Origin: Mucilaginibacter sp.
Lineage (GTDB): Bacteria > Bacteroidota > Bacteroidia > Sphingobacteriales > Sphingobacteriaceae
Direction: 5' to 3'
DNA length: 42,268 nt
Assembly: GCA_028288085.1 (NCBI GenBank)
Contig: JAQBOK010000098.1
Location: 1 to 42,268 of the forward strand
Under the pieces are notes generated by a model. It was not told where the DNA came from, did not search any database, and was given only the letters and a program-made list of their open reading frames with translations. Every line of letters starts with the position of its first letter. The first letter of the stretch is position 1. Made by a program: the position numbers and the translations under genes. This document shows positions 1 through 42,268 of the stretch, piece by piece.

Positions 1-1557
1 GGAGACATTGGTTTACTGATTGCTATTGCCATATTGTTCACCATGTACCATACTTTTGATCTGGACAACCTGTTCGGGTTAGGTAACCTGGTAAGTAATT
101 CAAAAATAGAGGATGGTTTATGGGTACTTAACACCAATTCAATGCCCGGCATAAACGGGGCCATCAGTCATACGTTTCAGCTTCCGGCTATATATCAATA
201 CATAGCCTTCGCAGGTATTCTATTAGCCGTTGCTGCTAAATCCGCCCAGTTTCCTTTACATACCTGGCTGCCCGATGCCATGGAAGGGCCAACTTCGGTT
301 TCCGCCCTCATTCATGCGGCAACCATGGTGGCCGCGGGTGTGTTTTTGTTAGGCAGGGTTTACCCCTTGTTTAACAGTTCAGAACTGGTAGTACTTGCGG
401 CAATAGGTTGTTTTACCGCTTTTATGGCGGCTACCATAGCACTCACTCAAAATGACTTGAAACGCATCCTGGCTTATTCTACCATATCACAATTGGGCTT
501 TATGGTAATGGCAATGGGCATTGGCGCCTATGCGTCATCCTTGTTTCACTTGGCAACACATGCCTTTTTCAAATGCCTTTTATTTTTAGTGGCAGGTATT
601 GTGATACACGAGGTACAACATATTAAAGATGAATACCAGTTGGATATCGACCCGCAAAATATCCTGTACATGGGCGGCCTGCGTAAAAAGATGCCGCTCA
701 CCTTTATAGCATGTGTTATAGGTGGCCTTGCATTGGTTGGTTTGCCGCTTACATCTGGTTATCTCTCTAAAGATGGGATTTTGATACAAGCTTTTGATTG
801 GGCCGAAGGCAAAAGCTGGTTATATAAGTTGGTGCCTGTTGGCGCATTGGTTACCAGTTGGCTTACGGCTTTTTACGTAGCGAGATTGATAGTCAAAGTG
901 TTTTTTGGCGAGTTTAGACTCTTAAAAGTTAATCCGGCAATTAAATTGCACATCAGCGATGGGGGGTGGCAATACCGCGTGCCATTAATATTTCTGGCAA
1001 TTGGCTGTTTATTTCCGCTGTTTTCAATCAACCCTGTTTTATATGAACATGCCTGGTTGTTCAATGGCTTTACCCGTAGTGACGGTCTCGACAGGGTCAA
1101 TATTTATCATACCATTATCCCGGCAGGGGTAAATATTTTAAGTATACTTATCATTTATTGGGCATACGCTGTTTATGTAAGGCAAAAGGCATTACCTTTC
1201 CCAGAAACTGGCTCCCTGTTTAGATTCTCTTATCACGAATGGTATATTGACAGGTTTTATGATCGCTACGTAGTAACACCTGTATTGGGTTTAAGCAAAG
1301 CCGCCCAATGGTTTGATGGTAATATCATTGATGGTTTTATACATTTGCTGCAGCAAATAGGTATTGGCTTATCTGTTATTGCAGCGTGGACCGATAAGAA
1401 TATTGTCGACGGCATATTAAGTTTACTGGCATCAATAGTTTTGGGTATCGGGAATTTTGTCCGCAATTTCCAAAGCGGGAAAATACAATACTATTTGTTT
1501 AGCATGCTGGCGGTTATACTGGCCTTGTTTATTTTAAAAATACTGATCTGGACCTGA
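1..1557 (+). CDS. nuoL: NADH-quinone oxidoreductase subunit L (5' partial)
   Basis: Membrane antiporter-like subunit of respiratory complex I; it carries one of the proton channels and the long lateral helix. The frame is open from base 1, so the gene starts outside the window and the first ATG at 34 is internal. The visible 518 residues are almost all hydrophobic helices and include the family signature HTWLPDAMEGPTSVSALIHA, followed by a second conserved stretch with ALTQNDLKRILAYSTISQLG. The hydrophobic C-terminal tail fits the lateral helix and terminal anchor of NuoL. The stop overlaps the nuoM start by one base (TGATG), indicating translational coupling. About 100-130 N-terminal residues are missing, judged from usual NuoL length. 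The family call is secure. Confidence 0.97.
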   Translation, partial: GDIGLLIAIAILFTMYHTFDLDNLFGLGNLVSNSKIEDGLWVLNTNSMPGINGAISHTFQLPAIYQYIAFAGILLAVAAKSAQFPLHTWLPDAMEGPTSVSALIHAATMVAAGVFLLGRVYPLFNSSELVVLAAIGCFTAFMAATIALTQNDLKRILAYSTISQLGFMVMAMGIGAYASSLFHLATHAFFKCLLFLVAGIVIHEVQHIKDEYQLDIDPQNILYMGGLRKKMPLTFIACVIGGLALVGLPLTSGYLSKDGILIQAFDWAEGKSWLYKLVPVGALVTSWLTAFYVARLIVKVFFGEFRLLKVNPAIKLHISDGGWQYRVPLIFLAIGCLFPLFSINPVLYEHAWLFNGFTRSDGLDRVNIYHTIIPAGVNILSILIIYWAYAVYVRQKALPFPETGSLFRFSYHEWYIDRFYDRYVVTPVLGLSKAAQWFDGNIIDGFIHLLQQIGIGLSVIAAWTDKNIVDGILSLLASIVLGIGNFVRNFQSGKIQYYLFSMLAVILALFILKILIWT

Positions 1558-3161
1558 TGAACATATTATCACTGCTCATATTTACACCTTTGCTGTTTGG
1601 CTTGCTTATTTTGCTGCTGCCATCCGCCTGGCGTGCAAGTTTTAAATACATTACCCTTGTTGCAACGCTGGTGCAATTAGCCATCAGTATATTAATGTAC
1701 TTGCATTTTAAAACGGGTGGAGGGTATGCCGGGATCAATAACGAGAGCCAGTTCCAGTTTATGCAGAAACTGCCATGGATAAACCTTAACCTGGGCAGCA
1801 TGGGCAAAATGCAGATCGATTATTTTGTGGGAATCGATGGAATATCCATTACGCTGGTACTAATGACCTCTGTAGTAATGGTCATCGCCGCTTTAGCATC
1901 CTGGGAAATTAAAAGTAACCTGAAGGGCTTTTTTAGTCTTTTCCTGTTGCTCAACATGGCCGTTATCGGTGTGTTTTGTGCGCTTGATTTCTTCCTGTTC
2001 TATATATTTTATGAATTGATGTTGTTGCCGCTTTACTTCCTGATCGGAATGTGGGGAGGCGCGCGCCGGGAATATGCCGCAATTAAGTTTTTTCTTTACA
2101 CTTTATTCGGGTCTGTTTTTATGTTGCTGGTGATGATCGGATTGTATTTATCAGTCAAAGATCCTGCAACAGGCAATCATACTTTCAACATCATACAAAT
2201 GATGAACCCTAATAATTATGATGCTGATTCCGTGTTCGCGGTATTGGGCCATAAAACTTTATTGGGTATGCCGGCGCGAACGGTGGGTTTTGTAGTGCTG
2301 TTTATTGCCTTTGCTATTAAAGTGCCGGTAGTGCCATTACATACATGGTTGCCAGATGCGCACGTAGAAGCGCCCACCCCGGTCTCTATCATATTGGCAG
2401 GTGTTTTATTAAAAATAGGTGGTTATGGTATTATCCGTATTTGCCTGGGGATATTCCCCGAAGTAGCGTCATCAGGTGCATTTTGGCTTGGATTGTTAGG
2501 GGTTATCTCCATCATATACGGTGCATTGAACGCGTTGGCCCAGCGAGACCTGAAACGAATGATCGCTTATTCGTCAGTATCACACATGGGGTTTGTTTTA
2601 TTGGGAATAGCCTCGCTAAATGCAGAAGGGATCAGCGGCGCGGTAATGCAAATGGTAAGCCACGGGTTTTTATCAACTATGCTGTTCTTTTTGGCCGGTG
2701 TGGTTTATAACCGCGTGCATGACAGGGACATTTACAATTTCCGAGGTCTGGGTACGCAGATGCCAAAATATACCGCCTTTATCATGATCGCGTTTTTTGC
2801 TTCATTGGGATTGCCCGGATTTTCGGCATTTATTGGTGAGGCATTTTCCTTGATCGGGGTTTTTGAATCACCATCTGTAAACGGTGCTTTGCCGTACTGG
2901 ATGGCTATTTGCGGAGCGGTAGGTATTTTATTAAGCGCGGCTTATTTCCTGTGGACATTGCAGCGCATGTTTTTTGGGTCGTTATCATTAAAAGGCGGCG
3001 AGGTATGGAAAACAGCGTTAGTTGACCTCAATGCGAGGGAAATGATCACCCTTTTACCGCTGGCGCTTTTAACATTGGTTTTAGGGGTAATGCCATCATT
3101 GGTATTTGATAAGATAAATGATTCGGTGCTGGCATTAATACATTTTATAGGGGCTAAATAA
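1557..3161 (+). CDS. nuoM: NADH-quinone oxidoreductase subunit M
   Basis: Antiporter-like proton-channel subunit of complex I in the inner membrane, 534 residues, slightly longer than the usual ~500. Visible hallmarks are the glutamate-bearing helix FYELMLLPLYFLIGMWGG, whose Glu is the conserved channel residue in this family, the motif HTWLPDAHVEAPTPVS and the RDLKRMIAYSSVSHMG segment. Its ATG overlaps the nuoL stop codon. In many genomes nuoN follows directly; here a secreted DUF4139 protein gene lies between them. The 117-base gap after it holds no clear terminator, so transcription into the next gene is plausible. Confidence 0.97.
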   Translation: MNILSLLIFTPLLFGLLILLLPSAWRASFKYITLVATLVQLAISILMYLHFKTGGGYAGINNESQFQFMQKLPWINLNLGSMGKMQIDYFVGIDGISITLVLMTSVVMVIAALASWEIKSNLKGFFSLFLLLNMAVIGVFCALDFFLFYIFYELMLLPLYFLIGMWGGARREYAAIKFFLYTLFGSVFMLLVMIGLYLSVKDPATGNHTFNIIQMMNPNNYDADSVFAVLGHKTLLGMPARTVGFVVLFIAFAIKVPVVPLHTWLPDAHVEAPTPVSIILAGVLLKIGGYGIIRICLGIFPEVASSGAFWLGLLGVISIIYGALNALAQRDLKRMIAYSSVSHMGFVLLGIASLNAEGISGAVMQMVSHGFLSTMLFFLAGVVYNRVHDRDIYNFRGLGTQMPKYTAFIMIAFFASLGLPGFSAFIGEAFSLIGVFESPSVNGALPYWMAICGAVGILLSAAYFLWTLQRMFFGSLSLKGGEVWKTALVDLNAREMITLLPLALLTLVLGVMPSLVFDKINDSVLALIHFIGAK

Positions 3162-3278
3162 ATAATGGCTTTTTGATAAGTTTTTTATGGAAAAACGATA
3201 AGTGATGCATCTGGTAATTAATTACTCCTGCAAACCGGGGTATAAAAATCACAGATCGTTTCACTTAAATCAAAAACC

Positions 3279-5210
3279 ATGTTTAGAAAACTATTATTGG
3301 CTGTAACTATTTTTTTTATAACAATAGCAGCAAAAGCGGATGATCAAAAGGTCATTTCAAAAGTTCAGAAAGTTATTGTGTTTTTAAACGGGGCACAGGT
3401 AACACGTACAGCAATGGTAAATGTAAACACGGGCACATCAATATTAGTTTTTGAGAATATTTCTCCCGGCATTGATGTGCAAAGTATACAGGTACATGCC
3501 AATGGCGGGTTTACTATACTATCTGTTAAGCATGAAATGAATTTTCTGAATGAGCAGGTTAAGCAAAAGCACCTGGAAGATCTAAGGGCACAACAAAAAG
3601 CAATAAGAGATAAGATCACCTTGAAAAGCAATTTTTTATCTATTTATGCTGAAGAGTCCAACATGCTGGTAAAGAACCAGGTAGTAAGCGGGCAAAATAC
3701 GGGTCTCGATATTATAAAATTAAAGCAGGCCCTGGATTTTCAAACCGAGCGCTTAGCGGATATCAGGAAAAAGGAGCAGGCGGTCAATGATGAAATTGAG
3801 GTTCTCAATACCGAATTGCTGAAATATAATCAGCAAATAGCCGATATAATGAAGGGAAGCAGCACGGCCACAAGTAATATATTGGTAACTGTATCCTCAA
3901 AAGCAGCTTTGGAAACCGAATTTACGTTGAATTATGTGGTGCACAATGCAAGCTGGTTCCCTACTTATGATATCCGTGCAAAAAATGTAAATAGCCCCAT
4001 CAGTATCTCTTATAAAGCCAACGTATCACAACAAAGCGGCGAAGACTGGAAAAATATTAAATTGACCCTGTCTACAGGCAACCCAACAGTAAGCGGAAGC
4101 AAACCAGAATTAAATCCTTATTACCTCAATTTTGGGATGTACTACTCCGCACCTGCCGGATCAGTAACAAGTGTTAGCGGTAAATTGATCGGTGGCGATG
4201 ACGGGCAGCCTATCATTGGCGCTACAGTTAAAGTAAAGGGTACATCTATAGGTGCTGTTACGGATGTAAATGGTAATTATTCTGTCCAATTACCGCGTAA
4301 CGCCCAGGCATTGCAGTTTTCATATATTGGATATGTAGGCAAAGTATTGCCTATTACTTCCGAACTAATAAATGTAAGGCTCGAGCCATCTGTAAGTAGT
4401 TTAAACGAGGTTGTGGTTACAGGGTATGCCACACAGCGTAAGTCGGACGCAACCGGTTCGGTTGCTTCTCTTGATGTGGGTACGCCCGGCAGCAGTAACA
4501 CTGTATATATTCGTGGCATAAGTTCTGAAAATTTACTGCAGGGTCAGGCAGCAGGAGTAGCCTTAACAACTATCCCAATCGGTGTAGATCAAACAGAAAA
4601 TCAAACCAATATCGAATTTAATATAGCTAATCCTTATTCTGTACCTAGCGATGGTAAACAATATACGGTGGAGATCAATCAGCTGGATATTAATGCAAGC
4701 TATCAGTATGTTGTTGCACCTAAATTAAGTACGGATGTGTTTTTAACCGCAAAGCTGACTGATTGGAATAAATATAATTTTTTGTCAGGCGAGGCCAACT
4801 TGTTTTTTGAAGGTACTTTTATTGGCAAATCATTGATTGATGTGCATGCTACTATTGACACCTTGAACCTTTCATTAGGTACTGACAAAAATATTGTAGT
4901 ATCCCGCACATCCTTAAAAGACCTTACAGAAAGGCAAAGCCTGGGCTCTAATAAAAAAGAAACACGTGACTGGCAGATAGAAATAAAGAACCGCAAAAAT
5001 CAGCCTGTAAGTTTATTGGTAGAAGACCAGGTGCCAGTTTCACAAAACTCTTCAATTGATGTGGAAACACAGGAGTTATCTGGTGGGCAACTGGATAAAA
5101 CTACCGGCAAAGTTATCTGGAGCCTGCCATTAAAAGCGCAGGACGATAAAAAAATAGAATTAAAATACCAGGTGAAATATCCTAAAAACCAATCGGTTAT
5201 CATACAATAG
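3279..5210 (+). CDS. Secreted DUF4140/DUF4139 (mucoidy inhibitor MuiA-like) protein with inserted carboxypeptidase-regulatory/SusC plug-like segment
   Basis: Exported protein of unknown function, 643 residues, with a signal peptide at about 1-20 ending in AAKA. Residues ~25-95 resemble DUF4140 (VIVFLNGAQVTRTA). Residues ~90-190 are charged and look coiled-coil. From ~200 the DUF4139 fold begins (NASWFPTYDIRA, GEDWKNIKLTLSTG) and it resumes from ~440 to the end. Between the halves, ~296-372 is a carboxypeptidase-regulatory-like domain (GATVKVKGTSIGAVTDVNG, SYIGY). It is followed by EVVVTGYATQRK at ~377-388 and a short plug-like stretch with VYIRGISS, both typical of SusC/RagA outer-membrane transporters. 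No TonB-dependent barrel follows. The gene sits between nuoM and nuoN, and nuoN starts 6 bases after its stop, so it is very likely co-transcribed with complex I genes. The function is not known to me. Confidence 0.88.
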   Translation: MFRKLLLAVTIFFITIAAKADDQKVISKVQKVIVFLNGAQVTRTAMVNVNTGTSILVFENISPGIDVQSIQVHANGGFTILSVKHEMNFLNEQVKQKHLEDLRAQQKAIRDKITLKSNFLSIYAEESNMLVKNQVVSGQNTGLDIIKLKQALDFQTERLADIRKKEQAVNDEIEVLNTELLKYNQQIADIMKGSSTATSNILVTVSSKAALETEFTLNYVVHNASWFPTYDIRAKNVNSPISISYKANVSQQSGEDWKNIKLTLSTGNPTVSGSKPELNPYYLNFGMYYSAPAGSVTSVSGKLIGGDDGQPIIGATVKVKGTSIGAVTDVNGNYSVQLPRNAQALQFSYIGYVGKVLPITSELINVRLEPSVSSLNEVVVTGYATQRKSDATGSVASLDVGTPGSSNTVYIRGISSENLLQGQAAGVALTTIPIGVDQTENQTNIEFNIANPYSVPSDGKQYTVEINQLDINASYQYVVAPKLSTDVFLTAKLTDWNKYNFLSGEANLFFEGTFIGKSLIDVHATIDTLNLSLGTDKNIVVSRTSLKDLTERQSLGSNKKETRDWQIEIKNRKNQPVSLLVEDQVPVSQNSSIDVETQELSGGQLDKTTGKVIWSLPLKAQDDKKIELKYQVKYPKNQSVIIQ

Positions 5211-5216
5211 CGAATA

Positions 5217-6716
5217 ATGAACGATCTGTTACCTTTTTTACCCGGCCAGTTAGACCAAGTTTTGGGCAGCATCCCTTACTTTATGCCCGAAATTTACCTC
5301 TCTGTATTATTTGTCCTGGTATTGGTAACAGATCTTTTGTTTGGGAAAAATGCCGCATGGATGTGTAAGATACTGGCTTGCGCAGGGTTATTGGTGGTGA
5401 TTTTCAAAGACCTGGAGCAATTTCCGCTATTGCTTACCGGGACACATTTCCTTTTCAGCGAAATGCTGTTGCTGCATCAAACATCCTTAGTATTTAAGTT
5501 GCTTATTGACCTGTTTTCGTTTATTCTTTTACTCTATTTTGATTGGGATGATGATCTCAACGCTCATGGTAAAGGATTGTCAGACTTATATTCTATCTCC
5601 ATAGCCGCGATATTTGGTCTGCATTTAATGACCATGTCAGTTAACCTGTTATCAATCTATTTATCTGTCGAAATGGTTTCCATAGCTTCCTATCTAATGG
5701 TGGCGTATCGTTCCGAAAATGGGTGGAGCAGCGAAGCGGGCTTAAAATATGTGCTTTTCGGGGCCGCGTCTTCAGCCATTATGCTCTACGGTATATCCCT
5801 GCTTTATGGTTTTGGCGGAACGTTAAATTTGTTTAACGGTAACCTGATACCTAACTTATTGCAGGTGAACCCTATAGCCGTTTCTTTTGCAATGGTATTG
5901 TTTTTTGTGGGGATTGGCTTTAAGTTATCTTTTGTGCCAATGCACTTTTGGGTTCCCGATATTTACCAGGGGGCGCCTACACCGGTCACTGCGTTTTTAT
6001 CAACGGTACCTAAGATCGCGGCTTTCGGATTGCTGATAAATTTTCTGATACCTTTTATCTATTTCCCTAAATGGACAGCATTTGATTTTCGCTTGTTCTT
6101 ATCGGTCATCGGCATTGTGACCATGATAGCGGGCAACTTCGCGGCCACGTGGCAAAACAATATTAAAAGAATGTTAGCCTATTCCAGTATAGGGCATACA
6201 GGTTTTGCCTTAATGGCGCTGGTTACTTTTAGCACACAAGGAAAATCAGCTTTGATATTTTACCTTTTAGCTTATGCCCTCGCCAATATAGGCGCGTTAA
6301 TGCTGGCAAGCTATTTTGCTAATACAGCAAAGGCAGAGGACCTGGATTCTTATAAAGGATTGGGCCTTAAATATCCGGTTGCGGGGGTATCATTTGTCGT
6401 CATATTAATATCCCTTACCGGTTTACCTGTCACAGCCGGCTTTAACGGTAAATTATTAGTGTTTTCTTCAGTGTATTCTGTTTATCAGCAAAATCATGAT
6501 ATATGGCTACTATTACTGATGATAACAGGAGCGTTAACCACAGTAGTATCTTTATTCTATTATATTAAAATCCCGCTTAATTTATTTTTGCGCAAGCCCG
6601 AAAAAGCAGTCGATTACCCTTCATCATCTCCTTATTTGCTCATCACTTCGGCAATAATTGCATTATTGCTAATTTATTTAGGGATTTTGCCGGATATTTT
6701 GGCAAGATTTATGTAA
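5217..6716 (+). CDS. nuoN: NADH-quinone oxidoreductase subunit N
   Basis: Antiporter-like subunit of complex I in the inner membrane, 499 residues of mostly transmembrane helices. Family marks are SIYLSVEMVSIASYLMVAY in the early helices, HFWVPDIYQGAPTPVTAFLS in the discontinuous-helix region and NNIKRMLAYSSIGHTGFALM. The start is six bases after the DUF4139 gene stop, so translation is probably coupled. It appears to be the last nuo gene: a 111-base gap with a separate promoter candidate follows before the ammonium transporter. Confidence 0.97.
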   Translation: MNDLLPFLPGQLDQVLGSIPYFMPEIYLSVLFVLVLVTDLLFGKNAAWMCKILACAGLLVVIFKDLEQFPLLLTGTHFLFSEMLLLHQTSLVFKLLIDLFSFILLLYFDWDDDLNAHGKGLSDLYSISIAAIFGLHLMTMSVNLLSIYLSVEMVSIASYLMVAYRSENGWSSEAGLKYVLFGAASSAIMLYGISLLYGFGGTLNLFNGNLIPNLLQVNPIAVSFAMVLFFVGIGFKLSFVPMHFWVPDIYQGAPTPVTAFLSTVPKIAAFGLLINFLIPFIYFPKWTAFDFRLFLSVIGIVTMIAGNFAATWQNNIKRMLAYSSIGHTGFALMALVTFSTQGKSALIFYLLAYALANIGALMLASYFANTAKAEDLDSYKGLGLKYPVAGVSFVVILISLTGLPVTAGFNGKLLVFSSVYSVYQQNHDIWLLLLMITGALTTVVSLFYYIKIPLNLFLRKPEKAVDYPSSSPYLLITSAIIALLLIYLGILPDILARFM

Positions 6717-6761
6717 TTGGCAATAAAAATTAGGATTTATTAAATAATTTAAATCTACTCG

Positions 6762-6789
6762 TTTGTTTTTTAGGAAAAATATTAATTTG
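6762..6789 (+). promoter_or_regulatory. Candidate amt promoter (imperfect Bacteroidota type)
   Basis: TTTG at 6762-6765 is followed after 16 bases by TTAATTTG at 6782-6789, matching the Bacteroidota -7 consensus TAnnTTTG in all but one defined position. Transcription would begin about 30 bases before the amt ATG. The spacing is a little shorter than the usual ~19, so this is a moderate call. Confidence 0.4.
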
Positions 6790-6827
6790 CGCCTCGCAAA
6801 AGATAAACCAATTTTTTCCTAACATTC

Positions 6828-8135
6828 ATGAAACGTTATTTCCCTTTTACCCTCATTGTAGGTGTTTTACTGCTGACTTTTATGTTTCCCTCGGTTGAGT
6901 TTCACAATTCTGGCAATCCGAAATTTAATACAGGGGATATAGCCTGGATGTTAATGTCGACCGCTTTGGTTTTGATCATGACACCGGGACTTGCCTTTTT
7001 TTATGGGGGTATGGTAAATAAAAAGAATGTGATATCTACCATGTTGCAAAGTGTTATTTGTATGGTGATCATCACGGTGATGTGGGGGATATTTGGCTTT
7101 AGCCTGGCTTTTGGCGAATCGTTCCATGGCATCATCGGCAATCCATCCACCTATTTTATGATGAAAGGCATGTTGGGTAATGCAACGTGGCCATTGGCGC
7201 CAACAATACCCTTATTGCTTTTTGCGATGTACCAGTTAAAATTTGCCATTATCACACCGGCGCTAATCACCGGCGCTTTTGCCGAGCGTATCCGCTTTAA
7301 TAGCTATATATTATTCCTGTGTCTGTTTTCCATCTTTATCTTTTCACCTTTAGCACATGCTACCTGGCATCCGGATGGTATTCTGTCAAAGTTGGGTGTG
7401 CTTGATTTTGCGGGTGGAACTGTAGTACACATGTCTGCAGGATGGGCGGCTTTGGCATCAGCATTATATTTAAAACGCCGTAACGAAGCTAATCACGCAC
7501 CTGCCCGTGTAACCTACGTAATAATTGGTACCGGTTTATTGTGGTTTGGTTGGTTTGGTTTTAACGCAGGTTCGGCTTTTGGCGCAAATCATTTGGCGGT
7601 AAATGCATTGGCTACAAGCACAACAGCATCAGCAGCGGCGGGGTTAACCTGGATATTTTTTGATATGCTGCGGGGCAAAAAACCATCAGCTATGGGTACC
7701 TGTATCGGTGCAGTTGTGGGTTTGGTTGCCATCACTCCGGCGGCAGGCTTTGTAACTATCCCGCACTCGCTGGCAATTGGTATCATATCGGCCGTAGTAA
7801 GTAACCTGGTGGTTGAATGGCGCACCCGTACATCAATCGATGATACGTTGGATGTATTTCCCTGCCACGGTGTAGGTGGTATGGTTGGGATGCTGCTAAC
7901 GGGGGTATTCGCCAATCAGAACGTGAATGCTGCTAACACAACCGGGAACGGCTTGTTCTTTGGCCAAACCCATTTGTTTTATGTGCAGTGTGTGGCATTA
8001 GTTGCAGTATCTATTTTTTCATTCTTCGGCTCATTGCTGCTATTAAAGATTGCCGATATGATCTCGCCGCTTCGCGTCTCTAAGGAAGAAGAGGAAATTG
8101 GCCTGGATATAAGTCAGCATGGCGAGCGATTGTAA
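6828..8135 (+). CDS. amt: Ammonium transporter (Amt/Rh family)
   Basis: Inner-membrane ammonium channel, 435 residues with about eleven or twelve hydrophobic helices and a first helix that may act as a signal sequence. The substrate-pore twin histidines are visible: one in VVHMSAGWAA and one in DVFPCHGVGGMVG. The motif TPGLAFFYGGMV in the second helix is typical. The short cytoplasmic C-tail (ISPLRVSKEEEEIGLDISQHGE) matches the region that contacts PII proteins in this family. No glnK/PII gene lies beside it in this window, unlike many glnK-amtB pairs; on this side it follows nuoN and precedes a non-coding gap. Confidence 0.96.
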   Translation: MKRYFPFTLIVGVLLLTFMFPSVEFHNSGNPKFNTGDIAWMLMSTALVLIMTPGLAFFYGGMVNKKNVISTMLQSVICMVIITVMWGIFGFSLAFGESFHGIIGNPSTYFMMKGMLGNATWPLAPTIPLLLFAMYQLKFAIITPALITGAFAERIRFNSYILFLCLFSIFIFSPLAHATWHPDGILSKLGVLDFAGGTVVHMSAGWAALASALYLKRRNEANHAPARVTYVIIGTGLLWFGWFGFNAGSAFGANHLAVNALATSTTASAAAGLTWIFFDMLRGKKPSAMGTCIGAVVGLVAITPAAGFVTIPHSLAIGIISAVVSNLVVEWRTRTSIDDTLDVFPCHGVGGMVGMLLTGVFANQNVNAANTTGNGLFFGQTHLFYVQCVALVAVSIFSFFGSLLLLKIADMISPLRVSKEEEEIGLDISQHGERL

Positions 8136-8514
8136 AAGCACTTGATTTTTATCAATTCATAATGCTCACCTTCATAGTCAGCAATCGCCTTACGATGATT
8201 TTTTAAATGGTTTAATAGCCTGATTATATTCACCATAATAAAATAACGTGCGGTATGATTGAAGTTTTAATAATTCAGATAATAGTGTCTTAATACTCCC
8301 GTCTTGAGAGGGAGCGTGTTGGGCAGTGTTATGGGAGGGGTGTGTTGGTAGCCTGATATAAAAGGACACAACCCTCGCCCTTCTCAAGAGGGGAACCCAA
8401 CGCACAGTGTCAAATAAGGCATAATTAAGATGATTTAACCCGCGAACAATATATTCAATTGCACTACATATTAAATAAATAATAACTTTACGTATTGACA
8501 TTTATCCTGAACTT
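8136..8514. other. 379-base non-coding gap with a hairpin-pair repeat and a promoter-like site
   Basis: No convincing gene. Its core is a REP-like inverted pair (listed separately). Near the right end TTG (8459-8461), 21 bases, then TAACTTTA (8483-8490) resembles a Bacteroidota promoter with one mismatch, placed about 25 bases before the amidohydrolase ATG. A 103-codon open frame on the minus strand (8190-8501) runs through the repeat, has no recognisable domain and is judged spurious. Confidence 0.6.
8296..8410. repeat. REP-like element: two inverted hairpins
   Basis: The left half (8296-8314) has the stem CTCCC/GGGAG and the right half (8378-8393) is CCCTTCTCAAGAGGGG with its own stem. The two are inverted versions of each other: left core GTCTTGAGAGGG against right core CTTCTCAAGAGGGG. 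They continue into matching flanks, GTTGGGCAGTG on the left and CCCAACGCACAGTG on the right (inverted, imperfect). A GGGAGGGGTGTGTTG tract lies between. This looks like an intergenic dispersed palindromic element; similar CCTCTCAAGAGGGG hairpins recur, from memory, in Sphingobacteriaceae genomes. Copy number cannot be tested here. Confidence 0.55.
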
Positions 8515-10488
8515 ATGAAACGATATTTACTTTCCATCCTTTTATCAGCCTTGATTATTAATGCCTATGCGCAAAATACTGTTTCCGATAGCGGTACTTT
8601 TCTCCTGCATAAATTTGAGCAGCATATTGGGAAAGAAACATACTATATCACAAATAATAAAGATTCCAAGACCTATACTGTCGATTTCAAGTTTGTCGAT
8701 CGCGGCTCGCCGGTACCTTTAAAGGCCGAATTGAGGGTAAATCCGGTTTTGGATCCTCTGATGTTAAATATCAAAGGTAAGGTAGCCCGCGGTGCAACAA
8801 TAAACGACTCGATAAAAATTAACGGTAGCCAGGCACATATCAGGGTGGATGATTCTATTTATGATAAAAAGATAGAGCCCCTTACCTTTCCTATTGCTGG
8901 CTATGCTCCCACGGTAGTTCAGCAAGTATTGATACAATATTGGAAAAAGCATCACGAACCAGCCAGTATCAACACATTGCCTGTGGGGTCTGTGCAAATA
9001 AAAAGGGACGGTGCCGATACGCTAACCTATAATAATAAGCCGCTGATATTGGAAAGATACACCATCGGCGGCCTTATCTGGGGTAATGAATTTGTATGGA
9101 CAGATAAGCAAAACCAGGTAATATGTATTATCACCAACGATGCTGAATTTGACAAATTTGAAGCGGTGCGTGAGCCTTACGAGGCCTTGTTATCAACGCT
9201 AATAGGTAAAACTGCTACTTATAGTATGCGCCTGTTTACCAAATCGGCATCCATAAAAAGCGCGGGTGAAAAATTGATCGCTATAAAAGGCGGAACAGTA
9301 ATTGATGTGGTGAACGAAAAGACGATACCAGATGCAGTTGTGCTTATTGAAAATGGTATTATCAAAAAGATTGGTAAAAATGGTGATGTAAATATCCCTG
9401 CCGGGGCAAAAATAATTGATGCAAAAGGTAAAGTACTGCTGCCTGGTTTGTGGGATATGCATGCCCACTTTGGACAAGCCGAATGGGGGCCTGCTTACCT
9501 GGCAGCGGGTGTAACCACCGTGCGCGATTGTGGTAACGAGTTTAACTTTATCAATTCCATTAAGGATGCTATTGATCAGGGTAAAGGCTTAGGACCCGAA
9601 ATATTAAAGGCCGGTATTATTGACGGCAAGGGGCAATATGCTTTGGGCATTATCCAGGCGGATACCAAAGTAGAAGCGATAAAGGCTGTTGACCGCTACA
9701 AAGAAAATGGCTTTGTGCAGATAAAAATCTATAGCTCGGTAAAACCGGCCATAGTAAAAGCGATATGTGATGAGGCCCATAGGTTAGGGCTGACAGTTAC
9801 AGGGCACATCCCCAATGGGATGACCTTACAACAAGGAGTTGATTCGGGAATGAACCAGGTGAACCACGTACAATATGTGTATTCCATCATGAAACGGAAT
9901 AAGGACCGTTCTATAGATTTCAATGATCCTGTCAGTATAGCGGCTATCAATTTTATTAAAGAACATAATGTGGTGATCGATCCTACTGTAGGGGTTTTCG
10001 AGATGTCTTTCCGCTCAATCAAGGATGATATCACCATAATGGAACCGGCATTTTATACCCTGCCGTTACCATTGCAGGCTTTATTAAAAAACACCGGGCA
10101 GGATACCGCCGGGGCAAAAAAGTTTAAACCGCTTTATCAAAGCCTGTTGGTTATTGTAAAGAAACTGCACGATGCAGGAGTAACCATAGTTGCCGGAACG
10201 GATCAGGGTTTCCCGGGTTTCAGTGTTGCCCGCGAGTTGGAGCTATACGTACAGGCAGGACTTACACCGGCAGATGCCATACAAACAGCCACTATTACGC
10301 CCGCCAAAGTGATGAGCCTGGATAAAAGCACAGGCTCAATTGACGAAGGAAAACAGGCCGATATTATTATTGTAGACGGCGATCCGTTAAAAAATATAAG
10401 GGATATCCGCAATGTAACTGTAGTAATAAAGGGAGGGCATATCTACGATCCGGGAACCTTACACAGATTAGTTGGGTTCAGTAAATAG
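8515..10488 (+). CDS. Secreted amidohydrolase with N-terminal beta-rich domain
   Basis: Metal-dependent hydrolase of the amidohydrolase superfamily (imidazolonepropionase/prolidase-like branch), 657 residues; substrate unknown, likely a cyclic amide or peptide. A signal peptide covers residues 1-19 (ends AYA/QN). Residues ~20-250 form a separate domain I do not recognise. The hydrolase starts at ~252 with the usual small beta domain (GGTVIDVVNEKTIPDAVVLIENG). Metal ligands are visible: His316 and His318 (DMHAHFG), His431 (TGHIPNG), His451 (NQVNHVQYV) and Asp563 (AGTDQGFPG). The C-terminus carries the normal GSIDEGKQADIIIVDGDPL segment. The family core is ~400 residues, so the N-terminal ~230 residues are an extension. 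It probably acts in the periplasm. The nearest genes are unrelated. Confidence 0.9.
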   Translation: MKRYLLSILLSALIINAYAQNTVSDSGTFLLHKFEQHIGKETYYITNNKDSKTYTVDFKFVDRGSPVPLKAELRVNPVLDPLMLNIKGKVARGATINDSIKINGSQAHIRVDDSIYDKKIEPLTFPIAGYAPTVVQQVLIQYWKKHHEPASINTLPVGSVQIKRDGADTLTYNNKPLILERYTIGGLIWGNEFVWTDKQNQVICIITNDAEFDKFEAVREPYEALLSTLIGKTATYSMRLFTKSASIKSAGEKLIAIKGGTVIDVVNEKTIPDAVVLIENGIIKKIGKNGDVNIPAGAKIIDAKGKVLLPGLWDMHAHFGQAEWGPAYLAAGVTTVRDCGNEFNFINSIKDAIDQGKGLGPEILKAGIIDGKGQYALGIIQADTKVEAIKAVDRYKENGFVQIKIYSSVKPAIVKAICDEAHRLGLTVTGHIPNGMTLQQGVDSGMNQVNHVQYVYSIMKRNKDRSIDFNDPVSIAAINFIKEHNVVIDPTVGVFEMSFRSIKDDITIMEPAFYTLPLPLQALLKNTGQDTAGAKKFKPLYQSLLVIVKKLHDAGVTIVAGTDQGFPGFSVARELELYVQAGLTPADAIQTATITPAKVMSLDKSTGSIDEGKQADIIIVDGDPLKNIRDIRNVTVVIKGGHIYDPGTLHRLVGFSK

Positions 10489-10594
10489 CTAATTTTATTC
10501 GGTGTCAGGCATTTTAAAATTTACCTGGCCAGCCTTATTGATCTTTTTTAAAAAGAATAAACCTTACAGATCTTTTGGTTTTCCGTCTGCGTAA

Positions 10595-10867
10595 AAAGTA
10601 AAAATTTATGAAGAGCATAGTGTAAACGTGAAATTTGATGGAGATGCACCTATGAAATTTAGTGCTGGTGGCCTTCGGATGGCAGTTCTACAATTTTGTT
10701 TCTGGACCCCAGCTTCGAAATTTGTTGCCCGTTTAAAAACGGCTAAAAAAATGATCGTACAAGCTGAGTTTTATGAAAGTGGCGCGCAGGAAATGGAATT
10801 TGATGTATCTGGATTAAAATGGGTCACTAATAATATCCTGTTAGATTGGAAAAAAGCGGATAGTTAA
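10595..10867 (+). pseudogene. Decayed 3' remnant of a small protein gene with compensating frameshifts
   Basis: A 79-codon frame beginning at GTG 10628 ends normally in EMEFDVSGLKW, but its middle (AGGLRMAVLQFCFW) looks wrong. In the shifted frame, 10672-10710 reads PSDGSSTILFLDP, which continues the flanking text sensibly: upstream KFDGDAPMKFSA, downstream ASKFVARLKTAKK. One base lost near 10667-10671 and one gained in the CCCC run at 10707-10710 would restore a single frame. The main frame is also open upstream of the GTG (VKIYEEHSVNV), back to a TAA at 10592-10594, suggesting the true N-terminus is lost. I recall similar endings in uncharacterised small secreted proteins, but the family is not identified. 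It could instead be a sequencing error plus a short gene; two opposite indels and an upstream stop favour decay. Confidence 0.6.
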
Positions 10868-10884
10868 TTATTATCCGCTTTTTT
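10850..10884. terminator. Bidirectional rho-independent terminator
   Basis: A perfect 13-base stem, AAAAAAGCGGATA (10850-10862) against TATCCGCTTTTTT (10872-10884), with a 9-base loop. The arm ends in six T on the plus strand and the leading A-run gives U on the minus strand. It overlaps the stop codon of the remnant gene and lies 26 bases after the stop of the oppositely oriented Gfo/Idh gene, so it can end both transcripts. Confidence 0.85.
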
Positions 10885-10909
10885 GTTAACTGGAAATTTA
10901 AAAAAATGG

Positions 10910-12208
10910 CTATACAATCCATTCCTTCTTCATTTCTCTTCCTCTTAACTTATTAGCCTCCGCGTCGTTAAACACTTCTTTGTGTGGATCCCACTTTAAT
11001 GGCCGTTTCAATTCGTAAGTTATATTCCCAAGATTGCAAACTGTAGCCGTGCGATGGCCAATCTCTACATCGGCAATAGGCTTTGTACGGTTTCGGATCG
11101 CCTGCAGGAAATCCTCATAGTGATTCTCGCTATGGTAAACATGTTTATCATTGGGCCCGATAAGTTTATCCTTTAACGATGCTGGGTTTGTTACTAATGT
11201 TCCACGCTCTACGTGTACAGTTCCCTCTGTGCCAACAAATGTCAAACCCTGATTGCCTGCCGGTTCATGCGTCATGGTGATGCCATTGGCATATTGGTAG
11301 GTCAAAAAAGGATGGTCCTGGTCGGGAGGTGTTATCATTACCGGCCCGCTGCTATCCATATCCAATCCCCATTGAGCAATATCAAACATGTGCGCACCCC
11401 AATCGGTCATACCGCCACCACCAAACTCTTTATAATCGCGCCAGTGCGCCCAAAAATCATCAGCCAAACCCGGTGCCAGGTTATGGTTATAAACCTGCGG
11501 TGAATTTGGCCCCAGCCAAAAATTCCAGTTCAGATCGGCGGGCAATTGTTCGGCTGGCAGGTTATAGGGGATAGGCGGCGATCCAACGTTCACTTTTATC
11601 GTTTTGATCTCACCAATATATCCGTTGCGCACCAGTTCCACAGCCTGCCTGAATTCGGCCGATGAGCGCTGCATGCTACCGGTTTGGAATACCCGCTTAT
11701 GTTGGCGGGATTCTGTTACCATTGCCCTGCCTTCATCTATGGTTAATGATAATGGCTTTTCGCAATAAATATCCTTTGCCGCCCTTGCAGCCAGGATAGC
11801 AATTACGGAGTGCCAATGGTCGGGCACGGCTATAACTACCGCGTCAATATCCTTTCGTGCCAAAAGGTCCCTGAAATCAGCGTATGTGGCACAACCTGCA
11901 TATTGGCTTTGCGATACTTTGGCAGCATAATATTGATTAACCTGATTTGCAAACTGTTGCAATTTGGTACCATAAACATCCGCTGCCCCAATGATCTTTA
12001 CTTCATTGGTATCTAAAAACGACCCCTTTAAACCCCCGGCCTGTTTGCCCGTACCAATAAATCCAAGCGTGATCAGATCGCTTGGAGGAGTGTATCCGCG
12101 CCCGCCCAACACAAACCGCGGAACGATCATAAAAGCCGAGATAACCGATGCTTTTTTTATAAACTGCCGTCTGCTTAGCGCATTTTTATTTTCTGGTTCT
12201 ATTTCCAT
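10910..12208 (-). CDS. Tat-exported Gfo/Idh/MocA family oxidoreductase
   Basis: NAD(P)-dependent sugar or sugar-derivative oxidoreductase, 432 residues from the chosen start. That start (MEIEPENKNALSRRQF) was chosen because it places a twin-arginine signal, SRRQFIKKAS, within the first ~20 residues; a longer frame reaches 12316 but adds an unlikely hydrophobic leader. A Rossmann domain follows (GFIGTGKQAGG), then the family EKP motif (YCEKPLSL) with its catalytic-type Lys, and a C-terminal alpha/beta domain with GGGGMTDWGAHMFDIAQWG, including the conserved His. The end (LKWDPHKEVFNDAEANKL) is typical of exported Bacteroidota members, which include GH109-like glycosidases. The product should be periplasmic with cofactor bound before export. 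Neighbours suggest carbohydrate processing; the substrate is unknown. Confidence 0.9.
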   Translation of the reverse strand: MEIEPENKNALSRRQFIKKASVISAFMIVPRFVLGGRGYTPPSDLITLGFIGTGKQAGGLKGSFLDTNEVKIIGAADVYGTKLQQFANQVNQYYAAKVSQSQYAGCATYADFRDLLARKDIDAVVIAVPDHWHSVIAILAARAAKDIYCEKPLSLTIDEGRAMVTESRQHKRVFQTGSMQRSSAEFRQAVELVRNGYIGEIKTIKVNVGSPPIPYNLPAEQLPADLNWNFWLGPNSPQVYNHNLAPGLADDFWAHWRDYKEFGGGGMTDWGAHMFDIAQWGLDMDSSGPVMITPPDQDHPFLTYQYANGITMTHEPAGNQGLTFVGTEGTVHVERGTLVTNPASLKDKLIGPNDKHVYHSENHYEDFLQAIRNRTKPIADVEIGHRTATVCNLGNITYELKRPLKWDPHKEVFNDAEANKLRGREMKKEWIV

Positions 12209-12472
12209 AATCGATTCAATATTAAATTCAGGTTTGATAAGGGGGATAAATAAATGTAAAAGAAAATCGGTGATTAATCCAACGAAATCTATCATTAAAA
12301 ATGCGTTCCGCTTCAAAACCCTGTGCCGGCCAAATTGCAGGCCAGGGTTTACAATCCCGATAATTAGCCTGTTGGTTATTACTAAACCTTATTAAATTAT
12401 TCTATTAACTTTAGCCGTTTATAAAACCTGAACGCCAGTTATTATTATTTTATCTGCTACACCTAAAAAGTC

Positions 12473-14098
12473 ATGATGAAAAAAGCCATTATTATCCTGT
12501 TTATTGCTTTTGCTAAACTTAGTGTGTTTGCACAACAGGGAGAAATGCTTGTTTATCACCCTATACAAACCGATAAAAGCGGCAATATTGTACCCTGGTT
12601 TAATCCCGATCCGGCTATAGCCTATGACCATAACCTGCATACTATATGGAGCTTTTGGTTTAACATGCGCAGGGATTTAAACGGGCTGCCTTATTATATG
12701 AACCACCAGGTATGGAATAAAAATATGGATGACCCGCGTGGCATCGGTGGCGACCAGTTTATGATGGCAATTTCCTCCTGGCGGTTATTATATGCCTATA
12801 CAGGAGATGAAAACATAAAATCGAATATCTATTTTCTGGCAGGCTACTATTTAACGCATGGCTTATCACCATCCAATTGCAAATGGCCTGACATCCCCTT
12901 TCCTTATAATACGCTGATCTATTCGGGGATATATGATGGTGATATGCGTAATGGTAAAGATATAGCGCAGCCTGACAAAGCAGGTTCATTTGGCCTGGAA
13001 CTGATCCATGTATATAAAATAAAAAATGACCCCGTATTTCTGGACGCGGCTATCAAGATCGCAAACACACTTGCCGCTAACGTAAAAACCGGCAATAATG
13101 AACACTCGCCGCTGCCGTTCAAAATAAATGTATTTACTGGTGAAACGCCTTTGCTGAACCTGCAGACTAAAAGCGAAGGCAGGTCAATTGATACCGCTTG
13201 TTATACCAGCAACCTTACAGGAACGCTGCAAATGTTTCTTGACCTCATACAACTCAATAAAGGCAACGTAACAGCTTACAAAATTGCTGCAGGTAAAATC
13301 CTGGTCTGGCTTAAAAAATATCCTGTCCAGACTAATAAATGGGGACCGTTTTTTGAAGATGTAGCAGAGTGGAGTCAAACGCAGATAAACGCCATGACCT
13401 GTGCAAGGTATATGATGGAGCATCCACAGTATTTTCCCGACTGGAAATTGCAGGTTAAAAATATCATTAACTGGGTGCACACCAATTTTGCCAACACGCA
13501 ATGGAAAAAATATGGTGTGGTAGTTACCAACGAACAGACCATTTACCCGGTTCCGGCTAATAGCCATAGTTCCAGGCAAGCTGCGGACGAACTGTTGTAT
13601 GGATCGCTAAGTGGCGATACTTCCCTTTATAAAAATGCGATAAGAGAACTTAACTGGGCCACTTATATGGTTGATTTTGACGGTAAAAATTGTTTCCCCA
13701 CCGATGAGCCCTGGCTTACTGATGGTTATGGTGACTATGTACGACATTACTTGCGGGCTATGGCCACCTATCCGGTTTTAGCGCCTGTTGAAAATCATAT
13801 TATTGCCAGCACATCAGTCATTCAGCAGGCAGATTATAAAGATCACTTTAAAAAATTCCTGAGTGTCGATTTTAATAAAACCGATACCAATAAAGTACGC
13901 CTTTACTACCGCACCTATGATAATGATGGGACGGAAGAAATTAAACTAAAAACCCGGCCATCGGCTATTCTGTTAAATGATAGTGCTTTAAAGGACACTG
14001 CAGATGGTGAGGGCTACACCTGGACCACGCTCGAAAAAGGCGGAGGCATTTTATGGGTAAGAAGAAAGAACGGAAACAAAGTGCTTATTATGGAATAA
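12473..14098 (+). CDS. Secreted alpha/alpha-barrel-like protein, possible glycoside-active enzyme
   Basis: 541-residue exported protein with signal peptide at ~1-21 (ending VFA/QQ). Residues ~60-440 have recurring aromatic-rich helical pairs (WSFWFNMRRDLNG, QFMMAISSWRLLYAY, GSFGLELIHVYK, DVAEWSQTQINAMTCARYM), the look of a six-hairpin toroid as found in many polysaccharide-active hydrolases and epimerases. Acidic residues in WPDIPFPYNTLIYSGIYDGD and EDVAEW could be catalytic, but I cannot assign a family. The ~100 C-terminal residues look beta-rich. It begins ~260 bases from the divergent Gfo/Idh gene and ends 8 bases from the convergent HTH-lectin gene. It is probably a glycan- or glycoside-acting protein, by fold and context only. 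Confidence 0.7.
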   Translation: MMKKAIIILFIAFAKLSVFAQQGEMLVYHPIQTDKSGNIVPWFNPDPAIAYDHNLHTIWSFWFNMRRDLNGLPYYMNHQVWNKNMDDPRGIGGDQFMMAISSWRLLYAYTGDENIKSNIYFLAGYYLTHGLSPSNCKWPDIPFPYNTLIYSGIYDGDMRNGKDIAQPDKAGSFGLELIHVYKIKNDPVFLDAAIKIANTLAANVKTGNNEHSPLPFKINVFTGETPLLNLQTKSEGRSIDTACYTSNLTGTLQMFLDLIQLNKGNVTAYKIAAGKILVWLKKYPVQTNKWGPFFEDVAEWSQTQINAMTCARYMMEHPQYFPDWKLQVKNIINWVHTNFANTQWKKYGVVVTNEQTIYPVPANSHSSRQAADELLYGSLSGDTSLYKNAIRELNWATYMVDFDGKNCFPTDEPWLTDGYGDYVRHYLRAMATYPVLAPVENHIIASTSVIQQADYKDHFKKFLSVDFNKTDTNKVRLYYRTYDNDGTEEIKLKTRPSAILLNDSALKDTADGEGYTWTTLEKGGGILWVRRKNGNKVLIME

Positions 14099-14106
14099 AA
14101 CGGTAG

Positions 14107-15366
14107 TCAAAAGGCTTTGAATACGGTTTTATCGTGGCCATCCAGGTTAATGTTGCGTACAGACCCTGTACCCTGGAAACTATAAGCCATGCCAACTATG
14201 TTTTCATTATATAGGGGTAACGGAGTTTCGTAAACTAATTTATCATCAACGTAATATTGGATCTTACCCGGAACACTACGGCAGCTAACTTTAACCCATT
14301 GAGAAAGATCGGCACCAAAACCAGACAAGTCAGTGTTCTTTCCCGAAACAAAATAACGACCGTTTAACAAACTCAGGTTGGATACACAGCCTTTGGCCGA
14401 TAGCTGGATGATTACCGGCGTGTTGTCTGTGAAAAGGATGATCTGCAAAAATTGGCAGGCAGCAGCGCCATCATGGTAATCGTTTTTCACTTCAGCCCTG
14501 AATGAAAAATCTTTAAGGGAAACAGGGATAAAATTGCCAACATTATAAAATTCAACCATGGGCGGCTGTGGGCTAAGAGCGATATTTTTTTGGTTGATAG
14601 CCGATATAGGCAACTGTAACTTATCCTTATTGATAAACTCATCAGGACTTAAATAAACAGGCACCGGCTGATGAGCGATCAAGCCAAGCCAGCCGTTGGT
14701 GGGTATTAATAACATACGCTCTTTCACCACTTTGTTGTTTATACCAAGTTTAGCATGATAAAATCCGGGCACATAATAAATTGAGGTATACTGGTGCAGG
14801 TTTTTATCTATCAGTACACGTGTTCCCGGATCCCAGGATTGTTGAATGAAAACAGAATCTTTTGGATTAGTTTTAACATCATAGTTAAAAACTACTGAGT
14901 TGGGAATTGTCCGGGTAACAGTATGCGCGTCAAATGAAAAAGTGCTCTTTGTAAGCGATGCAGGTGTTTTCTTAACATACATACTTACCAGGCTGATGGT
15001 AATAACAGCAATAATAACCAGTGCTATTTTTAACCGCCATCCATGCTCTTGTTTGGGCTTAGCTACCAGGTGTTCCATCTCTTTTGGATTTGCTTCAGTA
15101 GCGGGATTTTGACGGGCAAATGTTCTCCAGTTTTCAAACCCGGCAAACCTGGCCAGCGTATCTAAGGTGGTAGTGCTTGGCAGGTGGTTATATTCTACCC
15201 GCCCCCATATTCTTCTCAATGTACTTGCACTAAGTGAAACCCTGGTTTTTTCTAAAATGAGTTCGTTAAGGATTTCAAAATCCTTGCTTTGCCAGGTAGA
15301 CGCGCCACCCCAATCGAGCTGTCGTTCAATAATGATCAATAATTGTTTTATATCAGAAGCATTCAT
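14107..15366 (-). CDS. Single-pass membrane protein: cytoplasmic HTH-like domain, PKD-like and lectin-like periplasmic domains
   Basis: 419 residues. Residues ~1-85 are cytoplasmic, with a helix-turn-helix-like stretch SLSASTLRRIWGRVEYN followed by TTTLDTLARFAGFENWRTF, a pattern seen in Bacteroidota proteins with Xre/Cro-like N-termini. Residues ~113-131 form the only transmembrane helix (LKIALVIIAVITISLVSMY), and the flanking charges place the C-terminus outside. Residues ~150-226 look PKD/Ig-like (SWDPGTRVLIDKN, YYVPGFYHAKLGIN). Residues ~245-415 look like a concanavalin-A/LamG lectin fold (FSFRAEVKNDYHDG, WVKVSCRSVPGKIQYYVDD). This fits a one-component sensor that binds a carbohydrate outside and DNA inside. 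The next gene upstream, divergently transcribed, encodes a secreted lectin-fold protein. No kinase or sigma factor is attached. The DNA-binding role is inferred. Confidence 0.75.
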   Translation of the reverse strand: MNASDIKQLLIIIERQLDWGGASTWQSKDFEILNELILEKTRVSLSASTLRRIWGRVEYNHLPSTTTLDTLARFAGFENWRTFARQNPATEANPKEMEHLVAKPKQEHGWRLKIALVIIAVITISLVSMYVKKTPASLTKSTFSFDAHTVTRTIPNSVVFNYDVKTNPKDSVFIQQSWDPGTRVLIDKNLHQYTSIYYVPGFYHAKLGINNKVVKERMLLIPTNGWLGLIAHQPVPVYLSPDEFINKDKLQLPISAINQKNIALSPQPPMVEFYNVGNFIPVSLKDFSFRAEVKNDYHDGAAACQFLQIILFTDNTPVIIQLSAKGCVSNLSLLNGRYFVSGKNTDLSGFGADLSQWVKVSCRSVPGKIQYYVDDKLVYETPLPLYNENIVGMAYSFQGTGSVRNINLDGHDKTVFKAF

Positions 15367-15542
15367 TTAATAATGGCCTTGAATTTCTGAAGATCAGTTA
15401 TATAAGCAGACGCATCAAATCCGTATCTGTTACAGCGGCATTTTGTATTGTAAATTTGTTGCTGAAAGAATAAAAATGCTGTTGTCATAATCGGCTGTTT
15501 TTCAAAAAGATACAACTTGAAAAAACTTGAATGTAAAATGAA

Positions 15543-15573
15543 TTGCCCTGCTTTGTAACTCTATATAAATTTG
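15543..15573 (+). promoter_or_regulatory. Bacteroidota-type promoter of the lectin-fold gene
   Basis: TTG at 15543-15545, 20 bases, then a perfect TAAATTTG at 15566-15573. The expected transcription start is near 15578, about 25 bases before the ATG at 15603. A second TAAATTTGTT at 15451-15460 on the same strand may be an alternative promoter or a repeated site. Confidence 0.6.
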
Positions 15574-15584
15574 TTATACAAAGC
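15550..15584. promoter_or_regulatory. Inverted repeat bracketing the -7 box (candidate operator)
   Basis: GCTTTGTA at 15550-15557 and TACAAAGC at 15577-15584 are perfect 8-base inverted arms 19 bases apart, enclosing the TAAATTTG box. A dimeric repressor bound here would occlude the promoter. The divergent gene encodes the membrane HTH protein, the obvious but untested candidate to bind it. Confidence 0.45.
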
Positions 15585-15602
15585 TAACATAAAGGTTTTT
15601 CG

Positions 15603-16262
15603 ATGAGTAAGATACAACTATCATTTATTAAAATATTCGCATTACTGGTATCATTTACATGCTGCGTTTTTACTGCCGGCGCCCAGCAAAGCAAGCATTA
15701 TAACCTGGTTCAATTGCTGAAAGATAATAAACTGGTAACCACACCGGGCCAGCAAACGCAGGTGATTGATAGGCAGAAACAGGCAATATCAACCAAAGGG
15801 ATTGTATGGTTAAAAGGGGTTGATTTTAAACAAGGCACCATTGAGGTTGATTTGCGCGGAAAAGATGTTTTTCTGCAAAGCTTTTTGGGGATAGCTTTCC
15901 ACGCACCGGATACTGCAACTTATGATGTGGTATATTTTAGGCCCTTTAATTTTCGGCATGCCGATACCCTGCGAAGGAAGTGGTCGGTACAATATATGAG
16001 CATTCCCGACTATGATTATGTCAGGTTGCGAAAGGAACATCCACTGGTTTATGAAAATGCGGTCGACCCCGTTCCCAATCCTAATGATTGGTTTCATGCA
16101 ACAATCGTTGTGAAAGATGATTGGATAACAATTTATGTCGATCATTCAGAGAAAGCTTCCCTGAAGGTCAAGTTACTAAACAACCGTAAAGATGGGATGA
16201 TTGGTTTATGGACGTCTCCACCGCTAAGTGACGACTTTGCCAATTTAACACTTACTCAATAA
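15603..16262 (+). CDS. Secreted concanavalin-A-like/DUF1080-like protein
   Basis: 219 residues with a signal peptide at ~1-27 (ending AGA/QQ). The rest is beta-rich with the spacing of a lectin/laminin-G jelly roll: WLKGVDFKQGTIEVDLRGKD, LGIAFHAPD, YDVVYFRPFNFR, then NDWFHATIVVKDDWITIYVDHS and a closing GMIGLWTSPPLSDDFANLTL. The layout resembles the DUF1080 family (3-keto-disaccharide hydrolase fold) and LamG-type binding modules. I cannot see catalytic residues that decide between enzyme and binding protein. It has its own promoter candidate and is followed 74 bases later by another exported protein on the same strand. Confidence 0.75.
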   Translation: MSKIQLSFIKIFALLVSFTCCVFTAGAQQSKHYNLVQLLKDNKLVTTPGQQTQVIDRQKQAISTKGIVWLKGVDFKQGTIEVDLRGKDVFLQSFLGIAFHAPDTATYDVVYFRPFNFRHADTLRRKWSVQYMSIPDYDYVRLRKEHPLVYENAVDPVPNPNDWFHATIVVKDDWITIYVDHSEKASLKVKLLNNRKDGMIGLWTSPPLSDDFANLTLTQ

Positions 16263-16336
16263 AAAGAATTGCCATGTTTAAAAAGCCTGTAAAAAGTTTG
16301 CGGTCTGCGTGAATATTAATAAGCACATTACAACCA

Positions 16337-17548
16337 ATGAGTAAACTACTCTTTTTATCCATTGTTTTATTAGCCATATCAAGCGTATGCATGAGCCAGC
16401 AAGCCCATTTCTGGAGCAGCACCCATGCTTATCTTGGTCAAATCCCTCCGGGCGATAAGCCTGTAAAATTTGCCCCGGATTTATTAGTAACCGGTAGTGG
16501 GGTTTTCTCATTGGATCGTGTTGCCTTTTCACCGGATGGTACTTCGTTTTATTATTGTGTAAACGATGCCTGGTTCAGCGGGAAAAATCTGCGGGTGAAA
16601 TATTTTGAATATAAAAATGGCAAATGGATTGGGCAAAAATTGCTGATAGAACACCATTACGCGCCAACGTTTTCGCCCGATGGTAAAACCTTGTATTTTA
16701 TCGGTGGCGCCAATAAAAGTATAGGAGATGTAGTTTGGCAAATGCATAGAACACCAACCGGTTGGAGCGGGTTGGTCCCGTACATCCAAAAACCTTATGG
16801 ATTATACGATTTTATACCAACTTTGAGCGGCAATATATATGTTGGCAGTAATGGCAATCAAGGAAATATAAAAGATTTTACCACATATACTTTTAGTAAG
16901 ATCACTGTTTCAGGTAAAGATACCACTATCCAAAGCCTGGGCATTCCTTTAAATTCGCCAGGTTTTAATGGCGATTTTTTTGTTGCAAAGGATGAGTCAT
17001 ACATGGTCATCAGCACCAAGGAGTGGCCCACCTATGAATGTGAATTATACGTCAGTTATCACAAGCCGGATAATACCTGGACAAACCCCAAAAGCTTGGG
17101 GCCGCTGATCAATGATGGGGTGGCCCATCGTTGGGGCGAATACGTAACACCGGATAATAAATACCTGTTTTACAGTCATGGCCATAGCGCAAAAGACTGC
17201 GCTATTTATTGGGTGAGGTTTGATAAGCCGCTTGAGTGTTTGAAACATACCAATTTTGAGCCCTATGTTAAAAGTCCGATAGGGGAACAGTCGGCTACCG
17301 TTGGGCAATCTTTTTCGCTGCAAATATCTGACAATACTTTTTTTGATGATGATGGTAATAACACGTTGAGCTATTCTGTAACATCAGGAGATGGCCGGGC
17401 GCTGCCTGCCGGGCTGATGTTTGATCCAGCAACAAAAACAATTTCTGGTAAGCCTGTTGCAAGCGGAAATTACGTAGTAAAAGTTACCGCTACAGATACT
17501 GCAAAAGCTAATATTTCACTTGCTTTTTTATTGAAAGTGAATAATTGA
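16337..17548 (+). CDS. Secreted PD40 beta-propeller protein with C-terminal putative Ig domain
   Basis: 403 residues, signal peptide ~1-20 (ends VCMS/QQ). Residues ~50-310 contain TolB/PD40-type blades: FSPDGTSFYYCVND, APTFSPDGKTLYFIGG, and YVTPDNKYLFYSHGH near 272-286. Residues ~318-403 are a cadherin-like/He_PIG Ig domain (SATVGQSFSLQISDNTF, LPAGLMFDPATKTISGKP). Such proteins usually act as binding or scaffold modules at the cell surface or in the periplasm, and their ligand is generally unknown. It is likely co-transcribed with the preceding lectin-fold gene, though AAAGTTTG at 16296-16303 could be a weak promoter of its own. It ends 13 bases from the convergent isomerase gene. Confidence 0.8.
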   Translation: MSKLLFLSIVLLAISSVCMSQQAHFWSSTHAYLGQIPPGDKPVKFAPDLLVTGSGVFSLDRVAFSPDGTSFYYCVNDAWFSGKNLRVKYFEYKNGKWIGQKLLIEHHYAPTFSPDGKTLYFIGGANKSIGDVVWQMHRTPTGWSGLVPYIQKPYGLYDFIPTLSGNIYVGSNGNQGNIKDFTTYTFSKITVSGKDTTIQSLGIPLNSPGFNGDFFVAKDESYMVISTKEWPTYECELYVSYHKPDNTWTNPKSLGPLINDGVAHRWGEYVTPDNKYLFYSHGHSAKDCAIYWVRFDKPLECLKHTNFEPYVKSPIGEQSATVGQSFSLQISDNTFFDDDGNNTLSYSVTSGDGRALPAGLMFDPATKTISGKPVASGNYVVKVTATDTAKANISLAFLLKVNN

Positions 17549-17561
17549 GTTTTGAAGATAT

Positions 17562-18416
17562 CTACTCCTTTAAACTTTTCACGTAAGCAATAGTAACCGG
17601 GATCTGCGCAGCGTGGTTAGGGCTTTCATCTTCGATGAAATAATGTTCAATACCCACCGCTTTAGCAGCTTTTAATACTTCGGGTATGTTGATCTGACCA
17701 GTGCCCAATGCTACATCGTTTTTGGTGTCTGTTCCTCCGGTCAGGTCGTTGGCAATGCCTTTACGGATATCTTTCAGGTGCATTAGTTTCCAGCGTCCTT
17801 TGTATTTGTATAGCAGCTTAGCTGGATCGGCGCCGCCGTGGAAGGCCCAAAGTACATCCATTTCAAATGATACGTATTGAGGATTAGTATTTTGAGCGAT
17901 ATAATCGAACAGTGTGCCATCGCCATATTGGCCAAACTCATAGCCATGATTATGATAACATAAGGTGATCCCGTTATCTTTCAATATTTTACCCACCGTG
18001 TTAAAATCGTCAACCGCTTTCTTAGCATCATCAATAGTAAAGGTTTTACCATGCGGTATCCATGCTACCATAATGTATTTCGATCCAAAAACTTTTGCAA
18101 GTTTCACCGCCGCTTCCGGATCTTTTACAATCGTATTATAATCAATACCAATTGACGGCATGGTGATATTCCGCTCGTTCAATAGCTTTTTAAATTCCTC
18201 CGGGATCGAATTTTTGGGGTTCGGGCCCTCCATTTCTGTTATCCCTAAAGCTTTAATGGTATCCAATGTAGCCACAACGCTATTTGGGAAGCTGTTGCGG
18301 TAAGTATAGGCCTGTACACCAATTGAACCGGTGAAAAGAGGCTTTCCCGCCTGTGCGAAAGTATTACTTAGCCCTGCGACAAACATTAAGTAAATGTATA
18401 ATGATAATTTTTTCAT
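17562..18416 (-). CDS. Periplasmic sugar phosphate isomerase/epimerase-like TIM barrel protein
   Basis: 284 residues with a signal peptide at ~1-21 (ending TFA/QA), then an AP-endonuclease-2/xylose-isomerase-like TIM barrel. Metal-site motifs are visible in order: ITEMEGPN, CYHNHGYEF, FEMDVLWAFHGG, LMHLKDI and HYFIEDES near the end, giving the usual Glu/His/Asp/Glu set. Cytoplasmic family members act on sugar phosphates. An exported one should act on free or oxidised sugars or glycosides. In Bacteroidota such genes often accompany exported Gfo/Idh oxidoreductases, and one lies 5.4 kb away here. The name isomerase is by fold only; 3-keto-glycoside lyase or epimerase activity is equally possible. 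Confidence 0.85.
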   Translation of the reverse strand: MKKLSLYIYLMFVAGLSNTFAQAGKPLFTGSIGVQAYTYRNSFPNSVVATLDTIKALGITEMEGPNPKNSIPEEFKKLLNERNITMPSIGIDYNTIVKDPEAAVKLAKVFGSKYIMVAWIPHGKTFTIDDAKKAVDDFNTVGKILKDNGITLCYHNHGYEFGQYGDGTLFDYIAQNTNPQYVSFEMDVLWAFHGGADPAKLLYKYKGRWKLMHLKDIRKGIANDLTGGTDTKNDVALGTGQINIPEVLKAAKAVGIEHYFIEDESPNHAAQIPVTIAYVKSLKE

Positions 18417-18651
18417 GGTATAATGAGGTTAGTTCATGCAAAATAGAAATAAAGTATACAAAATGTGTCTATGGATTTGAATTATAAGGAGAAATGAATG
18501 AATTTGAATAGAAAATGTTAAAATCGGAAAGTAAACATAGCTTACGGATAATAATGGTCACATTTTTAACTGTTTACAACTGACCACCCGCCCCCGGAAT
18601 ATTAATGCATTTTAATGACATTGTTAATTTAAAGTTCCAACATTAAAATAG

Positions 18652-18659
18652 TACTTTTG
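18652..18659 (+). promoter_or_regulatory. -7 promoter box of the purF-like gene
   Basis: TACTTTTG matches TAnnTTTG exactly and ends 17 bases before the ATG, giving a leader of only about 12 bases. No good -33 TTG sits at the standard distance. Confidence 0.55.
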
Positions 18660-18676
18660 CAGCCTCGTTCCCAATC

Positions 18677-20584
18677 ATGAGTGATCAGATAAAACACGAA
18701 TGCGGTGTGGCATTTATCCGCCTTTTAAAGCCACTGTCCTTTTACCAAAAAAAATATGGCACTGCGCTGTATGGGCTAAACAAGCTTTATCTTTTAATGG
18801 AAAAACAACATAACCGGGGCCAGGATGGCGCAGGCGTTGCTACCATTAAACTGGATATAGAGCCTGGTAAAAGATACATTAGCAGACATCGTTCAATGGC
18901 TTCAAACGCGGTTGCTGATATATTTGAATATATCCAGAAAAAGTTTGCCGACATACAAAAGGAACAGCCCGAAAAAATGCTTGACGCCGAATGGCTGAAG
19001 GAAAATGTGAGTTTTACGGGTGAGGTATTATTAGGCCACTTGCGTTATGGTACCCATGGCAAAAATAGCATTGAGAATTGTCACCCCTTTTTAAGGCAAA
19101 ACAATTGGCAAACGCGTAACCTGGTTATAGCCGGTAATTTCAACATGACCAATGTTGACGAGCTTTTACAGCAGTTATATGATCTTGGTCAGCACCCCAA
19201 AGAAAAGGCCGATACCATTACAGTACTTGAAAAAATAGGCCACTTTTTGGACACCGAAAACCAGGGTTTGTTTGATCAGTATAAAAGGGAAGGGCTTGAT
19301 GATAACATGGAGATCAGCAAGCTGATAGCTAAAGATCTTGATGTAGCAAAAATATTGCGCAAATCAGCCAAGAGCTGGGATGGCGGATACACTATAGCCG
19401 GTATTATTGGCCATGGCGACGCCTTTGTAATGCGCGACCCTGTTGGCATACGGCCTGCTTATTATTATTATAATGATGAGATAGTGGTTGCTGCTTCAGA
19501 GCGCCCGGCACTTCAAACCGCCTTTAATATTCCTATCGAAGATATCCGGGAGATTAAGCCCGGGCATGCACTTATCGTGAAGAAGAACGGTAAGATCACA
19601 GAAGATATGATCAGCGAACCGCTTGAGAAAAAATCTTGCTCATTTGAGCGTATTTATTTCTCACGTGGAAGCGATGCAGATATTTACCGCGAACGTAAAC
19701 AATTGGGGCGCCTGCTTTGTCCGCAGATACTGGAGGCGGTGGATAATGATATGAAAAACACCGTTTTTTCATATATCCCTAATACTGCCGAAGTTGCCTT
19801 TTATGGCATGGTAGAAGGCGTTCATAAATACATCAAAAAATATCAGCGCGATATACTGTTGAACAGGGAAGATAAGATAAGTGATGAGGAATTAACAGAA
19901 GTACTATGCCTGGCTCCACGTGTGGAAAAAATAGCCATCAAGGATGTTAAGCTCCGCACATTTATTACCCAGGATGCTGACCGTAGCGAAATGGTAGCAC
20001 ACGTTTATGATACCACCTACGGCCTGATCAACACAGGTTCTGATACGCTGGTTGTACTTGACGATTCAATTGTGCGTGGTACTACACTAAAGCAAAGCAT
20101 CTTGAAAATATTAGACCGTTTAGGGCCTAAAAAGATAGTGGTTGTATCATCGGCACCTCAAATTCGTTTTCCGGATTGTTATGGTATCGATATGTCGCGC
20201 ATGGGTGAGTTTGTTGCATTTGAAGCAGCTATCAGTCTTTTGAAGGAAATGAAGAAGGAAGACATTATTCTTGATGTGTATAAAAAATGCAAGGATAGTG
20301 CCTCACTTCCAAAAGAAGAAGTTGAAAATTATGTAAAGGCGATTTACGAGCCTTTTACAGATCAGCAGGTATCTGACCGTATAGCTAAGATCATTACACC
20401 AAAAGAAATTAATGCTGAGGTTAAGGTGATCTACCAAACATTGGAGAACCTGCATATTGCTTGCCCGGATCATAAAGGCGACTGGTATTTCTCAGGTGAT
20501 TTCCCTACCCCAGGTGGTAATAAGGTAGTTAACCGCGCCTTTGTAAACTGGATGGAAGGTAAGAATCAAAGAGGGTATATGTAA
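18677..20584 (+). CDS. Long-form PurF-like amidophosphoribosyltransferase
   Basis: Class II glutamine amidotransferase fused to a phosphoribosyltransferase domain, 635 residues, about 130-160 longer than ordinary PurF. Cys9 in HECGVAF is the expected N-terminal nucleophile after removal of an eight-residue propeptide. QHNRGQDGAGVA and GHLRYGTHGK are amidotransferase motifs. GYTIAGIIGHGDAFVMRDPVGIRPAYYY marks the end of that domain. The PRPP loop is VVLDDSIVRGTT at ~460-470, and RMGEFVAFEAAI follows. Known PurF makes 5-phosphoribosylamine from PRPP and glutamine, the first purine step. Extra segments occur within the N-terminal domain and at the C-terminus (FSGDFPTPGGNK). Bacteroidota commonly carry such a long paralog beside a standard purF, so the gene symbol is withheld. 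Confidence 0.85.
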   Translation: MSDQIKHECGVAFIRLLKPLSFYQKKYGTALYGLNKLYLLMEKQHNRGQDGAGVATIKLDIEPGKRYISRHRSMASNAVADIFEYIQKKFADIQKEQPEKMLDAEWLKENVSFTGEVLLGHLRYGTHGKNSIENCHPFLRQNNWQTRNLVIAGNFNMTNVDELLQQLYDLGQHPKEKADTITVLEKIGHFLDTENQGLFDQYKREGLDDNMEISKLIAKDLDVAKILRKSAKSWDGGYTIAGIIGHGDAFVMRDPVGIRPAYYYYNDEIVVAASERPALQTAFNIPIEDIREIKPGHALIVKKNGKITEDMISEPLEKKSCSFERIYFSRGSDADIYRERKQLGRLLCPQILEAVDNDMKNTVFSYIPNTAEVAFYGMVEGVHKYIKKYQRDILLNREDKISDEELTEVLCLAPRVEKIAIKDVKLRTFITQDADRSEMVAHVYDTTYGLINTGSDTLVVLDDSIVRGTTLKQSILKILDRLGPKKIVVVSSAPQIRFPDCYGIDMSRMGEFVAFEAAISLLKEMKKEDIILDVYKKCKDSASLPKEEVENYVKAIYEPFTDQQVSDRIAKIITPKEINAEVKVIYQTLENLHIACPDHKGDWYFSGDFPTPGGNKVVNRAFVNWMEGKNQRGYM

Positions 20585-20589
20585 TAGAT

Positions 20590-20662
20590 GTTGTGAGTTG
20601 AAGGTTGTAGTTGTTTAATTGAAAAATTACTGACTTACAACTTATAACATACAACTCACAAC
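20590..20662. repeat. Inverted repeat after the purF-like gene
   Basis: GTTGTGAGTTG (20590-20600) and CAACTCACAAC (20652-20662) are perfect 11-base inverted arms, with further partial pairing inside (GTTGTA against TACAAC). It starts 6 bases after the stop codon. It may help end transcription but has no T-run. Confidence 0.6.
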
Positions 20663-20700
20663 TCACAACTATCAACTATCAACTATCAACTATCAACTAT
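20652..20700. repeat. Heptanucleotide tandem repeat (7 units)
   Basis: Seven head-to-tail 7-base units: CAACTCA twice then CAACTAT five times, with no interruption. It overlaps the right arm of the preceding inverted repeat. It is non-coding, between the purF-like gene and the convergent LysE gene. Such arrays can vary in copy number by slippage. Confidence 0.9.
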
Positions 20701-20771
20701 ATCCAATTCTGTTAAGCCCAGTTTTTTGCACCAGGTTACAAATTACTAAATATAATCAATCGTATTAAAAC

Positions 20772-21425
20772 CTATGCCCCCGGTGGCGAGAAAATAAAGT
20801 GTGTCCACAATTTATCCACCAGGATAAGCGATGCGATGATCAGTGCAATACCGGCAACCTCGTTAAGGCGGTGCACAAATTTTACTGATATACGGTCGCG
20901 AAGTTTGTCAGCATAAAAAGCCTTAGTGGTGTCCAGGCCAAACTGAACTACCAGGATAGTCAAAAACATGATCGCTATTTTCAATGACCGGTTATGCACC
21001 CCTTGGTGATAAACCGTACTTGCTGCTGTGATCACTATAGTCCAGTGGAAAAGAATGGTAGGATTGAAAATGCACATCACAAAGCCCTTTAAAAAATAGC
21101 CTGCACGGTGCAGTTTGGTTGGTACTGTATTGCTATAATTTATTTTAGCTTTTTTAAACAGGTAATAAACACCGATAACAAACAAAACAATGCTGCCGAT
21201 TACACCGGCTATAGTTTTGCCGGAATTTGAAATAACGAAATATTGGGAGCCAAATAATATAGCTCCTACAAATACCATATCACTGGTAACCACACCCAAC
21301 GCCAGGGCCACACCAGCATGAAAGCCCTTCTCGATGCTGATTTTAATTAATGCAAAAAAAACCGGGCCGGTTAAAAATGTAAGTACTAATCCAAACCCAA
21401 TTCCCGAAATAATAGCTTCTATCAT
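20772..21425 (-). CDS. LysE/RhtB family amino acid exporter
   Basis: 217-residue inner-membrane protein with about six hydrophobic helices. The N-terminus GFGLVLTFLTGPVFFALIKIS carries the family G-x-x-x-GP motif in the first helix, followed by EKGFHAGVALALGVVTSDM, which matches the usual LysE second-helix region. FNPTILFHW is the normal motif of the later half. Family members export amino acids or similar small molecules; the substrate is not predictable. It is divergent from the first MFS gene across a 165-base gap in which I see no exact promoter box. Confidence 0.88.
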   Translation of the reverse strand: MIEAIISGIGFGLVLTFLTGPVFFALIKISIEKGFHAGVALALGVVTSDMVFVGAILFGSQYFVISNSGKTIAGVIGSIVLFVIGVYYLFKKAKINYSNTVPTKLHRAGYFLKGFVMCIFNPTILFHWTIVITAASTVYHQGVHNRSLKIAIMFLTILVVQFGLDTTKAFYADKLRDRISVKFVHRLNEVAGIALIIASLILVDKLWTHFIFSPPGA

Positions 21426-21590
21426 TAAATGATGGCTTAGGTTTAATTTGAATTATGCGAATATGCAACTTTATCTGCTAACCATCCAAACCCAAAATTG
21501 TGATTTATTAATTAAAAAGTATACCCGAATTATAAAAAAATAATTTATGTTAGTGTTTTATAAACACTCAATCTCCAACCTGAATTAGAA

Positions 21591-23228
21591 ATGGAACAAA
21601 ACAACTCAAAAAGTTACGGCACGGCGTTGTATACTATCATCACTGTATTTTTCTTTTGGGGCTTCTCAGCCGCGTCGAATGGTATTTTTATCCCTTTTTG
21701 TAAAGCGCATTTTAATCTGACACAGTTCGAATCACAGTTAATTGATTATACTTTTTATGGGGGCTACTTCATTGGTTCGTTAGGGTTATATTATGCGTCC
21801 CAGATCAGTAAGGTTGATATTATGAACAAGCTGGGATATAAAAATGGTATCATAACCGGCTTGGTAGTATCTGCGTTAGGGGCTCTTTTAATGATCCCTG
21901 CAATAAATTCAGGTTCTTTTGGATTTATTTTAGGCGCTTTTTTTGTTATCGCCTTAGGCTTCTCATTGCAACAAACAGCAGCAAATCCATTTGTTATAGC
22001 GCTTGGTCCAACTGAGACCGGAGCTAACCGTTTAAATTTGGCAGGTGGTGTTAATAATTTTGGTACTTTATTGGGCCCGGTTGCCATTAGTATCATTTTG
22101 TTTGGAAGCGCAAGTAAGGCCCTTCCGCCAGACCAGGTTAAAATAACCTCTGTAAATAATGCCTATATGATATTGGCGGCTTTGTTTATTGCAGTCGCCA
22201 TATTCTTTTGGGTGTCTAACTTACCCAAGGTTACCAGTGACGAGAAGGTAGAGTCGAGCAAGAAAACCAACCTTCCATTATTCGTTATATTTATAGCGTT
22301 TTGCCTGGTTTTTGCAGCAAAGCCGCTTTCGGCTGCCACCAGCGTACCAGAATACTACTTCGTATACGCATCATTGGTTATTATTTTGGCCACGCTGTTT
22401 GCTTCATTAAAAGCTGCCGGTAAAGCTGGTAGCGAAGGTTGGGGAGCTATGCACTATCCCCAGTTAATTTATGGGATGATTGCCATATTTACTTATGTAG
22501 GTGTTGAAGTTACGATCCAGAGTAATATGGGGTCATTACTTAAAACCCCGGAATTTGGCGGTTATACAACCGGGCAGATAGCACCTTATATTTCTTTATA
22601 CTGGGGAAGCTTAATGATTGGCCGTTGGACAGGGGCCATCGGTGCGTTTAACTTTTCAAAAACAACTAAAACCATATTAACTGTTGTAGTGCCTTTTATT
22701 GCATTTGGCGTGGTGTTAATAGTTAACAAGCTAAGCGGGCAGGATGTATCCAATTTATATATTTATGGGGTGTGTGTTTCTGTACTGATTGTTGGATTTT
22801 TTATTGGTCAGCAAAAGCCGGTACGTACTTTAACCATATTCGGAATATTAGGTGTAATAACCATAATTATAGGCTTATTAACCACAGGCAGAGTTGGCTT
22901 ATTTGCCCTTATCAGCGGTGGTTTATGCTGTTCTATCATGTGGCCTTCTATTTTTGCCCTGGCCATTGCAGGTTTAGGAAAATACACCAGTCAAGGCTCC
23001 GCATTTTTAATTATGATGATATTAGGCGGATCTATTATTCCACCAATACAAGGTGTACTTGCTGATACCTCTCAACATGCTGTTGATGGTATGAGCGGTA
23101 TACATTTATCATACATAGTACCAGTGCTTGGCTTTGCTTACCTTGCATTTTTTGCATGGAAAGCCGGTGTAGAACTAAAGAAACAAGGCATAGATATTGA
23201 TCATATGGAAGCTTCTGCCAGTCATTAA
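21591..23228 (+). CDS. Sugar MFS transporter (FHS/FucP-like), copy 1
   Basis: 545-residue inner-membrane transporter of the fucose-galactose-glucose:H+ symporter type. Motifs are [19 protein letters not shown] in helix 1, [12 protein letters not shown] in helix 2, and [18 protein letters not shown] at the fourth/fifth helices. It is ~100 residues longer than FucP because a hydrophobic stretch (~230-285, [14 protein letters not shown] and [18 protein letters not shown]) adds what look like two extra helices between the halves. Next comes a close paralog in the same orientation, separated by a terminator. Relative to that copy it has an eight-residue insertion, QHAVDGMS, after ADTS near the C-terminus. 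The substrate is unknown; a monosaccharide is most likely. Confidence 0.88.
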
Positions 23229-23242
23229 TCAATTTAGTAATT

Positions 23243-23307
23243 AGTTCATTGGCTCATTAGTTCACTTATTATTCGGTGTATACTAATGAACCAATGAACT
23301 TTTTTTT
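23243..23307 (+). terminator. Rho-independent terminator between the MFS copies
   Basis: The left arm 23243-23260 (AGTTCATTGG C TCATTAG) pairs with 23283-23300 (CTAATGA A CCAATGAACT) with one mismatch in 18, and T8 runs on from the right arm (23300-23307). The loop is 22 bases. It lies 14 bases after the first MFS stop, so the two paralogs are probably transcribed separately. Confidence 0.8.
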
Positions 23308-23382
23308 GTGATAGCATCACCATGCTAACATAACTAATGTTCAAAGTGCGCTAAAAATGCAGGTGTAAAAACTTAATAAACG

Positions 23383-24987
23383 ATGGAACAAAACAATTCA
23401 AAAAATTACGGTTCGGCGCTTTATACGCTTATTACCGCATTTTTCTTTTGGGGCTTTGTAGCCTCATCCAACGGTATTTTTATACCATTTTGCAAAGCGC
23501 ATTTTCACTTAACTCAATTCGAGTCACAATTAATTGATTACACATTTTATGGTGGCTATTTTATTGGTTCACTGATACTCTATTTTGCTTCGCAGATTAC
23601 CAAAGTAGATATAATGAATAAGATAGGTTATAAAAATGGGATCATAATAGGCTTGTTTATATCTGCAATAGGGGCTTTGTTAATGATCCCTGCTGTAAAT
23701 GCTGATTCATTCGTATTTATTTTAATGGCTTATTTTATCATCCCTTTAGGTTTTTCACTTCAGCAAACAGCAGCCAATCCATTTGTTGTGGCTTTAGGCA
23801 CGCCTCAAACGGGTGCAAATCGTCTTAATTTAGCTGGTGGTGTAAACAACTTTGGTACATTACTTGGGCCGGTAATTATTAGCGTAGTACTGTTCGGCAG
23901 TGTAAGTAAGGCAGTTTCTGGTGCCGATGTTAAAATAACCTCTGTTGATAATTTATATTACATACTTGCAGGTTTGTTTGTAGCGCTGGCTATATTTTTC
24001 TGGGTATCAAAACTTCCGAAAATTACCAATGACGAAAAAATTGAATCGAGTAAAAAGACCTATTTGCCTTTTGTAATTATGTTTATTGCCTTTTGCCTGG
24101 TTATCCCCACGTTGAGTATTTATACACATATCCAACAGTCGTATTTTGTATACGCTTCGGTAGGAATCATTCTTATAACACTTATTACATCATTAAAAAC
24201 GGCAGCTAAGAAGAAAGAAGGCTGGGGTGCCATGCAGTATCCACAGTTAATTTATGGTATGATAGCTATATTTACTTATGTGGGTGTAGAAGCTACAATA
24301 CAAAGCAATTTGGGAGCCTTATTAAAAACCCCTGAATTTGGAGGTTTTAATGTATCAGAACTTGCACCCTATATTTCATTGTACTGGGGAAGCTTAATGA
24401 TAGGCAGATGGACCGGCGCAATTGGTGTATTTAATCTTACAAAAACAACCAAAAATATTTTAACAATTGTAGTTCCTTTTGTAGCGTTCGGGGTTGTATT
24501 GTTAGTTAACTCTCTTAGAGGACAGGATGTTTCTAATTTATATATTTATGCATTGTGTGTGGCGGTATTAATTATAGGCTTTTTTACTGGTCAGCAAAAG
24601 CCGGTGCGCACCTTAACTATATTTGGAATATTAGGGGTAATAACAATAGTTATTGGCTTACTAACCACCGGAAGAGTAGGCTTATTCGCTTTAATTAGTG
24701 GTGGCCTTTGTTGTTCCATAATGTGGCCTTCCATTTTCGCTCTGGCTATTGCTGGTTTAGGGAAATACACAGGCCAGGGATCATCCTTTTTAATTATGAT
24801 GATTTTGGGTGGTTCTATTATACCGCCATTACAAGGTGTACTGGCTGATACAAGCGGTATTCATTTATCTTATATAATTCCTGTGATTGGCTTTGCTTAT
24901 CTTGCATTCTTTGCCTGGAAAGCTGGCTTTGAGTTGAAGAAACAAGGTATAGATATTGACAAAATGGAGGCCTCCGGAGGTCATTAA
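23383..24987 (+). CDS. Sugar MFS transporter (FHS/FucP-like), copy 2
   Basis: 534-residue paralog of the preceding gene: 53 of the first 60 residues are identical by direct comparison, and the C-terminal half is equally close. DNA differs at many third positions, so the duplication is not recent and both copies have kept their protein sequence. The middle hydrophobic insertion is present but diverged ([19 protein letters not shown]), suggesting the copies differ in this region and perhaps in substrate or regulation. Same helix-1 and helix-2 motifs and [19 protein letters not shown] related hairpin follows the stop. Confidence 0.88.
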
Positions 24988-24994
24988 TAAGTTT

Positions 24995-25050
24995 GTTCAT
25001 CAGTTTATGGTTCATTAGCAAATCGGGTGGACACTAATAAACTGCTGAAC
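24995..25050 (+). repeat. Hairpin between MFS copy 2 and the deaminase gene
   Basis: GTTCATCAGTTTAT (24995-25008) pairs with ATAAACTGCTGAAC (25037-25050), 13 of 14. There is no T-run, so termination would be weak and read-through into the deaminase gene is possible. The loop includes GGTTCATTAG, a word shared with the hairpin after copy 1. Confidence 0.6.
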
Positions 25051-25066
25051 GAATTAAACTACTAAA

Positions 25067-25525
25067 ATGACTAAATTAAGTTTCAATCATATATTTATGA
25101 ATTTGGCAACTGATCTGGCTAAACGCTCACATTGCGTTAAGGCACAGGTTGGCGCCGTTTTAGCAAAGGATACACGCATTATCTCTATTGGGTATAATGG
25201 TCCGCCTGCGGGTACACACAATTGCGATGAAGAGTGGCCCGAAACCGGCTGCCCCCGGGATGCAAGGGGAAGTTGTTCGTTGGCTTTACATGCAGAGGAA
25301 AATGCCATATTATATGCCGTTAAAAACGGTGCGAATTTAGAAGGGGCAACTTTGTATACTACATTATCACCTTGTTTGCCATGCGCCCGCCTGATATTTT
25401 CGGCCGGTATAAAACACGTTTATTTTATGAATTCGTATGCTGAATACAAAGGCTTGCCCAGTGATGAGGGCATTGATTTTTTAAATCATTTTGGGGTGAA
25501 CGCGGAAAAGTTTGTTATTGGTTGA
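25067..25525 (+). CDS. dCMP/cytidine deaminase family protein (ComEB-like)
   Basis: 152-residue zinc deaminase of the dCMP deaminase type, converting dCMP to dUMP for thymidylate synthesis. The catalytic zinc motif is HAEENAI with PCLPCARLI, giving His and two Cys ligands and the proton-shuttling Glu. The insert HNCDEEWPETGCPRDARGSC between strand 2 and the HAE motif is typical of dCMP deaminases rather than of plain cytidine deaminases. Length is normal for the ComEB/dCMP deaminase group. It sits 79 bases after the second MFS gene, across a hairpin, and no functional link to the transporters is evident. Confidence 0.9.
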   Translation: MTKLSFNHIFMNLATDLAKRSHCVKAQVGAVLAKDTRIISIGYNGPPAGTHNCDEEWPETGCPRDARGSCSLALHAEENAILYAVKNGANLEGATLYTTLSPCLPCARLIFSAGIKHVYFMNSYAEYKGLPSDEGIDFLNHFGVNAEKFVIG

Positions 25526-25612
25526 TTTCGTCAATCAGGCATATAATTACATCAATTTTATATGGTTGATATAATCGGTGTAGTCAAAATGGATCTGTAA
25601 AATCTAAAATCA

Positions 25613-26290
25613 TCAGGGTTCAGACAATCCCTTAATTTTATTCAAAGCAAACTCCAGCTGCTGGTCTGGTGTGAGGTTTGTATTGTCTAATATAATGGCA
25701 TCAGCGGCTCTCATTAGCGGACTTTCTTCACGTGTAGTGTCCTGGTAATCGCGATGTGCGATATTCTCAAAAACCTCTTCTAATGTGATATCCGGATTTT
25801 TTTCATGTAATTCTTTGTATCGTCTTTCTGCGCGTACTTTAGGATCAGCTGTCATGAAAATTTTTAACTGCGCATCCGGAAATACAGTAGTGCCGATATC
25901 GCGCCCATCCATTACAATGTTTTTTGAGCGGCCCATGCGTTGCTGCTGCTTTACCATTTCATAACGTACCTCCCGCAAAGCTGCCACCGCGCTAACATTA
26001 TCAGAGACGGGCATCTGGCGTATCTCTTCCGAAACCTCTTCATCATTCAATGTAATATGAGTCTGGTAATCGCGCGAATGGAAATTGAGGTGGATGTTTT
26101 TTAATGCTTCAACAACCTGTTGATGATCATGCAGATCAATATGATGACGTAAGAAGTAAAGTGTTACCGCCCGGTACATTGCGCCGCTGTCAACATAAAT
26201 AAAATGAAGCTTTTGGGCTAAGGCCTTTGCTAAAGTGCTTTTACCACAGGAAGAATAGCCATCAATGGCTATTACGATATTATTGCTCAT
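25613..26290 (-). CDS. cmk: Cytidylate kinase
   Basis: Cytosolic kinase converting CMP and dCMP to the diphosphates, 225 residues, normal length. The P-loop is GYSSCGKST at ~11-19, and the nucleoside-binding region begins with YVDSGAMYRAVTLYFLR. VMDGRDIGTTVFPDAQLKIFMTAD is the strongly conserved Cmk signature, with RRYKEL and RDYQDTTREESPLMRA after it in the lid region. The start MSNNIVIAIDGYSSCGKST is standard. It is divergent from arfB, with several inverted repeats in the shared 163-base gap. Confidence 0.96.
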   Translation of the reverse strand: MSNNIVIAIDGYSSCGKSTLAKALAQKLHFIYVDSGAMYRAVTLYFLRHHIDLHDHQQVVEALKNIHLNFHSRDYQTHITLNDEEVSEEIRQMPVSDNVSAVAALREVRYEMVKQQQRMGRSKNIVMDGRDIGTTVFPDAQLKIFMTADPKVRAERRYKELHEKNPDITLEEVFENIAHRDYQDTTREESPLMRAADAIILDNTNLTPDQQLEFALNKIKGLSEP

Positions 26291-26336
26291 TGGACAACTA
26301 AGGTACGGAAATAATGTTTTCAGTTGACAGTTTTGG

Positions 26337-26436
26337 GTTTGCAGTTTGCAAAAGAAATTTGAAAGTGTATACTTTCAGTGACACAAACCATGTTGAATGT
26401 CCGCGTATCGTGAACCACTCATCGTAAACTGCAAAC
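26337..26436. repeat. Nested inverted repeats between cmk and arfB
   Basis: GTTTGCAGTTT (26337-26347) has a perfect inverted copy AAACTGCAAAC (26426-26436). Within the left arm TTTGCA-GTT-TGCAAA (26338-26352) is itself palindromic. Between them lies TGAAAGT-GTAT-ACTTTCA (26360-26377), a perfect 7-base dyad. These may be operators for the divergent genes or remnants of an intergenic repeat; the sequence does not decide. Confidence 0.55.
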
Positions 26437-26453
26437 TTTCCGTAAATTCGGCC

Positions 26454-26864
26454 ATGAATTTTACTAAAGCCGACCTGAAGAACGAGGTTAGTTATAAAAC
26501 ATCAAGAAGCGGGGGTAAGGGAGGCCAAAATGTAAATAAAGTTTCCAGTAAAGTGGAACTGCTGTTTGATATTAATAGATCAGTTTTGTTTACAGATGAG
26601 GAAAAACAGCTGATACTATCAAAACTACAATCAAGGCTCAATAAGGATGGTAATGTGCAGGTAGTGTGTGAAGAGGAGCGGAGTCAATACCTGAACAAGG
26701 AAAAAGCGTTGGAGAAGTTAGAAGTAATATTGACAAAAGCACTGCATCAGCCTAAAAAAAGAAAAGTTACCAAACCCAGTAAAGCTATGATAGCCGCCCG
26801 GCTGGCAAACAAGAAAATACAAGCAGCTAAAAAAGAAAATCGAAAAGGAAATTTTGACGAATAA
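26454..26864 (+). CDS. arfB: Alternative ribosome-rescue factor ArfB (peptidyl-tRNA hydrolase)
   Basis: 136 residues. It releases ribosomes stalled on mRNAs lacking a stop codon by hydrolysing the peptidyl-tRNA. The class I release-factor motif GGQ is present in SGGKGGQNVNKVSSKVEL near residues 20-37, and the basic C-terminal tail (KKRKVTKPSKAMIAARLANKK) matches the part that enters the empty mRNA channel. The start at 26454 (MNFTKADLKNEVSYKTSRS) was preferred to the longer frame from 26397, because the extra 19 residues are unconserved-looking and overlap the inverted repeats. TAAATTCG just upstream (26442-26449) is a near match to the -7 box but would make the mRNA almost leaderless. Confidence 0.93.
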   Translation: MNFTKADLKNEVSYKTSRSGGKGGQNVNKVSSKVELLFDINRSVLFTDEEKQLILSKLQSRLNKDGNVQVVCEEERSQYLNKEKALEKLEVILTKALHQPKKRKVTKPSKAMIAARLANKKIQAAKKENRKGNFDE

Positions 26865-26934
26865 ATGGTGTTAAAAGCCAGGATATAAAGACTTAATAAC
26901 CTTTTCCTGCTTCTTGATTCCTTGTATCTTAATT

Positions 26935-27903
26935 TTAGTGAAACCGGTATAACAAGGTTACACTTGCCCACTGATGCGATTGTGCCATTTGTTTAACATC
27001 TTTGGTGTGGAATATGGCAGCAGCATCCAAAACAAAGCGCTTGCCCGAATATCCAACTCCCAACTGGTTACTAAATACAAGCCGTTCGGGATTTAAAGTT
27101 ATTTCCATGCTGTTTGGATTTCGTGAGCCAAACAAACTGCCTTGCACAGTAGCATCATATGCTACTACATTAAACTGTGGTTTGTAATAGAAAAACAGTT
27201 CGCGATGGTGTAGCGGTGTAGCTGAATTGGATTTGATGGCGGTACTTTGTGTGCTTACCGAGTTAAATAATTGGTTAAAATCGCCTAAGCGAAACAATGG
27301 CCCAATGCCGGCACCGGTAAAACCATTTCCGAGGTTGGCATAGCTGGCTAAAGTAACATCTATCCATGAGCCCCGTGTGAGTAACTTATTATATTCAGCT
27401 GAAAGGTTAAGTTCAAAACTATTATCCACCTGGTATTCCCAACCGCTTGGATGGTAGAAACCGAAATTATCATGCACAAAATCCTGTGTTTGTTTGCCGA
27501 AGGCGTCGGGCCCTACAACACCAATTTGTGCGCCGATCTTTAAATTGCTTTCATTTTTATATAAAAAGTTTAAGGTTGAACCTACATATAAATATGCCGC
27601 GAAGGGACGATCGATAAACTTGGGTTGATCTGCATTATCGGCAAATATGCTGCCTGTTTGTGGGTTAAATAATTTTTGCCCTACCTCAAACCCTAATACT
27701 TTATTTTGCAAGGTGGTATTACCCTTAACCTCTAACGCATGGCGGTAATAAATAAATATCCCATCGGTATAGTACCTGTCTGAGCCCTGACCAAGATAAG
27801 AATCGTTATCACTTTGAGCGCCTATTTCGTTACTATGTGACTGTGCAAAGGCACTGCTGCTAAAAACAAGACATAGCAGAAAAAATAATAATTTATAATT
27901 CAT
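26935..27903 (-). CDS. LpxR-like lipid A deacylase family (DUF2219) outer-membrane protein
   Basis: 322 residues, signal peptide ~1-20 (ends SAFA/QS). A beta-barrel family: the mature start EIGAQSDNDSYLGQGSDRYYTDGIFI matches the LpxR N-terminus, where Asn/Asp and a later Ser form the calcium-dependent active site in the characterised Salmonella enzyme that removes the 3'-acyloxyacyl chain of lipid A. Barrel strands alternate to the terminal aromatic, VTLLYRFH. The start at 27903 was chosen because a longer frame (to 27981) would be translated through a strong terminator hairpin. It lies immediately downstream of the repeat-barrel gene but in a separate transcript. Activity on lipid A is inferred from family only. 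Confidence 0.85.
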   Translation of the reverse strand: MNYKLLFFLLCLVFSSSAFAQSHSNEIGAQSDNDSYLGQGSDRYYTDGIFIYYRHALEVKGNTTLQNKVLGFEVGQKLFNPQTGSIFADNADQPKFIDRPFAAYLYVGSTLNFLYKNESNLKIGAQIGVVGPDAFGKQTQDFVHDNFGFYHPSGWEYQVDNSFELNLSAEYNKLLTRGSWIDVTLASYANLGNGFTGAGIGPLFRLGDFNQLFNSVSTQSTAIKSNSATPLHHRELFFYYKPQFNVVAYDATVQGSLFGSRNPNSMEITLNPERLVFSNQLGVGYSGKRFVLDAAAIFHTKDVKQMAQSHQWASVTLLYRFH

Positions 27904-27933
27904 TTGGGTGATTAGGGAAATAAGGCCTAAAAT

Positions 27934-27964
27934 AAAAAAAAGCCCCGGTTTTGCCGGGGCTTTT
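27934..27964 (-). terminator. Strong rho-independent terminator of the KxDTT-repeat gene
   Basis: AGCCCCGG (27941-27948), a five-base loop, then CCGGGGCT (27954-27961). On the minus strand it is followed by eight U (the A-run at 27933-27940). It lies about 20 bases after the stop at 27985 and before the lpxR-like start at 27903. Confidence 0.92.
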
Positions 27965-27984
27965 ATAAAACTAAATATCATTTT

Positions 27985-29238
27985 TTACTTAAAGGTGTAT
28001 CCAACGCTTACTGCGCCGGCTGGTATAACGCCTTCATCATAAAGGATCGGCACAAATGCCAGTCTGAAATTGATTCCTTTGTGCTCGGGCTGATAACGGA
28101 AACCAATACCGGCAGTGGCAACAAAGCCGGTTACATTATCAAATTCCCATTTGCTATTGCCTACATTAGTACCTTTTGAGTTTAAGAATGTAACTCCGGC
28201 ACCAAATTCCATCATAATGCTATGTTCTCCTACCAGGTAATTGATCTGGAAGGGAACGGATTCTACTGAGTTACCGCCCGAAGAGAAAAAGCCTAATCCA
28301 ACCCGGTATCCCCAACCGTTACGTGATTTGTTGAAACGAGTGTCATAGTTTGCTGATATAGCAATACCTGCACCGCCCACTTCTAAAAATATATTCTGCG
28401 CTTTAATTATTTGTTTGGTGGTGTCTTCTTTTTGTACCAGTGTAGTGTCTGATTTTTTAACAAGTGTTGTATCTGGCTTTTTAGCTAAAGTTGTATCTGC
28501 TTTTTTGTTTAATGTAGTATCCGCTTTCTTTGCAATAGTAGTATCTGTGCTGGCTGTAACTGCAGGATCTGTTTTTGCAACGCTAACGTCTGTTTTTACA
28601 GGAACAGCAACATCTGTTTTTACAGCTGCGCTGGCATCCGGTTTTTTAAGAGCATCGGCTTTTTGATCTGCAACAGTACCTACACCAAGGGCATCTGCCT
28701 TTTTAGCAAGCGTCTCTTCCGTTTTTTTAATGGCAGCTGAATCTGCTTTTGCAGAAGGATCTATAACCCTCATAACACCGGCAGCATCTTTAACTTCGAT
28801 CAGTCCATCTGCAGGAGGAGCGGTAGCAGTATTTCTAACTTCGATGATACCATCAATTGGGGGTGCAATAATAGTGGTTTTAGAAGTACCGGCGTCTTTA
28901 CTTACCGGAGTAATCGCCGGATCAGGTTTTGCTGTAGTGGCAGGGTCAGGTTTTGCAGCGATGATAGCTTCTGTTTTTTTAATAAGGGCAGCATCGGGAT
29001 GAATAACCATCATGGTGTCAGATTTTATTACCATAGTACTACCGGCCTTTACAGCCATAGAGGTATCTGTCTTTACAGCATAAGAGGTATCTGCTCTTTT
29101 GGTTCGTGTAGTATCTGTTTTCCACACCAGATTTTTTCCAGATGTGGCATGGTAAGTGGCATGTGCCTTAAGTCCAATCTGGCAAATCAATGCCGAAAGT
29201 AAAATAATCCTTGCTTTTAACGTAAAAAAAGTATTCAT
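27985..29238 (-). CDS. Secreted lysine-rich KxDTT-repeat protein with C-terminal outer-membrane barrel-like domain
   Basis: 417 residues, signal peptide about 1-28. Residues ~35-265 are low complexity, rich in K, D, T, A and P, with recurring units such as KSDTTLVKKPDTT; the clearest run is six ~8-residue units between 28418 and 28545 (minus strand). Within the region two similar segments (PPIDGIIEVRN and PPADGLIEVKD) recur. Residues ~275-417 change to a beta-strand pattern of an eight-stranded-type barrel (IFLEVGGAGIAISANYDTRFN, GYRVGLGFF, SIMMEFGAGVTFL, GFVATAGIGFRYQ), ending in SVGYTFK. The long charged linker could span the periplasm or bind peptidoglycan, but no OmpA-like domain is seen. 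The family is not recognised. A terminator follows, and lon lies upstream on the same strand. Confidence 0.8.
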   Translation of the reverse strand: MNTFFTLKARIILLSALICQIGLKAHATYHATSGKNLVWKTDTTRTKRADTSYAVKTDTSMAVKAGSTMVIKSDTMMVIHPDAALIKKTEAIIAAKPDPATTAKPDPAITPVSKDAGTSKTTIIAPPIDGIIEVRNTATAPPADGLIEVKDAAGVMRVIDPSAKADSAAIKKTEETLAKKADALGVGTVADQKADALKKPDASAAVKTDVAVPVKTDVSVAKTDPAVTASTDTTIAKKADTTLNKKADTTLAKKPDTTLVKKSDTTLVQKEDTTKQIIKAQNIFLEVGGAGIAISANYDTRFNKSRNGWGYRVGLGFFSSGGNSVESVPFQINYLVGEHSIMMEFGAGVTFLNSKGTNVGNSKWEFDNVTGFVATAGIGFRYQPEHKGINFRLAFVPILYDEGVIPAGAVSVGYTFK

Positions 29239-29331
29239 ATAAATAATTTATAATTATGACTATGTAGTTTAGTTAGCGCATAATACGATACTGGTAATCA
29301 AAATGTTTCAGTATGTGAGTTGAATACAAAC

Positions 29332-29364
29332 AAGAATATCCCTGTTTTATGCAGGGATATTCTT
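29332..29364 (-). terminator. Hairpin downstream of lon
   Basis: A perfect 13-base stem, AAGAATATCCCTG (29332-29344) with CAGGGATATTCTT (29352-29364), and a 7-base loop. On the minus strand it begins 31 bases after the lon stop at 29395 and is followed by a loose T-rich tract (TTGTTTGTATT). Confidence 0.8.
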
Positions 29365-29394
29365 AAAATAGGATAAAAAGATACTGTTACACAA

Positions 29395-31872
29395 TTAGTT
29401 CATAACGGTTTTCAGATCTTCTTTCACAGTAAGGTCAATGGGATTATTTACTTTCTGATCTAAAAGCGCAAGGCTTACCACCTCGCGCATATCGGTTACA
29501 TAATGAAATTGAAGGTCTTTTATATAATCTTCCTTAATTTCAAGTATGTCTTTTTGGTTTGATTTGCAAAGAATGATCTCTTTAATATTAGCGCGTTTGG
29601 CTGCAAGTATCTTTTCTTTTATACCGCCTACAGGTAATACACGTCCACGTAGTGTAATTTCACCCGTCATTGCCAGGTGTGGTTTTACTTTGCGCTGGGT
29701 AAATGCAGAGGTTAAAGCTGTAAGCATAGTGACACCCGCGGAAGGACCATCTTTTGGCGTAGCGCCCGCCGGAACGTGTACATGCACATCCCATTGATCG
29801 AAAAGTTTAGGATTGATATCGAAATCTTTCGCATGAGCTCTTAAATATGCCAAAGCAATGGTGGTTGACTCCTTCATTACATCGCCAAGGTTACCCGTTA
29901 AGGTTAAGCGCCCTTTGCCGGGACTTAAACTAACCTCAATAAATAATATATCTCCACCAACAGATGTCCATGCAAGGCCAGTTACTACACCCGCTACATC
30001 ATTGTTTTCGTAAAGGTCCTTATCATATATAGGTGCACCAAGTATTTTTTCTACTTCCTTTTTAGTTACTATGGGGGTATGTACTTCGCCCATGGCAACA
30101 TCTTTGGCCACACCGCGTATTACCGAACCTATCCTCTTCTCTAATGCCCTCACGCCTGATTCACGGGTATAGTCCTCAATCAATTTTTCAAGAATGTCAT
30201 TTTTTAAAGTGACATCCTTTGTTTTTAAGCCATGTGCTTCACGTTGCTTGGGTACCAGATGCTGTTTGGCTATCTCAATTTTTTCCTCAATAGTATAACC
30301 GTTTACTTCAAGAACCTCCATCCGGTCTAATAATGCGGGCTGAATGCTGCTTAAAGAATTTGCCGTAGCAATAAACATTACATTAGAAAGATCGAAATCA
30401 ACCTCTACATAATGATCATAGAAGGTACTGTTTTGTTCAGGGTCAAGCACTTCAAGTAATGCAGACGATGGATCGCCCCTAAAGTCGTTGCCAACTTTAT
30501 CAATTTCATCCAATATAAATACCGGGTTGGCTGCACCTGCTTTTTTAATTGCCTGTACAATACGGCCAGGCATAGCGCCTATATAGGTTTTACGGTGACC
30601 CCTTATTTCGGCCTCATCGCGTATACCACCCAATGCCATGCGCACATATTTGCGACCCAAAGCTTTGGCAATAGATTTTCCTAATGAGGTTTTACCAACT
30701 CCCGGCGGGCCAACAAGGCAAAGTATTGGCGCTTTCATATTATGTTTAAGCTTCAATACGGCCAGGTATTCTATAATGCGTTGTTTTACCTTATCTAAAC
30801 CAAAGTGGTCTTTATCCAACACCTTTTGGGCACGTTTCAGGTCGAAGTTATCTTTAGTGAATTCGTTCCATGGCAAATCAAGCAGCAATTCAAGGTAATT
30901 GATCTGTACAGAGTAATCCGCGGCAGCGGGATTAGTTCTGGCCAGTTTTTCAAGTTCCTTATTAAAATGAGTACTTACTTCCTTTCCCCATTTCTTTTTT
31001 ATTGCCCGTTTCCGCAAATCTTCTATCTCCAGGTCGGGACTATTGCCGCCAAGTTCTTCCTGGATAGTTTTTAATTGCTGATTAAGAAAATAATCGCGTT
31101 GTTGCTTATCAAGATCTATACGCACCTTACTTTGTATCTGGTTTTTTAACTCCAGCATTTGCAAATCAAGGGTAAGGTGTTCCAATACCATTTTTGTACG
31201 GTCGCGCAAATTGGCAATCTCAAGCAGGCGCTGTTTGGCGGCCATGTCAGCATTCATGTTTGATGATATGAAATTGATCAAAAATGAAGTGCTCTCAATA
31301 TTACGTATAGCAATGCCGGCCTCACTCGGAATATTTGGCGAAAGTTGGATAATACTCATGGCCATATCCTTAATGGATGAGACCATGGCTTTAAATTCCT
31401 TATCTTCTTTAGGCTTTATTTCTTTAAAAGACTCAATTTTAGCTTTTATATAAGGCTCGCTTTGAACTTCTTCTTTTAAAAGGAAGCGTTTTTTGCCCTG
31501 AAGTATCACTGTGGTGTTACCATCGGGCATTTGTAGCATTTTTATAATAAACGCTATTGTGCCAACATTATTAAGTTGACTAAAAGAAGGATCCTCAATA
31601 GCTACATCTTGTTGAGCAACCACGCCAATCATACGTTTGCCTTTATTGGCATCGCGTATCAGTTTGATCGATTTATCCCTGCCTACCGTAATAGGAATAA
31701 CGACACCCGGAAATAACACCGTATTGCGCAAAGGCAATATGGATAGTATATCGGGCATTTGTTCATTATTCATTTCTTCCTCGTCCTCGGATGACATGAG
31801 GGGGAAAAACTCAGAATCTTCGTTTATAATTGGTAAAGCATTTTTAAAATCAAATGGATCAAAACTCATCAA
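29395..31872 (-). CDS. lon: ATP-dependent protease La
   Basis: Cytosolic AAA+ serine protease that removes misfolded and regulatory proteins, 825 residues. N-terminal substrate domain (DILSILPLRNTVLFPGVVIPI), then a coiled segment. The ATPase has Walker A GPPGVGKTSLGKS and Walker B VFILDEIDKVG. The protease domain carries Ser711 in PKDGPSAGVTM and Lys754 in GGIKEKI, 43 apart as in E. coli Lon. Compared with E. coli it has an acidic leader of ~35 residues (EDSEFF, SSEDEEEMNNEQ). Two adjacent ATG codons make the start uncertain by one residue. A good promoter lies 44-74 bases upstream, and a hairpin follows the stop. Confidence 0.97.
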   Translation of the reverse strand: MMSFDPFDFKNALPIINEDSEFFPLMSSEDEEEMNNEQMPDILSILPLRNTVLFPGVVIPITVGRDKSIKLIRDANKGKRMIGVVAQQDVAIEDPSFSQLNNVGTIAFIIKMLQMPDGNTTVILQGKKRFLLKEEVQSEPYIKAKIESFKEIKPKEDKEFKAMVSSIKDMAMSIIQLSPNIPSEAGIAIRNIESTSFLINFISSNMNADMAAKQRLLEIANLRDRTKMVLEHLTLDLQMLELKNQIQSKVRIDLDKQQRDYFLNQQLKTIQEELGGNSPDLEIEDLRKRAIKKKWGKEVSTHFNKELEKLARTNPAAADYSVQINYLELLLDLPWNEFTKDNFDLKRAQKVLDKDHFGLDKVKQRIIEYLAVLKLKHNMKAPILCLVGPPGVGKTSLGKSIAKALGRKYVRMALGGIRDEAEIRGHRKTYIGAMPGRIVQAIKKAGAANPVFILDEIDKVGNDFRGDPSSALLEVLDPEQNSTFYDHYVEVDFDLSNVMFIATANSLSSIQPALLDRMEVLEVNGYTIEEKIEIAKQHLVPKQREAHGLKTKDVTLKNDILEKLIEDYTRESGVRALEKRIGSVIRGVAKDVAMGEVHTPIVTKKEVEKILGAPIYDKDLYENNDVAGVVTGLAWTSVGGDILFIEVSLSPGKGRLTLTGNLGDVMKESTTIALAYLRAHAKDFDINPKLFDQWDVHVHVPAGATPKDGPSAGVTMLTALTSAFTQRKVKPHLAMTGEITLRGRVLPVGGIKEKILAAKRANIKEIILCKSNQKDILEIKEDYIKDLQFHYVTDMREVVSLALLDQKVNNPIDLTVKEDLKTVMN

Positions 31873-31915
31873 ATACCCTTTCTGTTTGTTTAAAAAACGT
31901 CAAAATGTCAGCCTG

Positions 31916-31946
31916 CAAAATTACAGTAATAATGTATACAGGCAAA
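31916..31946 (-). promoter_or_regulatory. lon promoter (Bacteroidota type)
   Basis: Read on the minus strand: TTTG (31946-31943), 19 bases, TAATTTTG (31923-31916), an exact match to the -33/-7 consensus and spacing. The predicted start of transcription is ~40 bases before the lon ATG. Confidence 0.75.
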
Positions 31947-32175
31947 ACTAAACAAGTTGCGTGTGTATTATGTATAGTTCAAGACATGTGCCAAGATGTT
32001 GTTAGTATGAGTAACATCCATTAATAATGCATAAACCTATGATTATATGCAATTTACATTAATTGACGCCCATTTGCTAAAAAATGCTTTATATTTTTAA
32101 AAGGTGAAAAAAAGTCAGCATGATATTTGTAAAGGCATACACAACCTATTTAAAAGCCACCGTTTAATAAATTAG

Positions 32176-32221
32176 TATGTTGATATAATATTTTGATATA
32201 AAATAAGTTAATATCAACATA
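32176..32221. repeat. 11-base inverted repeat upstream of the TPR gene
   Basis: TATGTTGATAT (32176-32186) and ATATCAACATA (32211-32221) are perfect inverted arms, 24 bases apart. They end 13 bases before the -7 box, so they overlap where a -33 box would lie: a candidate regulator-binding site. Confidence 0.6.
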
Positions 32222-32234
32222 AGGTAAAGTTTAT

Positions 32235-32242
32235 TATTTTTG
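32235..32242 (+). promoter_or_regulatory. -7 box of the TPR gene
   Basis: TATTTTTG, an exact TAnnTTTG match, 19 bases before the ATG at 32262. No clear -33 TTG is present at the right distance, which fits an activator-dependent promoter given the inverted repeat there. Confidence 0.5.
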
Positions 32243-32261
32243 TTACACGAGCAAAAACTTA

Positions 32262-32918
32262 ATGAAGGTATCGGTTATACTGTCTTTTTTGATAATATCC
32301 TCGCTTAATACAACCCTGGCGCAAAACGCTTATTTTAAATTAGGGCAACAGGCGTTTTTTGATGGGGATTTTAAAACGGCGGTCAATCATCTGGAGAAGT
32401 CATGTATAATTGACTCAACCAATGCCAGCGCGCTTTGGATGCTTGGCTATTCCTATTACCATAGTGAAAACTACAAAAAATCAATTGCAGCGTATAACCG
32501 GGTAATTGCCATTAAGCCAGCGGATGGTTCAGCATATTACTACAGGGCAAGAGCAAAAAGTTACCTCGCTAAGGATAGCCAGCTATCTGATGCGGATAAG
32601 GAGAAATATCTTTTTGGTGCCATAGTAGACTTTACTAAAGCAATTGCCATAGATCCGAATGATACCCAAAACAATATTAAATTTTATCAGAACAGGGGTA
32701 TAGCTTATCGTGAATACGGGGAATTTAAACTCCAAACCAACTCACACCAGTACGATAGAAATCGGGGAATCAATTCTTTGAAAGCCTCTATTGCCGATCT
32801 TCAAAAAGTTTTAGCCGATGATCCTACCCGTACAGATATTATTACATTGGTAGATCTGGCTAAAAGCAAATTGGCCAATGCTACTAATAAACTGGCCAGC
32901 ACTGCAGTGCATCATTAA
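32262..32918 (+). CDS. Secreted tetratricopeptide-repeat protein
   Basis: 218 residues, signal peptide ~1-20 (ends TLA/QN). About four TPR units: YFKLGQQAFFDGDFKTAVNHLEK, ALWMLGYSYYHSENYKK, AYYYRARAKSYLAKD with the following helix GAIVDFTKAIAIDP, and a less regular last one around FYQNRGIAYREYGEF. TPRs mediate protein contacts; no catalytic domain is present. It is divergent from lon. Its stop overlaps by four bases the stop of the convergent lipoprotein gene. Confidence 0.85.
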   Translation: MKVSVILSFLIISSLNTTLAQNAYFKLGQQAFFDGDFKTAVNHLEKSCIIDSTNASALWMLGYSYYHSENYKKSIAAYNRVIAIKPADGSAYYYRARAKSYLAKDSQLSDADKEKYLFGAIVDFTKAIAIDPNDTQNNIKFYQNRGIAYREYGEFKLQTNSHQYDRNRGINSLKASIADLQKVLADDPTRTDIITLVDLAKSKLANATNKLASTAVHH

Positions 32919-33475
32919 TTAAATGATCCTTTAATACTATAGGTATCAGTTCCTAAAAGTCTTACCCGTTGCGTTTTCTGAATTAAATAAAGTGAGTCTG
33001 GGAAATAGCTTAGTTTTTCAACAGTTTCATACAATATATTTTTTGTATGGTTAAATATCAGTATCCACTTTATTTTGCTTCCTTCTCTCTTTATAATAAT
33101 ATCACGGGTTTTTAGTTGAGGGTCTTTGGCTTTGTAGATCAAAAAATTATTTGTTTCCTGCACCTGGTAGCTTGTTTTCCAGGCGGGTTTATTGATATCC
33201 GATCCGGTAAACAAGCTTAGTTCCGTTCCCCAGTTTGGTATGTGTACTTTTTTAGTTTCGCTTACCTTATTATGGACAACTGTTTTATTAATTAACGGAT
33301 TTAGTTTAGTAAGACGGATGGAGTCCGCCTTAAAATATCCCTTCAGGTCGAAATAATTTTTGTCAGGACTACTTTTACCGCTATCCTTATTGCATGACTG
33401 AAAGCCAAGCAATAAGATTAAGCAAGGTATCAAAAGAGCAAGCTTTTTATGTGGTAGTTTACACCAGTACATCAC
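32915..33475 (-). CDS. Hypothetical lipoprotein
   Basis: 186 residues. A hydrophobic signal (KLALLIPCLILLLGFQSC) ends in a lipobox with Cys at ~28, so the mature protein is probably membrane anchored. The remainder is beta-rich with no recognised domain (WGTELSLFTGSDINKP, RDIIIKREGSKIKWILIF). The start overlaps the 3' end of gpmI by 17 bases, indicating coupled translation; later starts inside the signal are possible. No function assigned. Confidence 0.75.
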   Translation of the reverse strand: MMYWCKLPHKKLALLIPCLILLLGFQSCNKDSGKSSPDKNYFDLKGYFKADSIRLTKLNPLINKTVVHNKVSETKKVHIPNWGTELSLFTGSDINKPAWKTSYQVQETNNFLIYKAKDPQLKTRDIIIKREGSKIKWILIFNHTKNILYETVEKLSYFPDSLYLIQKTQRVRLLGTDTYSIKGSFN

Positions 33476-34982
33476 CGCTCATTTCTTCGGGTATGTCAAC
33501 ACCCAATATTTTTAAAATGGTAGGCGCTATATCTCCCAGTTTGCCATCTTTTACCTGTTTGATATCATCATCTATCACTATGCAGGGTACAAGGTTGGTA
33601 GTATGTGCCGTATTTGCCGAGCCATCATCATTGATCATATAATCGGCATTGCCGTGGTCTGCTATGATGATAAACGAGTAGCCATTTTTAATGCCGGTAT
33701 CTACCACTGCCTGTGTGCACTTGTCTGCAGTTTCGGCAGCTTTAATTACAGCTTCGAACACACCTGTATGCCCTACCATATCGGTATTGGCAAAGTTTAG
33801 CACTACAAAATCAGGCCAGCCGCTTTCCAGCTCAGGAATTATTGCATCGCGGATGCCTTCGGCACTCATTTCTGGCTGCAGGTCATACGTAGCTACTTTG
33901 GGCGATTGTATCAGCAATCGTTTTTCATTAACAAACTCTTTTTCGCGTCCGCCCGAAAAGAAAAAAGTTACATGCGGATATTTCTCCGTTTCGGCAATAC
34001 GTATCTGGTTCTTACCTGCATCCTGCAATATTTCGCCCAATGTTTTTGCCAGGTCATCCTTCTTAAATACCACTCTTACGTTTTTGAATGTTTCGTCATA
34101 AGTGGTCATAGTGATATAGAACAAATTAAGCGGGTGCATATTTTGCTCAGGGAACGATTTTTGTGTTAGTGCCTGTGTGATTTCGCGGCCACGGTCGGTT
34201 CTGAAGTTAAAGCTGATCACCACGTCGCCATTTTTTATTACAGCAATCGGCTCACCATTTTCGTCAGTTCTCACTATAGGGTCAACAAACTCATCTGTAA
34301 TACCTTCTTTATAGGATTCCTTTATAGATCCTAATATATCCCGGGTTGCTTTACCCGTGCCGTTTACCAGCAGATCGTATGCTTTTCTAACTCTTTCCCA
34401 GCGATTGTCGCGGTCCATAGCATAATAGCGACCAATTGCCGACGCCACCTTAAATGGCGTATTACTGATGTGGTCTTCCAGTTCCCCTATGAATTTTATC
34501 CCGGAATTGGGGTCAGTATCCCGTCCATCTAAAAATGCATGGATATAAACTTTCTCCAAATCATACTGACCTGCGGTATCGCATAGTCCTTCTAAATGCC
34601 TGATGTGCGAATGCACCCCCCCATCAGATACCAGGCCGATAAAATGTACGTCCTTATTATTTTGTTTGGCGTATTCAAACGCCTCTTTTATTACAGGATT
34701 GCTTGCGAACTCGTTATCATCAACCGCTTTGTGTATCCGGCCCAGTTCCTGGTAAACAACACGCCCGGCGCCCAAATTCATGTGCCCCACTTCTGAGTTT
34801 CCCATTTGTCCGGCGGGCAAGCCTACTGATATGCCCGATGCCTCTAATTTTGAATTGGGATACTTTTGCAGCATCGAATCAAAAAATGGCGTATTGGCTG
34901 CATATATGGCATTTGTCTTGTCGTTACGGCCATAGCCCCAGCCGTCAAGGATAATTAATACAACTTTTTTATGTTTTTCCAC
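33459..34982 (-). CDS. gpmI: 2,3-bisphosphoglycerate-independent phosphoglycerate mutase
   Basis: Glycolytic and gluconeogenic interconversion of 3- and 2-phosphoglycerate, cytosolic, 507 residues, normal length. The phosphoserine is Ser63 in GQMGNSEVGHMNLGAGR, with Asp13 of ILDGWGYG as the first metal ligand. DGGVHSHIRHLEGL, FLDGRDTDPNSG and later NFANTDMVGHTG and IIADHGNADYM supply the remaining substrate and metal residues. The initiation codon is GTG at 34982, just four bases after an exact -7 box, so the mRNA may be leaderless. It is followed by the overlapping lipoprotein gene. Confidence 0.96.
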   Translation of the reverse strand: MEKHKKVVLIILDGWGYGRNDKTNAIYAANTPFFDSMLQKYPNSKLEASGISVGLPAGQMGNSEVGHMNLGAGRVVYQELGRIHKAVDDNEFASNPVIKEAFEYAKQNNKDVHFIGLVSDGGVHSHIRHLEGLCDTAGQYDLEKVYIHAFLDGRDTDPNSGIKFIGELEDHISNTPFKVASAIGRYYAMDRDNRWERVRKAYDLLVNGTGKATRDILGSIKESYKEGITDEFVDPIVRTDENGEPIAVIKNGDVVISFNFRTDRGREITQALTQKSFPEQNMHPLNLFYITMTTYDETFKNVRVVFKKDDLAKTLGEILQDAGKNQIRIAETEKYPHVTFFFSGGREKEFVNEKRLLIQSPKVATYDLQPEMSAEGIRDAIIPELESGWPDFVVLNFANTDMVGHTGVFEAVIKAAETADKCTQAVVDTGIKNGYSFIIIADHGNADYMINDDGSANTAHTTNLVPCIVIDDDIKQVKDGKLGDIAPTILKILGVDIPEEMSGDVLV

Positions 34983-34986
34983 AATG

Positions 34987-34994
34987 CAAATATA
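34987..34994 (-). promoter_or_regulatory. -7 box immediately before gpmI
   Basis: On the minus strand TATATTTG, then four bases, then the GTG start codon. An exact TAnnTTTG match, but no TTG at the usual -33 distance. Confidence 0.5.
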
Positions 34995-35081
34995 ATGGCA
35001 ACGTTTTAAGATTAATAAGCGTTTAGAATTAATAATTTTATTGCTGAGTTTTATTTGGAGATAAATGCGTACTTTATCAAT

Positions 35082-35477
35082 ATGAAGCTGCTGTACTTAT
35101 TTTTGCTGATGTTGCCATTCTCATTTGTATTTGCAGATCAGGCAGACCCTATAGACATCACTGCCGAATTAATTAAGCACGGCAACATTGCCGGGTTATC
35201 TAAAAATTTTGCATCAACGGTTGAGCTGACGGTACTGGGTGAAGAGAATATTTACTCAAAAGAACAAGCTGAACAGATCCTTACTAATTTTTTTAAACTG
35301 AATCAGCCCAGATCGGTTAGCGTACTGCATCGCATTACTTCAAATCCTAATTATCGCTTTGGCGTTATTATTATTAATACTAATAATGGAGTGTACCGTA
35401 TTTCTTTCTCCCTTAAAAATATTAAAGATCACTTTGAATTGAATGAGCTACGTATAGAAGCCGAAAAAACAAAATAA
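35082..35477 (+). CDS. DUF4783-type secreted protein
   Basis: 131 residues from the chosen ATG (35082), which gives a clean signal peptide (MKLLYLFLLMLPFSFVFA). The alternative ATG at 35055 adds nine residues and weakens the signal. The mature part resembles the small alpha+beta NTF2-like fold of DUF4783 (IDITAELIKHGNIAGLSKNF, VELTVLGEENIYSKEQAEQI, YRISFSLKNIKDHFELNELRIE). In Sphingobacteriaceae, as I recall, it commonly neighbours nadC. Function unknown. Confidence 0.75.
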   Translation: MKLLYLFLLMLPFSFVFADQADPIDITAELIKHGNIAGLSKNFASTVELTVLGEENIYSKEQAEQILTNFFKLNQPRSVSVLHRITSNPNYRFGVIIINTNNGVYRISFSLKNIKDHFELNELRIEAEKTK

Positions 35478-35491
35478 TCACCAATTGTTCT

Positions 35492-35519
35492 TACTTTTGG
35501 GTTCCGATAGCAATCGGAA
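35492..35519 (+). promoter_or_regulatory. nadC promoter box and 5'-end stem-loop
   Basis: TACTTTTG (35492-35499) exactly matches the -7 consensus. Directly after it is TTCCGAT-AGCA-ATCGGAA (35502-35519), a perfect 7-base stem with a four-base loop. If transcription begins around 35503, the hairpin would form the very 5' end of the mRNA, 15 bases before the nadC start codon. Confidence 0.5.
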
Positions 35520-35534
35520 TAAATTTAAAAAAGT

Positions 35535-36383
35535 TTGGATAAAAAATTTATACACCACTTTATTACTAATGCTTTAGCCGAAGATGTAGGCGACGGCGAC
35601 CACACCTCACTGGCAACTATTCCTGACGGTACCATTGGCAAAGCAAAATTATTAGTAAAAGACTCTGGCATACTTGCCGGCGTTGACTTGGCCATTGAAA
35701 TATTTCACCAGGTGGATAAGGACTTAAAAGTAACCCTTTTTCTTAATGACGGCGCTGAGATAAAGCCAAAAGATGTAGCCCTGGAGGTGGAAGGGAACGC
35801 TCAAAGCATTTTAAAAGCTGAACGGCTGGTATTGAACTGCATGCAGCGCATGTCTGGCATTGCTTCTAAAACACGAGAAATAGTTGATCTTTTGAAGGGC
35901 ACTAATGCCAAAGTTTTGGATACGCGTAAAACCACGCCCGGTTTAAGATATCTTGAAAAATGGGCAGTAAGGATAGGCGGCGGAGTTAACCATCGTTTTG
36001 GATTGTATGATATGATACTGATAAAGGATAATCATGTAGATTATTCTGGCGGCATCAGGCAAGCAATAGAAAACACCCATCGATACCTTGAACATCAAAA
36101 CAAAAAGCTGGCTATTGAAATTGAAGTAAGGAACCTGGAAGAACTGGACCAGGTTTTGCAGACCGGCGGTGTTAACCGGATATTGCTGGATAATTTTAGC
36201 TTTAATGATTTGTGTCAGGCAGTAAATATAATTGAGGGACGGTATATTACAGAGGCGTCTGGTGGTATAACAATTGATAACATCCGCCGGTATGCCGAGT
36301 GTGGCGTTGATTATATTTCGGTAGGGGCGTTAACACATTCGGTGAAAAGTTTAGATCTGAGCCTAAAAGCAATTAAAGAATGA
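35535..36383 (+). CDS. nadC: Nicotinate-nucleotide pyrophosphorylase (quinolinate phosphoribosyltransferase)
   Basis: Converts quinolinate and PRPP to nicotinate mononucleotide in NAD synthesis, cytosolic, 282 residues. Signature pieces: ALAEDVGDGDHTS at the N-terminus, RLVLNCMQRMSGIAS, DTRKTTPGLRYLEKWAVRIGGGVNHRFGLYDMILIKDNH with the active-site Arg, Lys and His residues, and ITEASGGITIDNIRRYAECGVDYISVGALTHS. The start is TTG at 35535; no in-frame ATG precedes the conserved region, and a TAA lies 7 bases upstream (35526-35528). plsY follows 47 bases later and probably shares the transcript. Confidence 0.96.
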   Translation: MDKKFIHHFITNALAEDVGDGDHTSLATIPDGTIGKAKLLVKDSGILAGVDLAIEIFHQVDKDLKVTLFLNDGAEIKPKDVALEVEGNAQSILKAERLVLNCMQRMSGIASKTREIVDLLKGTNAKVLDTRKTTPGLRYLEKWAVRIGGGVNHRFGLYDMILIKDNHVDYSGGIRQAIENTHRYLEHQNKKLAIEIEVRNLEELDQVLQTGGVNRILLDNFSFNDLCQAVNIIEGRYITEASGGITIDNIRRYAECGVDYISVGALTHSVKSLDLSLKAIKE

Positions 36384-36430
36384 TGTCCATAGTAGTTAGT
36401 ACAGTATCATTTTATTAATATTGTGCAGAA

Positions 36431-37087
36431 ATGATTAATATCAACTCAATTTCAATATTAATATTAGCCTATTTATTCGGGTCGATCCCTACAGCCGTAT
36501 GGTTAGGAAAGGCATTTTACGGAATTGATGTACGTGAGTATGGTAGTGGCAATGCTGGGGCCACAAATACTTTTAGGGTGCTGGGTAAAAAAGCAGGTAT
36601 CCCTGTAATGCTTATCGATATTCTGAAAGGATTTACAGCCACTAACCTGGCTTATTTTATCGGTGTTTCAACTACCGGCGGACCTCATTCAAATTATATC
36701 AGTTATCAGCTGGCTTTGGGTATAGCTGCAGTTATGGGCCACCTATTCCCGGTATTTGCGGGTTTTCGTGGGGGTAAAGGCATCGCTACTCTATTCGGAA
36801 TGGTGCTTGCTATTAATTTGCCGGCTGCATTGCTTTGTGTAATCCTGTTTGTTGTGGTGCTACTGATAACACGATATGTATCACTTAGTTCTATAACCGG
36901 TGGATTTACTTACCTGATAGGGGTTACTTTTTTTTATAATAGATATACAAATAACCTGGTGGTTATTTTTGGAATGTGCATCTGTTTGCTCATACTGGTT
37001 ACCCATCAAAAGAATATAGAGCGCCTGCTCAAGGGCAAAGAATCAAAGGTGAACCTCTTTAAGCGCAAGGAAGCTAACCAGGCATAA
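36431..37087 (+). CDS. plsY: Glycerol-3-phosphate acyltransferase PlsY
   Basis: Inner-membrane enzyme that transfers the acyl group from acyl phosphate to glycerol 3-phosphate, the first step of phospholipid synthesis; 218 residues with about five hydrophobic segments. Its three motifs are visible: GSIPTAVWLGKAFYGIDVREYGSGNAGATNTFRV around residues 15-50 (written in parts here), GHLFPVFAGFRGGKGIATLFG in the middle, and RYVSLSSITGG later. The basic C-terminal tail is cytoplasmic. The normal start is ATG at 36431; the next gene begins 29 bases after the stop. Confidence 0.95.
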   Translation: MININSISILILAYLFGSIPTAVWLGKAFYGIDVREYGSGNAGATNTFRVLGKKAGIPVMLIDILKGFTATNLAYFIGVSTTGGPHSNYISYQLALGIAAVMGHLFPVFAGFRGGKGIATLFGMVLAINLPAALLCVILFVVVLLITRYVSLSSITGGFTYLIGVTFFYNRYTNNLVVIFGMCICLLILVTHQKNIERLLKGKESKVNLFKRKEANQA

Positions 37088-37116
37088 TTATTTATCTCTG
37101 AAATGAGATCAACCAA

Positions 37117-37844
37117 ATGGCGAAAACTCAATTCCTGAAAGCACAATGGAACAACTTATTGATGCTTAATTATGAAGTTGATCCCGATATTTTAAAATCT
37201 TATATACCTCCTGGTACTGTGCTTGATCTGTGGGAAGGTAAGGCATTAGTAAGTATGGTTGGGTTTATGTTTTTGGATACGCAAGTATTGGGTATAAAAT
37301 GGCCTTTTCATATCAATTTTGAGGAAGTTAACCTTAGGTTTTATGTGAAGCATTTTGATGGTAATGAGTGGAAACGTGGCGCTGTGTTTATAAGCGAATT
37401 GTGCCTAAACCCATGATCGTAGTGGTAGCTAATACCTTGTATAAAGAACATTATAGCGCCATGCCCATGCGCCATTCCATCAATAAATTGCCGGGCGACC
37501 AGACGCAATATTTATATGAATGGAAGTTTGACGGACAATGGAACAATCGTATAGGAGGTACGGTAGCCAATGAACTGTCTCCAATAGTGCCCGGAAGTAA
37601 GGAAGAATTTATTTTTGAGCATTACTGGGGTTATAACAAGGCAAGTAAGAAAACCACGTTTGAATATCAGGTTGAACATATCTCCTGGAAGGTAGGGCAG
37701 GTGATAAACCCGGTGTTTGAAGCCGAAATTGGCAGGTTGTACGGCAAAAAATTTGAACCTTACCTCAAAAAGAAGCCCTATTCCGCGTTTTTTGCGGATG
37801 GATCTGAAGTGACTGTGAGAGGTGCGGGGAAGATCCGGGTTTGA
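37117..37844 (+). pseudogene. DUF2071 (YqjF-like) gene with a single-base frameshift
   Basis: The frame from 37117 reads like a DUF2071 protein (AKTQFLKAQWNNLLMLNYEVDP) up to GAVFISE, then ends early at 37416. The continuing half, in the next frame, resumes with IVPKPMIVVVANTLYKEHY and runs to 37844. One A inserted in the AA at 37396-37397 would join both halves into one ~240-residue protein with no other change. DUF2071 proteins are small conserved proteins of unknown function. Either the gene is recently broken, the shift is a sequencing error, or it is translated by frameshifting. The last 67 bases overlap the end of the convergent pabB-like gene. Confidence 0.85.
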
Positions 37845-39100
37845 CCAAGCACTTCCAGTATCGCCTGTGCTTTAAGCAGGCATTCTTCATATTCATTTTC
37901 CGGTTCAGCGTGATAGGTTATGGCACCACCTACCTGAAATGATAAGTATTTATTAGTGGCATTATACAATAATGTTCTGATTACCACATTAAAATCAAAA
38001 TCGCCATCAGGACTAAAGTAACCAATAGCGCCCGAATATACCCCGCGTTTACTTCGTTCATATTGCTCCATCAGTTGCATTGCACTTATCTTAGGCGCAC
38101 CAGTCATGCTACCCATGGGAAAAGTGTTTCTTATAGCTTCAACAGAGGTTATGTCATCCCTTAATTCGCACACCACTGTAGATATCATCTGGTGCACCTG
38201 TTTAAAGCTGTATATGCCGAATAGTTCCTCCGTAGTTACTGTGCCCTGCGTGGCCGATTTGGTTAGATCATTACGAACAAGATCTACTATCATCACGTTT
38301 TCCTGTAACTCCTTTGGATGTGCTCTTAATTTTTCTTTGGCCTTTTTATCATCGCGGGGGTCATCATATTTTTTTGCTGTCCCTTTTATAGGCTGTGATA
38401 TAAGTTTATTGCCGCGTTTTGCCAGAAAACGTTCTGGGGATGCCGACAAAATATATTTGTGATTGAGCTTAAAAAATGCTGCAAATGGATTGGGGGAAAT
38501 GGAATTCAGCTTTAAAAAAGTCCCTAAAGGATCAACAGATGCATTTTCCGTAAAAAATTCCTGGCAAAAATTAGTAACGTAGATATCTCCGCGGTTAATG
38601 TGCTCTTTTATTTTAATAACCATTTCAATATACTCCTCCTTGCTGAAACGGGAGCGCAATTGAATGTCATTTACCGTATCATTTGTATGTTCCCGTTGTG
38701 ATCGTATATCATCAATTACTTGTTCGGGGTTTTCTGAAACGACTTCAATTTCATTGTTCCTGATAAGAATCAGGTATCTGGGTACAAAAAAATAAAGATC
38801 AGGGAATTGCAGGTAATCAGGATTGTCTGATTCAAGATGCTCTATCTCATTTTTGAGGTCGTAGGTAAAAAACCCGGTTACCCAATCCGGCTGTTTGGTG
38901 CGAAATTGTTTTAATTCGTTAAAGGCGGCGTCGGTTTTTGCCGTGATCTCATCTTTTACACCAATTGCTAAGAGTGTATCGAATTTTGAATATTGATCTG
39001 TAAAATTGTTAGAATCCAAGTAACAGAATACATCGAATGAAGACGCCCATTGCAGCGCTTTTCTCTTAAAATCATGCAGATCATTAACCTGTATTCTCAC
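37778..39100 (-). CDS. pabB: Para-aminobenzoate/anthranilate synthase component I-like
   Basis: Chorismate-utilising enzyme, 440 residues, most likely aminodeoxychorismate synthase component I for folate synthesis; anthranilate synthase or isochorismate synthase relatives share the fold. Visible motifs: GDIYVTNFCQEFF, NPFAAFFKLNHKYILSASPERFL, LISQPIKGTAKKYDDPRDD, ENVMIVDLVRNDLTK and GSMTGAPKISAMQLMEQYE, the last being the C-terminal active-site region. The gene lacks an ATG in the right place; GTG at 39100 (VRIQVNDLHDF) is chosen because a TTG at 39145 would sit inside the purA terminator. Its last 67 bases overlap the convergent DUF2071 gene. No glutaminase subunit lies adjacent in this window. 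Confidence 0.85.
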   Translation of the reverse strand: MRIQVNDLHDFKRKALQWASSFDVFCYLDSNNFTDQYSKFDTLLAIGVKDEITAKTDAAFNELKQFRTKQPDWVTGFFTYDLKNEIEHLESDNPDYLQFPDLYFFVPRYLILIRNNEIEVVSENPEQVIDDIRSQREHTNDTVNDIQLRSRFSKEEYIEMVIKIKEHINRGDIYVTNFCQEFFTENASVDPLGTFLKLNSISPNPFAAFFKLNHKYILSASPERFLAKRGNKLISQPIKGTAKKYDDPRDDKKAKEKLRAHPKELQENVMIVDLVRNDLTKSATQGTVTTEELFGIYSFKQVHQMISTVVCELRDDITSVEAIRNTFPMGSMTGAPKISAMQLMEQYERSKRGVYSGAIGYFSPDGDFDFNVVIRTLLYNATNKYLSFQVGGAITYHAEPENEYEECLLKAQAILEVLGQTRIFPAPLTVTSDPSAKNAE

Positions 39101-39124
39101 ACTGTAAAAGTAATTAAGTAAAAT

Positions 39125-39150
39125 CAAAAGGCCCTGGTTTACCAAGGCCT
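39125..39150 (-). terminator. purA terminator hairpin
   Basis: AAAGGCC-C-TGG (39127-39137 region) pairs with CCA-A-GGCCTTT (39142-39152 region) with one mismatch and a TTTA loop. On the minus strand a T-rich tract follows (TTTTGATTTT). It lies ~30 bases after the purA stop, separating purA from the pabB-like gene. Confidence 0.75.
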
Positions 39151-39180
39151 TTGTATAATTATAGCAATAAGGATATATCG

Positions 39181-40476
<1,296 letters not shown>

Positions 40477-40541
40477 TTATAATAATCGTCAAATGCTTTA
40501 ATAATGATTTTTTTTCTTTTTTGCAGATCATGCCATGGCAT

Positions 40542-41009
40542 TTATGCTTTTCTGTCACAAAAGCCGGCTCTTAATTTTTCACAATTGCCATATAGGTTTA
40601 AGGAGTGATGTTTAATCTCAAATTTCAATATTTCACCCATCATACTTTGTATTTGCTGTATTCGCGGATCGCAAAATTCAACTACTTTGCCGCAATCAAT
40701 GCAAATAATATGGTCGTGCTGTTTGTACCCATACGATTTCTCAAATTGGGCCATGTTTTTGCCAAACTGATGTTTGGTCACCAGATCACATGATACTAAA
40801 AGTTCCAGCGTGTTATAAACCGTTGCACGACTCACGCGGTATTTTTTATTTTTCATGTGGATATACAAGGATTCCACATCAAAATGGTCGCTCCGCGAAT
40901 AAATTTCTTCCAGTATGGCAAAACGTTCGGGAGTTTTCCTGAGGTTTTTATTTTCGAGATACGCCTCGAAAATTTTCTTAACCATGACTATGGTTTCCTG
41001 TTGAGGCAT
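40542..41009 (-). CDS. fur: Fur family transcriptional regulator
   Basis: 155-residue metal-responsive DNA-binding protein. The N-terminal winged helix contains the recognition region [18 protein letters not shown] (~60-77), and the metal and dimer domain has [18 protein letters not shown] with Cys103 and Cys106. A second pair, Cys143 and Cys151, is further apart than the usual CxxC. Whether it senses iron, zinc or peroxide (Fur, Zur, PerR) cannot be read from the sequence. Another in-frame ATG eight codons downstream is a possible start. It lies between RelA/SpoT and purA; such clustering is common in Bacteroidota, from memory. Confidence 0.9.
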
Positions 41010-41057
41010 GATATATTCTTAAAGGGTCAAAGTTATTAATAAAAGTTTATAGTAGAG

Positions 41058-41113
41058 CCAGAAATCAAGAACCAGAAATCAAGAGCAACGTTAATTTTAT
41101 CTCTTGATTCCTG
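41058..41113. repeat. Direct repeat and hairpin between the RelA/SpoT gene and fur
   Basis: CCAGAAATCAAGA occurs twice with a 14-base period (41058-41070 and 41072-41084). The second copy forms a stem with CTCTTGATTCCTG (41101-41113), pairing 12 of 13, loop 15. It begins ~10 bases after the RelA/SpoT stop on the minus strand. It may act as a weak terminator or RNA-stability element between the two genes. Confidence 0.65.
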
Positions 41114-41122
41114 CCGCTATAT

Positions 41123-42268
41123 TTAAGATGCTTTCTCAATTGCTGAATCGAAACGATTAACGGACGTAACCCCCTTTACCATCTTTAATCTTTTTATCAG
41201 GTTGTCCAGGTGCTCGGTGTCGTTTACGTAAACCATTATGGAGCCTTCAAAAATTCCGTTATCACTATCAACCGTAATAGAGCGCATGTTCACTTTAAAG
41301 TCGTTAGAGATTACCGTAGTTAATTTATTGATCAGTCCTACATCATCTATACCCGTAATTCTTAAACCGGTTAAAAAAGCCAACTCCTGCTGGTTTGTCC
41401 ACCTTGCTTTTACAATACGGTAGCCATAGTTTGCCATCAGTTTGGCTGCGTTAGGGCAATTAGTGCGGTGTATTTTTATGCCATCACTAACAGTAATAAA
41501 ACCAAATACATCGTCGCCGGGAATAGGATTACAGCAATTGGCCAGCTTGTAATCAATCTTCTGCATATCCTCACCAATTAACAGCATATCGCTGTCTTTT
41601 GCCTTAATACTGCGTAAAAGACTTTGTACCTGTTCGCCTTCTATCTTATCCTGCGGTTTATTTTCAATTATTTTTTCTGAAGCCTGGTATTCTTTCAGGT
41701 CCTTCATGTCAATAATGCCCTGCGCAACATTAAAGAACAGGTCTTGTGTAGACTGAAGTTTAAAATAATAGCTTAACTTATGTATGTTCTCAGAATTGTA
41801 AGTGATCTTTAATGATTTCATCTTACGCTCCAGTATCTCCTTACCTTCATCAGCAATTTTTCGCTTTTCCTCCTTTAACGCCGATTTTATCTTCGCTTTT
41901 GCTTTGGCAGTTACAACAATATTAAGCCAGTCTTCCTTCGGCGTTTGTTTGCTCGAAGTGATGATCTCTACCTGGTCTCCATTTTGCAGTTTGTAACTTA
42001 GCGGCACCAGTTTATGGTTTACTTTTGCTCCAATACAGCTGGCGCCCACATCGGTGTGTATCTCAAATGCAAAGTCGAGCGCTGTAGCGTTTAAGGGCAA
42101 TTGAATAAGTGCTCCTTTGGGTGTAAAAATGAATATCTCATCAGAAAAGAGGTTCATTTTAAAATCATCAAGGAAATCGAGCGCGTTTGATTCCGGGTTC
42201 TTCAACATATCCCTCACTTTTTGCACCCATTGGTCAAGTCCGCTGTCTGTTGATGATTCCTTGTATTT
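41123..42268 (-). CDS. RelA/SpoT family (p)ppGpp synthetase/hydrolase, C-terminal half (5' partial)
   Basis: Stringent-response enzyme making or degrading (p)ppGpp. Only the C-terminal regulatory part (~382 residues) is present: the frame stays open to the window edge at 42268, with KYKESSTDSGLDQW before the first GTG, so the catalytic domains lie outside. Order of domains: TGS (IFIFTPKGALIQLPLNATALDFAFE), a helical region, the conserved Cys pair KLANCCNPIPGDDVFGF with HRTNCPNA, and an ACT domain at the end (LRITGIDDVGLINKLTTVIS). The layout fits the bifunctional SpoT/Rel type common in Bacteroidota. The catalytic state cannot be seen. Confidence 0.95.
   Translation of the reverse strand, partial: KYKESSTDSGLDQWVQKVRDMLKNPESNALDFLDDFKMNLFSDEIFIFTPKGALIQLPLNATALDFAFEIHTDVGASCIGAKVNHKLVPLSYKLQNGDQVEIITSSKQTPKEDWLNIVVTAKAKAKIKSALKEEKRKIADEGKEILERKMKSLKITYNSENIHKLSYYFKLQSTQDLFFNVAQGIIDMKDLKEYQASEKIIENKPQDKIEGEQVQSLLRSIKAKDSDMLLIGEDMQKIDYKLANCCNPIPGDDVFGFITVSDGIKIHRTNCPNAAKLMANYGYRIVKARWTNQQELAFLTGLRITGIDDVGLINKLTTVISNDFKVNMRSITVDSDNGIFEGSIMVYVNDTEHLDNLIKRLKMVKGVTSVNRFDSAIEKAS

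Follow-up and report, generated by a model that had tools for sequence, protein, structure and literature searches.

The TonB protein is generally regarded as serving outer-membrane transporters. For one of them, the SusC/RagA transporter Bt1763, the accessible text of PMC7782687 places the Ton box at 82-DEVVVTG-88, in an unstructured stretch that follows an N-terminal extension (NTE) of Pfam family 13715, and reports that deleting this box or substituting it with alanine causes a growth defect like that of SusD loss. The same text calls the function of SusC NTEs unknown, possibly the choice of a TonB, and describes the NTE as structurally distinct from the STN domain. In STN-domain transporters with anti-sigma partners, too, a small periplasmic domain stands before a Ton box. 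The MuiA protein of Pseudomonas aeruginosa is reported to be under the control of the ECF sigma factor SbrI and is linked to envelope stress, and its inhibition of mucoidy or alginate has been both reported and questioned (PMC10418997, accessible text); a literature search found no mucoidy or alginate data on MuiA of Bacteroidota. Each of the components considered here is known; a description of their combination, a transporter handle on a non-transporter, was not found in the titles and abstract openings searched, a scope that most subscription journals and bioRxiv fall outside.

The window analysed here is a stretch of 42,268 nucleotides from Mucilaginibacter sp., and its open reading frame 3279-5210 encodes a MuiA-type protein, which has both domains of that family in the family's order, DUF4140 (PF13600) and then DUF4139 (PF13598), and scores 291 bits against the NCBIfam MuiA model TIGR02231, well above the cut-off of 112.6. 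The single Pfam match to DUF4139 (residues 216-636, E 5.1e-58) runs across an insert. Within it, CarbopepD_reg_2 (PF13715) matches residues 299-380 (E 5.8e-17, 61.9 bits against a cut-off of 32.2), positions 3-128 of the 981 in the SusC/RagA model TIGR04056 align with residues 299-430, and SusC, RagA and isolated NTE chains of the PDB match inside residues 288-431 (best E 3e-18). Residues 296-435 are therefore not ordinary DUF4139 sequence, a reading rejected because of these matches, and the interruption of DUF4139 by a carboxypeptidase-regulatory-like domain and EVVVTGY, with no barrel following, had been correctly recognized in the earlier note. The protein is nevertheless no SusC/RagA member by TIGR04056 (106.1 bits, cut-off 368.25); Pfam searches gave neither a Plug (PF07715) nor an STN match, and the Ton box leads through an unstructured tail into DUF4139, with no outer-membrane beta-barrel. 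The features are collected in Table 1.

Table 1. Features of the muiA locus in the window
Feature	Position	Strand	Basis
Upstream neighbour, nuoM-like (Proton_antipo_M)	1557..3161	+	Pfam, synteny
MuiA-type protein with internal SusC N-terminal module, 643 aa	3279..5210	+	ORF, Pfam, NCBIfam
Likely type I signal peptide, residues 1-20	3279..3338	+	Judged by eye; model helix 3-15
DUF4140, residues 32-118	3372..3632	+	Pfam
Long two-helix hairpin between DUF4140 and DUF4139, residues 90-192	3546..3854	+	AlphaFold model
DUF4139 first part, residues 216-272	3924..4094	+	Pfam, AlphaFold model
Flexible linker, residues 273-297	4095..4169	+	pLDDT <50 at 272-294
SusC-type NTE / CarbopepD_reg_2, residues 298-371	4170..4391	+	Pfam, PDB, fold match
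Ton-box-like motif LNEVVVTGY, residues 375-383	4401..4427	+	Likeness to Bt1763 DEVVVTG; conservation
Unstructured tail with plug words SDATGSVAS, YIRGISS, LQGQAAGV, residues 384-440	4428..4598	+	Sequence, AlphaFold model
DUF4139 second part, residues 444-636	4608..5186	+	Pfam, AlphaFold model
Downstream neighbour, nuoN-like (Proton_antipo_M)	5217..6716	+	Pfam; 6 bases after muiA stop

In the AlphaFold model the NTE is confidently folded (block pLDDT 78-90) between unstructured stretches at 272-294 and 374-442, the Ton box stretch lying at a pLDDT of about 30-45; with an overall pTM of only 0.46, the relative placement of the domains is not interpreted. Among solved structures, the modelled NTE is matched by the NTEs of BT3090 (crystal, 9hfj; Z 14.4, 79 residues aligned, 1.8 Å) and of the levan transporter (NMR, 6ytc; Z 11.6, 72 aligned, 1.5 Å), and the structure search found it to resemble SusC NTEs and carboxypeptidase TTL domains. 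As in SusC/RagA transporters such as Bt1763, an NTE of this fold is directly followed by a Ton box, LNEVVVTGY standing where DEVVVTG does with respect to the NTE, and by scraps of plug; unlike in those transporters, a proper plug domain and a barrel are lacking and the module is internal to DUF4139 instead of N-terminal. The six proteobacterial and actinobacterial MuiA relatives examined differ as well, with a short linker that lacks the module in the DUF4139 hinge. The plug-like stretch proposed for the tail holds in part: SusC plug words are present, but the tail is predicted to be unstructured, draws no Plug match, and has IRGISS before LQGQAAGV. The model of an NTE-less MuiA, that of M. 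pedocola, had no PDB match at E <=0.001; it had weak hits among MacA adaptors and among AP2 mu subunits, which were not used. The MuiA body (model m45d1a95b5dc5, BFVD) matches predicted giant-virus proteins of Tupanvirus, Pithovirus and Pandoravirus, one of them annotated as DUF4139.

In an alignment of 168 distinct MuiA proteins (66 from the genus and 102 others), the NTE occupies the insert site in 77, that is, in 48 of the 66 genus proteins and, among the matches listed, in 29 of the 102 others (local profile above 10 bits); since the sample from outside the genus consists of the best matches listed, these fractions are not prevalences. Its recurrence at the same site within the genus led us to reject an artefact or chimera, and its occurrence outside speaks against the lineage-specific insertion that had been suggested. 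Orthologs without it are found both in the genus (18/66) and, among the matches listed, beyond it (73/102). The extent of the insert varies widely, from NTE, box and a Plug domain over the Pfam cut-off (L175, L177), through Plug over the same cut-off without NTE (L190, L192, L197), to the box alone (L183, L199, L209) or nothing; other families in which a box occurs without NTE include those of L199, L209, L212, L222 and L192. A plasmid-borne MuiA of Persicobacter, also a member of Bacteroidota, has an NTE-like segment and a box, the one Aureibacter protein examined has no box, and the score matrix described below found none in six MuiA linkers from Pseudomonadota and Actinomycetota.

No other part of the insert is as conserved as the Ton box. 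Over the 48 genus members with an NTE, mean column identity is 0.72 at residues 374-384, 0.51 in the NTE and 0.39 in the tail, with single values of 0.96 at L375, 0.92 at E377, 0.92 at V378, 0.88 at G382 and 1.00 at Y383; identity spans 0.84-1.00 at L375, E377, V378, V379, G382 and Y383, compared with 0.12-0.68 in the five columns before and the eight after. Such a pattern points elsewhere than to the structural function that the SusC fragment had been supposed to have acquired. Boxes were scored with a 10-residue matrix from 34 SusC receptors, whose own 5th-percentile score is 17.5 bits, at a threshold of 8 bits chosen by us; the matrix replaced a loose regular expression, E[VIL][VIA][VIASTM], that had matched controls too often (52 of 80 N-terminal segments). 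At least 8 bits were reached by 47 of the 48 genus linkers with an NTE (shuffled mean 1.28) and by 13 of the 18 without (shuffled mean 0.14; 0 in either flanking segment), and, among the matches listed for other Bacteroidota, by 24 of 29 linkers with an NTE (shuffled mean 0.50) and 15 of 73 without (shuffled mean 0.36), the N-terminal control segments giving 3/73 in this last group and 0 in the others.

A cut at 17.5 bits is passed by only 4 of 18 NTE-less linkers in the genus and, among the matches listed, 10 of 73 elsewhere. Two more NTE-less genus linkers lie at 5.6-6.3 bits (LGEVVVTKSL, LSEVVVSKAV), and three genus members (L150, L154, L155) have a degenerate box below 8 bits; a box-like motif is nevertheless kept by at least one member of each NTE-less genus clade. 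Proteins that have an NTE and score below 8 bits are L132, the sole case in the genus, and five of the 29 outside it (among the matches listed). Since 58 of the 73 NTE-less proteins outside the genus, again among the matches listed, are without a box, the box is not needed for MuiA function generally. Its codons change in some pairs as much as the rest, 11 codons being too few to judge.

The material around the box turns over. On a FastTree phylogeny of the columns outside the insert, NTE state changes 12 times overall and four times in the genus; such counts cannot separate gain from loss, but the nearest outgroup, L163, has an NTE, which favours losses, and the roughly four changes in the genus are probably of this kind. 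Where measurable, the NTE is under purifying selection, with dN/dS of 0.00-0.32 in 8 of 11 genus pairs that have it (the other 3 are saturated), in most pairs above the values of the DUF domains (0.01-0.09 where computable). In 8 of 26 close genus pairs, defined by both flanks having at least 80% DNA identity, the NTE is less identical than the lower flank by 12 points or more; L159 recurs in three of the eight and L127 in two, so that the events are fewer than the pairs and not independent. For L115 and L124 the flanks are 87 and 90% identical and the NTE 59%, and L115 groups with L124 by its flanks (99) and with L113 by its NTE (99), a conflict that points to exchange between lineages. To compare single with repeated capture, a tree of the NTE itself was built from 68 rows and 106 columns; of the SusC rows it used every other one, of the genus 11 rows, L186 and L187 were left out, and L274, L275 and L287 were taken out of the SusC rows because they are muiA. 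In it the muiA NTEs do not form one clade when the topology is free (6 changes), and a single muiA clade, of 37 rows versus 31, was not rejected (p-AU 0.177).

The divergence of the NTE in those close pairs, as if it had been exchanged or diversified, would also suit a role in which the NTE, with its transthyretin/Ig-like fold, is the working part, offering a diversified binding surface, for example for glycans, SusC-type receptors or other envelope proteins, and the box is a passenger. The confident fold and its matches to SusC NTEs and carboxypeptidase TTL domains agree with such a role, but conservation is lower in the columns of the NTE than in those of the box, and the genus members that lack the NTE have mostly kept the box-like motif, which makes this explanation improbable in our estimation.

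The insert of the L132 MuiA (5093-7222, minus strand) holds the plug piece of a different TonB receptor type. An open frame of 988 aa in the same genome is 68% identical to this piece over 108 of the 112 residues searched, and L111, the sister of L132, has kept a scrap of it. In the SusC plug an IRG-type word follows an LQG-type word. The reverse order, as in the window protein, was seen in none of the four SusC receptors that could be checked; an IRG-before-LQG pattern occurs in 4 of 27 rows, two of which (L102, L120) are artefacts of the pattern (VTGYSS), so that it is genuine only in the window protein and L145. Plug words also stand ahead of the Ton box in L192 and L222, and an IRG-like word does so in L166. 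Most rows keep the SusC order, and nested deletion therefore accounts for most of the variety. IRG.SS is present in 30 and LQGR.AG in 19 of the 48 genus linkers with an NTE, and since plug words persist in part of the rows, the Ton box is not the sole retained piece.

Several of these observations would be expected if the DUF4139 hinge tolerates inserts and abundant SusC pieces land there by recombination, leaving scars without function: the insert ranges from box only to a Plug domain, the L132 piece has its likeness in the same genome, some plug words are in non-SusC order, the NTE is absent from most non-genus proteins among the matches listed, and the window protein has matches at 42 other places in the genome, almost all of them confined to the NTE region. 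A functionless piece fits neither the purifying selection seen on the NTE wherever it is measurable nor the much stronger conservation of box columns compared with those around them. Nor does it fit a box-like motif in every NTE-less clade, or the NTE-box module that is also found in an envelope family not related to MuiA (VWA/YfbK_C, below), and this explanation is unlikely.

The earlier note had also tied the protein to complex I. The gene does lie between nuoM and nuoN, six bases before the latter, as had been stated; the flanking frames all match PF00361, and the names nuoL, nuoM and nuoN rest on gene order and on that note rather than on a subunit-specific model. Of 120 genus genomes, 67 have a DUF4139 match, the one of the window among them (60 of the 96 with completeness of at least 90% and contamination of at most 5%). 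Of the loci in the other 66, all but that of G452 were compared, and in 63 of these 65 muiA is immediately preceded by nuoM and followed by nuoN; the exceptions are L118, at a contig start, and L162, with a broken gene. At most 30 bp separate muiA from nuoN in 63 of 64 measurable loci, and the gap from nuoM to muiA has a median of 76 bp. The remaining 53 of 120 genomes, not all of them complete, have no DUF4139 match; in 10 of 11 genomes without the gene that were checked, with G003 the remaining one, the nuoM-type match ends 64-274 bp from nuoN. Outside the genus, nuo genes are beside muiA at none of 35 loci (stretches of about 8.5-12.5 kb), so that the linkage across relatives to be looked for in a complex I subunit or assembly factor is present in the genus and absent beyond it. 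Because the 18 NTE-less genus proteins share the nuo placement, insert and operon placement are independent, and a complex I role for the insert was rejected on this ground. The link to complex I, a matter of operon placement at the level of the genus, stands apart from the mechanism proposed here. Farther along the window, the frames 12473-14098 (+), 14107-15366 (-) and 15603-16262 (+), of 541, 419 and 219 aa, have no Pfam match at 0.001. Scans of the window for Rfam families at the gathering threshold and for tRNAs found neither.

The box on MuiA, the clades that have the box only, the turnover around it and its predicted flexibility lead us to propose, at somewhat less than an even chance, that the loop of MuiA acts as a docking handle for TonB, one acquired from transporters, with the box as the element under selection. 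The recurrence of the module in the VWA/YfbK_C family (below), the purifying selection on the NTE where measurable and the 14 TonB_C matches in the window's genome agree with this proposal. The protein, a MuiA-family envelope protein that is presumably periplasmic, bears the transporter N-terminal module on a hinge loop between two DUF4139 strands, the folded NTE coming first and the Ton box after it, unstructured and exposed. As in SusC, a TonB protein of the cell would use its C-terminal domain to pair with LNEVVVTGY, and the NTE would help to choose the TonB partner, a role floated for SusC NTEs in the accessible text of PMC7782687. MuiA might thereby be tethered to, or pulled from, the inner membrane, which would agree with the envelope stress to which its Pseudomonas counterpart has been linked. 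Selection would act on the Ton box, the surrounding NTE and plug pieces being gained, eroded and exchanged. TonB binding seems the most economical reading of the handle, one that we hold tentatively, with belief and doubt almost in balance. A conserved Ton box on barrel-less proteins, if true, would extend the docking of TonB to non-transporters; the SusC NTE would be given a natural experiment, in which the same gene has NTE and box, box alone or neither, and the DUF4139 family of Bacteroidota would gain a testable partner.

Other barrel-less proteins have the same pair of elements. In the window's own genome, the VWA/YfbK_C protein P0002 (L383:3595-5625, +, contig C28) has an N-terminal SusC NTE and the box QLSEVVVTTGLGIKR; like MuiA it is a non-transporter with NTE and Ton box, and it differs in that the module is near the N-terminus and the body (VWA, YfbK_C) is unrelated. 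A sample of 61 Bacteroidota genomes yielded 18 VWA/YfbK_C proteins (including L411-L428) in 15 of them; 13 of these proteins match the NTE (L424 weakly), and seven have a box of at least 8 bits. The neighbouring gene of P0002 encodes P0003 (L383:1634-2953, -, contig C28), a protein of 439 aa that unites in one chain, in this order, the plug word VLQGKVEGV, an NTE, the box SEVVVTKSSGV and TonB_C, and that by eye has a membrane segment and an anti-sigma-like look.

P0003 bears on a further explanation, in which the box sequesters TonB as a decoy or the module talks to anti-sigma factors in an envelope-stress circuit. The control of P. aeruginosa muiA by an ECF sigma/anti-sigma pair (PMC10418997, accessible text) points in the same direction, as does an ECF sigma gene (L171:7067-7603, +) directly downstream of the L171 MuiA gene, which recalls control by SbrI; but this neighbourhood evidence consists of single loci, no sigma factor is among the window neighbours scanned, and we consider such a circuit very unlikely. 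Returning to docking on TonB, we see it as possible, if rather doubtful, that Bacteroidota have a whole class of barrel-less envelope proteins (MuiA, VWA/YfbK and an anti-sigma-like TonB_C protein) whose NTE-Ton box would be engaged, and perhaps mechanically energised, by TonB-ExbBD, the handle spreading from gene to gene as a portable module.
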